Of a DNA stretch of 64,000 nt, positions 1 through 64,000 are shown one piece after another. Both the position numbers and the translations under genes were made by a program. Positions within the stretch are counted from its first letter, which is position 1. Each line of letters opens with the position of its first letter. Source of the stretch: Micromonospora zamorensis. GTDB lineage: Bacteria; Actinomycetota; Actinomycetes; Mycobacteriales; Micromonosporaceae. The notes beneath the pieces are model-generated. The model made no database searches. It was not told where the DNA came from and saw nothing but the letters and a program-made list of their open reading frames with translations. The DNA is taken from positions 2,790,001-2,854,000 of the forward strand of contig NZ_LT607755.1 in assembly GCF_900090275.1 (NCBI RefSeq), read 5' to 3'.

Positions 1-452
1 CGTACACCGACCTGGCCGAGAAGGTGGGCCTGTCGGTGTCCGCGGTGCACCAGCGGGTGCGCCGGCTGGAGCAGCGCGGGGTGATCAAGGGGTACGCCGC
101 CCGGGTCTCGTTCGAGGCGCTGGACCTGCCGCTGACCGCGTTCGTGGCGATCCGCCCGTTCGACCCGTCGCAGCCGGACGACGCGCCGGAGCGGCTGTCC
201 CACCTGCCCGAGATCGACTCCTGCTACTCGGTGGCGGGGGAGGACTTCTACATGCTGCTGGTGCGGGTGGCCAGTCCGGCCGACCTGGAGCGGGTGTTGC
301 AGGAGATCCGCACCTCGGCGAACGTCACGACGCGGACCACTGTGGTGCTGTCCACCCCGTACGAGAACCGGCCGCCGAAGATCAGTGCCGCGGTGCCGGG
401 TCGGTCGCGGTCCCGGGCGCCGGAGGAGCCGGCTGGTTCCACCGCAGGATGA
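1..452 (+). CDS. Lrp/AsnC-family transcriptional regulator, 5' end cut by the window
   Basis: The frame is open from the window edge (codons from position 3) to a TGA at 450-452, so the true start is outside. The visible part begins in the recognition end of an AsnC-type helix-turn-helix (SVSAVHQRVRRLEQRGVI), followed by an alpha/beta ligand-binding RAM domain (SYSVAGEDFYMLL-like core, then an ERVLQEIRT helix and a TTVVLST strand). Such proteins sense amino acids and regulate transport or catabolism. The last ~23 codons overlap the end of the convergent phosphatase gene by 71 bp. A link to the lysine cluster 4 kb downstream is possible but not shown. Confidence 0.85.
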   Translation, partial: YTDLAEKVGLSVSAVHQRVRRLEQRGVIKGYAARVSFEALDLPLTAFVAIRPFDPSQPDDAPERLSHLPEIDSCYSVAGEDFYMLLVRVASPADLERVLQEIRTSANVTTRTTVVLSTPYENRPPKISAAVPGRSRSRAPEEPAGSTAG

Positions 453-993
453 CCTGTCGGCCGTGCTCGTGACCGAGTGCGCTGACCGTGGCGGTCTCCA
501 GGCGGAGTCGTCCGCCGGCGGACGGGGGCAGGCCGATCCAGCGGGCGCCGAGCACCCGCAGACTGTGCGCGTGACCGACCAGCGCGACGGTGCCGCGGTC
601 GAGCAGCGGCGTGACGCGGGCCAGCACCCGGTCGAGCCGTTCGCCCACCTGCGCGGGTGACTCGCCGCCGGGGCAGCCGTCGGTCCAGATGTTCCAGTGC
701 GGCTGGTCGGCGTGGATGTCGACGGTGGTGCGGCCCTCGTACTCGCCGTAGTTCCACTCGCTGAGGTCCTCGTCGACGGCGTCGACGGTGAGGCCGGCCA
801 GCTGCGCGGTGCGCAGCGCCCGGGAGCGGGGGCTGGACAGCACTGTCACGAAGCGCCGGCCGGCCAGGAACGCGGCGAGGGTGCGCGCCTGTCGCTCGCC
901 GTCGGGGGTCAGCTCCAGGTCGGTGTACGAGGTGTGCCGCAGGCTGGCGCTCCAGGTGGTTTCGCCGTGCCGGATCAGCAGGAGCTCTCCCAT
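382..993 (-). CDS. Histidine phosphatase family protein
   Basis: A 203-residue cytoplasmic protein with the phosphoglycerate-mutase/acid-phosphatase fold. The phosphohistidine motif RHGE is at residues 8-11, the SSPRSRALRTA arginine segment at 53-63, a candidate catalytic acid in LSEWNYGEYEG near 79, and the second catalytic histidine in GHAH at 140-143. Length fits single-domain members. Substrate cannot be read from the sequence; actinobacterial relatives include broad phosphatases and PhoE-like proteins. It converges with the Lrp gene and overlaps its 3' end by 71 bp. Confidence 0.9.
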   Translation of the reverse strand: MGELLLIRHGETTWSASLRHTSYTDLELTPDGERQARTLAAFLAGRRFVTVLSSPRSRALRTAQLAGLTVDAVDEDLSEWNYGEYEGRTTVDIHADQPHWNIWTDGCPGGESPAQVGERLDRVLARVTPLLDRGTVALVGHAHSLRVLGARWIGLPPSAGGRLRLETATVSALGHEHGRQVILRWNQPAPPAPGTATDPAPRH

Positions 994-1149
994 GCGGCCA
1001 GTTAACCACCGTGGCCGGTGCCGGCATGCGACCCTCCCTCAACCTATCTTCCTAGGATGCCTTAGCGGGTGTGCCGACCGGCACCGCCGGTTTCGGCACC
1101 GGGAGAGCGGGCAAGCGTGCGGGGACAATCGCCAGACCGAGGAGGCGCG

Positions 1150-1344
1150 ATGAGCTTCACCGAGAAGGCAAAGAACAAGGTCGAGCAGATGGCGGGCGCC
1201 GCGCGGGAGCGCATGGGCGACATGACCGACAACGAGCGGATGCGTGGCGAGGGCGCCAGCCAGCAGAGCGACGCGCGCGCCAAGCAGGCCGGTCAGAACG
1301 TCAAGGACGCCGGTCGCAACGTGAAGGACTCCTTCAACAAGTGA
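1150..1344 (+). CDS. CsbD family stress-response protein
   Basis: A small, highly charged 64-residue protein. It opens MSFTEKAKNKVEQMAG and then has alternating Lys, Asp and Ala helical stretches ending GRNVKDSFNK, as in the CsbD family of general-stress proteins (sigma-B controlled in Bacillus; molecular role unknown). The ATG at 1150 is chosen because GAGGAGGCG lies just upstream and the family start is MSFxEKxKNK. Longer upstream starts would add a proline/arginine-rich tail not seen in the family. A strong hairpin terminator follows directly. Confidence 0.85.
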   Translation: MSFTEKAKNKVEQMAGAARERMGDMTDNERMRGEGASQQSDARAKQAGQNVKDAGRNVKDSFNK

Positions 1345-1357
1345 CCTGAGCGGTTCA

Positions 1358-1391
1358 CGGGTCCCCGGGCGCATCGTCGCCCGGGGACCCG
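1358..1391 (+). terminator. Hairpin terminator after csbD
   Basis: Perfect 14-bp GC stem (arms 1358-1371 and 1378-1391) with a 6-nt loop, 13 bp after the csbD stop. There is no U-tract, as is common for actinobacterial terminators. Confidence 0.7.
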
Positions 1392-1417
1392 CTGTGTGTG
1401 GCGGCTAGTCTCGCCGG

Positions 1418-1759
1418 GTGACAGTGCTCCGTTCGCTGGTGTTGTTCGCGTTGGCCGCCCTGGCCGAGATCGGTGGCGCCTGGCTGATCTGGCAGGGCTG
1501 GCGGGAGCATCGTGGCCTGTGGTGGATCGCCGCCGGGGTGGTCGCGCTGGGCTGTTACGGGTTCGTGGCGACGTTCCAGCCGGATGCGAACTTCGGCCGG
1601 ATCCTGGCCGCGTACGGTGGGGTGTTCGTGGCCGGTTCGTTGGCCTGGGCGATGGTGGTGGACGGCTTCCGCCCGGACCGGTGGGACCTGACCGGCGCGG
1701 CGTTCTGCCTGCTCGGCGTCGCGGTCATCATGTACGCGCCGCGCGGGGGTTCCGCCTGA
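1418..1759 (+). CDS. YnfA/UPF0060 family small membrane protein
   Basis: 113 residues with four hydrophobic segments (about 5-25, 33-52, 63-84, 90-108). Family motifs are visible: [22 protein letters not shown] and [20 protein letters not shown]. YnfA-like proteins resemble small-multidrug-resistance transporters in size and topology, but their substrate is not established. Start GTG at 1418. It stands alone between a terminator upstream and a long inverted repeat downstream. Confidence 0.88.
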
Positions 1760-1817
1760 CCCGCGCAGTGGCTGCGGGCGGTCGGTGACCTCGCGGGCGG
1801 GCGGTGTTTCTCTGGCA

Positions 1818-1863
1818 AGCGATATACCTCAGAGTCATATTTATGCCTCTGAGGTATATCGCT
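1818..1863. repeat. 17-bp perfect inverted repeat, AT-rich, between ynfA-like and deacetylase genes
   Basis: Arms 1818-1834 and 1847-1863 are perfectly complementary (core ATATACCTCAGAG / CTCTGAGGTATAT), with a 12-nt AT-rich loop. It is conspicuously AT-rich for this genome and lacks a T-run. It could be an operator for a dimeric regulator, a terminator-like hairpin, or a small mobile palindrome. It lies 95 bp upstream of the deacetylase start. Confidence 0.75.
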
Positions 1864-1957
1864 GACCGGAACGGCACCGCTGGGGCGGGCCTGGGACACG
1901 CGCCCACGAGCCCTCACGACAGCACGCGCGGGACAGTGAAACGCATTCGCGTCTGCG

Positions 1958-2863
1958 ATGATCTCCGGCGTGATCCGAGCTGGGCTTCGCCCGTTTCTTG
2001 GCGTACTGGTTGTGGCGGCCATCCTCGGCAGTGCCGGGTGCGAAGCGTCCCGGATGCCGCCCTCGGACCAGCCGGTCTTCGTCGGCTCGTCCGCCTCGTC
2101 GAGCCCATCCACGCCTTCCGTCGCGCCGTCCGTCGGTGTCCCGTCGCCGCCGGCGGTTGCCTCGGTGCCGGGCACGACGCCGACTGGGACCAGGGCGCCG
2201 GTGGTGGACCACGGGCCGCGGACCGGTAACAAGGTCGCGTTGACCTTCGACGCGGACATGACCGACGGGATGCTGGCCAACCTGCGTGCCGGTCGGGTGA
2301 AGTCGTACGCCAACCTGCGCATCCTCGACCTGCTGGAGCGCGACGAGGTGCCGGCCACGTTCTTCCTGACTGGCAAGTGGGTGCAGCGGTACCCGGACGT
2401 CACCCGGCGGATCGCCGACAATCCGCGATTCGAGTTGGCCAACCACACCTACGGGCACGCGGCGTTCACCGGCGACTGCTACGACCTGCCCTCGCAACCG
2501 GTGAACGAGTTGCGCGGCGATGTGGCGAAGACCTTCGAGGTGATCAAGCCGTACGGGGGTCGGCAGACCCGGTACTTCCGCTTTCCGGGGCTCTGCCACG
2601 ACGCTGCGACGCTGGACGCTCTGGCGCCGCTGGGCGTGACGGTCGTCGACGGGGATGTGGTCAGCGGTGATCCCTTCGCGACCGCGTGGAAGCCGCTGGT
2701 GCGGGCGGTGCTGGACCACGTTCGCCCGGGGTCGGTGGTGATCATGCATGTGACCGAGGCGAACGCCGCGATGACCGATGAGGCGTTGCCGCACATCCTG
2801 GCCGGGTTGCGTGAGCGAGGGCTGGTGCCGGCGCCGTTGTCCGAGGTGCTGGGCGGCGCCTGA
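1958..2863 (+). CDS. Polysaccharide deacetylase (NodB-domain) lipoprotein
   Basis: 301 residues. An N-terminal signal with lipobox SAGC (Cys28) predicts a membrane-anchored extracytoplasmic lipoprotein. A Ser/Pro/Val-rich linker (about 30-88) precedes a NodB homology domain. Motif 1 is TFDAD (96-100; the usual second Asp-Gly is shifted to MTDG), motif 2 is the metal-binding HTYGH (163-167), and motif 3 is RFPG (208-211). Family members deacetylate N-acetylglucosamine in peptidoglycan or chitin-like polymers. Probably acts on cell wall; the altered motif 1 makes full activity less certain. Confidence 0.85.
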   Translation: MISGVIRAGLRPFLGVLVVAAILGSAGCEASRMPPSDQPVFVGSSASSSPSTPSVAPSVGVPSPPAVASVPGTTPTGTRAPVVDHGPRTGNKVALTFDADMTDGMLANLRAGRVKSYANLRILDLLERDEVPATFFLTGKWVQRYPDVTRRIADNPRFELANHTYGHAAFTGDCYDLPSQPVNELRGDVAKTFEVIKPYGGRQTRYFRFPGLCHDAATLDALAPLGVTVVDGDVVSGDPFATAWKPLVRAVLDHVRPGSVVIMHVTEANAAMTDEALPHILAGLRERGLVPAPLSEVLGGA

Positions 2864-2944
2864 GACGGCACGGTCCGTGTCGGTTCCGACGGCGCGCGTC
2901 CGGTGGGGTGTCACGGTTGGGGTCCCACCGGACATGGAGTGAAT

Positions 2945-3508
2945 GTGAGCTCCGGGATAGAACAGGACGAGGACCGCTTCCGACGGGTGTACGCCGACGA
3001 TTTCGAGTCGCTGCTGGCGTACGCATTGCGGCGTGTCGCACATCCGGAAGACGCGGCCGACGTGGTCGCGGAGACCTTCCTGGTGGCATGGCGTCGCCGG
3101 CAGGACATTCCGATCGCCGGTGCGACCCGGCTGTGGCTGTACGGGGTCGCCCGGCGTGTGCTGGCCAATCATCACCGTGGTGGCGTTCGCCGGCAGCGCC
3201 TCGGTGAGCGGTTACGCCAGCAGATTGCCGCGTCGGTGGCCGATCCGGGAAGTGAGGTGCCGGAGCGCCTTGCCGTTCGGGCGGCGTTGGCGGGTCTGGC
3301 CGAGGTGGACCGGGAGGTGCTGATGCTCACCGTGTGGGAGGGGCTGCAACCGCATGAGGTCGCCTCAGTGCTGGGGGTGTCTCCTGCGGCGGTCCGGACG
3401 CGGCTGGCGCGGGCGCGGACGAGGTTGCGGGGGTTGGTTGGTGACGATCCGGGGCCGCCCGGACATGTACTCGACGTGCTGACCACATCCACCCGCAAGG
3501 AGGACTGA
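2945..3508 (+). CDS. RNA polymerase sigma factor, ECF (sigma-70) type
   Basis: 187 residues from GTG 2945, chosen because GGAGTG lies just upstream; an in-frame ATG at 2903 would add an untypical tail. Region sigma2 (about 10-80) contains DDFESLLAYALRR and HPEDAADVVAETFLVAWRR. Region sigma4 (about 120-170) has LAEVDREVLMLTVWEGL and an HTH with SPAAVRTRLARAR. It directs RNA polymerase to alternative promoters. Its stop overlaps the next start (TGATG) with AAGGAGGAC in front, so the two genes are coupled. The partner protein is the likely functional link. Confidence 0.9.
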   Translation: MSSGIEQDEDRFRRVYADDFESLLAYALRRVAHPEDAADVVAETFLVAWRRRQDIPIAGATRLWLYGVARRVLANHHRGGVRRQRLGERLRQQIAASVADPGSEVPERLAVRAALAGLAEVDREVLMLTVWEGLQPHEVASVLGVSPAAVRTRLARARTRLRGLVGDDPGPPGHVLDVLTTSTRKED

Positions 3509-4572
3509 TGACCACAGAGGAGCGTGTCGACCAGCTGGTTCGGGATTCCGACCCGGGTGGGCTCGGGATGATGGGGGACCTCGGCGGGGTGAAGGACACC
3601 CTCCTGGAGGACATCATGTCCGAGTCGTTGGTCCGGCGAAGCGTCGGGATGCCGTCGCGGCGGTTGTGGGTGCGTCGCTTCGCGGGCGTCATGACGGCGG
3701 CGGCCGTGCTCCTGAGCATCGTGCCGGCGTCCATGGCGTTGCGGGGGCAGGGCGAGGACGACGGGGTCTCTCCGATCGTCAGCGCGGGTGCGGGAGCCGG
3801 GGCCGTCTTTTCGCCGTTGGCGATGGAGGCGGCGGAGAGGAGCCCGCGGTTGCTGATCGATCAGGCCGGTTGGACGGTCGTGGCCCTGTCCGAGTTCTCC
3901 GAGAACTATGGCGTGGTCAGGTTTCGCCGGGGTGGGCGGGAACTTGAGATGAACTGGTATCCGGCGTACGTGTACACGGACCGGTATGCCGGTCAGCGCG
4001 ATGCGGGGCCGGGGAAGTCGGTGCGGGTGGACGGTTGGCCGGCTGATGTGTTCCAGGGCCTCGATGGTGACTTCACTGTGTTGTTGCGTCCCCGCGACAA
4101 CGTGGTCGTGGAGATGAAGACCACCGGGAACTGGTCGCGTAAGGAACTGGACCGGGTTCTCGCGGACATCGTTCGGGTGGACGCGCGGACCTGGTTGGCC
4201 GTTCTTCCGGCGGAGATGGTCATGCCGGTGCGGGAGCGGGCGGCGAAGGTGCTCGCCGACGTGCCGCTGCCGCCGGGGTTCGATATGGCTGCGCTGGAGG
4301 AGATCGGGGTGAGCGACCCGTACCATTTCAACGTGGGGGTGACGTCCCGGGTGGGTTGCGGGTGGATCGCTGAGTGGCAGCGGGCGAGGTCGAGCGGGGA
4401 CGAGGCCGGGGTGCGGCGGGCCGCCGACGCGTTGCGGAGCAGTCACGGGTGGCGGGTGCTGCGGGACATGGACAAGGCCGGCGACTGGCCGGAGGTGTTC
4501 TGGGAGTACGCCGACGAGATCGCGGCCGGGACGTTGCGGGCCAGCTATTCGCAGGGTCTGGGCTGCGCCTGA
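3508..4572 (+). CDS. One-TM protein coupled to the sigma factor (CU044_5270-like, possible sigma-linked regulator)
   Basis: 354 residues: a cytoplasmic N-terminus of about 50, one hydrophobic segment (about 58-77), and a long extracytoplasmic part. No zinc-binding anti-sigma motif (HxxxCxxC) is visible. The arrangement ECF sigma plus a downstream membrane protein starting MTTEERVDQLVRDSDPG is common in Micromonosporaceae/Streptomyces and often annotated CU044_5270 family. It could act as an anti-sigma-like sensor or an effector of the same stress. The function is inferred from position only. A bidirectional terminator follows. Confidence 0.75.
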   Translation: MTTEERVDQLVRDSDPGGLGMMGDLGGVKDTLLEDIMSESLVRRSVGMPSRRLWVRRFAGVMTAAAVLLSIVPASMALRGQGEDDGVSPIVSAGAGAGAVFSPLAMEAAERSPRLLIDQAGWTVVALSEFSENYGVVRFRRGGRELEMNWYPAYVYTDRYAGQRDAGPGKSVRVDGWPADVFQGLDGDFTVLLRPRDNVVVEMKTTGNWSRKELDRVLADIVRVDARTWLAVLPAEMVMPVRERAAKVLADVPLPPGFDMAALEEIGVSDPYHFNVGVTSRVGCGWIAEWQRARSSGDEAGVRRAADALRSSHGWRVLRDMDKAGDWPEVFWEYADEIAAGTLRASYSQGLGCA

Positions 4573-4584
4573 CCACGGAGTGCG

Positions 4585-4618
4585 CGACACCCCCGGGGTG
4601 GTTTCCCCGGGGGTGTCG
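4585..4618. terminator. Bidirectional terminator between the sigma operon and kamA
   Basis: Perfect 14-bp stem (4585-4598 with 4605-4618) and a 6-nt loop between two convergent genes, so it can serve both strands. Confidence 0.8.
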
Positions 4619-4629
4619 TCGTCGGTGGG

Positions 4630-6036
4630 TCAGTCGTCGCGGTGGTCGTTCCACCACTGCTGGCCGTCGGCGGGCAGGGTGTCGATCGGGTCGTAGTAGG
4701 CGTAGCGCTTGTTGAGCGCCTCCAGGTCGGCGGACTCGATGGAGGTGCGGTAGTTCTTCGTCCAGTAGGAGATGCCGCGTTCGCGGTCGTAGTCGGTGAG
4801 CATGTGCACCCAGCGCTTGCCGACGAAGGGGACGTCGCAGACGATCCGGGGGGTGGCGTAGCCGGGGAGGTAGCCCATGATGTCGTGCTGGAGCTGCTGG
4901 GCGTGCCAGACGGGGACCCGCCAGTGTTCGGCGTTGGGGATCATGTCGCACATGTAGAAGTAGTACGGCAGGATCCCGGCTTCGCCCTGGAGCGCGAAGC
5001 AGAGGTCGAGCAGCTCGGGGGTGGTGGCGTTGACGCCGCGCATGAGCACGCCCTGGTTGCGGACGTCGCGGACGCCGACGTCGAGGGCGGTCTGGGCGGC
5101 TTTGGCGACCAGTGGGGTGAGCGACTGGGCGTGGTTGACGTGGGTGTGGATGGCGAGGTTGACGCCTCGGCGGGCGGCGGTGCGGGCGACGCGTTCGAGG
5201 CCCTGGACGACGTCGGGCTGGAGCCAGTGCTGGGGGAGGCCCATGAGGGCCTTGGTGGCGAGCCGGATGTCGCGGACCGTCTCCAGTTCCAGCAGTCGCA
5301 TGAGGTACGACTCGAGGTTGCGCCAGGGGACGTTGGCGACGTCTCCGCCGGAGACGACGACGTCGCGGACGCCGGGGTGGGCCTTGAGGTATGCGATGTG
5401 GGCGTCGTAGCGGTCGACGGGCTTGAGGGTGAGCTTGAGTTTGTCGACGGCGGGGGTGGAGTTGCCGACGAGGTCCATCCGGGTGCAGTGCCCGCAGTAC
5501 TGGGGGCAGGTGGAGAGCAGCTCGGCGAGGACCTTGGTGGGGTAGCGGTGGGTGAGGCCTTCGGCGACCCACATGTCGTGCTCGTGCAGGCTGTCGCGGC
5601 TGGCGTAGGGGTGTGACGGCCAGTCGGTGCGGCGGTCGGAGGCGACCGGGATCATGTAGCGGCGGATGGGGTCGGCGAGCAGCGCCTCGGTGGTGAGGGG
5701 CGCGAACGGCACCATCGTGTTGATCATTTGTGGTGGCACCAGCATCGACATGGTGGCCAGGGCCAACTGGTCGGCCTCGAGGTCGGTGTAGAAGGTGTCG
5801 TCGATGAGGTCGCCGAAGACGGCGCGGAGCTGCTTGATGTTCTTGACGCAGTTGACGCGCTGCCACTGGGCGGATTCCCACTGGTCGCGGGTGACGTGGC
5901 GCCAGCCGGGGAACCGGGTCCAGTCGGGTTCGACCAGGGGGCGGCGGTGGTATTCGTAGGGCTGCCCGGCGGTCGGTACGGCGACCGGGGCGTGACGGGG
6001 TTGAGGGATGGTCTCAACCGGTTGGGTCTGGGTCAC
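4630..6036 (-). CDS. kamA: L-lysine 2,3-aminomutase, radical SAM
   Basis: 468 residues. Converts L-lysine to L-beta-lysine using SAM, a [4Fe-4S] cluster and PLP. The radical-SAM cluster motif CPQYCGHC supplies Cys177, Cys181 and Cys184. VVVSGGDV follows near 227 (the GGE-like SAM motif). The PLP lysine is most likely Lys407 in DVPFVGKRW. HTHVNHAQSLTP and PYYFYMCDMIPN are conserved family blocks. Length matches Bacillus-type KamA. It is divergent from the kdd-kamDE operon, which supports lysine rather than glutamate or arginine as substrate. An inverted repeat lies in the shared promoter. Confidence 0.92.
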   Translation of the reverse strand: MTQTQPVETIPQPRHAPVAVPTAGQPYEYHRRPLVEPDWTRFPGWRHVTRDQWESAQWQRVNCVKNIKQLRAVFGDLIDDTFYTDLEADQLALATMSMLVPPQMINTMVPFAPLTTEALLADPIRRYMIPVASDRRTDWPSHPYASRDSLHEHDMWVAEGLTHRYPTKVLAELLSTCPQYCGHCTRMDLVGNSTPAVDKLKLTLKPVDRYDAHIAYLKAHPGVRDVVVSGGDVANVPWRNLESYLMRLLELETVRDIRLATKALMGLPQHWLQPDVVQGLERVARTAARRGVNLAIHTHVNHAQSLTPLVAKAAQTALDVGVRDVRNQGVLMRGVNATTPELLDLCFALQGEAGILPYYFYMCDMIPNAEHWRVPVWHAQQLQHDIMGYLPGYATPRIVCDVPFVGKRWVHMLTDYDRERGISYWTKNYRTSIESADLEALNKRYAYYDPIDTLPADGQQWWNDHRDD

Positions 6037-6083
6037 GGCCCCTCCTCGGTGTTGCGGCTGATCATCGAAGCCCGAAGGCTACT

Positions 6084-6125
6084 GGAAAATATTCGGTACA
6101 GAAACTAGTCTGCCGTAAGTTTTCC
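6084..6125. promoter_or_regulatory. Inverted repeat in the kamA/kdd divergent promoter, candidate operator
   Basis: Arms GGAAAATATTCGG (6084-6096) and CCGTAAGTTTTCC (6113-6125) match at 10 of 13 positions and flank a 16-bp centre containing ACTAGT. The block is AT-rich against a GC-rich background and sits between the two divergent starts, so one regulator could control both transcripts. Confidence 0.55.
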
Positions 6126-6177
6126 CGTTACGCGAGCCTTGACCGGGGCTTCGAGCGGCTGGACAGGGGAGGTCGGC

Positions 6178-7239
6178 GTGACGTCACCGGTGGGACTGCA
6201 CCGCGTCGTGCAACCGGCGGGGGTGCTGCCGCAGGCGGCGTGGCGCCTGGACGCGTCGGCGGCGATCGCGCCGAACGAGGTGCGGATCCGGGTGCAACGG
6301 CTGAACCTGGACGCGGCGAGCTTCCGGCAGTTGTCGGAGAAGCACGGCGGCAACGGCGACGCGGTGCGCGCCGAGGTGCTGGAGATCATCTCCACCCGGG
6401 GGAAGATGCAGAACCCGGTGACCGGTTCCGGCGGGATGTTGATCGGCACGGTCGAGGAGGCCGGTCGGCGTTCCCCGCTCGGGCTCAAGGTGGGGGAGCG
6501 GGTCGCGACCCTGGTGTCGTTGACGCTGACCCCGCTGGTGGTGACCGACGGGCTGGCGCGGTGGGACGGGCGCAGCGAGCAGGTGCCCTGTGACGGGTGG
6601 GCGATCCTGTTCGCCCGTTCCATCGCCGCGGTGCTGCCCGACGACGAGGACCCGCAGTTGTCCCTGGCGGTGCTGGACGTGTGCGGGGCGCCCGCGCTGA
6701 CCGCGCGGGTGGTGTCGCGCTACGTGGAGGACCGTCGTCGCGTCGGTGATCCGACGCCGGTGCGGGTCGCGGTGATCGGCGGGGCGGGCAAGAGCGGGTC
6801 GCTGTCCCTCGCCGCGGCGCGGCGGGCGGGCGCTGCGCGTACCGTCGGGGTGGTGCCGGTGGCGGCCGAGCGCGACGCGCTGACGGCCGCCGGCCTGGCC
6901 TCGGTGGTGGCGTTGGCCGACGCGCGGGACCCGGTGGGGTTGTCCACGGCGGTGACCACCGCCCTGGGGGCTCCGGCGGACGTCACAGTGGTGTGCGTGG
7001 ACGTGCCGGGGTGTGAGCACGGCGCGGTGCTGGCCACCGCGGACGGCGGCACGGTGATCTTCTTCTCGATGGCGACGAGTTTCTCCGCGGCGGCGTTGGG
7101 CGCGGAGGGGCTGGCGGCGGACGTGACGATGCTGGTGGGCAACGGGTACGTGCCGGGGCACGCGGAGCTGGCGTTGGGGCTGTTGCGGGCCGAGCCGGGG
7201 GTGCGTCAGCTGTTCACGGCGCGGGTCGCGGCAGACTGA
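6178..7239 (+). CDS. kdd: L-erythro-3,5-diaminohexanoate dehydrogenase
   Basis: 353 residues from GTG 6178 (GGGGAGG at 6166-6172 supports it over the upstream TTG at 6139). NAD(P)-dependent oxidative deamination of 3,5-diaminohexanoate to 5-amino-3-oxohexanoate. The Rossmann core shows VAVIGGAGKSGSLSLAAARRAG near 195-215, and conserved segments include KMQNPVTGSGGMLIG and VGNGYVPGH typical of Kdd. It is the first gene of the plus-strand operon; the amidohydrolase starts 4 bp after its stop. Recognition relies on the family pattern plus the kamA/kamDE context. Confidence 0.88.
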   Translation: MTSPVGLHRVVQPAGVLPQAAWRLDASAAIAPNEVRIRVQRLNLDAASFRQLSEKHGGNGDAVRAEVLEIISTRGKMQNPVTGSGGMLIGTVEEAGRRSPLGLKVGERVATLVSLTLTPLVVTDGLARWDGRSEQVPCDGWAILFARSIAAVLPDDEDPQLSLAVLDVCGAPALTARVVSRYVEDRRRVGDPTPVRVAVIGGAGKSGSLSLAAARRAGAARTVGVVPVAAERDALTAAGLASVVALADARDPVGLSTAVTTALGAPADVTVVCVDVPGCEHGAVLATADGGTVIFFSMATSFSAAALGAEGLAADVTMLVGNGYVPGHAELALGLLRAEPGVRQLFTARVAAD

Positions 7240-7243
7240 GGTC

Positions 7244-8809
7244 ATGACGAACCCCTCGACGTTGTACCGCGGCGGCGTGCTGCACTGCCCCGCCGACCCG
7301 AGCGCCACCGCGCTGCTGGTGTCCGGTGGGCGGATTGCCTGGTTGGGGACCGACGGTGACGCGCCGCCGGCCGACCGGGTGGTGGACCTGGATGGGGCGT
7401 TGGTGACGCCGGCGTTCGTCGACGCGCACGTGCACGCCACCGACACGGGGTTGGCGTTGTCGGGGCTGGAGTTGTCCGGGGTGCGCTCGGCGGCGCAGTT
7501 GCTCGACGCGGTGGCCGGGTTCGCGGCGGGCCTGCCGGCGGACGCGGTGCTGCTGGGCCACGGCTGGGACGAGTCGGGTTGGTCGGATGCGACGTTGCCG
7601 GACGCGGCGGCGTTGGATCGGGCGGCCGGGGGTCGGCGGGTGTACCTGTCGCAGGCGTCGATCCACTCGGCGTTGGTGTCGTCGGCGTTGCTGGCGGCGT
7701 GCCCCGAAGCGGCCGACGCGGCGGGGTACGACGCGTCGGGGTGGTTGCGGCGCGACGCGCACCACGTGGTGCGGGCGGCGGCGCAGGCGTCGGTGAGCCG
7801 GGCGCAGCGGGTCGCCGCACAACGGGCCGCCCTCGCGCACGCGGCGTCGTTGGGGATCGCGGCGGTGCACGAGTGCGGCGGTCCGGACATCTCCGACGAG
7901 GAGGACTTCACCGGGCTGCTGGGCATCTCCGGTGCGGGGTTGCCGGAGGTGTACGGGTACTGGGGTGAGCTGGGTGGCGCCGCCCGTGCCCGGGAGTTGG
8001 GTGCGGTGGGCGCCGGAGGTGACCTGTTCGCCGACGGGGCGTTGGGTTCGCGTACGGCGCACGTGTCGCAGCCGTACGGCGACGGTGACGACTGCGGGCA
8101 CGGGTACCTGACGGCCGAGCAGGTGCGTGATCACTTGCTGGACTGCGCGGCGCACGGCATGCAGGGCGGTTTCCACGCGATCGGTGACGCGGCGATCGGC
8201 ACCGTCCTGGACGGTTTCGCGGCGGCAGCGGAGTCGCTGGGTGTGGAGCGCCTGCGGGCGGCCCGGCACCGCATCGAGCACGCGGAGATCATGAACAAGC
8301 GGTTGATCGCGCGGTTCGTGGAGTACGGGGTCGTGGCGAGCATGCAGCCGGCGTTCGACCGGCTGTGGGGTGGCGCGGGCCGGATGTACGAGGCGCGGCT
8401 GGGGTTGGACCGGTCGTTGGAGTCCAACCCGATGGGTGCGATGCACTCGGTGGGTGTGGCGATGGCGTTCGGGTCGGACTCGCCGGTGACGCCGCTGGAC
8501 CCGTGGGGTTCGGTGCGGGCGGCGGTGTCACACCACAACCCGGCGCAGCGGATGAGTGTGCGGTCGGCGTTCGCCGCGCACACCCGGGGTGGGTGGCGGG
8601 CGGTGCACCTGGACGTCGAGGGGGTCCTCGCGTTGGGTGCGCCGGCGACGTTCACGGTGTGGTCGACGCCCGCGGGGGTGGAGCGGGGCCTGCCGGTGCT
8701 GCTCGCCGAGGACCCGGAGGAGCGGGGTCCGGACGACCCGACGCCGTTGCCGGTGTGCCGGCGGCTGGTGCTGCGCGGTGAGGTCATCTATGAGGAAGGG
8801 TCATCATGA
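7244..8809 (+). CDS. Amidohydrolase, YtcJ/Amidohydro_3 type, embedded in the lysine operon
   Basis: 521 residues. Metal-dependent hydrolase of the amidohydrolase superfamily: first metal motif VDAHVHATD near 60, an IEHAEIM block near 345, and the catalytic Asp in AFGSDSPVTPLDPW near 410. Relatives (YtcJ) are poorly characterised and hydrolyse exocyclic amide or carbamate bonds. It begins 4 bp after kdd and overlaps kamD by ATGA, so it is tightly co-expressed. It is not part of the textbook clostridial pathway. It may remove an acyl group from a lysine derivative or act on a lactam or cyclic side product; no substrate can be read from sequence. Confidence 0.85.
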   Translation: MTNPSTLYRGGVLHCPADPSATALLVSGGRIAWLGTDGDAPPADRVVDLDGALVTPAFVDAHVHATDTGLALSGLELSGVRSAAQLLDAVAGFAAGLPADAVLLGHGWDESGWSDATLPDAAALDRAAGGRRVYLSQASIHSALVSSALLAACPEAADAAGYDASGWLRRDAHHVVRAAAQASVSRAQRVAAQRAALAHAASLGIAAVHECGGPDISDEEDFTGLLGISGAGLPEVYGYWGELGGAARARELGAVGAGGDLFADGALGSRTAHVSQPYGDGDDCGHGYLTAEQVRDHLLDCAAHGMQGGFHAIGDAAIGTVLDGFAAAAESLGVERLRAARHRIEHAEIMNKRLIARFVEYGVVASMQPAFDRLWGGAGRMYEARLGLDRSLESNPMGAMHSVGVAMAFGSDSPVTPLDPWGSVRAAVSHHNPAQRMSVRSAFAAHTRGGWRAVHLDVEGVLALGAPATFTVWSTPAGVERGLPVLLAEDPEERGPDDPTPLPVCRRLVLRGEVIYEEGSS

Positions 8810-10368
8810 CCGGGAAGCTTGATCTTGATCCGGTGCTGGTGGCGCGGGCGCGCGAGTTGGCGCGCCGGGCCGGGCAGCCGGTGGTGGACCTTGCCCGCAG
8901 CCACACCACGGTGTCGGTGGAGCGGGCGGTGCTGCGGCTGGCCGGGGTGAGCGGCGCCGACCCGGACGGCATTCCGTGGGTGAACCGGCTCGTCGACGCC
9001 GTCGTCGCGGACGTCGGGTTGGGTCACGGGGTGGCGGTGCCGGTGTTCGACGCCCTGGCCCGCGAGGGCATCACCGATGTGACGTTGCTGGCGCAGAAGG
9101 CCGCGGCCGGGTCGGTGCGCTTCGCGCTGCCCACCGGGCGGGCCGCGACGACTGCACGGTCGGCGGCGCGCAGGTCCGTCGGGGCGGGTATCCGGCGCAT
9201 CGACCGGCGGCGCGCCGAGCGGGACCGCCTCATCAAGCGGCACGGGGACCCGAAGCAGCGGCCGTGGATCTACCTGATCGTGGCGACCGGCGACATCTAC
9301 GAGGACATCCCGCAGGCCCAGGCTGCCGCCCGGGCGGGCGCGGACGTGATCGCGGTGATCCGCTCCACCGGGCAGTCGCTGCTGGACTACGTGCCCGAGG
9401 GCGCGACCCGGGAGGGTTTCGCCGGCACGTACGCCACGCAGGAGAACTTCCGGCTGATGCGCGCGGCGTTGGACGAGTCGTCGAAGGAGTTGGGCCGCTA
9501 CGTGCGGTTGACCAACTACGCGTCCGGGTTGTGCATGCCGGAGATGGCGACCCTGGCGGGCCTGGAACGGCTCGACATGATGCTCAACGACTCGATGTAC
9601 GGGATCCTGTTCCGCGACATCAACCCGGTGCGCACGTTCGTCGACCAGCGGTTCTCCCGGCAGGTGCACGCCCGCGCCGGGATCATCATCAACACCGGTG
9701 AGGACAACTACCTGACCACCGCGGACGCCGTGGACGAGGCGCACACGGTGACGGTGTCGCAGCTGCTCAACGAGTTCTTCGCGCACGAGGCGGGGTTGGC
9801 GGACTGGCAGTTGGGGCTGGGGCACGCGTTCGAGATCAACCCGGAGGTTCCGGAGTCGTTCCGCCTGGAGTTGGCGCACGCCCTGCTGGCCCGGGAGTTG
9901 TTCCCCGAGGCGCCGCTGAAGTGGATGCCGCCGACGAAGCACATGACCGGTGACGTGTTCCGGGGCAACCTGCTCGACGGGTTCTTCAACCTGGCGGGCG
10001 CACTGACCGGTCAGGGCATCCTGCTGGTGGGGATGATGACCGAGGCGGTGGTGACGCCGTGGTTGTCCGACCGGGACATCGCGTTGCAGAACGTGCGGTA
10101 CGTGTTGGGCGCGGCCGGTGGGCTGCACGAGGACTTCGTGCCGGCGCCCGGCGGGTTCATCCGCCGCCGCGCCAACCAGGTCCTCGGTGAGGCCCTGGAC
10201 CTGCTGGAGCGCATCGGGGAGCAGACGCTGCTCACGGCCATCGCCGAGGGCACCTTCGGGATCATGAAGCGGCCCGCGGACCGGGGCAAGGGCCTCGCCG
10301 GGGTCGCCGCGCACGAGGCGGACTACTGCAACCCGGCCACCGACATCCTGGAAGGGGACGCGGCATGA
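8806..10368 (+). CDS. kamD: Lysine 5,6-aminomutase alpha subunit
   Basis: 520 residues, close to the ~516 of clostridial KamD. Forms the PLP/adenosylcobalamin-dependent mutase with KamE and moves the terminal amino group of beta-lysine to C5, giving 3,5-diaminohexanoate. TIM-barrel segments characteristic of the family include PWIYLIVATGDIYEDIPQAQ, DVIAVIRSTGQSLLDYVPEG and INTGEDNYLTTADA. It overlaps the amidohydrolase stop by 4 bp and its own end overlaps kamE by 4 bp, consistent with stoichiometric subunit synthesis. Confidence 0.95.
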   Translation: MTGKLDLDPVLVARARELARRAGQPVVDLARSHTTVSVERAVLRLAGVSGADPDGIPWVNRLVDAVVADVGLGHGVAVPVFDALAREGITDVTLLAQKAAAGSVRFALPTGRAATTARSAARRSVGAGIRRIDRRRAERDRLIKRHGDPKQRPWIYLIVATGDIYEDIPQAQAAARAGADVIAVIRSTGQSLLDYVPEGATREGFAGTYATQENFRLMRAALDESSKELGRYVRLTNYASGLCMPEMATLAGLERLDMMLNDSMYGILFRDINPVRTFVDQRFSRQVHARAGIIINTGEDNYLTTADAVDEAHTVTVSQLLNEFFAHEAGLADWQLGLGHAFEINPEVPESFRLELAHALLARELFPEAPLKWMPPTKHMTGDVFRGNLLDGFFNLAGALTGQGILLVGMMTEAVVTPWLSDRDIALQNVRYVLGAAGGLHEDFVPAPGGFIRRRANQVLGEALDLLERIGEQTLLTAIAEGTFGIMKRPADRGKGLAGVAAHEADYCNPATDILEGDAA

Positions 10369-11129
10369 GCGCCGCCGACGCCGCGAAGAAGATCGTGCGG
10401 CCGTACGGGGACACCACCGGCGACGGGATGGTGCAGGTGTCGTTCACGCTGCCGGTGAGCCACGACAAGCGGGCCGAGGGCGCGGCGGTGCAGTTGGCCA
10501 ACCGGATGGGCATCGACCCGGCGATGGTCGTGCACGCCAAACCGATGGGCGACGAGTTCACGTTCTTCGTGGTCTACGGGCGGGTCAACCACCTGGTCGA
10601 CCTCAACGCGGTGCAGGTCGTGGAACGCGACTTCGCGCTGCTGTCGGCGAAGGACGTCAACACGGTGATCAAGCAACGGTTGCGGCGCAAGCTGTCCGTG
10701 GTCGGGGCGTGCATCGGCACCGACGCGCACACCGTGGGCATCGACGCGATCCTCAACGTCAAGGGCATCGCGGGGGAGAAGGGCCTGGAGTACTACCGGG
10801 AGTTGAAGGTCACCAACATGGGCGCGCAGGTCAGCGTGCCGGAGCTGGTGGAGACCGCCCGGGCGGAGAAGGCCGACGCGGTGCTCGTGTCGCAGGTGGT
10901 CACCCAACGCGACGCGCACCTGCACAACACCCGGGAGATGTCCGCCGCGTTCCGGGAGGCGATGCCCGCCGGGCGGCGGCCGCTGCTGATCGTCGGCGGC
11001 CCCCGCTTCGACGAGACGATGACCGACGAGTTGGGCGTGGACCGCATCTTCGGTCGCGGCACCACTCCCGGCGAGGTGGCCAGCTACCTCGTGCACGCCC
11101 TGATCACGCAACGGAAGGCGATGGCATGA
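10365..11129 (+). CDS. kamE: Lysine 5,6-aminomutase beta (cobalamin-binding) subunit
   Basis: 254 residues. The Rossmann-like B12 domain carries the base-off motif DAHTVG (Asp120, His122, Gly125); His122 would ligate cobalt. Lys133 in LNVKG sits 11 residues after that histidine, the same spacing as the PLP-binding lysine (Lys144) of the clostridial enzyme. N-terminal dimerisation region about 20-95. Starts at ATGA overlapping kamD and ends overlapping kal by 4 bp. All key residues are present, so the mutase looks functional. Confidence 0.95.
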   Translation: MSAADAAKKIVRPYGDTTGDGMVQVSFTLPVSHDKRAEGAAVQLANRMGIDPAMVVHAKPMGDEFTFFVVYGRVNHLVDLNAVQVVERDFALLSAKDVNTVIKQRLRRKLSVVGACIGTDAHTVGIDAILNVKGIAGEKGLEYYRELKVTNMGAQVSVPELVETARAEKADAVLVSQVVTQRDAHLHNTREMSAAFREAMPAGRRPLLIVGGPRFDETMTDELGVDRIFGRGTTPGEVASYLVHALITQRKAMA

Positions 11130-11518
11130 CCGACGCAAGGCTCGGGTTGACCGTGACGCACCGGCGGTACGTGCCGTACTCGCACGCCCACTACGCCGGC
11201 AACCTCGTCGACGGGGCGTACGCCCTCGCGTTGTTCGGTGACGTCGCCACGGAGGTGTGCATCCGCACCGACGGCGACGAGGGTCTGTTCGCCGGGTACA
11301 CCGACGTGCGGTTCACCGCTCCCATCCGCGCCGGTGACGTGATCGAGGTGACCGCCCAGGTGTCGCGGGTGGGCACCCGCAGCCGCACCCTGGAGCTGTC
11401 CTGCGCGGTGGTGTGCCGGGGCCGCCCGGAGCGCTCCGAGTCCGCCGCCGAGGTCCTCGACCCGCCGATCGTGGCGGTCACCGCGACCGGCACCGTGGTC
11501 GTTCCCGCCGGCTCGTGA
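11126..11518 (+). CDS. kal: 3-aminobutyryl-CoA ammonia-lyase, hotdog fold
   Basis: 130 residues. Predicted to eliminate ammonia from 3-aminobutyryl-CoA to give crotonyl-CoA, the last dedicated step of lysine breakdown. The sequence has hotdog-fold features: a HAHYAGNLVDGAYALALFGDVA helix region near 17-38 and a GYTDVRFTAPIRAGDVIEV strand near 55-75. The ATG at 11126 overlaps the kamE stop (ATGA), which rules out the long in-frame upstream extension. Assignment depends partly on cluster context, since hotdog thioesterases look alike. Confidence 0.8.
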   Translation: MTDARLGLTVTHRRYVPYSHAHYAGNLVDGAYALALFGDVATEVCIRTDGDEGLFAGYTDVRFTAPIRAGDVIEVTAQVSRVGTRSRTLELSCAVVCRGRPERSESAAEVLDPPIVAVTATGTVVVPAGS

Positions 11519-12852
11519 CCCTGGCGGTCTGCGCGGACGTCGGGTCCACGTACACCAAGGTGGCGGTGGTGGACCTGGCCGCCGGTGTGCTGGTGGGAGC
11601 GGCGGCGGCGCCGACCACCGTGGGCACCGACGTGTTGCACGGCCTGGACGCCGCGGTCGCGGCGGCCACCGACGGGCTCGGGGTGCGCGACGTGCCGTGG
11701 TACGTCTGCTCGTCGGCCGGTGGTGGGTTGCGGCTGGCCGTGATCGGCTACGAGCCGCTGGTCACCGCGCAGGCGGGCCGGCGGGTCGGGTTGTCCGCCG
11801 GTGCGCACGTGGTGCACGTGGCCGCCGGTCGGTTGGGCGCGGCGGACCTGGCGGCGTTGCGGGCGGCCCGACCGGACGTGGTGCTGCTGGTCGGTGGCAC
11901 CGACGGCGGTGACGCCGAGACGATCACCCACAACGCGACCCGCCTGGCCCGTGCCCGGTGGCGGGTGCCGGTGGTGTACGCGGGCAACGCCGACGTCCGC
12001 GCGGAGCTGACCGGGCTGCTGGAGGCCGCCGGGGTGCCGGTGACGGGCGCGGAGAACGTCCTGCCGCGCATCGGGGTGCTCGCCCCGGCGTCGGCGCGGG
12101 CGGCGATCCGCGCGGTGTTCCTGCGCCACGTCATCGGGGGGAAACGACTGTCGAGGGGCACCCGGTTCGCGCGGCTGGTACGCGCGGCCACCCCCGACGC
12201 GGTCCTCACCGGTGTGGAGGTGCTCGCCGACACCATCGGCGGTGACCTCGCCGTCGTCGACGTGGGCGGGGCCACCACCGACGTGTACTCGGTGCTCACC
12301 CCCGACGAGCGGGCCACCGGCCCGGCGCGGGAGGTCGCCGGCAGCCTCTGGCGGGCCCGCACGGTGGAGGGTGACCTGGGCATGCGGTGGAGCGCCCCCG
12401 GGGTGCTGCGCGCCGCCGTCGAGGAGCGGCTGCTCACCCCGGACGAGTCCGAGGAGCTGACGGACGCGGCGGCCCGCCGGGCGGCCGACCCGGCGTTCCT
12501 CGCCGTCGACGACGTCGAGCGGGCCGTGGACCGGCGGATCGCCACCCTCGCGGCGACGGTGGCGTTGCGGCGGCACGCGCGGGGCGCCGCCACCGGCGAG
12601 CGGGCCGGGCGGGACCTGCGCGACGTGCGGTTGATGGTGGGTTCCGGTGGGGTGCTGCGGCACGCGCCGGCGCAGGCGTCCGCGCAGGTGCTGGCGGCCG
12701 TCCTGGCCGACCACGCTGGCGGGTGGGCGTTGCCGCGGGCCGCCTCCGCCGTGGTCGACGCCGACTACGTGCTGGCCGCCGGAGGGCTGCTCGCCGAGGA
12801 ACACCGGGCCGCGGCGGGGGCGCTGCTGCGTCACCATCTGCGGACGCATTGA
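11515..12852 (+). CDS. MutL/GlmL-family ASKHA protein, probable aminomutase reactivating factor
   Basis: 445 residues from GTG 11515 (4-bp GTGA overlap with kal). Actin/Hsp70-like ATPase fold: phosphate-1 motif ADVGSTYTKVAVVD at the N-terminus and phosphate-2 motif VVDVGGATTDVYSV near 250; VVLLVGGTDGG near 122 and VGSGGVLRH near 378 are conserved in GlmL/MutL. Family members accompany adenosylcobalamin mutases such as glutamate and ornithine/lysine aminomutase and are thought to exchange damaged cofactor using ATP. As last gene of the kdd-kamDE operon it fits that role. Confidence 0.88.
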   Translation: MTLAVCADVGSTYTKVAVVDLAAGVLVGAAAAPTTVGTDVLHGLDAAVAAATDGLGVRDVPWYVCSSAGGGLRLAVIGYEPLVTAQAGRRVGLSAGAHVVHVAAGRLGAADLAALRAARPDVVLLVGGTDGGDAETITHNATRLARARWRVPVVYAGNADVRAELTGLLEAAGVPVTGAENVLPRIGVLAPASARAAIRAVFLRHVIGGKRLSRGTRFARLVRAATPDAVLTGVEVLADTIGGDLAVVDVGGATTDVYSVLTPDERATGPAREVAGSLWRARTVEGDLGMRWSAPGVLRAAVEERLLTPDESEELTDAAARRAADPAFLAVDDVERAVDRRIATLAATVALRRHARGAATGERAGRDLRDVRLMVGSGGVLRHAPAQASAQVLAAVLADHAGGWALPRAASAVVDADYVLAAGGLLAEEHRAAAGALLRHHLRTH

Positions 12853-12904
12853 GACTCGCCGACCCGACACGCCGTGGCGCAACACACGACAGGCCGGGGG
12901 TGGG

Positions 12905-12935
12905 TTGACAAGCGACGGGGGTTGGCACGTACCGT
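12905..12935 (+). promoter_or_regulatory. Putative housekeeping promoter of a candidate ncRNA
   Basis: A consensus -35 box TTGACA at 12905-12910 is followed by TACCGT at 12930-12935 as the best -10 (19-bp spacer, slightly long; CGTACC at 17 bp is the alternative). It lies 52 bp after the mutL-like stop and points into a 300-bp stretch with no credible ORF. Confidence 0.55.
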
Positions 12936-12941
12936 CTTTGA

Positions 12942-13240
12942 GTCCTACCACGGGAAGCGGCTGTTGTTCGCTTCGTCCCTTCGTCCGCTGGCCGAGCGAC
13001 ATTTTTGAGCGTCATCGTCGCGGCGGCCAGGTCCAGCGGGCGGGGGTCGGCGGGGCGGCGCGAACCGGCCGCGGTTACCGGTGTACGGGCAGGGTGAGGT
13101 GCACGGCCAGTAGACAACGGCCCGGCGGGGGCAGCCAGTCCGCGTCCGGTCGGTCCGAAGGTCGTCGTACCCCATCCTCGCCACACCGGCCGGGAAGGGC
13201 CTGGGAGCATCGGGGCGCGGCGTGAGCCGCGCCCCGATTT
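12942..13240 (+). ncRNA. Candidate structured non-coding RNA of ~300 nt
   Basis: The region between the lysine operon and lnt has no ORF with actinobacterial codon usage on the plus strand; the minus-strand ORFs here are mirror frames. It is bracketed by a TTGACA promoter and a perfect Rho-independent-type hairpin, so it should make its own transcript. Internal pairing is strong: CTGGCC (12988-12993) with GGCCAG (13025-13030) encloses GCGAC (12996-13000) with GTCGC (13017-13021). It does not show RNase P, tmRNA or SRP signatures I recognise. A 6S/Ms1-like RNA is one possibility by size and promoter strength. Ends are approximate. Confidence 0.5.
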
Positions 13241-13241
13241 C
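13209..13241 (+). terminator. Perfect hairpin terminator of the candidate ncRNA
   Basis: 13-bp perfect stem (13209-13221 with 13226-13238), GTGA tetraloop, then a short T-run. It is 91 bp upstream of lnt and far (356 bp) from the previous gene, so it probably ends an independent transcript. Confidence 0.75.
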
Positions 13242-13331
13242 ATGTCCGTCGGGTGGTTCGTGCCCGGCGGCCCGATGCGGCTGCTCCGGCCGCCGGCCAG
13301 GTAGCCTTCGCCCCGTGATCGAGGTGAAGCG

Positions 13332-14996
13332 GTGACGATTCTGGACCGGGACGAAACCCACAGCCCGGCGGCGCCGAGTCAGCCGGTCGTGACCGGTCGG
13401 CCGCTGCCGCTGCGGTTCGCCGTGCCCCTGGCCGTGGCCGCCGGCCTGGCCCTGCTGGTGGCGTTCCCCCCGTACGGGGTGTGGCCGCTGGCCCCGGTCG
13501 GGGTGGCGTTGCTGGCCGCCGCCGCGCACCGGCGGCGGTTGCGCGCCGGCGCCGGCCTGGGCTTCCTCACCGGGGTGGCGCTGTTCGCCCCACTGCTGGC
13601 CTGGACGAACCTGCACACCGGCTACCTGCCGTGGGTGCTGCTGTCGCTGCTGCAGGCCGGCTACCTGGCGCTGCTGGGCGCGGCCACCGCCTGGGTGTCG
13701 CCGCTGGCCGACCGCGTCCGCTGGACGTGGCCGGTGCTGACCGGGCTGCTGTGGGTGGGGCAGGAGGCGCTGCGGGACCGCACCCCGTTTGGCGGGTTCC
13801 CGTGGGGGCGGTTGGCGTTCAGCCAGGACACCTCACCGCTGCTGCGCCTGGCCGCGTTGGGCGGCGCGCCGCTGGTGACCTTCGCGGTGGCGCTCGTCGG
13901 CGGGTTGCTGGTCACCGCCGCCTGGCGTGGCTGGGCCGCCGCCCGCCCATCGCCCGCTGAGGGCTCCCAGGACGCTGACGGCGCGCAGGGGGTCACCTCG
14001 GCACGTCGGTGGGCGCCCGTGGCCGTACCGGCCGCCGTGGCGGTCGCGCTGACCGCCGGGGGCCTGCTCGTGCCGGTCGCCACCGCCGGGTCGGGCGCCA
14101 CCACCACCGTGGCCATCGTGCAGGGCAACGTGCCGCGCCTGGGCCTGGACTTCAACGCCCAACGGCAGGCGGTGCTCAACAACCACGTCGACGCCACCAT
14201 CGAGCTGGCCGGTCGGGTCGCCGCCGGGCAGGAACGGCAACCCGACCTGGTGGTGTGGCCGGAGAACTCCAGCGACATCGACCCGCTGCGCAACCCCACC
14301 GCCGGTGCCCGGATCTCCCAGGCCGCCGACACCATCGGCGCGCCGATCCTCGTCGGGGCGGTGCTGCTGGGCCCCGGTGTCGGGCAGGTCCGCAACGCGG
14401 GCATCCTGTGGCGCCCCGGCACCGGCGCGGACCTGGACCAGCTGTACACCAAGCGGCACCCCGTGCCGTTCGCCGAGTACGTGCCGCTGCGCGACGTGGC
14501 CCGGATGGTCAGCAAGCAGGTCGACCTGATCCGCAGCGACTTCGTGCCCGGAAGCACCCCGGGCGTGGTACGCGCCGGCCCGGCCGTGCTCGGTGACGTG
14601 ATCTGCTTCGAGGTCGCCTACGACGAGGTGGTCCGCGACACCGTCACCGGTGGCGCGCAGCTGCTGGTGGTGCAGACCAACAACGCCACCTTCGACGTGG
14701 CGGAGGCCCGCCAGCAGATGGCCATGGTGCGGCTGAGGGCGGTGGAACACGGCCGGCCGGCGTTGATGGCCTCCACGGTCGGCGTGTCCGGGTTCGTCGC
14801 ACCCGACGGGCGGGTAAGCGATGCCACCGGGTTCAACACCCGGGAGGTCGTGGTGCGGCAGGTGCGGCTCGACGACGGTCGTACCCTCGCCACCCGCCTC
14901 GGCTGGTGGCCGGAGGTGGCGCTCGCCGCGTTGGCCGCGGCGGCCCTCATCGGCGCGGCGGTGCTGCGCCGCCGGCAGCGGGTCATGTCCGGATAG
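13332..14996 (+). CDS. lnt: Apolipoprotein N-acyltransferase
   Basis: 554 residues. Adds the third acyl chain to the N-terminal cysteine of lipoproteins at the membrane. Several TM segments lie in the first ~250 residues, then a periplasmic nitrilase (CN-hydrolase) domain from about 258 with the catalytic triad Glu311 (VVWPENSS), Lys374 (YTKRHPVPF) and Cys425 (VICFE), and a last TM near 528-546. Start GTG 13332. The gene is directly upstream of ppm1; in mycobacteria the two activities are neighbours or fused in one polypeptide. Confidence 0.93.
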   Translation: MTILDRDETHSPAAPSQPVVTGRPLPLRFAVPLAVAAGLALLVAFPPYGVWPLAPVGVALLAAAAHRRRLRAGAGLGFLTGVALFAPLLAWTNLHTGYLPWVLLSLLQAGYLALLGAATAWVSPLADRVRWTWPVLTGLLWVGQEALRDRTPFGGFPWGRLAFSQDTSPLLRLAALGGAPLVTFAVALVGGLLVTAAWRGWAAARPSPAEGSQDADGAQGVTSARRWAPVAVPAAVAVALTAGGLLVPVATAGSGATTTVAIVQGNVPRLGLDFNAQRQAVLNNHVDATIELAGRVAAGQERQPDLVVWPENSSDIDPLRNPTAGARISQAADTIGAPILVGAVLLGPGVGQVRNAGILWRPGTGADLDQLYTKRHPVPFAEYVPLRDVARMVSKQVDLIRSDFVPGSTPGVVRAGPAVLGDVICFEVAYDEVVRDTVTGGAQLLVVQTNNATFDVAEARQQMAMVRLRAVEHGRPALMASTVGVSGFVAPDGRVSDATGFNTREVVVRQVRLDDGRTLATRLGWWPEVALAALAAAALIGAAVLRRRQRVMSG

Positions 14997-15030
14997 CAAC
15001 AGCCGGTACGCCGGCGGGAGCGGAGGAACC

Positions 15031-15840
15031 GTGATCCAGGCGACCGATACGATCCGACGCCCGGACGAGGTGCCCGGTGTGGGCCGGGTGCTGGTGGTGA
15101 TCCCCACCTACAACGAGGCCGACAACATCGCCGCGATCGTGGGCCGGGTCCGACGCGCCGCCCCGGCGGTGCAGATCCTCATCGCCGACGACAACAGCCC
15201 CGACGGCACCGGCGCGATCGCCGACGCCCTCGCCGACGGCGACGCGCACGTGCAGGTGCTGCACCGCCACGGCAAGCAGGGCCTCGGCGCGGCGTACCTG
15301 GCCGGGTTCGGTTGGGCGCGGGAGCGCGGCTACCAGGCGGTCGTGGAGATGGACGCCGACGGCTCGCACGCCCCGGAGGACCTGCCGGCGCTGCTGGACG
15401 CCGCCCGCGACGCCGACGTGGTGATCGGGTCGCGGTGGACCAGCGGCGCGCGGGTGCTCAACTGGCCGCTGCGGCGGCTGCTGCTGTCGCGCTGCGGCAA
15501 CCTGTACGCGCGCCTCGCGCTGGGCATGCCCGTCTCGGACGCCACCGGCGGCTACCGGGTGTACCGGATCAGCGCGTTGGACGCCATCGACCTGGAGTCG
15601 GTGACCTCCCAGGGCTACTCGTTCCAGGTGGAGCTGTCCCGGCTGGCGCACCAGGCCGGGGTGCGGATCGTGGAGGTCCCGATCACCTTCGCCGAACGGG
15701 AACACGGCGACAGCAAGATGAGCCCGAAGATCGTGGCCGAGGCGCTGTGGCGGATCACCGCCTGGGGCGTGCGGGACCGCCGCCAGGCGGTACGCCGAGG
15801 TCTGCACGGCACCGCCACCGGTCAGGCCCGGTGGCCGTGA
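15031..15840 (+). CDS. ppm1: Polyprenol monophosphomannose synthase (GT2)
   Basis: 269 residues from GTG 15031, supported by GGAGGAA at 15022-15028. Transfers mannose from GDP-mannose to polyprenol phosphate, giving the mannosyl donor for lipoglycans and protein O-mannosylation. GT2 motifs: VVIPTYNEADN (22-32), ADDNSPDGTG near 54, and the metal-binding MDADGSH near 106. No C-terminal TM domain, as in the catalytic half of mycobacterial Ppm1. It lies 34 bp after lnt, probably in one operon. The GT39 protein at 51-52.6 kb could use its product. Confidence 0.92.
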   Translation: MIQATDTIRRPDEVPGVGRVLVVIPTYNEADNIAAIVGRVRRAAPAVQILIADDNSPDGTGAIADALADGDAHVQVLHRHGKQGLGAAYLAGFGWARERGYQAVVEMDADGSHAPEDLPALLDAARDADVVIGSRWTSGARVLNWPLRRLLLSRCGNLYARLALGMPVSDATGGYRVYRISALDAIDLESVTSQGYSFQVELSRLAHQAGVRIVEVPITFAEREHGDSKMSPKIVAEALWRITAWGVRDRRQAVRRGLHGTATGQARWP

Positions 15841-15908
15841 GCGCGGCCGTGTCATGCTGGATGAGCGGGACACGTCCGTGGTGCCCGCGGGAATGGCGAT
15901 GAGGTGAG

Positions 15909-16439
15909 ATGCGCCGAGGACTGAGGTTCGTGCCGTTGGCCCTGTTGCTGGCGGTGGTGCTGGAGCTGGCGGTGTTCGTCGGTGTGGGGCGGGCGCTGGG
16001 GTTCGGCGTGGCCGTGCTGCTGGTGTTCGCCGCGTCCCTGCTGGGGCTGGTGCTGCTGCGCCGCGAGGGAATGCGCGCCTGGCGTGGTTTCCGCTCCGCC
16101 GCCGCGGCCGGACAGCCACCGGGTGGGCAGGTGACCGACGGGCTCGTCGGGTTGGCCGGCGCGTTGCTGCTGGCGGTGCCCGGCCTGGTCAGCGGCCTGG
16201 TCGGGTTGCTGCTGCTGGTGCCGCCGGTGCGTCGACTGGCCCGCGCCGGGGTGCGCCGTGCCACCGAGCGGCGGGTGTCGTCGATGGTCGCCGGTGACCT
16301 GTTCGGCCCGCGTACGGTGCGGGTGCGTCAGGGTGCGCCGCAACCGACGCCGCAACCGACCCCGCAGCCGGAGCAACCGGTCGTGGTCGACGGCGGGCGG
16401 GCCATCGAGGGAGAGATCGTCGAGCCCGGTCGCCACTGA
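15909..16439 (+). CDS. fxsA: FxsA family membrane protein
   Basis: 176 residues with hydrophobic segments at about 8-24, 29-47 and 76-103 and a cytoplasmic tail rich in Pro/Gln repeats (PQPTPQPTPQP). The FxsA signature (ELAVFVGVGRALG, then LLGLVLLRREG) is clear. FxsA in E. coli interferes with phage exclusion by PifA; its native role is unknown. Follows ppm1 by 68 bp and is closed by a strong terminator. Confidence 0.9.
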   Translation: MRRGLRFVPLALLLAVVLELAVFVGVGRALGFGVAVLLVFAASLLGLVLLRREGMRAWRGFRSAAAAGQPPGGQVTDGLVGLAGALLLAVPGLVSGLVGLLLLVPPVRRLARAGVRRATERRVSSMVAGDLFGPRTVRVRQGAPQPTPQPTPQPEQPVVVDGGRAIEGEIVEPGRH

Positions 16440-16455
16440 GACCACCTGTACAGAC

Positions 16456-16493
16456 ACGACGGCGCCCCCGGGTTGTCCCGGGGGCGCCGTCGT
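16456..16493. terminator. Bidirectional terminator between fxsA and rbpA
   Basis: 17-bp perfect stem (16456-16472 with 16477-16493) with a TTGT loop, between convergent genes. Confidence 0.85.
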
Positions 16494-16508
16494 TGTTCGT
16501 CGTGCGGC

Positions 16509-16850
16509 TCAGGCGCGGCCGCGGCGGGTCCGAACCTCCTGCAGGCGCTCCTCGAGGATGTCCTCCAGCTCGGCGATCGAACGCCGCTCCAGAAGCATGT
16601 CCCAGTGGGTACGCGGGGGCTTGGCCTTCTTCTGCTCCGGCTCGTTGCCGTCGACGAGTCGGGCGACGCTGCCGTCGAACTTGCACTCCCAGGTCATCGG
16701 GACCTCGGCGTCGACGGCGAACGGCACCTCGAACTGGTGGCCCTTGGCGCACAGGTACTCGCGGGTCTGACGCGGCGCGAGCTCCGTGTTGCGGTCGGAT
16801 TCGTAGCTCACCGCGCCAAGGCGGCTTCCGCGCAGCATACGCTCGCCCAT
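16509..16850 (-). CDS. rbpA: RNA polymerase-binding protein RbpA
   Basis: 113 residues starting at the ATG 16850 (MGERMLRGSRLGAVSYESD), the conserved family start; the longer in-frame extension upstream is not conserved. RbpA binds the principal sigma factor and RNA polymerase and stabilises open promoter complexes in actinobacteria. The RbpA core contains EYLCAKGHQFEVPF, MTWECKFDG and ARLVDG; the zinc cysteines of Streptomyces RbpA are only partly retained (CAKGH and WEC). The C-terminal sigma-interaction part is THWDMLLERRSIAELEDIL. Confidence 0.95.
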   Translation of the reverse strand: MGERMLRGSRLGAVSYESDRNTELAPRQTREYLCAKGHQFEVPFAVDAEVPMTWECKFDGSVARLVDGNEPEQKKAKPPRTHWDMLLERRSIAELEDILEERLQEVRTRRGRA

Positions 16851-16981
16851 GATCGACTTCCCCTCGTTCGTGGTGCTGGTCTTCTGGGTGTAACGGTGTG
16901 TGCCCGTCGAGCCATTCCCGCCCGAGGGCGTGAGGCGTCCACGTGTGGGCCGGGACCAAGGGTAGCCGGCCGGGACGATCA

Positions 16982-17002
16982 CCCGGTGAGGTGATCACCG
17001 GG
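16982..17002 (-). terminator. Small hairpin downstream of the coiled-coil gene
   Basis: 8-bp perfect stem CCCGGTGA / TCACCGGG with a 5-nt loop, 76 bp after the stop of the minus-strand coiled-coil gene and upstream of rbpA. It may end the upstream transcript. Confidence 0.4.
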
Positions 17003-17077
17003 CGGGTCGCAACGGGCTGTGTGTCCGCCGCCACCGGGGATGTTAACCGCCGAAGCGTAGCGAAGGTTGCGCGACGA

Positions 17078-18235
17078 TCATCGGGTGGCGTCGTCGGGGG
17101 TGGCAGCGCCGAGGCGCGCCAGCGCCAACGCCAGGTCGCTGACCTGGTCGCCGAGCTGCGCCACCCGCCGCTGGGCCAGGTCCCGGTCGGTCTCGGCGGC
17201 GTCGAGTCGTACCGTCAGGGCGGTGAGGCGGCCCTCGGCGGTCGCCGCGGCCTGCCGGGCCGCGGTCAGCTCGGCGGTCAGCGTGTCCCGCTGGGAGACG
17301 GTGGCGGCCAGCTCCGCCCGCAGCCGCGCCGCGAACTCCGCGGCCTCCTGCCGGGCGTCAGCGGCCTGCACGGCCGCGACCTGCGCGCGGTCGCGGGCCC
17401 GGTCGGCCTGCTCCCGGGCGCGGGCGGCGTCGGCGGCCTCGGCGCGGGTCCGCGCGGCGTCGGCGCGGGCCTGCTCGATCTGGCGCCGCACGTCCTGCAC
17501 CTCGGCCTGCCACCGCCCGGCCCGCTCGGTGGCCTCGGCGGCGGCCCGGGTGGCCCGCTCGGCGTCGGCGCGCGCCGCGTCGCGTTCCACGCTCAGGTCG
17601 GCCACCCGCTGCCGCTCGGCGTCGCGCTGCGCCCGCAGGTCGCGCACCTCGGCGCGGGCCTGGTCCCGGTCGCGTTCAGCCTGGGCGCGCAACGCCTCGG
17701 CGGCGCTGACGTCGTGGCGCGCCTGATCACGGGCGGCCTCGGCGCGCTGTGCCCGCTCGTCGGCGGCCGTGGACTGCCGGTGCGCCTGCTCGGCGCGCTG
17801 ACGGGCGTCGTCGGCCTCGGCGAGGGCCGCCCGGGCCTGCTCGCGGGCGCGCGCCGCGTCGGCCGCCGCGTTCTCGGCGTCGTCGCGAGCCTCGTCGCGT
17901 TCGGTCTGCGCCGCCGCGACCTCGGTGGCGGCCTCCGCGCGAACCTGGGCGACCTGCCGCTGCACACCCACCGGGGACAACTCGGCGTGCAGCGACTCGG
18001 TCAACGTCTCGACGATCTGATCGAGGCGGTCCACCGCCTCCCAGGTGCGGGCCACCTGCCCGGGCAGGCCGGGGGCGTTGCGGTGCCGCATCCGGCTGTT
18101 GCGCGAGGCGCGCTGGCAGGCGCCGTCGTTGTCCCGGCAGTAGCGAAACGGCCGGCCCGCGCCGACACGCTGCGGCACCGGCGCTCCACAGTGGGCGCAC
18201 GGGCGGGTTTCGGTGGTGGTGGGCTGGGCGTCCAT
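17078..18235 (-). CDS. Long coiled-coil protein with an N-terminal Cys/His zinc-like motif
   Basis: 385 residues. Residues 13-40 contain CAHCGAPVP...YCRDNDGAC, a compact Cys/His module similar to zinc ribbons. From about 85 to 370 the protein is a near-continuous Ala/Arg/Glu-rich heptad coiled coil (for example RAEAATEVAAAQTERDEARD) without Walker motifs, so it is not an SMC ATPase. No signal peptide or TM. Similar proteins exist in Micromonosporaceae as hypothetical proteins. A scaffold or DNA-associated filament is plausible but unproven. Flanked by rbpA and an MFS gene on the same strand. Confidence 0.7.
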   Translation of the reverse strand: MDAQPTTTETRPCAHCGAPVPQRVGAGRPFRYCRDNDGACQRASRNSRMRHRNAPGLPGQVARTWEAVDRLDQIVETLTESLHAELSPVGVQRQVAQVRAEAATEVAAAQTERDEARDDAENAAADAARAREQARAALAEADDARQRAEQAHRQSTAADERAQRAEAARDQARHDVSAAEALRAQAERDRDQARAEVRDLRAQRDAERQRVADLSVERDAARADAERATRAAAEATERAGRWQAEVQDVRRQIEQARADAARTRAEAADAARAREQADRARDRAQVAAVQAADARQEAAEFAARLRAELAATVSQRDTLTAELTAARQAAATAEGRLTALTVRLDAAETDRDLAQRRVAQLGDQVSDLALALARLGAATPDDATR

Positions 18236-18261
18236 CGAGGGCGAAGTCTAGTGCCGGCCGT

Positions 18262-19626
18262 TCACGTCGTCGTCCGGGCGGTCGCGTCCAGGGTGTAGCG
18301 GCGTTGCAGCAGCAGGGCCGCGAGCATCGCCACCGCCGGCAGCAACCCGAAGCCGTAGCGGACCGCCGCCAACGCCGCGTCCGGCTGCACCGGCGACTCA
18401 CCGGCCGTCGAGGCCACGAAACCACCAACGGCCAGGCACAGGGCATAGGCGTACGGGCCGAGGGCGGCGCCGGTGGCCTCGGTGGCCGTCCACACCCCGG
18501 TGTAGGTGCCGGCGCCGGTGGCGGTCCCGTCCTTGGTGGTGGCGGCGCGGATCACGTCGGGCAGCATCGAGAACGGCAGCAGCTGCATGCCGGCGAACGC
18601 CACCCCGAGCACCGCCACCGCGCCGATCAGCACCGGCAGCCCAGCCGGTCGACCCACCGCCAGCACCAGCGACCCGACGGCGAACGCGCCCTGCGCGCCG
18701 AGCAGCGCCCGCTGCTTGCCGACGCGGCGGGCCACCACCAGCCAGACCGGGGTGACCAGCAGCGCCGGCGCGACGAACGCGGCCACCAGGACCGTGGTCA
18801 GGCCGGGGGCCCGCAGCTCGTACTCGGCGTAGTAGGGAACGCCGGCGAGCACCAGGTGGGTGGTGGTGGACATCGCCAGGTACGCGGCGACGAGCCAGCG
18901 GAACTGCCGGTCGCGCAGCGCGATACGCAACGCCGGCCACCCGCCGTGCCCGGCCGGGGTCGGGTCCGCCGCCGAGCCGCGCAGCCGGGCGATGCCGACG
19001 ACACCGACCAGCATGGCCACCAGCATCCCGACGGCGAGGACCATGCCCATCCGCTGGTAGCCGTCGCGGGTCGCGGCGTCGCCGCCGGTGAGCAGCGGGG
19101 CCAGTAGGCCGGAGACCAGGATGCCCAGGGTCAGCACGACCATCCGGAACGCCATCAGCCGGGTGCGTTCGTGGTAGCCGATCCGCAGGTCGGCCGGGGT
19201 GGCCAGATAGGGGACCTGGTAGGCGGCGAAGAGCAGGTTGCCGGCGATGAAGAACACCGCCACCCACGCAGCCGCTGGGGCGCCGGTCAGGCCGCCGGGC
19301 ACCGCGAAGAGCGCCGCGAACGCGAGCGGCAGCGCGCAGCCGACCAGCAGCAGGCGACGCCGGTCGCCGCGTCGGGTCTGCTCGACGTCGGCGCGGTGCC
19401 CCACCCACGGGTGCAGCAGCACGTCGGCGATCTTCGGCAGCAGCAGCACGAGACCGGCCAGCCACGGCCCGACGGCCAGCACGTCGGTGAGGAAGTAGAG
19501 CAGCAGCAGGCCGGGCACTGTCACCCAGACACCCATGCCGAGCGACCCGGCCGCGAAGCCCGCCAGGGGGCCGCGGGGCAGTGCCGCGTCGGGGGCGGCC
19601 ACGGGCCGCCGGTCGAGCCCGGTCAT
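18262..19626 (-). CDS. MFS transporter of the GPH/MFS_2 sugar-cation symporter type
   Basis: 454 residues, 12 predicted TM segments. Features of the glycoside-pentoside-hexuronide group: LPKIADVLLHPWVGHRAD near 64-81 and the second-half PFSMLPDVIRAATTKDG near 350. The ATG at 19626 is chosen because the longer frame upstream runs through the divergent TetR gene. It is divergent from TetR with an operator in the 48-bp gap, so expression should be TetR-repressed. Probable substrate: a small organic molecule linked to the FMO/SDR pair. Confidence 0.82.
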   Translation of the reverse strand: MTGLDRRPVAAPDAALPRGPLAGFAAGSLGMGVWVTVPGLLLLYFLTDVLAVGPWLAGLVLLLPKIADVLLHPWVGHRADVEQTRRGDRRRLLLVGCALPLAFAALFAVPGGLTGAPAAAWVAVFFIAGNLLFAAYQVPYLATPADLRIGYHERTRLMAFRMVVLTLGILVSGLLAPLLTGGDAATRDGYQRMGMVLAVGMLVAMLVGVVGIARLRGSAADPTPAGHGGWPALRIALRDRQFRWLVAAYLAMSTTTHLVLAGVPYYAEYELRAPGLTTVLVAAFVAPALLVTPVWLVVARRVGKQRALLGAQGAFAVGSLVLAVGRPAGLPVLIGAVAVLGVAFAGMQLLPFSMLPDVIRAATTKDGTATGAGTYTGVWTATEATGAALGPYAYALCLAVGGFVASTAGESPVQPDAALAAVRYGFGLLPAVAMLAALLLQRRYTLDATARTTT

Positions 19627-19643
19627 CGCCGCATCCTCTCCGC

Positions 19644-19663
19644 AATCCAACAGTTGCTGGATT
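19644..19663. promoter_or_regulatory. TetR operator copy 1 between MFS and tetR
   Basis: Imperfect 20-bp palindrome AATCCA-N8-TGGATT (8 of 10 pairs). The core ATCCA-N8-TGGAT recurs at 20355-20372 in front of the FMO gene, which marks it as the TetR binding site. Confidence 0.7.
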
Positions 19664-19674
19664 CTAGGGGCAGA

Positions 19675-20331
19675 ATGGCAGCCATGACCATGCCCCGACG
19701 CCGTCCGGGTCGCCCGCGACGCGACGAGACCCGGCCGACCCGCGAGGTGGTGCTCACCGCCGCGACAGCGCTGTTCGCCGAGCGCGGCTTCGACGCCGTC
19801 GGGCTGCGGGAGGTCGCCGCAGCCGCCGGGGTCGACGTCGCCACGGTCGCGCACCACACGGGTACGAAGGCAGCGCTCTACGACGCCTGCTTCGCCCGGG
19901 TCTTCGCCGCCGAGCGGGAGGTGCTGACCGAGGCCGCCGAGCAGGCCCGCGCCGCCCTCAATGGTGGGCCGGACGCGGCGCGGCGGGCGCTGCACCAGTT
20001 GGTCGACGTCTTCGTGGACTTCCTGGAGGACCGCCCCGAGACCACCGCGCTGTGGCTGCGTCGCTGGTTGGAACCGCAGCGGCACGCCGAGCTCGACCAG
20101 CGCTACGCCGAACCGTTGTACCGGCTGGTGGCGGAGCTGCTCACCGCCGCCGCGGCGGCCGGCGCGCTGGCCGAACCCACCCCGCACATCACCGTCCGGA
20201 GCCTGGTGTGGGCGACGCACGGGCACGTGGTGGCGCTGGCCGCGGGTGCGCCGGGCGCTCGGGAGCGGCGCGAGTTCCGGGCGTTCGTGCATCGTCTGCT
20301 CGACGGGCTCTACGGGCCCTCGGCGACTTGA
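19675..20331 (+). CDS. TetR family transcriptional regulator
   Basis: 218 residues from ATG 19675 (AGGGG just upstream; ATGs at 19684 and 19690 are alternatives). N-terminal HTH: TREVVLTAATALFAERGFD then VGLREVAAAAGVDVATVAHH, the canonical TetR DNA-binding domain (about 22-70). The C-terminal ligand domain is generic. Divergent from the MFS gene and upstream of FMO/SDR; two copies of the same palindrome bracket it, so it most likely represses all three transcripts and itself. Confidence 0.88.
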   Translation: MAAMTMPRRRPGRPRRDETRPTREVVLTAATALFAERGFDAVGLREVAAAAGVDVATVAHHTGTKAALYDACFARVFAAEREVLTEAAEQARAALNGGPDAARRALHQLVDVFVDFLEDRPETTALWLRRWLEPQRHAELDQRYAEPLYRLVAELLTAAAAAGALAEPTPHITVRSLVWATHGHVVALAAGAPGARERREFRAFVHRLLDGLYGPSAT

Positions 20332-20354
20332 CGGGCCGCCGCCCGCCGACGATT

Positions 20355-20372
20355 ATCCATCGGACGTTGGAT
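20355..20372 (+). promoter_or_regulatory. TetR operator copy 2 in front of the FMO/SDR operon
   Basis: ATCCA (20355-20359), 8-nt spacer, TGGAT (20368-20372): same half-sites and spacing as the copy at 19645-19662. It ends 14 bp before the FMO start codon, so binding would block transcription or initiation. Confidence 0.7.
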
Positions 20373-20386
20373 TAAAGGGGGCGGCG

Positions 20387-21721
20387 ATGGGCGTACCACC
20401 CAGGGTGGCGGTGATCGGCGCCGGCGCTGCCGGGCTCGCCGCGGTCAAGGCGCTGCGCGACGCCGGTGTCCCGGTGGTGTGCTTCGAGAGCACCGACCAG
20501 GTCGGCGGCCTCTGGGTGTACGGGGCACCCGACTCGCCCGCGTACCGGACGCTGCACCTGAACACCAGCCGGGGCCGCACCCAGTTCGCCGACCACCCGA
20601 TGCCGACCGACTGGCCGGACTATCCCGACCACCGCCGGGTCGCCGGTTACCTCGCCGACTACGCCGACCGTTTCGGGCTGGGCGAGGACATCCGGCTGCG
20701 CCACACCGTCGAGCAGGTCACCCGGGACTCGGCAGGCACCTGGACGGTGACCGCTCGCGGGCCGGACGGGTCGGTCGAGGTCACCGTCGACGCCGTGGTC
20801 GTCGCCAACGGGCACAACCGGGTGCCCCGGCTGCCCGACCCCGCGTACCCCGGCACCTGCACGGCCGAACAGATCCACAGCCATGACTACCGGGGTCCGG
20901 AGCAGTTGGTCGGCAGACGGGTCCTCGTCGTCGGCGGCGGCAACTCCGCGATGGACATCGCCGTGGACGCCTCGTACGCCGCCACCCGCACCCTGCTGTC
21001 GTTGCGCCGGGGTGTCTGGGTGGTGCCGAAGTACCTGCTGGGTCGCCCCTCGGACACCCTCAACGGGGCGCTGGCCCGCCGGCTGCCGTGGCGGCTGCGT
21101 CAGCGCATCAGCCAGACGATGCTCACCGCCACCGTCGGCAGCCCGGCCCGCTATGGGCTGCCCGCACCGACGCACGGCTTCCTCCAGGACCACCCGACGC
21201 TCTCCGACGGGCTGCTGTCGCGGCTGACCCACGGTGACGTCGAGGCCCGGCCCGGCGTCGCCGCCCTCGACGGCGACCGGGTCGAGTTCACCGACGGTCG
21301 CAGCGACAACGTCGACCTGATCGTTTGGTGCACCGGCTACCGGGTGGAGATCCCGTTCCTCGACCCGGCGCTGCTCGGCGGGGGCGCCGACACCCTGCCG
21401 TTGTACCGGCACGTGTTCCACCCGGACGCCCCCGGCCTGAGCTTCGTCGGGCTGATGCAGTCCACCGGTTCGGCGTTTCCCCTGGTGGAGGCGCAGGCCA
21501 AACTGATCGCCGCGAACCTCGCCGGCCGCTACGCGCTGCCCGATGAGGACCGGCAGCGGGCCGTCTGCCGCGCCGAGCTGCGGGCCGCGACCGCCCGCTG
21601 GGGTCAGCGCCGCCCGGCGATGCGCGTGGACTTCGACGCCTACCTGGCCGAGCTGACCCGGGAACTGGCCGCCGGGACGCGCCGCGCCGGGGCGAGTACG
21701 CCGGTCGGGGCGGGGCAGTGA
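20387..21721 (+). CDS. Flavin-containing monooxygenase (FMO/Baeyer-Villiger-like)
   Basis: 444 residues. FAD motif GAGAAG at 11-16, NADPH motif GGGNSA near 184 (VLVVGGGNSAMDIAVD), an FMO-type AEQIHSHDYR block between them, and VVANGHNR / WCTGYRVEIPF as the ATG and C-terminal motifs. Oxidises a nucleophilic N/S centre or a carbonyl using FAD, NADPH and O2. The ATG at 20387 follows GGGGGCGGCG and the operator. The GTGA overlap with the SDR gene means the two enzymes are co-made, perhaps for degradation of a ketone or xenobiotic imported by the MFS protein. Confidence 0.9.
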   Translation: MGVPPRVAVIGAGAAGLAAVKALRDAGVPVVCFESTDQVGGLWVYGAPDSPAYRTLHLNTSRGRTQFADHPMPTDWPDYPDHRRVAGYLADYADRFGLGEDIRLRHTVEQVTRDSAGTWTVTARGPDGSVEVTVDAVVVANGHNRVPRLPDPAYPGTCTAEQIHSHDYRGPEQLVGRRVLVVGGGNSAMDIAVDASYAATRTLLSLRRGVWVVPKYLLGRPSDTLNGALARRLPWRLRQRISQTMLTATVGSPARYGLPAPTHGFLQDHPTLSDGLLSRLTHGDVEARPGVAALDGDRVEFTDGRSDNVDLIVWCTGYRVEIPFLDPALLGGGADTLPLYRHVFHPDAPGLSFVGLMQSTGSAFPLVEAQAKLIAANLAGRYALPDEDRQRAVCRAELRAATARWGQRRPAMRVDFDAYLAELTRELAAGTRRAGASTPVGAGQ

Positions 21722-22542
21722 GCCGCCGGACGCTGACCGGCCGCCGGGTGCTGGTGACCGGGGCCAGCGGCACCTTCGGGCGACACCTCGGGGCCGCGCT
21801 GACCGCCGCCGGCGCCCGGGTGGTGGGCCTCGACCTGCACGCGCGACCCGACGACGACCTGCCGGTGCTCGGCTGCGACCTGACCGACCCGGACGCCGTC
21901 GCACCGGCGGTGGGCGCCGCCGTCGACCAGCTCGGCGGGCTCGACCTCCTGATCAACAACGCCGGCGTGGGTGGCCCCGCCCCCGCCGAGTTGCCGCCCG
22001 ACGAGGTGGTCCACCAGCAACTGGAGGTCAACCTGCTCGCCGCCTGGCGGACCACCGCCGCGGCCCTGCCGCCGCTGGTTACCGCCCACGGACGGGTGAT
22101 CTTCGTGTCCAGTCGGATGGCGGTGCTGCCACTGCCGCTCGCCGCCGCGTACGGCGTCAGCAAGCGGGCCCTGGTCGCCTACGCCGACGCCCTGCGCCAC
22201 GAGGTGGGCAGCCACGTCGGGGTGAGCGTCGTCTACCCGAGCATGGTCGCCTCACCCATCCACGACAGCACCGCCGAGGCGGGCCTGTCCCTGCGGGGCG
22301 TGTCCCGCCCCGAGCCGGTCGAGGGGGTGGTCGCGGCGATCCTGCGCGCCGCCACCGCCCGTCGCGCGCCCCGGGACGTGGCGACCACCACCCGTGGACG
22401 CCTGGAGATGGCCGTCGGTCGACACGCGCCCGCGCTGGCCGACCGGCTGGTCCGCCGTACCCTCGCCGCCCGGCTCGCCGCCGGTGACCTGGACGCCGCG
22501 CCGCTGGCCGCCGGGATGCTCCGCCGCCACCGGGGGCAGTGA
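21718..22542 (+). CDS. Short-chain dehydrogenase/reductase
   Basis: 274 residues. Classical SDR: TGASGTFG (NAD(P)-binding TGxxxGxG with variation), LINNAGVGG near 78, catalytic Ser in FVSSRMAV and YGVSK (YxxxK) near 143-147. Starts with GTG overlapping the FMO stop by 4 bp. The unusual start of the glycine motif and the C-terminal extension (about 225-274) distinguish it from housekeeping SDRs. Predicted alcohol/ketone interconversion in the same pathway as the FMO. Confidence 0.9.
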   Translation: MSRRTLTGRRVLVTGASGTFGRHLGAALTAAGARVVGLDLHARPDDDLPVLGCDLTDPDAVAPAVGAAVDQLGGLDLLINNAGVGGPAPAELPPDEVVHQQLEVNLLAAWRTTAAALPPLVTAHGRVIFVSSRMAVLPLPLAAAYGVSKRALVAYADALRHEVGSHVGVSVVYPSMVASPIHDSTAEAGLSLRGVSRPEPVEGVVAAILRAATARRAPRDVATTTRGRLEMAVGRHAPALADRLVRRTLAARLAAGDLDAAPLAAGMLRRHRGQ

Positions 22543-22552
22543 CCGTCGGCTG

Positions 22553-23203
22553 TCAGGGTGTGGCGACCGCCGCGCGGGAGCGGTCGGTGGCGATCCGGAC
22601 GGCCAACGCGGCGAGGGCCGTCCCGGTCACCCACCGCTGCACCCGCAGCCACACCGGCCGGCGCGCGAAGAAGCCGGCCAGCGCCCCGGCGCTGAGCACG
22701 ATCAGCGCGTTCACGCTCAACGCGACGGCGATCTGGGTCAGGCCCAGCAGCAGACTCTGCATGGCCAGGTGCCCCTGCGCCGGGTCGATGAACTGCGGTA
22801 GCAGCGACACGTAGAGGATGGCGATCTTCGGGTTCAGCAGGTTGGTGATCAGGCCCATGGTGAACAGCTTCCGGGGCGGGTCCGGCGGCAGCGGGGTGGG
22901 CGCGAACGGCGAGTGACCGCCCGGGCGCAGCGTCCGCCAGGCCAGCCACAGCAGATAGCCGGCCCCGGCCAGCTTCACCACCGCGTACAGCGTCGGCACC
23001 AGGACGAAGACCGCGGCCAGGCCGGCGACCGCCGCGACCAGGTAGACGCCGAACCCGGCGGCCACCCCGAGCAGCGAGATCAGCCCGGCCCGGCGGCCCT
23101 GCGCCACCGAGCGGGACACCAGGTAGACCATGTTCGGGCCGGGCGTGAGCACCAGGCCCAACGCCACCAGCGTGATGCCCAGCAGTGCACCCGTACTCAC
23201 CAC
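22553..23203 (-). CDS. LysE family amino-acid/metabolite exporter
   Basis: 216 residues from GTG 23203 (GGGGGAAG upstream; the longer frame is not family-like). Six TM segments; the LysE/RhtB signature GLVLTPGPNMVYLVSRSVAQGR is read in the first 40 residues and NLLNPKIAILYVSLLPQF near 115. Exports amino acids, homoserine lactones or similar compounds. Convergent with the SDR gene (10-bp gap), divergent from the DUF1992 gene. Confidence 0.9.
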   Translation of the reverse strand: MVSTGALLGITLVALGLVLTPGPNMVYLVSRSVAQGRRAGLISLLGVAAGFGVYLVAAVAGLAAVFVLVPTLYAVVKLAGAGYLLWLAWRTLRPGGHSPFAPTPLPPDPPRKLFTMGLITNLLNPKIAILYVSLLPQFIDPAQGHLAMQSLLLGLTQIAVALSVNALIVLSAGALAGFFARRPVWLRVQRWVTGTALAALAVRIATDRSRAAVATP

Positions 23204-23432
23204 GACGCTTCCCCCGTTCGGTAATCCCCACACCGACCGTAATCGGGATGAACATCCCAACCCAGGGCCACCTGGCAGGCCGTGGCCTGCGATCCGGGGT
23301 GCTCCACCCGCGTTCGGCGCAACGCCAGCACCGTCGGCGGGAATGCTCACCGTGGCGGGCGCGCTGACCCCTGGCAAGTGCGTGTCGCCGGCCGGAGGCG
23401 GCGCGTTACGGTGGCCAGGGAGGTGCCGCACG

Positions 23433-23921
23433 GTGACCGAGGCGTGGGAAGCGTCAGTGGAGGCGAAGATCCAGGATGCCGTTCAGCGCGGCGAGTTCGA
23501 CGACCTGCCCGGCATGGGCAAGCCGATCCCCGGTCGGGGGGCGCCGTACGACGAGGCGTGGTGGATCAAGAGCTTCCTGGAGCGCGAGGCGCTCCCCAGT
23601 GACCTGCTCCTGCCCACGTCGCTGCAACTGCGCCGACGCATCGAGCAGGTCCCCGACGAGGTCCGTGACCTGCCCACCGAGCAGTCCGTCCGCGACTTCG
23701 TGGGGCAGTTGAACGCGCAGATCGTGGCGTGGCTGCGCTTCCCCGACGACGGCCCCCGGGTCGCGGTGCGCCCGGTGAACACCGAGGACGTGGTCCGCCG
23801 CTGGCGCGCCGAACGGGCCCGCCCCAAGATCACCTCGACCGCCATCGAACCGGCGACCGTTCCGACACCGTCGCGTCGGCCCCGCCGCAGCTGGTGGCGG
23901 CGGTGGCGCCGACGGGGCTGA
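23433..23921 (+). CDS. DUF1992 (DnaJ-subfamily-C-28-like) protein
   Basis: 162 residues from GTG 23433, preceded by GGGAGG at 23418-23423. DUF1992 core: VEAKIQDAVQRGEFDDLPGMGKPIP then YDEAWWIKSFLEREAL (rough residues 9-55). The C-terminal third is Arg/Pro-rich. The domain is shared with eukaryotic DNAJC28, but there is no J domain here. The function is unknown. It stands alone between two divergent or co-directional transport/acetyltransferase genes. Confidence 0.88.
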   Translation: MTEAWEASVEAKIQDAVQRGEFDDLPGMGKPIPGRGAPYDEAWWIKSFLEREALPSDLLLPTSLQLRRRIEQVPDEVRDLPTEQSVRDFVGQLNAQIVAWLRFPDDGPRVAVRPVNTEDVVRRWRAERARPKITSTAIEPATVPTPSRRPRRSWWRRWRRRG

Positions 23922-23952
23922 CCCCCGGCCACGACCACGGCAGACTGTGCCG

Positions 23953-24495
23953 ATGCTGATCGAATCGCGGTCACCCGACACGCCCTCGACGCCGGGAGTC
24001 GCGCTGCGTCCCTGGTGCGCCGACGACCTGGATGAGCTGGTGCGGGCGTACCGGGATCCGATCCTGCGCCGCTGGACCAGAGCTCCGGTGACCACCGCCG
24101 CCGAGGCACGGCGGTGGCTGGACGGCGCACAGCGGGACTGGGCCGACGGCCGGCGGTACACCTTCGCCGTCGTCGAAGAGCAGGCCGACGGCGTTCTGCT
24201 GGTGGGGAACGTGGTGCTCAAGGGGGTCACGCCGGAGCGCCCGGCCCCGGAGGTCGGCTACTGGACGGCGTCGTGGGCACGCGGCCGCGGCGTCGCCCCT
24301 CGCGCGGTCACCGCGCTGAGCCGCTGGGCGTTCGACCGGTTCCCCGAGGTGACGCGTCTCGACCTGCTGCACCAGGTGGACAACGTCGCGTCCTGCCGGG
24401 TGGCGCAGAAGTCCGGCTTCGTGTTCCAGGAGATCCTGCCGGCCCGGCCGCCCTTCCCACTCGACGGTCACCGCCACACACTCGACGCCGGCTAG
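23953..24495 (+). CDS. GNAT family N-acetyltransferase (RimJ/RimL type)
   Basis: 180 residues from ATG 23953 (GTG 23947 is possible). Acetyltransf_3 layout: VALRPWCADDLDELVRAYRD near the N-terminus, the acetyl-CoA loop in SWARGRGVAPRAVTALSRW near 115, and DNVASCRVAQKSGFVFQEI near 143-161. Acetylates an amine, commonly a protein N-terminus or small molecule; target unknown. Confidence 0.85.
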   Translation: MLIESRSPDTPSTPGVALRPWCADDLDELVRAYRDPILRRWTRAPVTTAAEARRWLDGAQRDWADGRRYTFAVVEEQADGVLLVGNVVLKGVTPERPAPEVGYWTASWARGRGVAPRAVTALSRWAFDRFPEVTRLDLLHQVDNVASCRVAQKSGFVFQEILPARPPFPLDGHRHTLDAG

Positions 24496-24502
24496 CCGGC
24501 CG

Positions 24503-24540
24503 TCCGAACCTGCCGCGAACGGATCCGAACAGGTCCGAAC
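24503..24540 (+). promoter_or_regulatory. Three phased TCCGAAC direct repeats upstream of an MFS gene
   Basis: TCCGAAC occurs at 24503, 24524 and 24534, i.e. offsets 0, 21 and 31 bp, close to 2 and 3 helical turns. They sit 90-125 bp before the MFS start, where an activator binding direct repeats would act. Confidence 0.4.
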
Positions 24541-24627
24541 GCCTGCTCCCGGCCTCGGCCGCGTGAACGCGGATACGGTCTGGGCCGAGCGCCCAGACGA
24601 CCGCCGGCGCGGGAGGGACGGGGCGAG

Positions 24628-25917
24628 GTGACCGAGCGCGCCGCGACGTACGCCGAGGTGTTCGCGGTACGCGAGTACCGCCACCTGTTCGGTGCGTACC
24701 TGCTGTCCCTGGCCGGTGACCAGCTCACGGCCGTGACGGTGGCGTATCTCGTCTTCAGCGAAACCGGCTCGGCCGCGCTCGCGGCGGCCGCCTACGCCAG
24801 TTCCTACCTGGCCTGGCTCACCGGCGGACCGCTGCTGTCCGGTCTGGCCGACCGGTTCCCCCGGCGAAGCGTGATGATCGCGTGCGACCTGGGCCGCGCG
24901 GCGCTCATCCCGCTGGCGGCGCTGCCGGCCCTCCCCGCGCCGGCCCTGGTGGTGCTGCTCTTCGGGGTCAACCTGATGCGGCCACCGTTCGTGGCGGCGC
25001 GGGCGGCGTTGATGCCGGAGGTGCTCGACGGCGACCGCTACGCCGTGGCCAACGGCGTGGACAACATCTGCGCCCAGGTCGTGCAGGTGGTCGGCTTCGC
25101 CGTCGGGGGGAGTCTGGTGGCGTTGCTGTCGCTGCGCGGCGCCCTGCTGGTGGATGCCGGCACCTTCCTGGTCTCCGCTCTCCTGATCGGGATCGGCGTG
25201 CGTTCCCGCCCCGCGCCTCGACCGCCGTCGCGTCCGACCGGCCAGGGCCGGGCGGTCGGGCTGCGGGTCGTCTTCGCCGATCCCCGGCTGCGGTCCTACG
25301 TCCTCGTCCTGTGGACGGCGAGCGCCTTCACCTACGCGGCCGAGGGGCTGATGGCACCGCTGGCCCGACAGTACGGCGGCGGGGCCGGCACGGTCGGACT
25401 GTTGCTGGCGGCGGCGCCGTTGAGGATGGCCCTCGGCGGGGTCGCGCTCACCCGGTTCTGTCCACCGGCGGCCCGGCCACGGCTCATCCTGCCGCTGGCC
25501 GCGATGTCGGCCGGCGTGCTGACAGTGGCCTGGCTCATCCCTCCGCTGTGGATGATGCTCCTGCTGTTGGCGCTGGCTGGCGCCGCGAGCGCCTTCGCCA
25601 TCCCCCTGAACGCGTTGTTCGGCCGGGCGGTGCCGACGCAGTACCGGGGACGCGCGTTCGGGGTGGCCATCACCGGTCTCAGTGGCATGCAAGGGACTGC
25701 GATGGTCCTCGCGGGTCTGGCCGCCGACCGGTGGGCGGCCACCACGGTGATCGGGTTCAGCGGATTGTCGGGCGCGGTGGCGGTTCTCGCTGTCATGCCG
25801 CTGTGGCCACGGCGACCCGACTCCAGAGCTGCGACGTTCGACTCTCCGGTCGAACAAGCCCGAACGACTCCGAACGCCGACATCCCTACCGCCGAAGCAG
25901 GCCGTGCCCGACTCTGA
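24628..25917 (+). CDS. MFS efflux transporter
   Basis: 429 residues, 12 predicted TM segments, MFS_3-like. Motif A-type loop SGLADRFPRRSVMIACDLGRA near 72-92 and a second-half ALFGRAVPTQYRGRAFGVAI near 330-348. A polar C-terminal tail of ~40 residues follows the last TM. GTG start at 24628 after GGGACGGGGCGAG. Likely drug or metabolite export. A tiny ORF with a strong Shine-Dalgarno and then a terminator follow it. Confidence 0.85.
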   Translation: MTERAATYAEVFAVREYRHLFGAYLLSLAGDQLTAVTVAYLVFSETGSAALAAAAYASSYLAWLTGGPLLSGLADRFPRRSVMIACDLGRAALIPLAALPALPAPALVVLLFGVNLMRPPFVAARAALMPEVLDGDRYAVANGVDNICAQVVQVVGFAVGGSLVALLSLRGALLVDAGTFLVSALLIGIGVRSRPAPRPPSRPTGQGRAVGLRVVFADPRLRSYVLVLWTASAFTYAAEGLMAPLARQYGGGAGTVGLLLAAAPLRMALGGVALTRFCPPAARPRLILPLAAMSAGVLTVAWLIPPLWMMLLLLALAGAASAFAIPLNALFGRAVPTQYRGRAFGVAITGLSGMQGTAMVLAGLAADRWAATTVIGFSGLSGAVAVLAVMPLWPRRPDSRAATFDSPVEQARTTPNADIPTAEAGRARL

Positions 25918-25965
25918 GGTCACCTGGCGGGCACGGGGGCCGTCACCGAGGGGGAGGAGTAGGAC

Positions 25966-26004
25966 ATGCGCAGCGTTCGTAACCGTGGCATCAGCTGGAC
26001 CTGA
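25966..26004 (+). CDS. Possible 12-residue peptide gene (MRSVRNRGISWT)
   Basis: ATG 25966 is preceded by GGGGGAGGAG (25950-25959) at good spacing, one of the strongest Shine-Dalgarno sites in this part of the window. It reads MRSVRNRGISWT then TGA, and a terminator hairpin starts 15 bp later. It lies 48 bp after the MFS exporter stop, in the same direction. It could be a secreted or modified micropeptide exported by that MFS protein, or a chance ORF. No homology can be claimed. Confidence 0.35.
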   Translation: MRSVRNRGISWT

Positions 26005-26018
26005 CCCTGACGCTCCAA

Positions 26019-26050
26019 CCGGGTGGTCGCCCCGACAGGCGACCACCCGG
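26019..26050. terminator. Bidirectional terminator after the MFS/peptide transcript
   Basis: 13-bp perfect stem (26019-26031 with 26038-26050), 6-nt loop, between convergent transcription units. Confidence 0.8.
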
Positions 26051-26069
26051 CCCTCGACGCTGGTGCGAG

Positions 26070-26645
26070 TCAGTCGACTGCGGCCCGCCAGACCCAGGAG
26101 GTACGCCGGGCACGGCCGGGCAACTCACCGCGGCCGGTCATCCAGAGCAGCACCTCGGGTGCCGCCCCGACTGGGGCGTCCGGGAAGAGTCGCCGCAGCA
26201 CCAGCGTGCTCAGCCGCTGCGGCGGCTGCCACCGCACAGCGAGGCCGAGGGTGATGTCGTGGGTGTGCAGCAGGGTCTCGGCCACGCCCATGGCGGCGAA
26301 ACCGGCCGGATCGCACGGGCCCCAGTGCCAGGCCCGCGTGTCTGCCGGGGCGGCGTCGACGGCGACGGCGAGCAGACCGGCGCAGGCCCGCACCACGGTG
26401 AGCACCTGCGTCGGGCTCGCGTCGGGGGAGACCCGCAGGTCGTACGGCAGATAGCCGTCGTCCGGGCGGCCGGTGACCTGGCCCGCGTACGCGAGAAGGT
26501 CGTGCGCGACGTGCGCCGCGGTGGTCCAGCAGCTCCAGCTCAGCGAGCCGGCCGGCACCGACCAGTCGCGTTCCCGGTGTGGCAGCAGCACCCGGGTCAT
26601 CTCGTCGGCTGCCTCGCGCAGGTCGGCGCCGGTCACCGCCGACAT
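26070..26645 (-). CDS. Maleylpyruvate-isomerase-fold (DinB-like) protein
   Basis: 191 residues from ATG 26645. The four-helix metal-binding fold shows WTTAAHVAHDLLAYAGQVTGR with the first metal His near 49-53 and AETLLHTHDITLGL with HxxD near 134-140. Actinobacterial members are often annotated mycothiol-dependent maleylpyruvate isomerase, but most are of unknown substrate. Divergent from the AraC regulator with a ~100-bp gap, which suggests control by it. Confidence 0.8.
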   Translation of the reverse strand: MSAVTGADLREAADEMTRVLLPHRERDWSVPAGSLSWSCWTTAAHVAHDLLAYAGQVTGRPDDGYLPYDLRVSPDASPTQVLTVVRACAGLLAVAVDAAPADTRAWHWGPCDPAGFAAMGVAETLLHTHDITLGLAVRWQPPQRLSTLVLRRLFPDAPVGAAPEVLLWMTGRGELPGRARRTSWVWRAAVD

Positions 26646-26748
26646 TCGCCAACCCACCGGGCAGCACCGGGCGTGGGAATCCGGTCATGGGTAAAGGGCG
26701 TCGAGGCATGCAAGAATCCATCCTCGCATGTGGGGGGAGGTGAACGGA

Positions 26749-27732
26749 ATGTTGCCCAACCTGGTGGTGGACACGACCGTGGTGCCTCCGGCGGACAGGT
26801 TCGCCTTCTGGTATGCCCTGGTCGCCCAGGAGACGGCGCCCGCGCACATCAGCAGCGGTCACCTGGACAACTTCGTCGCGTACGCGCAGGCCATCGATCT
26901 CGGCCGCATTCGGATGACGTCGCTGGGCTACCCGTCGTTGGACTCGATCCGGCCCACGAAACTGGTCCGCCGAACCGAGGGGGACTTGTATCAACTCGCG
27001 CTACCACTGACGGGTCACAGCACCCTGATCCAGGACCGCACCGAGTCCACGCTGGAAGCCGCGAACCATTTCACGCTCTTGGACACCGCGCGACCGCACG
27101 TCGCCCGGCATCGCGCGGACGGCCCCGGTCTCGCCACCGCGATCACCGTGCAGATACCGCACGCGGCGCTGCCCCTGGCGCCGGACCGCCTCCGCCGCCT
27201 GTTGGCCACGCCGATGCCGTCGCACCTCGGCGTGGGCGGGCTGCTGGCCCACCACCTGCGGAGCATCGCGGCGCACCCGGAGCAGTTCGAGCCGGCTCAG
27301 GCCGAGATCCTGGGCGGGGTGGCGGTGGACCTGCTCACTGCCGCGCTCGCTCAGTACCTCGACATCGAGGACACCCTGCCACCGGAGGCGCGGCAGACCG
27401 CACTGCGGGCCCGGGTCGTCGATTTCATCGACCGCCACCTCGACAGTGACGAACTCAGCCCTCGCAGCGTCGCCGCCGCCCACCACATCTCGCCGCGGTC
27501 GCTGCACCGCCTGTTCGAGGCGGAGGCGACGACGGTTGCCGAGCTCATCCGCGCCAAGCGCCTGGAGCAGTGCAGGCGTGATCTCGGCAACCCGCTGCTG
27601 CGGCAGCCGATCCAGGCCATCGCCGCCCGTTGGGGTTTCCCGGACAAGGCCCACTTCAGCCGCCTCTTCCGTGCCCACTACGGACGTTCGCCGCAGGAAT
27701 ACCGCACAGGCGTCTCTCGCCAGGATCGGTGA
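26749..27732 (+). CDS. AraC family transcriptional regulator
   Basis: 327 residues. GGGGGGAGG at 26732-26740 fixes the ATG at 26749 rather than the upstream 26728. An N-terminal AraC-ligand-like beta domain (about 15-190, similar to the AraC_binding_2 type) is followed by a double HTH at 225-322: SPRSVAAAHHISPRSLHRLFEAE and QPIQAIAARWGFPDKAHFSRLF, ending HYGRSPQEYR. Probable activator of the divergent DinB-like gene. Confidence 0.9.
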   Translation: MLPNLVVDTTVVPPADRFAFWYALVAQETAPAHISSGHLDNFVAYAQAIDLGRIRMTSLGYPSLDSIRPTKLVRRTEGDLYQLALPLTGHSTLIQDRTESTLEAANHFTLLDTARPHVARHRADGPGLATAITVQIPHAALPLAPDRLRRLLATPMPSHLGVGGLLAHHLRSIAAHPEQFEPAQAEILGGVAVDLLTAALAQYLDIEDTLPPEARQTALRARVVDFIDRHLDSDELSPRSVAAAHHISPRSLHRLFEAEATTVAELIRAKRLEQCRRDLGNPLLRQPIQAIAARWGFPDKAHFSRLFRAHYGRSPQEYRTGVSRQDR

Positions 27733-27777
27733 CCCGCCCCGACCGACCTCGCAGGGACGCTCCGACAGTGCGACGTC

Positions 27778-29577
27778 TCACCTCCGCGCCGGTGACCACC
27801 CGTCGGCGACGAACCGCGGGGCGTCGGGACCCTCGCCCGAGAAGAGGACGCCGTGCCGGTCCGCTGCCACGACCCGGTCGACGTAGACGCCACGTCCCTG
27901 CCCGGAGCCGTCGGTGCTGCTGCTGAACCGCAGGTGGGTGGCCTGATCGGGCAGCGCCACCGTGACCTGCCACCACACGCGACCCCCGTAGCCGGTGACC
28001 GTGCCGTCGGCGCTCCACCGGCGGGCGGCATCGCGGAGCTGCATCGTCGCCGGCACCCAGGTCTGGCCACCATCGGTGGAAACCTCGAAACGCGCGCTGT
28101 CGAAGCGGGGCTCGGTGTCGTACCAGAGCAGGAAGCTGGCCGTGCCGCCACGGCCGGGCCGACGCAGCGGCGCCGTGAGGGTGCTCGTCGCGGAGTCGCG
28201 TGGGTCGGCCCGCCAGGCGCTGGCGGACTGCGGCCGCACCGGCAACGCCTCGGCGAGGTCACGCGCGACGGCCCGTCGGGCGACGTTGTTGCTGCCCCAG
28301 CCCCGGTCCGGGTGCACCCGGTTGCTGAGCATGACGACGAACGAGTGGGAGAGCGGGTCGATGACGATCGACGTGCCGGTGAAGCCGGTGTGCCCGAAGG
28401 CCACCGGAGAGGAGAGCCCCATCATGTACCAGTGCTTGTTCAGCTCGAAACCGAGCCCGCGGTCGCTCTCCGGGTAGGCCGACTCCAGCGGCGCGTTGTA
28501 GTTGACCAGCATCTCGCGCACCGTTTCCGAGCGCAGGATCCGCCGGCCGCGGTATTCGCCGCCGTTGAGCAGCGACTGGCAGAGCACGGCGAGGTCCGCG
28601 GCCGTGGAGAAGACCCCGGCGTGCCCGGCCACCCCGCCGAGCGACCACGCGTTCTCGTCGTGCACCTCACCCCACACCATGCCGCGTCCCGCGTACGGCT
28701 GGTATTCGGTCGCGGCGATCCGCGACCGCCGCTGCGGGCCGGGGTTGTAGCCGGTGTCGGTCATGCCCAGCGGCCCGGTCACGCCGTCGCGGACGAGGTC
28801 GGCCAGCGGCCGATCAGCCACCCGCTCCAGCAGGACTCCCAGCGCGATCAGCCCCAGGTCGGAGTAGACGTACTGGCCACCGGGCGTCGCCCCGGTGGCC
28901 AGCGGTGTGGCGAGCGCGGCGGCGAACCGCTCGGCCGGTGTCGGGTACCTGCTCCACAGTGGTGTGAACGCGGGCAGACCCGATGTGTGGGTGAGCAGCA
29001 TCCGCACGGTCACCGTCGCCTTGCCGCCGGCGGCGAACTCCGGCACGTACCGGGCGACCGGAGTGTCCAGCTCCACCCGTCCCCGCTCCACCTGCTGCAT
29101 GGCGACGATCGTGGTGAACAGTTTCGACACCGACGCCAGGTCGAAGATGGTGTCGCGCCGGGTCGGGATCTGCTGGTCGGCGGGGAGTTCCACACCGACC
29201 AGGTCGGGCGGTGGCCCCACCGCGGAGTACTTCACCGCGCTGCCCACGGCGGCGTGCTGGACGATCACGCCGTCCTTGGCGGCCAGGACCACCGCGCCGG
29301 CGTACGCCGGGTAGCCGGGGTGGTCCGGGGTCGGCTGCAGGTACGCCGCCAGGTCGGCGGGCATGCGATCCACCTGGTCGGGGAGCAGTCCGACCTGGCG
29401 GGCGCTGCCACGCCGCAACGTGTCGTGGCGGAACTGGATGTCGGCGGGGGTGACGGTCGGCGGACCGGACGACGGTGTCGCGGCGGCCGCCCCGGTGGCG
29501 GGCAGCGCCGTGCCCAGGGTCACCAGAGCCAGACCGAGCGCGAGTGAGCGGAGCGGACGACGAGTCGACCTGGTCAT
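27778..29577 (-). CDS. amiE: Secreted beta-lactamase-fold amidase, AmiE/YbbE-like
   Basis: 599 residues with an N-terminal Sec signal (about 1-32). Class-C beta-lactamase/CubicO fold with the SxxK motif at Ser149-Lys152 (LASVSKLF) and a YSD tyrosine motif near 243. A ~130-residue C-terminal beta-rich region (FEVSTDGGQTWVPATMQL) looks like a carbohydrate-binding or Ig-like module. In Bacillus, nagZ, namZ and amiE form a MurNAc/muropeptide recovery operon in which AmiE cleaves the lactyl-L-Ala amide. The same gene trio here strongly supports that role. Last gene of the operon. Confidence 0.82.
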   Translation of the reverse strand: MTRSTRRPLRSLALGLALVTLGTALPATGAAAATPSSGPPTVTPADIQFRHDTLRRGSARQVGLLPDQVDRMPADLAAYLQPTPDHPGYPAYAGAVVLAAKDGVIVQHAAVGSAVKYSAVGPPPDLVGVELPADQQIPTRRDTIFDLASVSKLFTTIVAMQQVERGRVELDTPVARYVPEFAAGGKATVTVRMLLTHTSGLPAFTPLWSRYPTPAERFAAALATPLATGATPGGQYVYSDLGLIALGVLLERVADRPLADLVRDGVTGPLGMTDTGYNPGPQRRSRIAATEYQPYAGRGMVWGEVHDENAWSLGGVAGHAGVFSTAADLAVLCQSLLNGGEYRGRRILRSETVREMLVNYNAPLESAYPESDRGLGFELNKHWYMMGLSSPVAFGHTGFTGTSIVIDPLSHSFVVMLSNRVHPDRGWGSNNVARRAVARDLAEALPVRPQSASAWRADPRDSATSTLTAPLRRPGRGGTASFLLWYDTEPRFDSARFEVSTDGGQTWVPATMQLRDAARRWSADGTVTGYGGRVWWQVTVALPDQATHLRFSSSTDGSGQGRGVYVDRVVAADRHGVLFSGEGPDAPRFVADGWSPARR

Positions 29578-29588
29578 GACCGCGCTCC

Positions 29589-30878
29589 TCAGTAGAGCAG
29601 GTAGGGCCGGCGTTGCCGGTTGAAGGTGGCCAACTCCTCGGCCCAGGCGCCGACGACGTCGTCCACGTCAGCTCCGGCGTCGATCTGGGTCCGCAGTCGC
29701 GGCGATCCGGTGAGTTTGTCGATCCAGTACGGGCGCACGGTGTCCCACGAGTCGCGTCGCCAGGCGAACGCCGGGTACTTGTGCGCCTCCACGAGCATGG
29801 CCACGCCGGTGCGGATCGGGTCGTACACCGCCGGGTCGACGACCTTGACCTCGACGCCGGCGCAGAGCTTGTTGAGCAGGTCCGGCTTCTGCCCGGCCGA
29901 GGTCGGCGAGAAGTACGCCTCGCGGAACTCGACCCCGGGCAGGTTCCGGGCGTTGAGCCGGTCACCCCAGTGGTGGTCGAAGTCCGTCGCCAGCCCGCCG
30001 ATCAGCTCGAACGGGCGGCAGGTGCCGCGCCCTTCGGTGATTGACGCGACGCCCTCGAACAGCCCGGTGCCCGGGTAGACCAGAGCGGTGTCCGGGGTGG
30101 GCATGTTCGGGCTGGGCATCACCCAGGGCACGCCGGTGTCGGCGGCGAGGGCGTCGCGCTTCCAGTGCCGGCAGCGGATGACGTGCAGGTCGACCGGTCG
30201 TCCCGCCTCGGCCGGCAGGAACGTGGCGTTGAAGAAGCGGGCCAGCTCCCCGACGGTCATCCCGTGCTGCTGGATGATCTCCTTCAGGCCCACTCCCGAG
30301 GTGTACGGGCTGGTCATCAACGGCCCGTAGGCCCGCCCGCCGATCGGGTTGGGCCGGTCCAGCACGACGTAGCGTTTGCCGACCCGGGCCGCGGCGACCA
30401 TCGAGGTGTACATCGTCCAGATGTAGGTGTAGAAGCGGACTCCGACGTCCTGGATGTCGAAGACCACCGTGTCCACCCCGGCCTCGGTGAACATGGCCTC
30501 CCATCGGGCCTGCGAGGCGCCGTACGCGTCGTACACCGGGATGCCGGTGCGTGCGTCGACGCCGGTTCCCTCGCTGCCACCGGCCTGGGCGGAGCCGCGG
30601 AAGCCGTGCTCGGGGCCGAACGCCGCGACCAGTCGCACCCGACCGGAGCCGTGCATCAGGTCGACGAGGTGCCGGTAGGACACGTCGACCCCGGTCGGGT
30701 TGGACACGACGCCCACACGCTGACCGGCGAGTTCGGCGAACCCGGACGACACCAGCTCGTCGAGGCCGGTGCGAACCCGACGGGCACGGGAGCCGGCCGA
30801 CACCGGTCCTGCGCCGAGCGTCCCCGCCCCCAGCGCGCCCGCGCCGACCGCGCCGATGAGGAGATTCCTCCGCTGCAT
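29589..30878 (-). CDS. namZ: Exo-beta-N-acetylmuramidase NamZ (DUF1343)
   Basis: 429 residues. An N-terminal QRRNLLIGAVGAG-type signal resembles a Tat leader, so export is expected. The DUF1343 domain covers most of the protein: GVVSNPTGVD, AFGPEHGFRG, FDIQDVGVRFYTYIWTMY, LDRPNPIGG and WVMPSPNMPTPDTALVYPG are the family blocks. NamZ removes MurNAc from the non-reducing end of peptidoglycan fragments. It sits 10 bp after nagZ and 11 bp before amiE, a compact operon for sequential glycan-strand breakdown. Confidence 0.92.
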   Translation of the reverse strand: MQRRNLLIGAVGAGALGAGTLGAGPVSAGSRARRVRTGLDELVSSGFAELAGQRVGVVSNPTGVDVSYRHLVDLMHGSGRVRLVAAFGPEHGFRGSAQAGGSEGTGVDARTGIPVYDAYGASQARWEAMFTEAGVDTVVFDIQDVGVRFYTYIWTMYTSMVAAARVGKRYVVLDRPNPIGGRAYGPLMTSPYTSGVGLKEIIQQHGMTVGELARFFNATFLPAEAGRPVDLHVIRCRHWKRDALAADTGVPWVMPSPNMPTPDTALVYPGTGLFEGVASITEGRGTCRPFELIGGLATDFDHHWGDRLNARNLPGVEFREAYFSPTSAGQKPDLLNKLCAGVEVKVVDPAVYDPIRTGVAMLVEAHKYPAFAWRRDSWDTVRPYWIDKLTGSPRLRTQIDAGADVDDVVGAWAEELATFNRQRRPYLLY

Positions 30879-30887
30879 GCTTGCCTC

Positions 30888-32705
30888 CTACCAGCTCAGG
30901 CCGTGGCCGTAGGGGTAGAGCACGGAGCCCGCCCCCTCGGCCGTGGGGATCGTGACGGGCAGCCGTCCGCTCGGGGACAACTCGCCGTGCAGCGCGCGGA
31001 CGAGGGCGTCCATCGCTGCGCGGGTGTACGAGTACGTCGCCAGGTAGGTGGTGACACCCGGCAGGTAAGCGATGTCGTACGGGTCGCGGACAGCCACGAC
31101 GACAACGGGTTTCCCGGTGCCGAGCAGCGCCGCGACCAGGCGCTGCTGGGTGGCTCGCGGGTCAGTGACGGCGGTGTCCCACGCCTTGTTCACGAGCACG
31201 ACGGTGAGGTCGTGCTCGGAGGCCTGGCTCGCCGTGGCGGCGATCGTCGCGTCGGAGGGCAGGGTCGCCGGTCGGGCGGTGGCACGGGCACCACGTGCGG
31301 TGAATCCGGCGGCGACCGTCGCGACCGGGGCGAAGGCAGCGCTGTCCCAGCCGGTGATCAGGACCGACCGGTCGGCGTGGGGCAGGGGCAGCACTCCGGC
31401 GTCGTTGCGGACGGCGGTGAGCGTGGGGTCGGTGACCCGGGTGACGGCGGCGAGGTGCTCCGGAGCGCCGACGGTCCGCACGGCCTTCTCCACGTCGACC
31501 AGCGGGGAGCGGGCCAGTCCCTGGCGATACTTCACGCCGAGGATGCGTCGGACCGACTCGTCGATCCGACCCTCGGTGAGCTCGCCGGTGGCGACAGCCC
31601 GCAGCACCGCGTCCCGCGCCAGCGCGAGATCCGGCGGCATCAGGAGCTGGTCGGCGCCGGCCTTGAGCGCCAGGACGGGCACCCGCTCGTCACCGTACTT
31701 CGCCCGTACGCCAGCCATGTTGAGCGCGTCGGTGACGATGACACCCCGGAAACCGAGCTCGCCACGCAGCACGCCGGTGAGGATCGTGGGCGACAAGGTC
31801 GCGGGGTCGCCGGACGGGTCGAGCGCCGGGACCACGATGTGCGCGGTCATGATCGTGTCGACGCCGGCGCGGATGGCCCGCCTGAACGGCGGCGCGTCGA
31901 TCCGATCCCACTCGGCGCGGCTGTGGTTGATCACCGGGAGACCGGTGTGGCTGTCGGTGGCCGTGTCGCCGTGACCGGGGAAGTGCTTCGCCGCGGCGGT
32001 CACCCCGGCCCGGTCCTGGAAACCGGTGACCTGGGCGGCGGTGAGGTCGGCCACGAGGGTGGGGTCGGCGCCGAAGGACCGTACCCCGATCACCGGGTTG
32101 CCCGGGTTGACGTTGACGTCGGCGATCGGCGCGTACGGCTGTCGGATGCCGACGGCGCGCAGCTCGCGTCCGGTGACCTCCGCCGCCGTCCGGGCGGCCT
32201 GGGCCGACCGCCCCGCACCCAGTGCCATCGACCCGGGGAACTGGGCGGCGGGGGAGGGCATTCGCACCACCGCGCCCTGCTCCTGGTCGGTGGAGATGAG
32301 CAGCGGCACCCTGCCCTTTGTCCCGTCGCCGAGGGCGGCCCGCTGGAGTCCGTTGGAGAGGGTCGCGATCTGCCGGGGGCTGTCCAGGTTGTGCGACCAG
32401 GAGAAGTAGCAGACGCCGCCCAGGTGGTACCGCTCGATCACCTCGGTTGGGGTCTCCACACCGAAGGCGGCGAGGTTCGCGGCGCGGTCTGTGGCGCTGG
32501 GGTCCACGGCGTCACCGCCGTAGACGTAGGTGGCGAAGAGTTGGCCGACCTTCTGCTCCAGGCTCATGTGTCGCAGCGTGGACGTCACCCAGCCGTGCTC
32601 GGCATTCGGCGGGCGCGCCGGCGTGGCGGCCTGGGCAGGGAGGGAAGCGAGGGTGGCCACCAGTGTGGCCGCCCAGGCGGTCGCGGTAACGAGTCGGGTC
32701 TGCAT
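30888..32705 (-). CDS. nagZ: Secreted GH3 beta-N-acetylglucosaminidase NagZ
   Basis: 605 residues with a Sec signal (about 1-27). The GH3 catalytic domain has the NagZ-type motif KHFPGHG...DSH (240-253), whose His acts as general acid/base, and the nucleophile Asp326 in VTDALNM. A C-terminal alpha/beta sandwich (about 400-605) is present, as in two-domain Bacillus NagZ. Removes GlcNAc from peptidoglycan strands so that NamZ can act. First gene of the operon; a consensus-like promoter lies just upstream. Confidence 0.92.
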   Translation of the reverse strand: MQTRLVTATAWAATLVATLASLPAQAATPARPPNAEHGWVTSTLRHMSLEQKVGQLFATYVYGGDAVDPSATDRAANLAAFGVETPTEVIERYHLGGVCYFSWSHNLDSPRQIATLSNGLQRAALGDGTKGRVPLLISTDQEQGAVVRMPSPAAQFPGSMALGAGRSAQAARTAAEVTGRELRAVGIRQPYAPIADVNVNPGNPVIGVRSFGADPTLVADLTAAQVTGFQDRAGVTAAAKHFPGHGDTATDSHTGLPVINHSRAEWDRIDAPPFRRAIRAGVDTIMTAHIVVPALDPSGDPATLSPTILTGVLRGELGFRGVIVTDALNMAGVRAKYGDERVPVLALKAGADQLLMPPDLALARDAVLRAVATGELTEGRIDESVRRILGVKYRQGLARSPLVDVEKAVRTVGAPEHLAAVTRVTDPTLTAVRNDAGVLPLPHADRSVLITGWDSAAFAPVATVAAGFTARGARATARPATLPSDATIAATASQASEHDLTVVLVNKAWDTAVTDPRATQQRLVAALLGTGKPVVVVAVRDPYDIAYLPGVTTYLATYSYTRAAMDALVRALHGELSPSGRLPVTIPTAEGAGSVLYPYGHGLSW

Positions 32706-32731
32706 AGACGCCTCTCAGTCCGGGTGGCTGA

Positions 32732-32760
32732 AACTTAGCTACACCTCAGCCGCCCGTCAA
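32732..32760 (-). promoter_or_regulatory. Promoter of the nagZ-namZ-amiE operon
   Basis: On the minus strand TTGACG (32760-32755), a 17-bp spacer and TAAGTT (32737-32732) form a near-consensus sigma-70 promoter 27 bp before the nagZ ATG. Confidence 0.65.
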
Positions 32761-32799
32761 GAAGACAACCTACAGATCGCCATCAGGCCCCGTCGACCG

Positions 32800-33276
32800 T
32801 CACCGCCGGGCGTCGCTCGGGTCGTCCGCGGCGAACTCGCGGATGGCGGCGCGGATGGCCTCGCCGTACGGGTCGTCGGACAGGTGCACCAGGTGTTCGC
32901 CGGCCCGGGCCAGGTGCTCCCGGGCCTGGGCTGGGTTGCCCAGGCGCCGGTGGCAGTCGGCCAGATTCAGGTACAGCGACGGCAGAAACGCCTGGACCTG
33001 GAGCGAGGGCAGGTAACGCCGGGCGCGCTCGTCGGTCAGGTCGGACACGGCGGCCAGGGCGCGCTCGTCCCACACCAGCTCCGCTTCGGTGGTGTCCTGG
33101 AGATCGGCGAGGTAGTGGGCGAGCGTGCAGCGGTGGAAGGCGTCGCCGGTGGGGCCGATCTCGTCCCACAGTGCGGCGAGGGCGTCCCGGGCGAGAGCCT
33201 TCTGTCCTGATCGGCCGAGCTGCACCGCCGCACCGATGCGGGTCATGGTCGGGTCGGATGTCGGCTGGTTGTCCAT
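32800..33276 (-). CDS. Tetratricopeptide-like hypothetical protein
   Basis: 158 residues, all helical. TPR-like pairs are visible: QLGRSGQKALARDALAALW near 19-37 and LYLNLADCHRRLGNPAQAREH near 103-123, the latter close to the TPR consensus. No signal or TM. Similar small proteins of Micromonosporaceae/Streptomyces are unnamed. Probably a protein-interaction module; partner unknown. Monocistronic and separated from nagZ by its promoter. Confidence 0.65.
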   Translation of the reverse strand: MDNQPTSDPTMTRIGAAVQLGRSGQKALARDALAALWDEIGPTGDAFHRCTLAHYLADLQDTTEAELVWDERALAAVSDLTDERARRYLPSLQVQAFLPSLYLNLADCHRRLGNPAQAREHLARAGEHLVHLSDDPYGEAIRAAIREFAADDPSDARR

Positions 33277-33351
33277 GTCGCCGATGGTCGGGCCTCGACC
33301 CGGTCGAGGGTCAACTCAGCGGCCCGCAGGCCCGGTGCTCGTCAGCACGCA

Positions 33352-34215
33352 TCACCGTTGGGAGACGATGGCCTCGAGCACCGAACGGACGGACGTCGGT
33401 CGACGACCGATGAGGGTTTCCAGCGTCGGGTCGGTGACGGCGAACTCTCCCCGTCGCGCTGCGCGGTACATGCCGAGGGTGAAGTCGGCGGCTGCCGCGG
33501 GCATGCCATGCGCGACGGCGTCGGCCTTCCACTCGTCGTCGCCGAGGACCACTCGGGTGATGGCGCGGCCCGTGATCGCGGTGAGGATCCCGGCCACCGC
33601 TTCGAGGTCGAGCGCCTCCGCCGCGGTCAGCGCGGGCGTGACGCCATCGAGCAGGCCCTCCTCGACCATTGCGATGGCTGCGGCCTCGGCCAGGTCGGAA
33701 TGCGCGGTCCAGGACACCGGCCCGTCCGCCGGCGCCACGAGTTGCCCGGTCTCCAGCGCCGCACCGATGGAGTAGCTGAGCGTGCTCGCGTAGAACCCGT
33801 TGCGCAGGGCGGTGAAGGGAACCCCCAGGCCGGCCAGGTGTTCCTCGGCTGCGGCGTGCGTGGGCTGGGGGGCGAACAGCGAGTCCCTGGAGGCCGCCTG
33901 GTGGCTGGTGTACAGGATTCGCTTGACTCCCGCGGCCCGGGCGGCGTCGACGGCGGCGCGGTTTGCGACGAGCGCACCGGCGCCGCGAATGGCGGCGGAC
34001 ACGATGAGGACCTTCTCGGCACCCTCGAAGGCGTGCTCCAGCGTGGCTGGGTCGGTGAAGTCTCCAGCACGGACCCGGACACCGCGCTCGGCGAGGCCCG
34101 CGGCCTTGTCGACGTCGCGCACGCTCACGCCCACGGCCTCGGGTGGTAGCCGGTCGAGGAGCAGGTCGACGATCTGGGACCCGAGCTGACCAGTGGCACC
34201 GGTGACGACCAACAT
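33352..34215 (-). CDS. NAD(P)H-binding atypical SDR (QorB/NmrA-like)
   Basis: 287 residues. N-terminal nucleotide motif VVTGATGQLGSQI (3-15, TGxxGxxG). IVSAAI near 75 and the SSHQAA-type segment (YTSHQAAS near 106) are as in QorB quinone reductase relatives. No YxxxK pair. Predicted NADPH-dependent quinone or redox-sensing function. Divergent from a TetR gene, with nested palindromes between the two starts. Confidence 0.85.
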   Translation of the reverse strand: MLVVTGATGQLGSQIVDLLLDRLPPEAVGVSVRDVDKAAGLAERGVRVRAGDFTDPATLEHAFEGAEKVLIVSAAIRGAGALVANRAAVDAARAAGVKRILYTSHQAASRDSLFAPQPTHAAAEEHLAGLGVPFTALRNGFYASTLSYSIGAALETGQLVAPADGPVSWTAHSDLAEAAAIAMVEEGLLDGVTPALTAAEALDLEAVAGILTAITGRAITRVVLGDDEWKADAVAHGMPAAAADFTLGMYRAARRGEFAVTDPTLETLIGRRPTSVRSVLEAIVSQR

Positions 34216-34226
34216 GATGAACGCTC

Positions 34227-34292
34227 CCTTGTTATCGGTGATTCGTATCCGACGTTAACACCGATATTCCGCAGATAACAAGGTGCTGTTAG
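34227..34292. promoter_or_regulatory. Nested palindromes in the qorB-like/tetR promoter
   Basis: CCTTGTTATC (34227-34236) is the exact reverse complement of GATAACAAGG (34274-34283). Inside, TATCGGTG (34233-34240) pairs with CACCGATA (34259-34266). GATAACA (34274-34280) and TGTTAGC (34286-34292) form a further imperfect dyad. These are likely TetR operator sites. Confidence 0.6.
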
Positions 34293-34301
34293 CATCGGTT
34301 C

Positions 34302-35024
34302 ATGGTGACGACGCAGGACACGGCATCTCGCGACGACGTCCGTTCCGGCATCGTCGCGGCAGCCACCCAACTGCTGCGTGCGAAGGGCGCGAACGCGGTG
34401 ACGACGCGCGCCGTCGCTCAGGCCGCAGGAGTGCAGGCCCCGACCATCTACCGCCTGTTCGGCGACAAGGACGGCCTCATCGACGCCGTCGCCGAACACG
34501 TCATGGCCACCTACGTCAGCGGCAAGTCGGTCGCGGCGGACGTCGCGGCGGGTGACCCGGTCGCGGACCTGCGCGCCGGATGGCGTACGCACGTGGATTT
34601 CGGCCTGGCGAACCCCGAGCTGTACGCGCTGATCGCGACGCGGGGGAGCGGCGCACCCTCACCGGCGACGGTCGCGGGCCTCGACGTGCTGCGTCGCCGC
34701 GTTCGGCGACTCGCCGCAGCCGGCCTCCTGCGGGTCGATGAACAGCGCGCACTCTTGATGATCCACTCTGCGGGCAACGGAACCATCCTCACCCTGCTGG
34801 GAGTGCCCCCGGAGCAGCGCGACCCCGGTCTGAGCGAGGCCATGCTCGACGCTGTGCTCACCAGCATCCTGGCGACAACTCCGGCGACACCCGACACGGC
34901 CACGAACGCGGTCGCGGTGACATTCGCGACGGTGCTGCCCGACCTCCCAGGGCTCACCGACGCCGAACGCGCGCTGATGGCCGAGTGGCTCCACCGATCG
35001 CTGACCCGCCCGCAGGACCGCTGA
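34302..35024 (+). CDS. TetR family transcriptional regulator
   Basis: 240 residues. HTH region about 12-58: IVAAATQLLRAKGANAVTTRAVAQAAGVQAPTIYRLF with the typical TIYRLFGDKDGL end. The C-terminal domain is of the TetR_C_33 kind. Most probably represses the divergent QorB-like oxidoreductase; the ligand could be a quinone or electrophile. Confidence 0.88.
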   Translation: MVTTQDTASRDDVRSGIVAAATQLLRAKGANAVTTRAVAQAAGVQAPTIYRLFGDKDGLIDAVAEHVMATYVSGKSVAADVAAGDPVADLRAGWRTHVDFGLANPELYALIATRGSGAPSPATVAGLDVLRRRVRRLAAAGLLRVDEQRALLMIHSAGNGTILTLLGVPPEQRDPGLSEAMLDAVLTSILATTPATPDTATNAVAVTFATVLPDLPGLTDAERALMAEWLHRSLTRPQDR

Positions 35025-35130
35025 CGGCGACAGGGCGAACGCCGCGCGGACGAGAAGGCGTACGCCCGTGACCATGACTGAAAAGAGCTGGCGGGACGAT
35101 GGTCGGGCTTGTAGCTTGCAGGTGACGTGA

Positions 35131-36771
<1,641 letters not shown>

Positions 36772-36844
36772 TCGCAGGCCGGCGGCCCCGACGTCGAAGA
36801 GTGTCGCCCTAGACATACCAGCGGCGGACGGGCTCGGCGTGACC

Positions 36845-37371
36845 TCAGGTGCGGTTGAACCGCCAGCGGGTCGCGGTGAGCCCGTCCGTGCCGTAGCCGA
36901 AAGCCCGGACCGGGGAGACCTGGTGGAAGGCGTACTCGGGTGATCCGGGCAGACTCTCGTCGTGGACCCGGCCGTCCCTGATGTCGAACGTCCAGCCGTA
37001 CTTTGTGACGAAGGCGGCGGCCACCCGGCGCAGTGCGGTCCCGCCGGACACCTGGTGAGCTTCACCGCTCACCACCAGGTCGAGATCTTCGCTGCTCACC
37101 GTGATGACAGCGCGGGGGTTGCCAGCCAGGTTTCGGCTCTTACGGGAGTGCGGGCGGCTCGCAATGCACGGCGCCCCGTCGACCAGCACGACCATCACCG
37201 GTGCGGCGTGTGGCCGACCATCCGGTCCCACAGTGGAAGCCAACACTTGTGCGCCGACCGCAGGCAGGCCAATGCCTGGCTCCACGGCTTGAGTGTCGCC
37301 ACGTCGGTGTTGAAGGGTGTCGCATCCTCCTGCTGGAAGAGGAGTTCAGCGACTGGCGTGTCGACCGTCAT
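36845..37371 (-). pseudogene. Frameshifted pyridoxamine-5'-phosphate-oxidase-family protein
   Basis: Two minus-strand frames make one PPOX-type protein. The 5' part starts at ATG 37371 (ATGA overlap with the DUF899 stop) and reads MTVDTPVAELLFQQEDATPF...WSQALACLRSAHKCW. The 3' part continues in another frame as ASTVGPDGRPHAAPVMVVLV to the stop at 36845. The break is near 37245; a single missing G (TGGG to TGG) would restore CW-ASTVGPDG. Intact relatives bind FMN or F420 and reduce or oxidise small substrates. Either a recent pseudogene or a sequencing error. Confidence 0.75.
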
Positions 37372-38036
37372 GACGGATCCCTGGTCGTGTCGTACTCGTC
37401 GTGCAGTCGCCACCACCGGTAGGGCTGGGTTTGCGGCCAGCCTTCCGGCGAGTCCTCCCAGGTCTCCTGTCGGCCGTAGGGCGTCAGGTCGAGGAAGGTC
37501 CAGTTGCTGCCGAGCCGTTCCACGCCGCGGGAGGTGGTGGTGTAGGTGCGGAAGATCCGGTCGTCGGCGCGGAGGAAGACGTTCAGCGCGAATCCGTCAC
37601 CGGTGCCCATGTCGGCGTTGAAGCTGTTGTTCAGCGACGAGTACCAGGGCAGGTCCCAACCCATTCGCCGCCGCACCGCCAGCAGGTCGTCCAGTGGGCC
37701 GTGAGACGTCAACGCGAGGGTGACGTCACGGGCGTTGAGGTGGGCCGGGTGTCCGACGTTGTCGGTGAACATCGAGCAGCCGGAGCAGACGGCGTCGATG
37801 CCGTGCCACATGAACGTGTACACGATGAGCTGGCGGCGGCCCTGGAACAGGTCGCTCAAACTGGCAGGCCCGGACGGGCCCTCGAACACGTAGTCCTGCT
37901 CGACCGGCGTCATCGGCAGCCGGCGACGCGCCGCGGCCACTGAGTCGAGCTGGCGGGTGAGTGCCTTTTCGCGTACGCGCAGGGCGTCTACCGCGTCCTG
38001 CCAGTCCCTGGTCGGCACGATCGGCGGATGGTTCAT
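37368..38036 (-). CDS. DUF899 family thioredoxin-fold protein
   Basis: 222 residues from ATG 38036. DUF899 pattern: RDWQDAVDALRVREKALTRQ, YVFEGPSGPASLSDLFQGRRQL, and VCSGCSMFTDNVGHPAHLNARDV with a CxxC-like CSGC near 113. It then has LGSNWTFLDLTPYGRQE near the end. The family is predicted to be a thioredoxin-like redox protein with unknown partner. Divergent from an HxlR regulator with palindromic sites between, and coupled by ATGA to the broken PPOX gene. Confidence 0.88.
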   Translation of the reverse strand: MNHPPIVPTRDWQDAVDALRVREKALTRQLDSVAAARRRLPMTPVEQDYVFEGPSGPASLSDLFQGRRQLIVYTFMWHGIDAVCSGCSMFTDNVGHPAHLNARDVTLALTSHGPLDDLLAVRRRMGWDLPWYSSLNNSFNADMGTGDGFALNVFLRADDRIFRTYTTTSRGVERLGSNWTFLDLTPYGRQETWEDSPEGWPQTQPYRWWRLHDEYDTTRDPS

Positions 38037-38054
38037 GCGGGCCTTCCTTCGGCT

Positions 38055-38146
38055 TCCACACGCGTGTGGAGAGGGGGACAGGGCCAGTCCGTTCCTTAAG
38101 GGGATGGACTGATGTGACGCTAACAGAGTCAGTTCCTTGAAGGAAC
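38055..38146. promoter_or_regulatory. Operator region between DUF899 and hxlR genes
   Basis: Three palindromes: TCCACACGCGTGTGGA (38055-38070, perfect), CCTTAAGG in GTTCCTTAAGGGGA (38094-38101), and GTTCCTT-G-AAGGAAC (38132-38146, perfect 7-bp arms). The last two share GTTCCTT and probably bind the HxlR protein. Confidence 0.6.
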
Positions 38147-38168
38147 CATCTTTGCGTATCGTGGCGTC

Positions 38169-38630
38169 ATGCAACGAACGCAGTTCGGTGCCATGGCGTG
38201 CTCGATCGCCCGCACCCTCGACGTCATCGGTGAGCCGTGGTCTCCGCTGATCCTGCGGGACGTCTACGCCGGCACGCACCGCTTCGAGCAACTCCAGCGG
38301 GGCCTCGGCATGTCCCGCAAGGTGCTCGCCGAACGGCTGAGCTGGCTGGTCGAACAGGGCGTCCTGACCCGGCGTGAGTATTCGGACCGGCCGGTCCGCC
38401 ACGAGTACCTGCTCACCGACAAGGGCAGGGAGCTCTGCGATCTGCTGCTGGTGATGGTGCGGTGGGGTGACCGGTGGACGGCGGGCGAGGCCGGCCCGCC
38501 GGTGCTCTACCGCCACCACGCCTGCGGCAAGATCAGCCACGTGGAGCTGCGGTGCTCGGAGTGCGAACAGCCCATGCGGGCTACTGACATCGACCTGTTG
38601 CCCGGGCCCGGAGCCCACCCGGAATCGTGA
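38169..38630 (+). CDS. HxlR family transcriptional regulator
   Basis: 153 residues. Winged-helix HxlR domain about 10-100: SIARTLDVIGEPWSPLILRDV, HRFEQLQRGLGMSRKVLAERLSWL and a wing ending EYLLTDKGREL. Cys118, Cys128 and Cys131 in the tail (HHACGK, RCSECEQ) form a zinc-ribbon-like CxnCxxC that may sense redox or metal. Likely controls the divergent DUF899-PPOX genes. Confidence 0.88.
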   Translation: MQRTQFGAMACSIARTLDVIGEPWSPLILRDVYAGTHRFEQLQRGLGMSRKVLAERLSWLVEQGVLTRREYSDRPVRHEYLLTDKGRELCDLLLVMVRWGDRWTAGEAGPPVLYRHHACGKISHVELRCSECEQPMRATDIDLLPGPGAHPES

Positions 38631-38757
38631 GCACCGGATCGGTTGGCTTACTGGTTTGTGGCCGCCGATCGATCCCGGCACGTTCGGTGAGAATCGGATG
38701 CGTCGATCCAGTACCGGACCGACCATGACGTTCTGTCGATGCTGGCACACTCATCGC

Positions 38758-40659
38758 ATGACGGGTCTGACAGCCGAGCTCGTGGTCGACGGTTGTGCCC
38801 CGCAGACCCCGGCGCTGGCCCCGAACGGGCGCTTGCTCTGCTACGTCCTCGCTCCCATCAGCCGGTCCGGTGACCACCTCGACACCCAACTCTGGCTCGC
38901 CGGCACCGATGACGCCGTCGCGCCGCGCAGGGCGACAGCCGACACCGCAACCGAGTCCCGGCCGCTCTGGTCGGCCGACTCGGAGACGCTGTTCTTCCTG
39001 TCCGACCGCGCCGACCGCGGCACCCCGCAGCTACACAGACTCACCCCCGCCAACGGCGCGGTGACCACGGTGACCAACTGGCGAACCGGCGTCATCGACC
39101 ACCTGCCGCTGAGCGACCCCCACCTGGTCGCTCTGCTCGCGGAGGACGAACCCACCGAGCAGGACGCGCGCCGCGCCCGGGATCGAGACGACGCCGTCGT
39201 CGTCGGCGAGCGCGAATCGCGTGCCCGGTTGCGGATGCTCGACCTGCGCACCGGCCGGGTCACCACCCCGGGTGTGTTCGGCGACCGGCACGTCGTGGAA
39301 CTGTGCCAACGTCCCGGCGGCGGCCCACTTGCCGTGCTCACCTGGGCCAGCGCCGACAACGACCACGGCCCGCGCACCGGCCAACTGCACCTGTTCGACC
39401 CCACGACCGGGAGTGCGGAGAACCTTGGCCCGGTCGCGGCCGACGCACGATCTCTGGCCTGGTGGCCGGGCGAGGACGGTTGGCACCTCGGTTACGTCGC
39501 GCTCACCCCACCGGTGCTGCAGGCCGGCACCGCCGTGTTCGACCTGGCCGTGGACAGCCGCGTCCTGCGCAACCGGACAGCTGGTCTCTCGATGTGCCCC
39601 ACCCAGCTCTGCCAGACCGGTGGCGCCCCGCTGGTGGTGTTCGCCGACGGTCTGAACACGACACTGGCCCGGCTCGACCCCGCCGGCCTCAGCACCCTGT
39701 CGCATCACCCCGGACGCCTCGACAACGTCACCACCACTCCTACCGGCACAGAGATCGCCGCCATTACCGGCACCCGCTATCAACCCCCGAACGTTCACCT
39801 CGGGCCGTTGACCGGGCCGCTACGAAGAATCACCAACACCCGCCCGGACCTGGACGGCATCGCACTCGGCACGCAACAACCGCTGGCCTACCGCGCCGCC
39901 GACGGCCTCGACCTGGACGGTTTGCTCGTGCTGCCGGTCGGAAGGTCCGCATCGGAAGGCCCGTTCCCGCTGGTCACGATCGTGCACGGAGGCCCCTACG
40001 ATCGCTACGCCGATCGGTGCCAGTTGTTCTGGTTCCCCAGCGCGCAGTGGCTGGCCGCCGCCGGCTACGCGGTGTTCCTGCCCAACCCGCGCGGCGGCCA
40101 GGGCCATGGTCACCAGTTCGCCGCCAGCGTCGCAGGCCGGGTCGGAGAGCAGGAGTGGACCGACATCCTGACCGGCATCGACCTGCTCATCGCTCAGGGC
40201 ATAGCCGACCCCGACCGGCTGGGCATCGCTGGTTGGAGTCACGGCGGCTTCATGTCCGCCTGGGCCGTCGGCCAGACCGACCGCTTCCAGGCCGCGCTGG
40301 TCGGTGCCGGCGTCGTCGACTGGGGCATGCTCGCCGCGACCGGGGAGAACGGCCAGTTCGAAGCCGCGCTCGGTGGCAGCACCGGCTGGTCCGGCATCGG
40401 CCCACACCCCCATGACGCGGTCAGCCCGATCTCCTTCGCCAGCCGCATCCGCACTCCGGTGCTCATCCTGCACGGTGCCGAGGACACCAACGTTCCCCTC
40501 GGGCAGGCCGTGTACCTCCACCGGGCGCTGCGCCACTTCGACGTCGAGCACGAGTTCGTGATCTACCCGAGAGAGGGCCACTCGGTCCGGGAACGCAACC
40601 ATCAACTCGACGTCCTGCGCCGGACTCGCGCCTGGTTCGATCGCTGGCTCCGGCCCTGA
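38758..40659 (+). CDS. S9 family prolyl-oligopeptidase-type serine peptidase
   Basis: 633 residues from ATG 38758. An N-terminal beta-propeller-like half (about 10-380) has repeated SDRADRGTPQLHRL-type blades. The C-terminal alpha/beta hydrolase has the nucleophile in GWSHGGFMS (near 491), Asp in LHGAEDTNVP (near 576) and His in YPREGHSV (near 608). No signal peptide, so cytoplasmic. Acyl-aminoacyl/dipeptidyl peptidase-like activity on short peptides. Another start in frame would extend into the HxlR gene and is rejected. Confidence 0.9.
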   Translation: MTGLTAELVVDGCAPQTPALAPNGRLLCYVLAPISRSGDHLDTQLWLAGTDDAVAPRRATADTATESRPLWSADSETLFFLSDRADRGTPQLHRLTPANGAVTTVTNWRTGVIDHLPLSDPHLVALLAEDEPTEQDARRARDRDDAVVVGERESRARLRMLDLRTGRVTTPGVFGDRHVVELCQRPGGGPLAVLTWASADNDHGPRTGQLHLFDPTTGSAENLGPVAADARSLAWWPGEDGWHLGYVALTPPVLQAGTAVFDLAVDSRVLRNRTAGLSMCPTQLCQTGGAPLVVFADGLNTTLARLDPAGLSTLSHHPGRLDNVTTTPTGTEIAAITGTRYQPPNVHLGPLTGPLRRITNTRPDLDGIALGTQQPLAYRAADGLDLDGLLVLPVGRSASEGPFPLVTIVHGGPYDRYADRCQLFWFPSAQWLAAAGYAVFLPNPRGGQGHGHQFAASVAGRVGEQEWTDILTGIDLLIAQGIADPDRLGIAGWSHGGFMSAWAVGQTDRFQAALVGAGVVDWGMLAATGENGQFEAALGGSTGWSGIGPHPHDAVSPISFASRIRTPVLILHGAEDTNVPLGQAVYLHRALRHFDVEHEFVIYPREGHSVRERNHQLDVLRRTRAWFDRWLRP

Positions 40660-41072
40660 GCGGGCGCGTGGATCAGATGTCGTCGCTTACCTGAGCTGAC
40701 CTCAGGACCTTCAGATCCTTGAGACCTCGGTCAACTCACCAACTCGCGCGCTGCCACAAGCTCCTCTTCGCCGTCTGGGCACATTAACAGTTTGCCGTTA
40801 ACGGTAATCCGATAATTAGCTGCCACAAAAGGGGGCGAAGCGGGCATGCATCATAATGACAGTTCTTGTGCGTAATGGTTCAGGATGTTGTAACGATCCA
40901 CCTAAAGCTGTCCTGGCTCCGCGCGACAGCTGCTCGAGCGGCACGGCGGAGGAGCCGCCGCAGCGGTTCCCAGTCTGCGGTGACCGGTTGCCGGCGGCGG
41001 CCCGGATGTCGATGGCGTTCGCGCCGCCGTACCCCTGGGAGTTGGTTGAAGGTCGGCGGCGCCGACTGCCGG
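40660..41072. other. 413-bp intergenic region with no supported gene
   Basis: Only short frames with poor codon usage occur. It holds an AT-rich patch at 40780-40860 with a perfect 10-bp palindrome CCGTTAACGG (40795-40804), which may be a promoter/operator. No known RNA family was recognised. The base composition of the patch is unlike its neighbours. Confidence 0.5.
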
Positions 41073-41594
41073 TCAGGTCGCGTCGCCCCGCCGGGAGTTG
41101 ACCACGGTGAGCAGGCACTGCGCCATGCCGATCGCTTCGAGCAGCGTCAGCACCGGCGCACCGACGTCCAGCACCAGGTCCGCCGACCGCATCGACAAGG
41201 CGCTGCTCGTGGTCACCAGCGTGGCCACCGGGCGACCCGACCGGTCGGTGATGGCGAAATGCTGGGCATTGCGGTCGCCTTCGGTCGTGAACACCCGGCC
41301 GTCCGGCAGAGTCACCGTCCCCCGCCGGCGACCCGCATAGTCGATCAGGTATTCCAGGATGACCTCGGAACGCGGTCCGATCAGCCGGTGATGGTCGTTC
41401 GCGAAGCTGGTGGCGGCACCGGTGGCGAGCAGCGTCGTAGCTCCAGCATCAAGAACGTCGAACTGGTGCCGCTTGGACACGAACTTGCGGCGCAGCACCG
41501 CCACCGGAGTTCCGTCCCCCAGGGTGACCGCGGCAGTACGCCGGAGCGGGGACAGCAGGGGCAGCAGGAGCCGGCCGGTGAAGATCGAGTGCAT
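41073..41594 (-). CDS. Hypothetical protein, possible LURP-one/tubby-like fold
   Basis: 173 residues, mostly beta strands: TAAVTLGDGTPVAVLRRKF, SKRHQFDVLDAG and NAQHFAITDRSGRPVATLV repeat a strand-turn pattern reminiscent of LURP-one-related/scramblase (tubby C-terminal) proteins. No catalytic motif. It is followed, same strand and 24 bp upstream of it, by a small membrane protein. A 67-bp stretch of its 5' coding end is duplicated at 43380-43443. Fold assignment is tentative. Confidence 0.55.
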   Translation of the reverse strand: MHSIFTGRLLLPLLSPLRRTAAVTLGDGTPVAVLRRKFVSKRHQFDVLDAGATTLLATGAATSFANDHHRLIGPRSEVILEYLIDYAGRRRGTVTLPDGRVFTTEGDRNAQHFAITDRSGRPVATLVTTSSALSMRSADLVLDVGAPVLTLLEAIGMAQCLLTVVNSRRGDAT

Positions 41595-41618
41595 GGCGCC
41601 ATCCTGGTCGATGAGCGA

Positions 41619-42065
41619 TCAGCGACCGCACCAGGCCCGGGCCGAAGCGGTGCGGAGCAGCAGCCCGCTGACGAGCAGGGCCAGCACCGCCAGCAGCCCG
41701 CCCAGCATCCCCACGACGACAACGGGTTCGACCGGCGGCGTGATCAGCGACCCGAGACGCGGCCCGAACAGCAGCATCGTCCCGGCACCACCGAGAAAAG
41801 CGAGCCCGACGCCCACGGCGAATCGCTGGGCCACCCGCCACGCGGTCGGACCCCCGCGCCGGAGGCCACGGAGCAGGACACCGACGGCCACCGTGCAGCC
41901 ACCCAGGGCGAGCCAGTTCCCGGCGCCGCCGACCTCGGCCAGGAGCGCGATGTCAACGGCAAGCACGTACACCCACCAGAACGCGAACAGCAGCACGCTG
42001 GCGCTGATGCTGGGCGGTCGACGCCCGGTGGCCGCCGGGCCGGGGCGCAACGACTCACTGATCAT
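41619..42065 (-). CDS. Small membrane protein, unknown function
   Basis: 148 residues from ATG 42065 (family of starts MISESLRPGP; longer starts are less likely). Four hydrophobic segments near 24-44, 46-65, 82-103 and 114-140. No conserved motif recognised. Directly upstream of the 173-residue gene on the same strand (24-bp gap), so probably an operon with it. Confidence 0.6.
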   Translation of the reverse strand: MISESLRPGPAATGRRPPSISASVLLFAFWWVYVLAVDIALLAEVGGAGNWLALGGCTVAVGVLLRGLRRGGPTAWRVAQRFAVGVGLAFLGGAGTMLLFGPRLGSLITPPVEPVVVVGMLGGLLAVLALLVSGLLLRTASARAWCGR

Positions 42066-42271
42066 CGCCGGATCATACGGACCGGTCACCAGGGAAGCCT
42101 CGTGGCACCACATGACCGCTACCGGCCCACCCGCTCCTGACCGGCGTCCGAGGCGGTGAGCAGGCGGATGACCTGATCGACGTAGCGGTCAACATTCGCC
42201 AGTCTCACGGAGCCAGGACAGAAGCGACCCGATGCCCAGCTCACGTGCTCACTCCGCCGGTTGCCGGGAGG

Positions 42272-42699
42272 GCTTCAACCAACCTGGCGCCCGTAAGCGG
42301 CCCGGGCTGCGGCAACCTCTGCGGCCTGGCGCACCCGCCACCTTCTCTGGGCCTCGCTGTTGCACGCGCGACACACCGTGCGGTTCCGGCCACTCGTGGG
42401 ATCGATCTCTCGCTCGTGCCCGTTGCGACAGCGCGGTTGCTGGGTGCGGCTGCGGCAGTTCTCGGCGCGGGCCACCTGCTGTAGGTGAGTGGGTTCGATG
42501 CAGTCACGCACTCCACAGAGGTGTGCACGTCCAACCCGGGGTCGTAACCGCCGACGAAGACAACGTAGGCCGTGATGTGCGCCCAGGCCCGCCCAGCGGC
42601 CTTCTGGTACACGCCCCGCTGGCTGCCGTAACCGCGCACGATCAGGCAGCCGTCGTCTCGACGGACCGAACGACCGATGAGGTATGCGCGCAGGGCTAG
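42272..42699 (-). pseudogene. Decayed copy of the HNH protein gene
   Basis: Translates in two frames to the same protein as the intact gene at 43471-43938. The upstream part reads GCLIVRGYGSQRGVYQK...YDPGLDV and the downstream part CIEPTHLQQVARAENCR...RQVG. The frame changes near 42511-42530, where the copy reads HTSVE instead of RHLCGAPD. The N-terminal ~15 codons are absent. It is a broken, N-truncated paralogue. Confidence 0.8.
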
Positions 42700-42872
42700 G
42701 TCAGCGCCCTGACAGACCCGATCAGGTGGGAAGCAGCCAAGCGGCTCAGGTCGGCGATCGGCCCTGCGCGCCGGCAGCCTGACCGCCGAAATCCCAGGAG
42801 AATCGTTCTGACAGAACCGTTCAACCCGTTCGAGGGCAGCGCTTCCCCCGAGACTGCGACATCCTGGTCACC

Positions 42873-43355
42873 GTGATCACGCAACGGCTCCGGGTCGCCG
42901 CGTACGCGGTGTGTCTCCGGGATGAGGACGTGCTGCTCGCCCGTTGGGTTTCGCCCGACGGTGCTCGGCGGCACTGGACGTTGCCCGGCGGCGGGGTCGA
43001 GCACGCCGAGGATCCGTTCGACGCCGTCGTGCGGGAGGTGACTGAGGAGACGGGGTACGAGGCACAGGTCGAGCAGTTGCTCGGTGTGAACTCGCGTACG
43101 AGGAATGTGGAGCGCAACGACAGGGATGTTGTCGAGCTGCACATGCTGGCCATCTTCTACCGGGCCCGGATCGTTGCCGGTGAGCTTCGATCCGAGACGT
43201 CCGGCACGACCGACCTGGCGCAGTGGACACCCATGGCACAGGTCTCGACCCTGGAGCGCTCCGTCGTCGTCGACGTCGGGCTTGAGCTGCACCGCAGTGC
43301 GCCGCCGACCGGGCACGTGGAGACGATCCAGACGACCGGACTCCTGCGGCACTGA
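42873..43355 (+). CDS. NUDIX hydrolase
   Basis: 160 residues from GTG 42873. NUDIX box about 38-60: GGGVEHAEDPFDAVVREVTEETGY matches GX5EX7REUXEEXGU. RVAAYAVCLRDEDVLLAR precedes it. Hydrolyses nucleoside diphosphate derivatives; exact substrate unknown. It lies between two copies of the HNH gene, on the opposite strand, and may have been moved with the duplication. Confidence 0.9.
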   Translation: MITQRLRVAAYAVCLRDEDVLLARWVSPDGARRHWTLPGGGVEHAEDPFDAVVREVTEETGYEAQVEQLLGVNSRTRNVERNDRDVVELHMLAIFYRARIVAGELRSETSGTTDLAQWTPMAQVSTLERSVVVDVGLELHRSAPPTGHVETIQTTGLLRH

Positions 43356-43379
43356 TCGCGGGGCAGCGCTCGCGGCTGA

Positions 43380-43443
43380 CCAGGGTGACCGCGGCAGTAC
43401 GCCGGAGCGGGACGGCAGGGGGCAGGAGCCGGCCGGTGAAGAT
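43380..43443. repeat. Duplicated fragment of the LURP-like gene 5' region
   Basis: This 64-bp piece matches 41520-41586 (5' end of the 173-residue gene) with only a few differences and indels. It shows that the duplication that made the second HNH copy once extended further, and that about 650 bp has been lost. Confidence 0.75.
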
Positions 43444-43470
43444 CGTGCGAAGGGCGCGTGTCCCGCGCGC

Positions 43471-43938
43471 TCAGCCCACCTGCCGGCCGTACGCGGCCCG
43501 TGCTGCGGCAACCTCTTCGGACTGCCGTACGCGCCACCTCTTCTGCGCCTCGCTGTTGCACACTCGACACACCGTGCGGTAGCGACCACTCGTTGGATCG
43601 AGCTCCCGCTCGTGCCCGTTTCGGCAACGCGGCTGCTGGGTGCGGCTGCGACAGTTCTCGGCGTGGGTCACCTGCTGGAGATGGGTGGGTTCGATGCAGT
43701 CCGGCGCGCCACACAGGTGGCGCACGTCCAACCCGGGGTCGTATCCACCGACGAAGACGACGTAGGCCGTGATGTGGGCCCAGGCCCGCCCGGCGACCTT
43801 CTGGTACACGCCCCGCTGGCTGCCGTAACCGCGCACGATCAGGCAGCCGTCGTCTCGACGGACCGAACGACCGATGAGGTACGCGCGCAGGGTCTCCTCA
43901 GTGAAATGTCGGGACAAGCCCTTCACCTGCGACAGCAT
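43471..43938 (-). CDS. HNH endonuclease-like protein with a C-terminal zinc ribbon
   Basis: 155 residues. HNH_3-like centre: AHITAYVVFVGGYDPGLDV then RHLCGAPDCIEPTHL near 75-90 with the last HNH His and metal Cys. The C-terminal CRNGHERELDP...CRVC is a zinc ribbon as seen in phage and self-mobile HNH proteins. The first HNH His appears to be in RHLCG (variant DH). Intact copy of the locus duplicated at 42.27-42.70 kb. Could be a homing-type nuclease or a defence/toxin enzyme; the SUKH-like gene next to it is divergent. Confidence 0.75.
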   Translation of the reverse strand: MLSQVKGLSRHFTEETLRAYLIGRSVRRDDGCLIVRGYGSQRGVYQKVAGRAWAHITAYVVFVGGYDPGLDVRHLCGAPDCIEPTHLQQVTHAENCRSRTQQPRCRNGHERELDPTSGRYRTVCRVCNSEAQKRWRVRQSEEVAAARAAYGRQVG

Positions 43939-44073
43939 CTCACCAGGCTAGATCAGGGGGCCGCGCGTGGGTGACGAGGACCGACCGGGTGGGACCGGCG
44001 TGAGCGAGCGACCCGCCGGTCCTGGCCGAGTTGGTCCCCGCGTTGCTGGTCGGCGCTCGATAGATTGGCGGCC

Positions 44074-44547
44074 ATGTCGTCACTGGGCAAGCTGGACGGG
44101 TGGGAGTCGCTGTCGCCGGAGTTGCGGGAGCGGATGGTCGCGGCCGACCTGCCGGAATCGTTGCGACTCGACGAGTACGACCTGTTTCTGCTCGGCCCGG
44201 ACCTGATCTTTCGGGATGGCCTGCTGCGATTCGGCTACGGCACGGACGCGTGGGGCGGCGAATTCTGCCTCGACCTGGACACCGGCGCCGTGCTGGTCGT
44301 CGATGACATTCGGACACGGACGTTCGTGAACTCGTCGCTCGACCTGTACGCCCGTTCGCTGCGCCTGGTCGCCGGTCTGGCGCCCGCAATCGTCGGCGGC
44401 GAACCGGACGGGTGGGAAGACGCCAAGAACGAGATGCAGCGGGTCATCGGGGAGTGGGACGCACCGGCGATGACCTCGGACAACTACTGGGACGGCCTCT
44501 CGTGGGACATCGCCACCGGCAACTACGCCGACCAGTCTGACCTCTGA
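44074..44547 (+). CDS. SUKH-4-like immunity protein
   Basis: 157 residues from ATG 44074. SUKH-type alpha/beta pattern: ADLPESLRLDEYDLF, LLRFGYGTDAWGGEFCLDL then TGAVLVVDD and TFVNSSLDLYARSLR, the last being the most characteristic SUKH-4 block (FVNSSL). In Iyer/Zhang-type analyses of polymorphic toxin systems, SUKH-4 proteins neutralise nucleic-acid deaminase toxins. The next gene downstream encodes a protein with a deaminase-like motif, which fits. Assignment is by pattern recognition. Confidence 0.75.
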   Translation: MSSLGKLDGWESLSPELRERMVAADLPESLRLDEYDLFLLGPDLIFRDGLLRFGYGTDAWGGEFCLDLDTGAVLVVDDIRTRTFVNSSLDLYARSLRLVAGLAPAIVGGEPDGWEDAKNEMQRVIGEWDAPAMTSDNYWDGLSWDIATGNYADQSDL

Positions 44548-44751
44548 CTCCTGCCCGAAATGTCGGCCGGGGCCATCCGCTAAAGAACGGCCATCTAACA
44601 TCCCTCAAGGCCGCGTGGCATTGACACTCGGGCATGTCATCACCCGTCTTTGACAAACGGGTTAACAAAAATGCATCCGTGCCGCCGCGCGATCTTCCAC
44701 GCGCGTTGGGGGGCCTTTGTGTCACGGGTGCGGAGGGGGACAGCGAATTTG

Positions 44752-46668
44752 ATGGGCAATGACATCAAGGAGCGTTCGAGGATCGCGGTGCTGACGCGAC
44801 TCGCCGCGGTCCTGGTCCTGATCTGGTCGGTGATCGGCATTGCGCCGGCCGCCAGCCACGCCGGGCCACGCGTCGTCGCGGACTGGCCGATCATCGATGC
44901 CCGGTGTGCTCCGATCACGCCTCAGGGACTGGTCGGTTACGGGTGCCACAAGCTGAGCACGTACCTGCAGGAGGCGCGGTTGGATCTCCGGTACAACCGG
45001 CCGCCGAAGACCACCGACAAGCTTTACACCAACGTCCGGGGCAACTACGCGATCGCCCAGCTGCAGGATGGCAAGTACATCATCGGCTACAGCGACGGTG
45101 CGAAGCACGCCGAGATCCGACTGATCGAACAGATGCAGGGCAAGGCCCCGCGCATCGAGTTCGACCCGAAGACCGGCAAGGTGTCGTACCAGCCGGCCAA
45201 GGCGTCGCCGATCAAGGAGGGATACTCCGAGATCGAGCCCTGCAAGAAGACCTGCAACCCGGCGCTGGAGAACGCGAAGGTCCGGGACAAGTTCACCTAC
45301 AGCTACCGGTGGAACGCCGCGCCGGGCGAGGACGAAAAGGTTCTGCGGGATCGGACCAACAACCGCAACACGGGTGCGAAGCAGGTCGCGGTCCAGACGC
45401 TGCTCAACGAGACGAAGGCCTCGGGTCCCATCCTTCCGAAGTCACCCGAGGAGTTGGCCAAGGGCAGCGCGGTCAGCAAGGCAGCCGGCAAGCAGATGGG
45501 GCCGATCCGGCCCGGTGGCATCGACTTCTCGTCGGTCCAGTTGCGCTATGTGACGGACGGTGGGGGATCGGGTGGCGACACGTACTCGTTCGAGACGGCG
45601 ACCACCCCGGGCCAGGAGTCCAAGGACGGCACCGACCAGATCTACGACGCCGACGAGGCACTCAACACCTGGATGGCCGTGGAGCCGTCGCGTTTCTGGG
45701 TGAACCTCAACCCGAGTCAGCCGGACAAGGTGATCGACCAGTACCTCGGCCGGACCGAGGTCGGGCGCATCCTGCTCGAAGCCGACCTGGAGTTGAAGCG
45801 GGCGTGGACGCGATTCCAGGACCCGAAGACGGCGGTCGGCCTGGAGTACTGGAACCGGATGACTGGCCTGGACGGGGCCTGCATCCGGCAGTGGATCGTG
45901 CCGAAGACGGCGACGATCCGCGAGGAGGGGAACCGCCTTTACATCCTCGACGCGCCCCTCGAGGTGAAGGCCGAGGCGTTCGACTTCACGATTCCCGGCG
46001 ACCCGGACTTCAAGTGTCCAGCCAATCCGGAGCCGTCCATGGCCGTCTACCGGGACCTGCTCCTGCCCGAATTGAACAAGGCCGTGAATGACGCGCCCGG
46101 GTTCAAGGACCTCCGCCGGGTCTACATCAGCCGGGTGGCCGCCGAGTGGTACCGCGGCCGGATGGCAGCCGACGGTCGCGCGGCCGACGCCGGCATCGAC
46201 AGCAACGACGTCAGCACCCTGGAGCGCGAGGATGACTGGAACCCGGTCGACGTCTTCAACCAGTACGTGAAGGAGATCTCCGGCACCACGTACGAACTGC
46301 CGAACGGTGTGCAGGTGACCACGGGTGGCGTCGACTTCACGCAGCCGGTCAAGACGACCAAGCTGAGTGACACCACGTTCAAGGAGCAGCACGCGGGCCT
46401 GCCGACCACCGTCGACAGGTCGCTCACCGAGGTCACGAGATCCTCGGACGAGAAGCAGGCCTACCTGGGCGGCGCCGACGAGATCCCCGGCTTCGTCGGC
46501 CTGAACAAGGCGAACCCAGCGCCGAGCGGCCCAGCAGGCGGTGGCGGCGGTGGACTGCCGATCACCGGTTCACCCATCCTCACCATCGCGACGGTCGGGG
46601 TCCTGCTGATCCTGATCGGCATGGCGGCCCTGTGGCGTACCCGCCGGCTGCGGTGGGTGGTCAAGTAG
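44752..46668 (+). CDS. LPITG-anchored secreted protein with N-terminal deaminase-like domain
   Basis: 638 residues from ATG 44752 (GGAGGGGG upstream; ATG 44671 and GTG 44719 are possible). Signal peptide about 1-37. Residues 90-170 look like a nucleotide/nucleic-acid deaminase: GNYAIAQLQDGKYIIGYSDG, HAE at 119-121 (zinc His and catalytic Glu) and SEIEPCKKTC with Cys164 and Cys168 (CxxxC, where CxxC is usual). A long unassigned middle follows, with WNPVDVFNQYVKEI near 500. The C-terminus is a sortase signal: LPITG (602-606), hydrophobic helix, RRLRWVVK. Surface toxin or effector with SUKH-4-like immunity upstream. Confidence 0.72.
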   Translation: MGNDIKERSRIAVLTRLAAVLVLIWSVIGIAPAASHAGPRVVADWPIIDARCAPITPQGLVGYGCHKLSTYLQEARLDLRYNRPPKTTDKLYTNVRGNYAIAQLQDGKYIIGYSDGAKHAEIRLIEQMQGKAPRIEFDPKTGKVSYQPAKASPIKEGYSEIEPCKKTCNPALENAKVRDKFTYSYRWNAAPGEDEKVLRDRTNNRNTGAKQVAVQTLLNETKASGPILPKSPEELAKGSAVSKAAGKQMGPIRPGGIDFSSVQLRYVTDGGGSGGDTYSFETATTPGQESKDGTDQIYDADEALNTWMAVEPSRFWVNLNPSQPDKVIDQYLGRTEVGRILLEADLELKRAWTRFQDPKTAVGLEYWNRMTGLDGACIRQWIVPKTATIREEGNRLYILDAPLEVKAEAFDFTIPGDPDFKCPANPEPSMAVYRDLLLPELNKAVNDAPGFKDLRRVYISRVAAEWYRGRMAADGRAADAGIDSNDVSTLEREDDWNPVDVFNQYVKEISGTTYELPNGVQVTTGGVDFTQPVKTTKLSDTTFKEQHAGLPTTVDRSLTEVTRSSDEKQAYLGGADEIPGFVGLNKANPAPSGPAGGGGGGLPITGSPILTIATVGVLLILIGMAALWRTRRLRWVVK

Positions 46669-46673
46669 GTCAC

Positions 46674-46712
46674 ACCGTCCCGCCGCGCCCCTGACGGGCG
46701 CGGCGGGACGGT
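46674..46712. terminator. Strong bidirectional terminator
   Basis: 17-bp perfect stem (46674-46690 with 46696-46712), CTGAC loop, between the LPITG protein gene and the convergent LysR gene. Confidence 0.9.
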
Positions 46713-46722
46713 CCGCCGCTGG

Positions 46723-47652
46723 TCATGCCCACGTTGGCAGCCAGATCTCCGCATCGACTGGGCTCGTTCGTCGCGAATCGAGATGATCGCGGAGTGTGGC
46801 GAGCGCGGGATGCGGGTTGTCGTCGCGCCAGATCAGCGACATGGGGTAGATCGGCGCCGGTCCGCGTACCGGTATGCGCCGCAGGTCGTAACTGTCCGGC
46901 CACAGGTACCGGGTGCGTTCGCCGGCGAACGTCGCCAGTTCCGCGGAGTCGGCGATCTCGGCCAACAGCGCCTCGTTGCCGAAGACCGGCCCGACCAGGT
47001 CGATGGTGAGGCCGAACGCGGCGGCGAGTTCGTCGTAGTAGTCCGCCCACTCGGTGCCGGAGGCCATGCCGGGCATCCAGATGCGGTGCGCGGCGAGCTG
47101 CGCGGGCGTGACGGTGCGGGCGTTGGCGAGGGCGTGGCGTGGCCCGACGAGGAGTTCGTGGTGTTCGTCGATCACGCGGGCGGTCCTGATCCCGTCGGGC
47201 AGGTGGCGCTCCGGGATGGGGACCGCGTGGAACGTGGCGTCGACCGCCCCTGCCTCGACGGCGGCCATCGCGGCATGGACATCGGCGTCGAGGGTGACGA
47301 CATCCAGCTCGATGCGGGGGTGCGCCCGGTGGAAGTCCTGCAATAGCACCGCCGGTGCGATGCGCCGACTGTGCACATCCACGCGCAGGGCGCGCCGACC
47401 GGGGCGTACGGAGGCGTCGGCGCGCGCCTCGACGCGCAGCAGTTCCCGGGCGTGGGGCAGGAAGGTCTGGCCGTCGATCGTGAGCTGGGCGCCGCGAGCG
47501 GTGCGGTTGAACAGTCGTACCTGGAGATCCTTTTCCAGGGCGGCGATGCGCTTGGACACGGCCTGCTGGGTGATCGACAGCGTGGTGGCGGCGTCCTGGA
47601 ACTGACCGGCGTCGGCGGCGGCGACGAACGTGCGTACGGCGTCGAGATCCAC
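46723..47652 (-). CDS. LysR family transcriptional regulator
   Basis: 309 residues. N-terminal winged HTH about 2-60 (MDLDAVRTFVAAADAGQF, then ITQQAVSKRIAALEKDLQV) and the periplasmic-binding-like effector domain. Divergent from the MFS-GNAT operon with a 128-bp gap that contains AT-rich sequence; LysR proteins usually activate the divergent transcript. Effector unknown. Confidence 0.92.
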   Translation of the reverse strand: MDLDAVRTFVAAADAGQFQDAATTLSITQQAVSKRIAALEKDLQVRLFNRTARGAQLTIDGQTFLPHARELLRVEARADASVRPGRRALRVDVHSRRIAPAVLLQDFHRAHPRIELDVVTLDADVHAAMAAVEAGAVDATFHAVPIPERHLPDGIRTARVIDEHHELLVGPRHALANARTVTPAQLAAHRIWMPGMASGTEWADYYDELAAAFGLTIDLVGPVFGNEALLAEIADSAELATFAGERTRYLWPDSYDLRRIPVRGPAPIYPMSLIWRDDNPHPALATLRDHLDSRRTSPVDAEIWLPTWA

Positions 47653-47780
47653 GCCAGGAACCCTACTTCCACAACATCTGGTTGTGACTCACCGTGGGTT
47701 CGGTTGTTTGATCTGGCCCCTGCGCCCTTGCTTTGATCGCACCGGCCAACGGCGGGTTGTTGGAAGCGGGGGTGTGGGGT

Positions 47781-49052
47781 GTGGCGGCGAGACGATCCCT
47801 GGGCCGGCGGTTCCGGTGGTTGTGGGCGGCGTACGCGGTCAGTGCCTACGGTTCCGGGTTCGGCTTCGGCGCCCTACCGCTGATCGCCGTGCTGGTGTTG
47901 GACGCCAGCCCCGCCCAGGTGTCCGCGCTGTCGGCTGTGGGGCCGGCGGTGGGCGCGCTGGTCGCGTTGCCGCTCGGGCCATGGGTGGAGTTCCGCCGCA
48001 AACGGCCGGTGATGGTCGTGATGGATCTGACCCGGTTCGTGGTGCTGCTGACGATCCCCATCGCGTACGCGCTCGGCCGTCTCGGTTTCGCGCAGTTGTT
48101 GGTCGTCTCGGCCGTCGTCGCCACCGCCAGGATCGCTTTCGGTGCGGCCAGCGGCGCCTACCTCAAGGCCCTCGTCCGGCCGGACGACCTGCTCGTGGCC
48201 AACGCGAGGTTCGAGTCGACGACCTGGAGCGCCATCGCGCTCGGGCCGCCGCTGGGCGGCGCGGCGGTCGGCCTGTTCGGCCCGGTCGCCACCATCGTGG
48301 CCGATGCCGTGAGCTACCTGCTCTCCGCGCTGGGGATCACGGCGATCGGCGGGCGGGAGGAACACCCCCGGCGCGGTGGCGGTCGCCGGGTGCGTGCCAG
48401 CGAGGTGCTCGACGGCTGGCGGCACCTCCTGACCCACCGTGGCCTGCGGGCGCTCTACCTCAACCAGCTGCTCGTCAGTGGGCTGATCATGGCCACCGAG
48501 CCACTGCTGGCCGTGCTCCTGCTCGGCGAACTCGGGTTCCCACCCTGGCAGTACGGGCTTGCCTTCGCCGTGCCCTGCGTCGGCGGGTTCATCGGCTCAC
48601 GGCTGGCCCGCCGGGTCGTCGCGAGGTACGGCCGACACCGGATCATCCGCACCGTGGGCACGTTACGCGCGATCTGGCTGGTCGGCCTCGCCTTCGTCCA
48701 GCCCGGTGTCGTCGGGCTCGCCACGGTGATCGCCGTCGAACTTGCGATCATCATCAGCATGAGCCTGTACAACCCGGTTCTCGCCACCTACCGCCTGGAG
48801 CAGACGCCGAAGGACCGCGTGGTCCGGACTCTGACGGCCTGGTCGATCGGCAGCAGTGCCACCATCGCGGTCCTCAGCGCGCTCGGCGGACTGTTCGCCG
48901 CCGCCACCAGCCTTCGCACGGCCATCCTGGTCGCGGGACTGCTGATCCTCGCCAGCCCGTTGCTGCTACCGCGCCGCCCCGATCCCGGAGCGGCAGGGGA
49001 CGCCGAGGCCCACGATGACGGCCGCCCGCAGACGATGCGGGAGTTCGCCTGA
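47781..49052 (+). CDS. MFS efflux transporter
   Basis: 423 residues from GTG 47781 (47772 is possible; TTG 47733 is unlikely). 12 predicted TM segments, MFS_3-like; loop GPWVEFRRKRPVMVVMDLTRF near 71-91. The stop overlaps the next start as TGATG, so the downstream acetyltransferase is co-expressed. Under the LysR regulator this looks like an export-plus-modification resistance unit. Confidence 0.85.
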   Translation: MAARRSLGRRFRWLWAAYAVSAYGSGFGFGALPLIAVLVLDASPAQVSALSAVGPAVGALVALPLGPWVEFRRKRPVMVVMDLTRFVVLLTIPIAYALGRLGFAQLLVVSAVVATARIAFGAASGAYLKALVRPDDLLVANARFESTTWSAIALGPPLGGAAVGLFGPVATIVADAVSYLLSALGITAIGGREEHPRRGGGRRVRASEVLDGWRHLLTHRGLRALYLNQLLVSGLIMATEPLLAVLLLGELGFPPWQYGLAFAVPCVGGFIGSRLARRVVARYGRHRIIRTVGTLRAIWLVGLAFVQPGVVGLATVIAVELAIIISMSLYNPVLATYRLEQTPKDRVVRTLTAWSIGSSATIAVLSALGGLFAAATSLRTAILVAGLLILASPLLLPRRPDPGAAGDAEAHDDGRPQTMREFA

Positions 49053-49621
49053 TGTTCCAGCCGACCTATCCGATCCGCACCGCGCGGCTCACCCTGCGTC
49101 CGTTCACCATCGACGACCTCGATGACGTGTACGCGTACCAGCGTCGACCCGACGTCGTTCGCTGGATGCTCGGTGCCGAGCCGCGTACCCGTGAGCAGTC
49201 GCGGGCGTCGGTGCTCGCCATGGCCGGCGAGGACGCGCTGCGCGCGGAGGGGGACTGCCTGGCGTTGGCCGCGGTCGGTGAAGCGGGGGTGATCGGCACC
49301 GTGGAGTTGGTGTGGCGCAGCCAACTCGACCGTACGGCTGAACTCGGTTTCGTGTTCAACCCCAACCATGGGGGTCGCGGGTTGGCGACGGAAGCCGCTT
49401 CGGCGTTGGTGGACTGGGGTTTCACCGAGTTCGGCCTGCACCGGATCTATGGCCGGTGTCATGGGCGCAACGCCGCCTCCGCCCGGCTGATGGCCCGGCT
49501 CGGCATGCGCCGCGAGGCACACCACGTCGCGAGCTATCTGTTCGCGGGGGAGTGGGCTGACCGGCTCGTGCTCGCGATCCTGGACCACGAGTGGCAAAGC
49601 CGTACCCGCACGTCGCCGTGA
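49052..49621 (+). CDS. GNAT family N-acetyltransferase
   Basis: 189 residues, Acetyltransf_3 type. RLTLRPFTIDDLDDVYAYQ near the N-terminus, the acetyl-CoA binding GRGLATEAASALVDWGF near 109-126, and NAASARLMARLGMRREAH near 144-160. Coupled to the MFS gene (TGATG). Possible substrates: an aminoglycoside-like or ribosomal amine. Confidence 0.85.
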   Translation: MFQPTYPIRTARLTLRPFTIDDLDDVYAYQRRPDVVRWMLGAEPRTREQSRASVLAMAGEDALRAEGDCLALAAVGEAGVIGTVELVWRSQLDRTAELGFVFNPNHGGRGLATEAASALVDWGFTEFGLHRIYGRCHGRNAASARLMARLGMRREAHHVASYLFAGEWADRLVLAILDHEWQSRTRTSP

Positions 49622-49661
49622 TGATCGACTGCCACGGCGGCGTGCGGGTAGGGCCCGACGC

Positions 49662-50402
49662 TCAGCCCTGGCGGCCCAGCCACTCCCGGTAGGCGGTGGG
49701 CGCGATGACGGCGCCGTCGGGGGCGACGAGGACGTCGTCGGGGGCGGCGGCGAACATGCCAGCGCTGTTGTCGGTCGTGACGGTGCGCTGGTCACCACGG
49801 GCGGCGAGGGTGATACGCCCCAACTCGTCGAGGGCGAAGACCTCGGGGCCGGCGACGTTGCGGATGCCCCGCAGCGGCGCGCCCATGCTGACGTCCGCGA
49901 CGGCCTGCGCGACGTCGGCCGCGGCGATGGGCTGCAGGGGAGCACCGGGCAGGCGAACGGTGGTCTCGTCGGCGGTCCAGGAGAGGATCGACTCGACGAA
50001 CTCGAAGAACTGGGTGGCGCGGACGATCGAGTACGGAACGGGACCGGCCTTGAGGATGTCCTCCTGGAGGGTCTTGGCGCGGTAGTAGGCCAGGTCGGGC
50101 ACCTGGTCGACGCCGACGATGGAGAGCACCACCGCGTGACCGACGCCCGCACGCTCGGCGGCGGCCAGGAGGTTGTCCATGGTCGTCTGGAAGAAGGCGG
50201 GGGAGGCGTCGTCGAAGGTCGGCGAGTTGGTCAGGTTGACGACGACGTCGGCGCCGCTGAGCGCCTCGGACAACCCCTGCCCGCTGAGGAGGTCCACCCC
50301 GGTGGACAGCGAGTGCGGCACCGCCTCATGCCCGGCGGTCTGCAAGATCTTGACGACCTGCGACCCGATGAGGCCGGTCCCACCCAGTACGGCGATCTTC
50401 AT
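49662..50402 (-). CDS. NmrA-like NAD(P)-binding protein
   Basis: 246 residues from ATG 50402 (MKIAVLGGTGLIGSQVV; an ATG at 50408 adds two codons). The GGTGLIGS dinucleotide motif is at 7-14. No SDR YxxxK pair; probably an atypical SDR acting as reductase or redox sensor. Divergent from an Rrf2 regulator that has the RsrR ligand residues. In Streptomyces the RsrR regulator controls a divergent nmrA-like gene, so this gene is the likely target. Confidence 0.85.
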   Translation of the reverse strand: MKIAVLGGTGLIGSQVVKILQTAGHEAVPHSLSTGVDLLSGQGLSEALSGADVVVNLTNSPTFDDASPAFFQTTMDNLLAAAERAGVGHAVVLSIVGVDQVPDLAYYRAKTLQEDILKAGPVPYSIVRATQFFEFVESILSWTADETTVRLPGAPLQPIAAADVAQAVADVSMGAPLRGIRNVAGPEVFALDELGRITLAARGDQRTVTTDNSAGMFAAAPDDVLVAPDGAVIAPTAYREWLGRQG

Positions 50403-50460
50403 GCTCATGCACCTTCCTGTGAAATGTGGTCGTCTGTCCGGCTTCCTGGCTCGAGCCAAA

Positions 50461-50512
50461 CTCGGACCTCTCCTGTCCGAGAACAATACTCGGACATTGC
50501 GAGTCCGGGTAT
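50461..50512. promoter_or_regulatory. Two tandem Rrf2/RsrR-type operators
   Basis: Site 1: CTCGGAC (50461-50467), 7-nt spacer, GTCCGAG (50475-50481), a perfect dyad. Site 2: ATACTCGGAC (50486-50495), 7-nt spacer, GTCCGGGTAT (50503-50512), one mismatch. The dyad centres are 28 bp apart, and site 2 is 24 bp before the rrf2 start. Confidence 0.75.
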
Positions 50513-50535
50513 CCGGGGTTGGCTAGGGTGAGGTC

Positions 50536-51021
50536 ATGAAGATGTCCGGCGGGGTCGAGTGGGCGCTGCACTGCTGCGTGGTCCTCACGACCAGCAAAAC
50601 CCCCGTCCCGGCGGCCAAACTGGCGGAGTTGCACGATGTCTCCAGCAGCTACCTCGCCAAGCAGCTCCAGTCCCTCGCCCGCGCCGACCTGATCCACTCT
50701 GTTCAGGGCAAGTCGGGCGGTTACGTCCTCACCCGGGCGCCGGAGAGCATCACCCTGCTCGACGTGGTGCGGGCCGTCGACGGCCCGGGACCCAGTTTCG
50801 TCTGCACGGAGATCCGCCAGCGCGGCCCGTTCGCGACACCGGCCGACTCCTGCACCACGCCCTGCCCGGTCGCCCGTGCCATGTGGGCAGCCGAGGACGC
50901 GTGGCGCCAGGCGCTCGCCGCGGTCACGATCGCCGATCTCGCCCGCGACGTCGACACCGCCTCCGGCCCCGAGGCACTGGCCGGCATCCACACCTGGCTC
51001 ACCGGCGACCGCGCCGGCTGA
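50536..51021 (+). CDS. Rrf2 family iron-sulfur regulator, RsrR-like
   Basis: 161 residues. Rrf2 winged HTH about 2-65 with AAKLAELHDVSSSYLAKQLQ. Glu8 and His12 (GGVEWALHC) coincide with the RsrR [2Fe-2S] ligands, and Cys90, Cys106 and Cys110 supply the cysteine side (RsrR uses Cys110 and Cys116). RsrR senses redox state by cluster oxidation. Divergent from an NmrA-like gene, the same arrangement as in Streptomyces venezuelae. The shifted cysteine spacing makes the exact ligand set uncertain. Confidence 0.85.
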   Translation: MKMSGGVEWALHCCVVLTTSKTPVPAAKLAELHDVSSSYLAKQLQSLARADLIHSVQGKSGGYVLTRAPESITLLDVVRAVDGPGPSFVCTEIRQRGPFATPADSCTTPCPVARAMWAAEDAWRQALAAVTIADLARDVDTASGPEALAGIHTWLTGDRAG

Positions 51022-51027
51022 CCACTG

Positions 51028-52581
51028 TCAGCCGGTGTGGCGTACCTCGGTGTCCCAGATCTGCGCCCACGGACGCCGCAGCCCCCGGCACACGTGGATC
51101 GGGCCGCCGTTCTCGTCGTTCTCCACCTCGACCCGCTGGTCCACCCGCCCGGCGAGCGTGCACGTCTCGAACCAGGCGCTCAACGGGTCGGGCCGTTCCC
51201 AGCCGACGGCGATGACCACGTCCGCGTCGGCGGGTGGCCGACCGAAGTCGACCATGCTGTTGTGCCCGGAGTACGCGCGCGGAAGACCACGGGCCGGACC
51301 GTAACGGGCCACCGCACCGGCCTCGCCGTAGTTGCCGGTCAGGATGACCGCCCGGGAGCGCTCCTCGGGCGACAGGCCACCGTGGACGGCGGCGAGCGAA
51401 TCCGCGAACGCCGGCCAGCCGATCGTCTCGCCGGCGTCGTAGTTGACGTCGACCACGAACCCGGGGAGCCGCTCGGCGGGCAGCACCGGCAGCAGCAGCA
51501 CGATGTTGGGCAGGAGGAACGGCACCACACCCAGCACGAGCAGCCCTCGACGCAGCCGGATCGACCCGCGCGACGCCCACGCGACGGTGACCAGCACGCC
51601 GGCGGCGGTGAGGACCAGCAGCAGCGGCGCGTCGTAGTAACCCTTGCCGCCGGCGATCAGCACGATGCCGACCACCACCAGCCAGGCCCAGCCCACCGCC
51701 CGGTACGCCCGCCACGCCGGTCGGCGCAGCAGCGCGACGAGGCCCGCGATCCAGATCGGTACGGCGTACGGGCTGATGATGACAAACTGGAGGGTCAACG
51801 CGTCGACCCGACCGCTGTAGGAGCTGTCCCCATCGGAGATGGAGGCCGCCACGCCGAGTTGCGGGAAGCCGTGTGCCGCCTGCCAGATGAGGTTCGGAGC
51901 GGCCAGCAGCACGGCGATCCCGGCAGCGGCGAGCACCCACCGGTCACGCAGCAGCCGACGTGGCCCGGCGATGAGCACCCCGGCGATCAGACCCACTGCC
52001 AGCAACGCCGGCAGAAGTTTGCTGAGCATGCCCACCCCGAGCGCCAGACCGATGCCGAGTGCCCAGCGGCTGTCGCCGGTGCGGAGCAACCGCACCGTGC
52101 ACCACACGGCGGCCAGCCAGACCAGCAGGTCGACGGTGGTGGTGCTGAGCAGGTGACCGCTGGCGAGAACGATGCCGGACAGCGCGGCCAGCACCGCCGC
52201 GAAGGTCTGCGCGCCCCGGCCGCCGCCCGACTCCCGGGCGATGGCGGCGACCAGCAACACCGCGACGCCGGCCAGCAGCGCCGACGGCGTCCGCAGCACC
52301 ACCAGGTTGCCCGGTGCGATCGTGTCGAGCAGCCGAGCGAGCGCCGGGACCAGCGGACCCTGGTCGACGTAGCCCCAGTCGAGGTGTCGGCCGGCGAGCA
52401 GGAAGTACAACTCGTCGCGGTGGTAGCCGTACCGGCCGGCGAGCAGCAGCAGCGTCACAGTGGTCGCGGCGGAAACCAGCCACGGGCCGCGCCCTCGTGC
52501 GCCAACCTCCGGTGGCGCGCCCGGCGGTGACGCCGGAGCCGGCCGCTGAGGCCGGTCAATGTCGATCGCGGGGTCGCTCAC
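51028..52581 (-). CDS. GT39/ArnT-like polyprenyl-phosphate glycosyltransferase
   Basis: 517 residues with about 11-12 TM segments. GT-C type catalytic loop: YHRDELYF near 53-60 with the conserved Asp/Glu, and DWGYVDQGPLVP near 68-79 (family DxGP motif). Transfers a sugar from a polyprenyl phosphate donor to an acceptor on the outer face of the membrane. Ppm1 product is a plausible donor. A ~120-residue extracytoplasmic C-terminal domain follows. Convergent with the Rrf2 gene. Confidence 0.9.
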   Translation of the reverse strand: MSDPAIDIDRPQRPAPASPPGAPPEVGARGRGPWLVSAATTVTLLLLAGRYGYHRDELYFLLAGRHLDWGYVDQGPLVPALARLLDTIAPGNLVVLRTPSALLAGVAVLLVAAIARESGGGRGAQTFAAVLAALSGIVLASGHLLSTTTVDLLVWLAAVWCTVRLLRTGDSRWALGIGLALGVGMLSKLLPALLAVGLIAGVLIAGPRRLLRDRWVLAAAGIAVLLAAPNLIWQAAHGFPQLGVAASISDGDSSYSGRVDALTLQFVIISPYAVPIWIAGLVALLRRPAWRAYRAVGWAWLVVVGIVLIAGGKGYYDAPLLLVLTAAGVLVTVAWASRGSIRLRRGLLVLGVVPFLLPNIVLLLPVLPAERLPGFVVDVNYDAGETIGWPAFADSLAAVHGGLSPEERSRAVILTGNYGEAGAVARYGPARGLPRAYSGHNSMVDFGRPPADADVVIAVGWERPDPLSAWFETCTLAGRVDQRVEVENDENGGPIHVCRGLRRPWAQIWDTEVRHTG

Positions 52582-52703
52582 CTGCTCATGATGACCCGCG
52601 AGGTGGTCGCGCGGGTGCCCGTACCGCGTTCGGCACTGTCCCGCATGCGGGTGGTCGGGACGGGTGCGAAGATCAGCTTCGTCACTCGGACCGAAAGGAC
52701 GAT

Positions 52704-53735
52704 ATGCGCTACCGCACTCTGGGCTCCACCGGCACTGTGGTCTCGACCCTGTGCCTGGGCACCATGACCTTCGGCGCGGAAACCGACGAGGCTGGCAGCT
52801 TCGCCCAACTGGACCGGTTCGTCGAGGCCGGTGGCACCTTCATCGACACCGCCGACGTCTATTCCGCCGGCGTCTCGGAGGACATCGTCGGGCGTTGGCT
52901 GCGGGCCCGGCCCGACCTGCGCGACCGGCTGGTGATCGCCACCAAGGGGCGTTTCCCGATGGGCCCGGGGGCGAACGACGCCGGCCTGTCCCGGGTGCAC
53001 CTCACCCGCGCGCTGGACGCCAGCCTGCGGCGACTTGGGGTCGAGGCCGTCGACCTCTATCAGGCGCACGCCTGGGACCCGATGACCCCACTGCCGGAGA
53101 CCCTGCGATTCTTCGACGACGCGGTGAGCGCCGGCAAGATCCGCTATGCGGGGGTCAGCAACTTCACCGGTTGGCAGTTGCAGAAGGCCGCCCTGCTCAC
53201 CCAGCACCTCAACCTCACCCCGATCGTGACCCTGCAACCGCAGTACAACCTGCTGGCTCGGGAGATCGAGTTCGAGCTGGTGCCGGTCTGCGAGAACGAG
53301 GGCATTGGCATCCTGCCGTGGTCACCGCTGGGCGGCGGCTGGCTGACCGGCAAGTACCAGCGCGACAGCACGCCCACCGGAGCGACCCGCCTCGGCGAAA
53401 ACCCCCAGCGCGGCGTCGAGGCGTACGCCGGTCGCAACGCCGAGGAGCGCACCTGGCGGGTGCTCGACGCGGTCCGTCATGTCGCCGGCGAACACGGCGT
53501 GTCCATGTCGGCGGTGTCGCTGGCCTGGCTGGCCGCCCGACCGGCGGTCACCTCGGTCATCCTCGGCGCGCGCACCACCGAACAGCTCGACGACAACCTG
53601 ACCGCCGCGGACCTGGTCCTCGACGCCGAGCAGATGCGGTTGCTGGACGAGGCGAGCGCCCCGCCGGTGGGGGACTACCCGTACGGCGCGGCGGGCGTGC
53701 GGCAGCGCGGCCGCGACCTGCCGACCTCATCATGA
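52704..53735 (+). CDS. Aldo-keto reductase
   Basis: 343 residues from ATG 52704 (AAAGGA upstream). AKR features: Asp in FIDTADVYSAG near 48-58 with the catalytic Tyr, ATKGRF (catalytic Lys) near 79, and YQAHAWD (His) near 117. VTLQPQYNLL near 185 and ILGARTTEQLDDN near 290 bind NADPH. Reduces aldehydes or ketones. The stop overlaps the start of the DinB gene (ATGA). Confidence 0.92.
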   Translation: MRYRTLGSTGTVVSTLCLGTMTFGAETDEAGSFAQLDRFVEAGGTFIDTADVYSAGVSEDIVGRWLRARPDLRDRLVIATKGRFPMGPGANDAGLSRVHLTRALDASLRRLGVEAVDLYQAHAWDPMTPLPETLRFFDDAVSAGKIRYAGVSNFTGWQLQKAALLTQHLNLTPIVTLQPQYNLLAREIEFELVPVCENEGIGILPWSPLGGGWLTGKYQRDSTPTGATRLGENPQRGVEAYAGRNAEERTWRVLDAVRHVAGEHGVSMSAVSLAWLAARPAVTSVILGARTTEQLDDNLTAADLVLDAEQMRLLDEASAPPVGDYPYGAAGVRQRGRDLPTSS

Positions 53736-54238
53736 TTCCCTTCCCCGAGCCCACCGCGCCGGCCGGCAGCCGCACCGAGGTCTTCCTGCGCTACCTGGAC
53801 TACTTCCGCGAGTCCACTGTGGCCAAGGTGTCGGCGTTGGCCGAGCCGGAGCTGCGCCGCAGCCGGCTGCCATCGGGGTGGACCCCACTGGAGCTGCTCA
53901 CGCACCTGCGCCACGTCGAGCTGCGCTGGATCGAGTGGGGTTTCCAGGGCCGGGACGTCGCCGACCCGTGGGGCGACCGCCGCGACGACCGCTGGTACGT
54001 CGCCCCGGAGGAAACCCGGGAGGACCTGGTGGCGGCGCTGCGAGCGCAGGGCGAGCACACCAGCGCGGTGGTGACGGCGCACGACCTGGCGGAGATCGGT
54101 GCGCCGGGGCCGCGCTGGAACGGCGCGGACCCGGCGTCGCTGGAGCGGGTGCTGTTCCACCTGGTCCAGGAGTACGCCCGCCATCTCGGCCACCTCGACG
54201 TGGTCGCCGAACTCGCCGACGGCCCCGTCGGCGAGTGA
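53732..54238 (+). CDS. DinB/DUF664 family protein
   Basis: 168 residues from ATG 53732, coupled by ATGA to the aldo-keto reductase. Four-helix DinB fold; metal histidines in LTHLRHVELRW near 53-58 and EYARHLGHLDVVAEL near 150-155. Members are metal-dependent thiol transferases or of unknown function. Probably detoxification together with the reductase. Confidence 0.85.
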   Translation: MIPFPEPTAPAGSRTEVFLRYLDYFRESTVAKVSALAEPELRRSRLPSGWTPLELLTHLRHVELRWIEWGFQGRDVADPWGDRRDDRWYVAPEETREDLVAALRAQGEHTSAVVTAHDLAEIGAPGPRWNGADPASLERVLFHLVQEYARHLGHLDVVAELADGPVGE

Positions 54239-54261
54239 GCCCCCGGCTCGATAATGGGCGA

Positions 54262-54855
54262 ATGCCGTCGCTCGTCACACCCGCCCTGTCCGCCGGGAGC
54301 CTCGGCGCCCAGGACCAACCCCACCTACCGGTACGCCCCGGGCTGGCGCTGCGGCCGTGGCGCGACGACGACGCCGGGGTCGTCCGGGTCGCGTTCGACT
54401 GTCCAGCGATCCAGCGCTGGCACGTCCGCCGTCTCGACAGCGACGACGAGGCGCGGGCGTGGACGGCGCAGTGGGCCGGCCACTGGCACGAGGAGACGTC
54501 CGCGAGCTGGGCAATCGTCGACGCGGACGACCGGCCGCTCGGTCAGGTGGGGTTGCGGGGCGTGCTGCTGGCCGAGGGGTCGGCGCACCTGTCGTACTGG
54601 CTGCTGCCCGGCTCGCGCGGTCGGGGGATCGCCACCGAGGCGCTGGGAGCTCTGACCCGGTGGAGCTTCACGGACGCCGTTCTGCACCGGCTGGCCCTGG
54701 AGCACTCGACCGCCAACCCGGCGTCGTGCCGGGTGGCCATGCGGGCAGGCTTCCCCGCCGAGGGCGTGGCTCGCGGGTCGGTCCGCCACAGCGACGGCTG
54801 GCACGACATGCACCTGCACGCACGGCTGGCGACGGACTCCGTATCGCCCAGGTAG
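54262..54855 (+). CDS. GNAT family N-acetyltransferase
   Basis: 197 residues from ATG 54262. Acetyltransf_3 blocks: LALRPWRDDDAGVVRVAF near 30-47, PGSRGRGIATEALGALTRW near 115-133 (acetyl-CoA loop), and NPASCRVAMRAGFPAEGVA near 153-171. Follows the DinB gene by 23 bp, so it may be in the same operon. Target unknown. Confidence 0.85.
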   Translation: MPSLVTPALSAGSLGAQDQPHLPVRPGLALRPWRDDDAGVVRVAFDCPAIQRWHVRRLDSDDEARAWTAQWAGHWHEETSASWAIVDADDRPLGQVGLRGVLLAEGSAHLSYWLLPGSRGRGIATEALGALTRWSFTDAVLHRLALEHSTANPASCRVAMRAGFPAEGVARGSVRHSDGWHDMHLHARLATDSVSPR

Positions 54856-54900
54856 GCGCGGCGCGCTCATCAGCTCCAAGCGGGCGGTGCGACCGGGGGG

Positions 54901-55311
54901 TCATGTGGCGGGAAATTGGGCCAGGTCGGGCTCGACCCAGCCGGTGCGGGCTTGCGTGCTGGCCAAAGTCGCTGAGCTGTAGAAGCGGGTGAGTAGTCGC
55001 TTGTCGAGCAGTGCGGGATGCCGATCGATGAAAACGGTGAAGTCCCCGATGGGACGGTCGGCAACGTGGTGGGCAACCAGTTCCACCCAGGCCCGGCTGA
55101 CAGTGGCGTGGTACTTCTGCGGCATCCCGGCATAGCGGGCGGTCCTCTGGATGCCATCGCTGACCAGACCGATGGCGGCCGGCATGCCGGCAGTGCGGAC
55201 TGCCAGCCAGGTCAGGTGCAGGTGAGCCCGGTGGTCGAAACGTTCGTTGGCTGCGGTCACCTCGGCCATCAGCTTGTCGAAAAGCAATGCTCTTGAGCTG
55301 GTCGGGGTCAT
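54901..55311 (-). CDS. Conserved hypothetical protein with FDHRAHLHLTWLA motif
   Basis: 136 residues, helical. Two conserved blocks can be read, FDHRAHLHLTWLA (25-37) and KYHATVSRAWVELV (66-79), which recur in a small uncharacterised family. His-rich positions suggest a metal or ligand site. ATGA overlap with the upstream MarR gene means co-expression and possibly regulation by it. Confidence 0.55.
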   Translation of the reverse strand: MTPTSSRALLFDKLMAEVTAANERFDHRAHLHLTWLAVRTAGMPAAIGLVSDGIQRTARYAGMPQKYHATVSRAWVELVAHHVADRPIGDFTVFIDRHPALLDKRLLTRFYSSATLASTQARTGWVEPDLAQFPAT

Positions 55312-55745
55312 GCGGACACCTCTGCCAATGCGCGCAAAACGATGTGGAAGCCGGCGATCGACTCCGCGGGCAGGCCGGCGAGGGCACGCTCCTCCAGCTC
55401 GGCCAGCGTCTGCCGGATGGTGCCGGCGGCCAGGCGGCCTGAGGCGGTCAGCTCGATGACCACGACCCGGCGGTCTCCCGGGCGCGCGCCGCGCGTGATG
55501 TGCCCGCGCCGCTCCAGCCGGTCCAGCACGCTGGTCAGCGTGGTCGGCCGGGTGCCGGCGGCGGCCCCCAGTTCGGAGATCGTGCGGCCACGGCCGTCCG
55601 CGAGGATGGCCAGAACATTGATCTCGGAGGCGGTCAGATCGAGGTCGACAAGTCTCGCGGCGAGGATTTGCAAGGTGGCATGGGTCGCGCGCTGCAAAGC
55701 AAGCAACGCAGACTTCTCCGGTGATGACGTAGAAGAGTTAGTCAC
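55308..55745 (-). CDS. MarR family transcriptional regulator
   Basis: 145 residues. Winged HTH about 30-100: ASEINVLAILADG, ISELGAAAGTRPTTLTSVLDRLERRG and the wing ARPGDRRVVVIELTASGR, all typical MarR. Stop overlaps the next gene (ATGA), so it heads a two-gene operon with a helical unknown. Ligand unknown. Confidence 0.9.
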   Translation of the reverse strand: MTNSSTSSPEKSALLALQRATHATLQILAARLVDLDLTASEINVLAILADGRGRTISELGAAAGTRPTTLTSVLDRLERRGHITRGARPGDRRVVVIELTASGRLAAGTIRQTLAELEERALAGLPAESIAGFHIVLRALAEVSA

Positions 55746-55893
55746 GATATCGGACTATACGGAATCGTAGTACCGCTCGACAAGCCCTGCACGCACGGCT
55801 GCGCACCGACGGCTTGACCTGATCAGTGGACGTCAAGGGATGTGGGTCTGGGCGGGTACCACCGCCGACTCGACGGGCCCTACCATCTCCGGC

Positions 55894-56631
55894 ATGGCAA
55901 CGCGGCTCGTACAGATCAACATGAAGGCCCGCGACGATTCCGCGCTGGGCGGTTTCTGGGCGGCGGTGCTCGGCTGGGAGATCTCCAGCGAGGGCCCCGG
56001 CGTGACCAACCTCGAACCCGAGGGCTTCGTCTACCCGGACCCCGTCGCTGTCTGCATCGACCTCGTCGTCTCCCCGGAACCAAAGACGGTGAAGAACCGC
56101 GTGCACGTCGACCTCGCCACCACCTCGGCGGCTCACCAGGCGGAGGTGGTGGCGCGCCTGAAGGATCTCGGCGCGACACCTGCCGACGTGGGCCAGGGCG
56201 ACGTTCCCTGGACGGTCCTGGCCGACCCGGAGGGCAACGAGTTCTGCGTGCTGGAGCCCCGACCGCTCTACCGGGACACCGGGCCGATCGCCGCGGTCGT
56301 GGTCGACTGCGCGGATCCGCGAGCCATGGCCGACTTCTGGAGCCAGGCCACGGACTGGGTCCTGCACGACGTGACCGACCGCCAGGCGGTGCTGCGCTCC
56401 GCCAAGGGCGTCGGCCCGTACCTGGAGTTCGTCCGGACACCCGACGTGAAGACCGTGTGGAACCGCGTCCATCTCGACGTCCGGCCCTACCCGGGTGACG
56501 ACCCGGAGACCGAGGCGGCCCGACTGCGGGCTCTCGGTGCCACCGCCGTCGATCTGGGCCCCGACGACGTCGCGTGGACCGTCCTCGCGGACCCCGAAGG
56601 CAACGAGTTCTGCCTGCTCAGCCCGAGCTGA
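55894..56631 (+). CDS. Tandem-domain VOC (glyoxalase/bleomycin-resistance fold) protein
   Basis: 245 residues from ATG 55894. Two VOC modules: domain 1 (about 5-120) ending VLADPEGNEFCVLEPR, domain 2 (about 128-245) ending VLADPEGNEFCLLSPS. The repeated PWTV/AWTVLADPEGNEFC block shows internal duplication. Metal-binding Glu residues are present in both modules. Could be a dioxygenase-like, glyoxalase-like or antibiotic-binding protein. Confidence 0.85.
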   Translation: MATRLVQINMKARDDSALGGFWAAVLGWEISSEGPGVTNLEPEGFVYPDPVAVCIDLVVSPEPKTVKNRVHVDLATTSAAHQAEVVARLKDLGATPADVGQGDVPWTVLADPEGNEFCVLEPRPLYRDTGPIAAVVVDCADPRAMADFWSQATDWVLHDVTDRQAVLRSAKGVGPYLEFVRTPDVKTVWNRVHLDVRPYPGDDPETEAARLRALGATAVDLGPDDVAWTVLADPEGNEFCLLSPS

Positions 56632-56638
56632 CCCGGCC

Positions 56639-56676
56639 ACCACCTACCCGGACGTGGCGCCGCCCGGGTAGGTGGT
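56639..56676. terminator. Bidirectional terminator over the VOC and MFS gene ends
   Basis: 13-bp perfect stem (56639-56651 with 56664-56676) and a 12-nt loop; it overlaps the last codons of the convergent MFS gene. Confidence 0.7.
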
Positions 56677-57933
56677 CGGCGCGGATCCCGTCGCGTCGTT
56701 CTCGTCGGCGCGCCGCATCACCCTCGGCAGTCGCAGCGCGACGATGCCGGTGGCCACCAGGCCGCCGACGCCCGCGATCACCAGGGTCACCGGGGCGGAG
56801 GTGGCGTCCAGCAGGAGTCCGCCGGCAATGTAGGACGTCGCGGCGGCGACCCCGATGGCGCCGTACAGGTTGCCGAAGACCCTGCCGAGCATGCCCGCCG
56901 GGACCGTACGTTGCAGCAGCGTGATCGAGGCGATGTCCATGGCCGCCAACCCCATCCCTCGGACGGCCTGCAGGGCGATCGCGGCGGCGACGGCCCAGGC
57001 GAGCCCGGTCAGCAGGTTACCGACACTGCTGACCGCGAAGCCCACGATCAGCAGCAGCGGCATCGACGCCCGCGTACCCCACCGGGACAACAGGGCGTAA
57101 CCGGCCACAAGGCCGAGGCCGACCGCGCCCAGCAGAAGTCCGGCCGCGGAACTGCCGGCCTGGAAGGTGTCCCGGGCCAGCAGCACCAGCGCCACGTCGT
57201 CGACCCCGTTGAAGGCGACCACCGCGGCGAAGCCAAGGAAGATCACCCGCACCGTCGGAACACTCAGCAGGTAGCCGATTCCCGCTCTGGCCTGTCGCAG
57301 CAAAGACGGCTGGTGGCCATCGCCGGTGGCCGCCGGGAGTGACGGGAGCGTCGCGAGCAGCGCGGCCGAGGCCAGGAACGACACGGCGTCGACGAGCAGC
57401 AGACCACGCACTCCGACCACCGGGAACAGCGCCGCGGCGATGAGCGGACCGACCGCCTCCGCTGCGTTCGCGCCGAACCCGACTGTCGAGTTGGCGGTCT
57501 CCAGGTCACGGTCGGCAACCAGTGCGGGCACCGCTGCCCGGGACGCCGGTTGGAAGATCTGCGAGGCGGTCGCGCGAATCGCGACGAGGGCCAACAGCCC
57601 CGGCAGCGGAGGCAGGGTCAGCACGATGACCAGCAGGACCCCGGCTTGGACGAGTTCGCAGACAATCATCAGCCGGCGGAGATCGAGCCGATCGGTGAGG
57701 GCACCGGTGAAGGGACCCAACAGGGACGGCGCGAAATCTCCGACAAGCAACAGCAGGGAGATCGCCAGTGCCTGGCCCGTCGTCTCGGCGACGTGGAACA
57801 TCAGCGCGACAAGGCCGAGTGAATCACCGGCGTACGAGACCAGCCGTCCCGAGAAGAGAGTTCGGAAGGGCCTGTTGCGGCGAAGCAGTTGGGTGGGGCG
57901 CAGCGACGAGGTGCCTCCCGCTGCGCCTGGCAT
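56644..57933 (-). CDS. MFS efflux transporter
   Basis: 429 residues from ATG 57933 (GGAGGG 7 bp upstream; ATG 57957 would be longer). 12 TM segments, MFS_3 type: FRTLFSGRLVSYAGDSLGL near 19-37 and GALTDRLDLRRLMIVCELV near 69-87. A C-terminal PRVMRRADEND tail follows the last TM. Probably drug export. No adjacent regulator, so its control is unknown. Confidence 0.85.
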   Translation of the reverse strand: MPGAAGGTSSLRPTQLLRRNRPFRTLFSGRLVSYAGDSLGLVALMFHVAETTGQALAISLLLLVGDFAPSLLGPFTGALTDRLDLRRLMIVCELVQAGVLLVIVLTLPPLPGLLALVAIRATASQIFQPASRAAVPALVADRDLETANSTVGFGANAAEAVGPLIAAALFPVVGVRGLLLVDAVSFLASAALLATLPSLPAATGDGHQPSLLRQARAGIGYLLSVPTVRVIFLGFAAVVAFNGVDDVALVLLARDTFQAGSSAAGLLLGAVGLGLVAGYALLSRWGTRASMPLLLIVGFAVSSVGNLLTGLAWAVAAAIALQAVRGMGLAAMDIASITLLQRTVPAGMLGRVFGNLYGAIGVAAATSYIAGGLLLDATSAPVTLVIAGVGGLVATGIVALRLPRVMRRADENDATGSAPTTYPGGATSG

Positions 57934-58150
57934 GTCGCATCCCTCCACCGTCGCCATACCGATCACGCTCAGCGCGGTGTGCCACCGATGCGCGCGGTAG
58001 GTGAGCTGCGAGCAGTGCGGTTCACCGACCGGCCTCTGGGTGAACATAACGAGTCAAGCGTCGGCGAGCGCGTGAATAATGCCGTGCACGAGCGGCGGCC
58101 GATGCACCAAGGATTTCGCTGCCGCCGGACTCCGACGCGGGGCGTGTGGC

Positions 58151-58396
58151 TCAGCGGGCTTGGGCCCAGCCGACGAAACGCGGGGTCAGATCGGGCAGCG
58201 CGACGCCCGGGTTCAGCGTAATGAGATCGGCTTCGGCTGCCTCCTGAAGCTTTGCCAGGTGACTCCACAGGCCCGGCCGATCCTCGCGGTACTCGCCGAG
58301 GAGACGCAGCTTCGCGGCCGAGCACGGCCACAGGATGCCGCAGACCGGGCAGCGCCACGCTGGCCGCAAGGGGGAGTGCTTCGGTCGCTCGGGCAT
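58151..58396 (-). CDS. Small Cys-motif hypothetical protein
   Basis: 81 residues from ATG 58396. N-terminal CPVCGILWPC forms a CxxC...C cluster (near 16-25); the rest is helical (KLRLLGEYREDRPGLWSHLAKL). Starts on the last base of the upstream gene (TGATG). This type is frequent next to XRE/DUF397 pairs in Micromonosporaceae and is often misnamed flavin reductase. The zinc-like motif suggests a regulatory role. Confidence 0.65.
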   Translation of the reverse strand: MPERPKHSPLRPAWRCPVCGILWPCSAAKLRLLGEYREDRPGLWSHLAKLQEAAEADLITLNPGVALPDLTPRFVGWAQAR

Positions 58397-58713
58397 CAGA
58401 CGACCTCCACCGTTTTGACAGGCCGGATCGGTGCGAGTGAGCGGGCGTCCCCGGAGGAGCGGGGGGACTGAACCTGCACCTGCACGCCCGCACGCATTAC
58501 GAACAGCTCGCGCCGGGTGACCGCCTCGCCCTTCTTGCCCAACTCGTACGCGTCGAGCCAGAGCCAACCGTCGTAGGTGTGGCGATCGGGCAGCTCGCGG
58601 ATGACCCGGACGACGATCGGCTTCATAAATTGGACGCTCGCGGCGGTGGTCAAGCGGATCACGTCCCCAGCCCTGAGTACTGGGCGGGCTTCTTCTCCGT
58701 CCTCGTCGGACAC
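58396..58713 (-). CDS. Hypothetical protein upstream of the Cys-motif gene
   Basis: 105 residues, beta-rich: AGDVIRLTTAASVQFMKPIVVRVIRE and WLWLDAYELGKKGEAVTRRELFVMR. No TM or signal. Stop and next start share one base. The pair is divergent from the XRE-DUF397 genes (207-bp gap) and may be controlled by them. Confidence 0.6.
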   Translation of the reverse strand: MSDEDGEEARPVLRAGDVIRLTTAASVQFMKPIVVRVIRELPDRHTYDGWLWLDAYELGKKGEAVTRRELFVMRAGVQVQVQSPRSSGDARSLAPIRPVKTVEVV

Positions 58714-58920
58714 GGCTTTCCCCCTGATCGACGTGTGGGAAGGGGCCGCCCCCGTGAGTGCTCGCTTAACGGAAGCGGCCCCGCTACGAACGCGTCCGCC
58801 GGGTTCGGGTCCCCTGCCGGCCGCGCCGTCTACAGAGCACCTTGCCGCGGGTTGCTGGACAAATACACAGCGTTATCTAATCTCTTCAAGGCAGTTGGTT
58901 TGTTCCAGGGGAGGGGCGGC

Positions 58921-59688
58921 ATGAATCACGCCTTTGTCGCAGCGCTGGCTGGGGCGGGTCACACCGCCGAGAGCCTCGCAGGTCAGATCGGTGTGCACCC
59001 GAAGACCGTCGCCAGGTGGGCAAACCCGGGTCACATTCCCCAGAGTCGCCATCGCTCGACCGTCGCAAAGCTCCTGGCAAAAGATGCCGACGCACTTTGG
59101 CCGGATGTCGTCCGTCGCCGCGAACCGGTGTGGTTCCGGCCGTGGGTCGACCTCGAACGCGAGGCGGTGACGCTCCGGTCGTTTCAACTCGCGTGGGTGC
59201 CCGGACTGCTCCAGACGGAGGCGTACGCGCGGGCGACCCTGGCGGGCGGGGTGCTGGCACCGGACGCGGTCGCCGAATTCGCCGAGGCCCGAATGAGCCG
59301 CCAGGCGATCCTGAGTCGTGACGGCGGACCGCTGCTGATCGCGGTGCTGGACGAGGGGGTGCTGAGGCGGCGCGTCGGCGACGACCGCGCGTTGATGGCG
59401 TCGCAGCTCGCGCGCCTGCTTGGCTTTGCCGAGAGCGGCAGCGTTCAGCTCCACATCGTCCCGTCGGACGCGCCCAGTTACCCCGGGCTCGACGGACCAT
59501 TCACCATCGCCGACATGCCGGACGGATCGCGGGTCGCGCACGTCGACAGCCCCGCCCAGGCGCAGATCCTCGACCAGATGTCGGACCTTGTTAGCCTGGA
59601 GCGGCGGTGGGAGCGTATTCGCGGAGAGGCACTGCCCCGAGGACGTTCCGTGGACCTTCTGAGAGAAGCGGCAGCATCATGGACCTGA
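58921..59688 (+). CDS. XRE-family HTH regulator with DUF5753
   Basis: 255 residues from ATG 58921 (GGGGAGGGG upstream). An N-terminal HTH (AESLAGQIGVHPKTVARWANPG, about 17-38) is followed by the DUF5753 domain: RSFQLAWVPGLLQTEAYARA near 84-103, LIAVLDEGVLRRRVGD near 139-154 and VSLERRWERIRGEALPR near the end. In Streptomyces such proteins pair with DUF397 proteins in morphological and antibiotic regulation. It overlaps the DUF397 gene by 10 bp. Confidence 0.88.
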   Translation: MNHAFVAALAGAGHTAESLAGQIGVHPKTVARWANPGHIPQSRHRSTVAKLLAKDADALWPDVVRRREPVWFRPWVDLEREAVTLRSFQLAWVPGLLQTEAYARATLAGGVLAPDAVAEFAEARMSRQAILSRDGGPLLIAVLDEGVLRRRVGDDRALMASQLARLLGFAESGSVQLHIVPSDAPSYPGLDGPFTIADMPDGSRVAHVDSPAQAQILDQMSDLVSLERRWERIRGEALPRGRSVDLLREAAASWT

Positions 59689-59870
59689 CCGGCGCGCGGT
59701 GGCGGAAGAGCACGAAGAGCGGCGGCAACGGCGGTGACTGCGTCGAGGTTGCCGACAACCTTCCCGGCGTGGTCCTCGTCCGCGACACGAAGGACCGCGA
59801 CGGCGCGACACTGGCCTTCAGCCCGCAGTCGTGGCGTGGCTTCGTGACGATGGCACGCGACGCCGACTGA
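59679..59870 (+). CDS. DUF397 protein
   Basis: 63 residues from ATG 59679 inside the last codons of the XRE gene. DUF397 pattern: ARWRKSTKSGGNGGDCVEVA and VVLVRDTKDRDGATLAFSPQSWRGFV. It is the usual partner of XRE-DUF5753 regulators; a toxin/antitoxin-like or co-regulator function has been discussed for such pairs. Confidence 0.92.
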   Translation: MDLTGARWRKSTKSGGNGGDCVEVADNLPGVVLVRDTKDRDGATLAFSPQSWRGFVTMARDAD

Positions 59871-59905
59871 CTGACCACCTCGCGGGACGGATCCCGGCGC
59901 TGGTC

Positions 59906-61138
59906 TCAGCGGGAAGCGACGGGTGCGACCGGTTGCGGTTGCGGGGTCGCTGGCCAGGTGAGTCGGCGTACGCCGGGGACGAGGGCCGTGCCCGCGCAGG
60001 AGGCGAGAACCAGCAGGCCGGCGACGGCCAGAGGCACGGGCGCGCCGAACGCGTCGGCGGCCAGCGGCGCCAGCGCGTACCCCAGCGGCATGGCGCCGAG
60101 CGACACCAACCAGTCGTACGAGGTGACGCGGGCCAGCACCTCCGGTGGGAAGTGGTGCTGCACGACGGTCTCCCAGACCGGGTTGAGGTAACCGAGGGCG
60201 GTCAGCGCCACCGCGTAGGCGACGATCACCGCCGGGGCGGGCGCGGCGACGGCGAGCAGGAAGAGCGGCGCGGCGTAGCAGGCCAGCCCGAGGTTGGCCA
60301 GCAGCACCGGTCGGCGTAGCCGGACCCGTCCGGCCAGCAGCGATCCGACGAGCATCCCGACCGCGCCGGCCTGCAACAGCACCACCCAGGTCGTCTCACC
60401 GCCGAGGCGGTCGATGGCGACGGCCGGCCCGAGGGTCATCAGCACGGCGGCGGCACCGTTCCACACGCCGTGCCCGAGCAGGCTGGTCCAGAACCAGTCG
60501 CGGGCACGTACTTCACCGAAGCCGTGCCGCAGGTCGGCGAGGACGGAACGGCGGGGCACCGGGACGTGGCGGACCCGCAGCAGCCCGAGCAGGACGGCGC
60601 TGAGCCCGAACGACGCACTGTCGAGGATGAACGCCCAGCCGGGGCCGGCAGCCCAGATCAGCGCGCCGGCCAATGCCGGCCCGGCGAGGCGACTGGTGTT
60701 GGCGGTCATGCCCATCAGGGCGTTGGCCCGCTGCCGGTCGGCGGGCTCGACGGTGCCGGCGACCAGTGGACACGCGGTCGGAATGGCGAACGCCGACGCG
60801 GTGCCGCCGAGCGCGGACGCCACGACAACCATGGTCAGCGACGGGTCGCTGCCGAGCAGCTCCACGCCGACGGCGAGCTGGGTCGCGCAGCGCACCAGGT
60901 CGGCCGCCATGGCGACCCGACGGGCGTCGAACCGGTCGGCCACGACACCGCCCAGTGGCAGCAGGAGCAGTCGGGGGATCATCGCCGCGGCGAGGACCAC
61001 GGCCAGCGCGCCGGTGGAGCCGGTGGCCCGCAGCACGGCCAGGGCCAGAGCGGCGGGCACCACCGCCTCGCCGAGAGCCGAGACGGTACGGCCCAGGAAC
61101 AGCAACCGGAAGGCGGGGATGCGCAGCGGGTGAGCCAT
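59906..61138 (-). CDS. MFS efflux transporter controlled by a MarR protein
   Basis: 410 residues from ATG 61138 (MAHPLRIPAFRLLFLGR; an upstream in-frame start is not family-like). 12 TM segments, MFS_3: VVADRFDARRVAMAADLVR near 62-80 and a second-half LTALGYLNPVWETVVQHHF near 305-323. Divergent from a MarR gene with three 15-bp-spaced repeats between the starts, so it should be repressed by MarR and induced by its ligand. Confidence 0.87.
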   Translation of the reverse strand: MAHPLRIPAFRLLFLGRTVSALGEAVVPAALALAVLRATGSTGALAVVLAAAMIPRLLLLPLGGVVADRFDARRVAMAADLVRCATQLAVGVELLGSDPSLTMVVVASALGGTASAFAIPTACPLVAGTVEPADRQRANALMGMTANTSRLAGPALAGALIWAAGPGWAFILDSASFGLSAVLLGLLRVRHVPVPRRSVLADLRHGFGEVRARDWFWTSLLGHGVWNGAAAVLMTLGPAVAIDRLGGETTWVVLLQAGAVGMLVGSLLAGRVRLRRPVLLANLGLACYAAPLFLLAVAAPAPAVIVAYAVALTALGYLNPVWETVVQHHFPPEVLARVTSYDWLVSLGAMPLGYALAPLAADAFGAPVPLAVAGLLVLASCAGTALVPGVRRLTWPATPQPQPVAPVASR

Positions 61139-61151
61139 GGCCACAACATAC

Positions 61152-61193
61152 TTCGACGCCGAACCTTTCGGCAATGAATATTTCGGCGCTGAG
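61152..61193. promoter_or_regulatory. Triple 12-bp repeat operator between MFS and marR
   Basis: TTCGACGCCGAA (61152-61163), TTCGGCAATGAA (61167-61178) and TTCGGCGCTGAG (61182-61193) start exactly 15 bp apart. The first is a 4-bp-arm palindrome. They fill the divergent promoter and are probable MarR sites. Confidence 0.6.
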
Positions 61194-61206
61194 GTAAGCT
61201 GGTGCG

Positions 61207-61710
61207 GTGACCACCACTCCGGATGACGTCGACCGTCACATCGAGCGTTGGCTGCCCGTGGTGCCTGACCTCGACGCGGACGTCGAGGGTGCGGTGACCA
61301 GGATGATCAAGCTGATCCGGCACCTGCGGACGGTCAAGGAACGGGTTCTGGCCGACCTGGACCTGCCCGCTCACGAGTACGACACCCTGCACGCCCTGGC
61401 CGGCCGACGCGGCCGGGCAGCCCCCTCGGACCTCGCCGTGGATCTCGCGGTTGCCCCCGCCTCGATCACGGCCCGGGTCGACACCCTGCTCCGGCGGGGC
61501 TTTGTGCGCCGGATTCCGTCGACAGTCGACCGCCGGCGGGTGGACGTGGAGCTGACCGACGCGGGTCAGGCCGCCTGGCGTGGGGCGATGGAGATCCAGG
61601 GCGCAGAGGAGCACCGCCTGCTCGGCGCGCTCACAGCGACCGAACGGCGACAACTCTCCGACCTGTTGCGCCGGGTGATGCTCGTCGCCGAACAGCCGAA
61701 GGTCGACTGA
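61207..61710 (+). CDS. MarR family transcriptional regulator
   Basis: 167 residues from GTG 61207. Winged HTH about 55-120: LPAHEYDTLHALAG, PSDLAVDLAVAPASITARVDTLLRRGFVRR and the wing STVDRRRVDVELTDAG. N-terminal dimerisation helix about 8-45. Represses the divergent MFS exporter by position. Confidence 0.9.
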   Translation: MTTTPDDVDRHIERWLPVVPDLDADVEGAVTRMIKLIRHLRTVKERVLADLDLPAHEYDTLHALAGRRGRAAPSDLAVDLAVAPASITARVDTLLRRGFVRRIPSTVDRRRVDVELTDAGQAAWRGAMEIQGAEEHRLLGALTATERRQLSDLLRRVMLVAEQPKVD

Positions 61711-61758
61711 GCAGGCTCGGAGAAATCGCGTGGCGCCTCGCGTACAGCTGATGCAAGG

Positions 61759-62283
61759 GTGACCGGCGTGACTGCGCATGCTCTGGCCGGAACCCTGGCC
61801 GACGACGGACGGCGACGGATCTTCGCAGCGATCGTGCTGGGTGCCACCAGCGCGACGGAGGTCGCCGAACGGACCGGCCTGCCGGCGCGGGTGGTGCTCA
61901 CCGGGGTCCGCCGGCTCGCCGACGCGGGTCTCGTCACCGGCGCGGACGGCTCGCTGGCGGTCGACGAGGCGTCGCTGCGGGCGGCCGCCCGCAACAGTCG
62001 CCCGGCCGACGACGCGGAGCCCGACGCCGACCCGGTGCTGCGGACCTTCCTGCGCGCGGGCGTCCTGGTGGGTCTGCCGGCGCAGCGCAGCCGACGGAGG
62101 GTCCTGCTGGCACATATCGCCGAGCGGTCGTTCGAACCGGGCACCCGCTATCCGGAGCGCGCCGTCGATGACGCGCTCAAGGCGTGGTGTGCGGCGGGCG
62201 GGTCGGATCACGCGACGCTGCGTCGGTACCTGATCGACGAGCGGTTGCTCACCCGTGAGCACGGCATCTACCAGCGGCCCTGA
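61759..62283 (+). CDS. HTH-DUF2087 protein
   Basis: 174 residues from GTG 61759. An N-terminal winged-helix-like part (about 10-60, ATEVAERTGLPARVVLTGVRRL) is followed by a DUF2087 C-terminus (RSFEPGTRYPERAVDDALKAW ... LRRYLIDERLLTREHGIYQR). Such proteins are predicted transcription factors of unknown signal. Confidence 0.85.
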   Translation: MTGVTAHALAGTLADDGRRRIFAAIVLGATSATEVAERTGLPARVVLTGVRRLADAGLVTGADGSLAVDEASLRAAARNSRPADDAEPDADPVLRTFLRAGVLVGLPAQRSRRRVLLAHIAERSFEPGTRYPERAVDDALKAWCAAGGSDHATLRRYLIDERLLTREHGIYQRP

Positions 62284-62335
62284 TCGTCCGCTTGGCGAAC
62301 CGTCTCGTCGCGGAGGATCTTGCTAGCCTCGGCGC

Positions 62336-62812
62336 ATGACCTCCTGCACGCCCGCTGACGGCCCCCCGGATCTGTTGTTCCTGCTCTCCTGGGCGAGTCA
62401 CGCGCTGCAGACCGAACACGCCGCGGGGTTGGCCGAGCTCGGCATCTCGCCGCGGGCGCACTACGTGCTGGCGCAGGCGCGCACCGGAGACCTGACCCAG
62501 CGGCAGATCGGCGAGCGGTGCGGCGTGGACAAGACCACGATGGTCGTCACGCTCGACCAGTTGGAACGGGCCGGGCTGGCCGAGCGTCGCCCCGTGCCGA
62601 CGGATCGGCGCGCCCGGCTGGTCGCGGTGACCCCGGCGGGGGAGCAGGTCCTGCTGCGGGCGCGGCAGGTGGTCGAGCGCATCCAGGAGGACCTGCTCGC
62701 GACCCTGCCCGAGCAGGATCGCGAGGTGTTCCTGCGTGCCCTGGTGGCCCTGGTGACCGGTCCGTTGGCCACCAGCTCCCCGTACGCGCCAGGTAGCCGT
62801 TCGGGCTGTTAG
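62336..62812 (+). CDS. MarR family transcriptional regulator
   Basis: 158 residues. Winged HTH about 38-105: SPRAHYVLAQARTGDLTQRQIGERCGVDKTTMV, TLDQLERAGLAERRPVPTDRRARLV. Short C-terminal Ser/Gly tail. Followed by a DUF6069 membrane protein with a dyad operator (62822-62845) between, so the pair probably forms a MarR-controlled membrane unit. Confidence 0.88.
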   Translation: MTSCTPADGPPDLLFLLSWASHALQTEHAAGLAELGISPRAHYVLAQARTGDLTQRQIGERCGVDKTTMVVTLDQLERAGLAERRPVPTDRRARLVAVTPAGEQVLLRARQVVERIQEDLLATLPEQDREVFLRALVALVTGPLATSSPYAPGSRSGC

Positions 62813-62845
62813 TTCCGACAAAGATAGTTCCGAACAAGACTATCT
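62810..62845 (+). promoter_or_regulatory. Operator region upstream of the DUF6069 gene
   Basis: Perfect dyad AGATAGT-N10-ACTATCT (62822-62828 and 62839-62845). A direct repeat TAGTTCCGA occurs at 62810-62818 and 62825-62833, 15 bp apart. The left end overlaps the stop of the MarR gene. Confidence 0.55.
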
Positions 62846-62888
62846 GTTACGGTCGTACTCGTTCGTTTCCCCTGAACGAGGAGCCGTC

Positions 62889-63302
62889 ATGAGTGCTGCC
62901 GCCGTCACGACCCCCACCACCTCGACCCTGCGCCGCCGTGCCCTCGCTGTCGGCGTCGCCGTCGTGGCCTGCCTGGCCATCTGGTCGATCGGCGCGCTGG
63001 CCGGGGTCGACTACACCGTCGAGAGTCCGGGTAAGCCCGCCACGGTCATCGGTGCGGGCGCGATCTTCGTGGTCGCCCTGGGCGCCGCCCTGCTCGGCTG
63101 GGCCGTGTTGGCCCTGCTGGAGCGGTTCGCCCCACGGGCCGCCCGTCCGGTCTGGATCTCGCTGGCCGTTGCGGTGACCCTGCTGTCCCTCGTCCCCCTG
63201 GTCGGCGTCGAGGCCACCGGTGGCGCCAAGCTGACCCTCGGGGCGACACACGTTGCCGTGGCGGTCGCGCTGATCGCCCTGCTGCCCCGCCCTCGCCGCT
63301 AA
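62889..63302 (+). CDS. DUF6069 family membrane protein
   Basis: 137 residues, four hydrophobic segments near 18-38, 51-74, 87-104 and 113-132, with the DUF6069 pattern (TVESPGKPATVIGAGAIFVVALGAALLGW). Small four-TM protein of unknown function, often next to MarR/TetR regulators. Its stop overlaps the end of the convergent TetR gene by 4 bp. Confidence 0.8.
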   Translation: MSAAAVTTPTTSTLRRRALAVGVAVVACLAIWSIGALAGVDYTVESPGKPATVIGAGAIFVVALGAALLGWAVLALLERFAPRAARPVWISLAVAVTLLSLVPLVGVEATGGAKLTLGATHVAVAVALIALLPRPRR

Positions 63303-63988
63303 ACGGCCGGCGGTCGGCTGAGTTTGGCGGCCACGGCGTCGAGGACCCAGTCCAGGCCCGTCGCGAAGGATGCTTCGGCGTCCACGTCTGCGCCGTCGTG
63401 CACGGCCCTGGTCAGCGCCGGGAAGCGGCCCGTGGCCAACATTTTCGTCAGGTGGGGGCCGGAGGCGCGCTGCCATTCGCGTTTGGACAGGCCCGTGACG
63501 CGCTCGGCCCGCAGGTTCGCGATCTCGCGCCTGATCGCGCCGGTGAGGTAGGAACTGACGGTTTCCACGGCGCGCAGAACGGTGTCGATGTCGGCGAAGC
63601 CGTCGAGGGCGGCCAGCTTGGCCTCGGTCACGGCCATGCCGTTCGGTCCCAGGGTCGGACGGCCGCCGAGCAGGTCGGCCAGCCAAACGTGGCGCAGTGC
63701 GGCCTGCCTGGTGCGGTGGGCGAGGACGCGCAGCGCCTCTCGCCAGTCACCGGGCTGCTCTGCGGGGAGAATCTCGGCGTGGACCTCGTCCACCATGAGG
63801 TCGAACAACTCCTGCTTGGTGGAGATGTACCCGTACAGCCGCATCGGGCCGGCGTTCAGTCGGGCGGCGACCTTGCGCAACGACACCGCCTCCAGCCCGC
63901 CCTCGTCGGCCAACGCGATGGCGGCGGCGACGATCCGCTCGCGGTCGAGCGGCACGGGAGGATTCGACGGCTCGGGCCGGTCCCACAC
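63299..63988 (-). CDS. TetR/AcrR family transcriptional regulator
   Basis: 229 residues from GTG 63988 (TTG 63994 possible; a stop lies just upstream). HTH about 17-60: RERIVAAAIALADEGGLEAVSLRKVAARLNAGPMRLYGYI. The C-terminal domain is of the TetR_C_1 kind (VWLADLLGGRPTLGPNGM). Its promoter and target are beyond the right edge. Convergent overlap with DUF6069 gene. Confidence 0.88.
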   Translation of the reverse strand: MWDRPEPSNPPVPLDRERIVAAAIALADEGGLEAVSLRKVAARLNAGPMRLYGYISTKQELFDLMVDEVHAEILPAEQPGDWREALRVLAHRTRQAALRHVWLADLLGGRPTLGPNGMAVTEAKLAALDGFADIDTVLRAVETVSSYLTGAIRREIANLRAERVTGLSKREWQRASGPHLTKMLATGRFPALTRAVHDGADVDAEASFATGLDWVLDAVAAKLSRPPAV

Positions 63989-64000
63989 AGTCAATGGTCA

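Follow-up and report, generated by a model that had tools for sequence, protein, structure and literature searches.

The Micromonospora zamorensis genome carries, within the 64,000-nucleotide stretch analysed here (the window), a two-gene cassette that is very likely a toxin/immunity pair. Computation yields the gene pair itself, the fold of the toxin domain, its conserved catalytic set, an anchor signal, linkage of the two genes, exchange of N-terminal domains among relatives, and neighbours specific to each class of domain. The reading that we favour, and regard as probable, is a wall-anchored, sortase-fixed mirror image of the polymorphic toxins, with a deaminase domain that is transferred or released, a SUKH-4 antidote, and a constant central carrier. 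An earlier note, made from the window's sequence, had described a sortase-anchored protein with an N-terminal deaminase-like domain next to a SUKH-4-like immunity gene. Most of that description stands, namely the pair, the fold, the motifs, and the anchor; the larger family defined by the central domain lay outside its frame. The cassette and its parts, in window positions, are:

44004..46664, + strand: two-gene cassette (SUKH-4 gene and toxin gene), delimited by blastn blocks common to genomes with different flanks
44074..44547, + strand: SUKH-4 immunity-like protein, 157 aa (PF14435 over cut-off)
44752..46668, + strand: toxin gene, predicted secreted and wall-anchored protein of 638 aa (open reading frame, ATG start)
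44752..44865, + strand: signal peptide, aa 1–38, with a hydrophobic helix at 11–29 (sequence and model)
44878..45399, + strand: N-terminal deaminase-fold toxin domain, XOO_2897-like, aa ~43–216 (fold match)
45106..45114, + strand: HAE motif, aa 119–121 (H and E kept in 28/28 readable rows)
45238..45255, + strand: PCKKTC motif, aa 163–168 (P, C, and C kept in 28/28 readable rows)
45508..46500, + strand: conserved central domain, aa 253–583, the constant part of the family (alignment A5)
45514..45528, + strand: GGIDF motif at the start of the central domain, aa 255–259 (G, G, and D invariant in A5)
46324..46338, + strand: GGVDF, the second copy of the motif, close to the central domain's end, aa 525–529 (alignment A5)
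46555..46569, + strand: LPITG sorting motif, aa 602–606 (sequence)
46576..46644, + strand: C-terminal membrane helix, aa 609–631 (structure model)

Extent and recurrence of the cassette

Comparisons between genomes delimit a cassette of ~2.7 kb that occurs in five different genomic settings. First, blastn blocks common with loci L003, L004, L097, and L099 start at window 43994–44023 and end at 46664–46709, and the more distant locus L100 matches the cassette in two pieces within these limits. Second, when the ~3-kb flanks of six cassette loci are compared, the sole match at E 1e-15 is between the left flanks of L097 and L099, and five settings are therefore counted. Third, in G056, whose LysR neighbour is the best match among 101 genomes (94%), the stretches that align with the left and right flanks are separated by 54 bases, with no cassette between them.

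The open reading frame at 44074–44547, which the earlier note had called SUKH-4-like, exceeds the Pfam cut-off for PF14435 (E 6.6e-9, 36.5 bits, cut-off 25.5); no signal peptide is visible by eye, and the protein is presumably cytosolic. It is directly upstream of the toxin gene and on the same strand in 7/7 loci of the window's toxin class, counting L101, a broken relative in which a toxin-gene fragment stands beside a full-length SUKH-4 gene. The gap between the two genes measures 204–210 bases in six loci and 383 in one. Among 201 related genomes, five contain the full-length toxin (G000, G045, G047, G102, and G108), four others match it in the central domain, and 21 match only its last ~50–80 residues, the sorting region. 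The SUKH-4 gene is found in six of the 201: the same five at 47–100% identity, and G014 with a weak match (30% over 98 residues). The pairing is more than a chance association, since it is found again in other genomes and since this genome, a single contig of 7.1 Mb, has just two SUKH-4 places (one besides that of the cassette). A scan of genome contigs gave two loci and was superseded by whole-genome searches.

Scans for consensus promoters and terminators between 43900 and 46800 gave nothing clearly above shuffled sequence. A tRNA gene beside the cassette in L097 and L099, guessed from the sequence, was discarded when ARAGORN found 0. To the left, an HNH endonuclease region is duplicated (window 42275–42695 and 43471–43892, blocks 85% and 96% identical, spacing ~1196), with a NUDIX-like gene (42873–43355, by eye) between the copies. 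The copy at 43471–43938 is HNH_3 by Pfam and borders the cassette, and each of the two copies aligns to the same single stretch in G056 (L191).

Deaminase-fold domain and predicted surface anchor

The N-terminal domain of the toxin matches a deaminase fold at aa ~43–216 of 638, just after the signal peptide, where the earlier note had placed its candidate toxic domain. Residues 97–186 resemble the XOO_2897-deam family (PF14440) at a score below the Pfam cut-off (E 2.1e-4, 21.8 bits, cut-off 27). The PF14440 label is precomputed on homologues such as P0012–P0015 (P0012 is 82% identical), and P0051 (30.4 bits) and P0063 (34.2), which belong to other clusters, pass the cut-off. HxE and PCxxC-type zinc motifs are defining for XOO_2897-like deaminases; the spacing in the window protein is PCxxxC. 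An alignment of 30 window-class proteins, two rows of which are gapped, has H119, E121, P163, C164, and C168 identical in its 28 readable rows, so that the residues singled out in the earlier note are present and conserved. By analogy with known deaminases, HAE would provide a zinc ligand and the catalytic Glu, and Cys164 and Cys168 the two zinc-ligand cysteines. The protein thus shares with XOO_2897-like toxins the HAE…PCxxxC set, the fold, and a SUKH partner, but differs from them in its sub-threshold Pfam score, the N-terminal position of the domain, and the sorting signal that it carries.

The remaining parts of the toxin are those of a secreted, wall-anchored protein, as first proposed from LPITG. 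The signal peptide is probably cleaved after SHA, and LPITG is followed by the membrane helix and an Arg-rich tail. Homologues of equal length exist (e.g. P0003–P0012, 82–91% identity among the matches listed), and all 35 proteins of the window's class combine LPxT[GAS] with a C-terminal hydrophobic stretch. Seven places in the genome exceed the PF04203 cut-off for sortases, and the toxin shows the features of a sortase substrate: an LPxTG motif, a hydrophobic segment, a positive tail, and a sortase in the genome. In the 177 family proteins that have both motifs of the central domain, a simple hydropathy rule finds a hydrophobic C-terminal stretch in 162; LPxT[GAS] occurs in 62 and LAxTG in 20, and where a sorting motif is lacking the membrane helix would be the sole anchor. 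With the anchor C-terminal and the toxin domain N-terminal, the toxin would be outermost, and such display may be the reason for the reversed polarity.

In the favoured scheme, the toxin would leave the cell by the general secretory pathway and sortase would attach its C-terminus to the wall, so that the N-terminal deaminase domain would point outward. When a related cell is met, this domain would be released or transferred, and it would deaminate nucleic acid or nucleotides once in the cytosol of the target. Kin would survive through the cytosolic SUKH-4 protein, encoded just upstream, which would bind the deaminase domain. The GGIDF…GGVDF domain would serve as the constant carrier, with toxin domain and immunity gene exchanged on its 5' side. 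We infer in this way the enzyme activity, substrate, toxicity, neutralisation, contact dependence, cell entry, and the role of the central domain.

Exchange of N-terminal domains and class-specific neighbours

A protein search that scored the 7992 candidates sharing most words returned 519 relatives; among the best 120 of the 519, the last 90 cover 48–83% of the query. The regions that precede the first GG[IVL][DN][FL] motif, 186 sequences drawn from listed proteins and from loci in the fetched regions, form 12 clusters at E 1e-6. The largest is a nuclease-like class of 62 sequences, with a loose D…ExK pattern in 62/62, which chance could give, and a stricter pattern in 27. It is followed by a deaminase-like class of 44 (H[ASTG]E in 39), the window's class of 37, a second XOO_2897-like class of 24, a Tox-REase-5 class of 11, and small clusters consisting of one pair and six single sequences, one of which (P0115) is HNH-like by eye. 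Several of the deaminase-type clusters may be distantly related to each other. P0037 has PF15648 above the Pfam cut-off; no Pfam match over cut-off was found for P0033 (nuclease-like) or P0048 (class 1). The deaminase-like N-terminus of P0048 resembles AID/APOBEC models weakly, below threshold (E 0.083 and 0.086), and could represent a new toxin deaminase clade.

Exchange of these domains is seen most directly between P0111, of the nuclease-like class, and P0117, of the second XOO_2897-like class. From ~30 residues before GGIDF through the C-terminus the two are identical at 330 of 428 positions (77%), and a comparison of the parts upstream of this shared stretch gave nothing significant. On the aligned sequences, this is the classical polymorphic toxin pattern with its ends reversed. 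Together with the 12 clusters, it indicates an exchangeable toxin domain on a constant carrier.

Gene neighbourhoods were compared in 80 fetched regions of up to 11.5 kb each: 38 of the 40 rows of one central-domain genome search (the own genome omitted, and two rows of G761 forming one region), 39 of the 59 rows of a second such search, and G574, G030, and G011. Genes were called by a script based on G+C by codon position, not a curated caller, and it may misplace gene starts (L134 and L147 came out too short). Neighbour counts refer to 79 non-duplicate loci from 82, after L106 and L123, without a called toxin gene, and L004 (the same as L098) were dropped. SUKH-4 is upstream in 6/6 loci of the window's class (the fragment L101 is a seventh), and a different SUKH-4 family is upstream in 4/4 loci of the second XOO_2897-like class (Pfam E 2.6e-17 to 6.9e-12). 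The Tox-REase-5 class has Imm52 downstream in 2/2 (E 6.3e-10 and 1.3e-8). In the nuclease-like class, one unnamed family is upstream in 34/45 loci and DUF6333 in 8/45 (8/8 over the Pfam cut-off), and 3/45 have neither; its candidate immunity genes occur in both orientations. No recurring neighbour was found in class 1 (0/15 loci) or the small classes (4 loci). Outside the 79-locus counts, the toxin of L106 is of the Tox-REase-5 class, and the gene immediately downstream of it is Imm52-like, just below cut-off (E 5.9e-5, 23.2 bits, cut-off 25); L123 matches the nuclease-like class weakly and has no neighbour of a recognised family.

The neighbour family matches the toxin class in all 54 classed loci that have such a neighbour, and 0 of 20000 label shuffles equalled this; since the families were defined on the same loci, the figure shows only that none is shared between classes. 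Of 56 placements of candidate immunity genes, 54 are on the side of the toxin domain. Seven genomes yielded two fetched members each. In G713, G760, and G754 the two are of different class and both stand beside the family of their own class (one member in G754 is the fragment L101). In G968, G1021, and G925 the nuclease-like member has its neighbour family and the other, of class 1 or 5, is without one; the two class-1 members of G864 both lack one. An adjacent, matched immunity candidate is thus found for the window's class and for classes 0, 3, and 4, and not for class 1.

The unnamed 34-locus family was also considered as a distant SUKH-4; a profile comparison gave a probability of 0.1%, and the family is therefore set apart, although one member, L122, matches the window's SUKH-4 at 6e-4 among the fetched genes.

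This polymorphism bears on a different reading, in which the protein is a surface-displayed nucleic-acid enzyme for defence or scavenging, directed at phage, plasmid, or environmental DNA, and SUKH-4 safeguards the producer cytosol against mis-sorted enzyme. The recognisable N-terminal domains are all of deaminase or nuclease type, and surface display would expose them to incoming DNA. However, the PADLOC anti-phage models gave 0 families at E 0.1 for both proteins, and N-terminal polymorphism with class-specific neighbours is a mark of bacterial competition rather than of a fixed defence enzyme. We consider the defence reading improbable and retain the toxin/immunity reading.

In classical polymorphic toxins the immunity gene is downstream of the toxin gene. 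In the systems covered by the examined part of Zhang et al. 2012 (PMC3482391), such as CDI, Rhs/WapA, and LXG, the toxin domain is C-terminal, and they resemble the present family in having a constant carrier, an exchangeable toxin domain, and an adjacent immunity gene. The same families recur as well: that part of the paper tabulates SUKH as partner of XOO2897 deaminases, in line with the earlier note's statement that SUKH-4 proteins partner deaminase toxins, and Imm52 as partner of Tox-REase-5. Here, by contrast, the toxin domains precede GGIDF in relatives, the candidate immunity gene is mostly upstream, and the anchor is C-terminal. As the toxin domain is not at the C-terminus, the family is called a variant that would work like a classical polymorphic toxin. 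MafB (PMC3482391, in the part examined), TANFOR, SitA, and the umbrella toxins are comparable in that they too are polymorphic toxins, secreted or linked to the surface, whose constant parts are specific to a lineage. The constant part stands at the N-terminus in MafB and TANFOR, whereas in the window's family it stands at the C-terminus. The words 'sortase' and 'LPXTG' are absent from the examined part of PMC3482391. A search of literature titles and abstract openings, with most subscription journals and preprints outside its range, found no class of N-terminal, C-terminally anchored polymorphic toxins.

Other neighbours deserve mention. A small membrane-protein family is encoded directly downstream of 10 nuclease-like toxins in Micromonosporaceae, with a 4-base overlap in 8 (gene +1 in L105, L107, L110, L112, L113, L115–L118, and L125); it is a possible partner in anchoring or export. 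In the nuclease-like locus L157, a SUKH-1/SUKH-6 gene (6210–6686) lies downstream, besides the upstream candidate immunity gene. In L106, from a lower-G+C genome, a leucine-rich-repeat protein (7007–7873) is encoded upstream of the Tox-REase-5 toxin.

The central domain and its range

The model of the central domain has a pLDDT of 88.9 and a pTM of 0.90. The domain has no Pfam match over cut-off and no firm fold match in the PDB or viral structure libraries. Weak Foldseek rows include several helical pore-forming toxins (NheA, Mak) at E of at least 0.7 and TM ~0.1, and the best viral match is to a J-domain protein of Tupanvirus (E 0.025, TMq 0.34); all of these are too weak for any conclusion to be drawn. 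In 115 of 121 proteins the shared domain is framed by two GG[IVL][DN][FL] motifs with a spacing of ~270–295 residues. This arrangement, and a linker before GGIDF that is variable in length and often Pro/Ala/Gly-rich by eye, would suit a diffusible toxin whose anchor only parks a precursor. Proteolysis between the toxin domain and the central domain, perhaps close to GG[IV]DF, would then free the N-terminal domain to act at a distance. Against this, both motifs are predicted as strands of the central-domain model rather than exposed linker, and the neighbour families that recur beside many loci comprise only immunity candidates and the small membrane-protein family. The diffusible form is unlikely, though less so than the defence reading, and the wall-anchored toxin remains our preferred reading.

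The central domain occurs in 50/246 Streptomyces and 36/300 Micromonosporaceae genomes sampled. Outside Actinomycetota, it is seen in eight long proteins (P0132–P0139). Two of these carry the name Candidatus Omnitrophica, and predators and parasites have been proposed to belong to that group. The Omnitrophica proteins P0137 and P0139 match the central domain at E 1.9e-9 and 9.3e-6 over the whole database, and the family profile at 1.3e-41 and 2.7e-34 against 17 sequences. They differ from the window's family in their length (2439 and 2634 residues), in having the central domain near the N-terminus, and in a single GGIDF each, near the C-terminus. Labels on the long Omnitrophica proteins are HPr (PF00381), or PF02518 plus a methyltransferase (PF08241).

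The occurrence of the domain near the N-termini of Omnitrophica proteins of >2,000 residues would be compatible with an ordinary surface protein whose function resides in the central domain, the N-terminal domains and SUKH neighbour being incidental. This is highly improbable: the catalytic residues are kept in every readable row, the neighbours change with the N-terminal class, and the two genes move as one cassette. The chances are roughly even that the family forms a reversed-polarity class of polymorphic toxins, with a swappable N-terminal warhead, a mostly upstream immunity gene, a C-terminal surface anchor, and an undescribed GG[IV]DF-bounded carrier found also in very long Omnitrophica proteins. 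The carrier could serve as a new device by which proteins displayed with the N-terminus outward are delivered or processed.

If this is true, antibiotic-making soil bacteria display protein weapons of reversed build, which annotation misses because the constant domain is without a Pfam model and many of the listed relatives are named 'hypothetical protein'. Actinobacterial surface toxins would then be linked with a domain of Omnitrophica proteins. A profile of the central domain is also a tool for finding new toxin domains, including deaminases of possible base-editing use, and new immunity families (DUF6333 and the unnamed one).

Two further observations concern the central domain. P0133, P0134, and P0136–P0139 have the domain near their start and a GG[IV]D[FV] motif ~50–120 residues from the C-terminal end. 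In the broken relative L133, the coding sequence of the domain is divided between two frames, and a gene from the neighbour family of the nuclease-like class lies close by.
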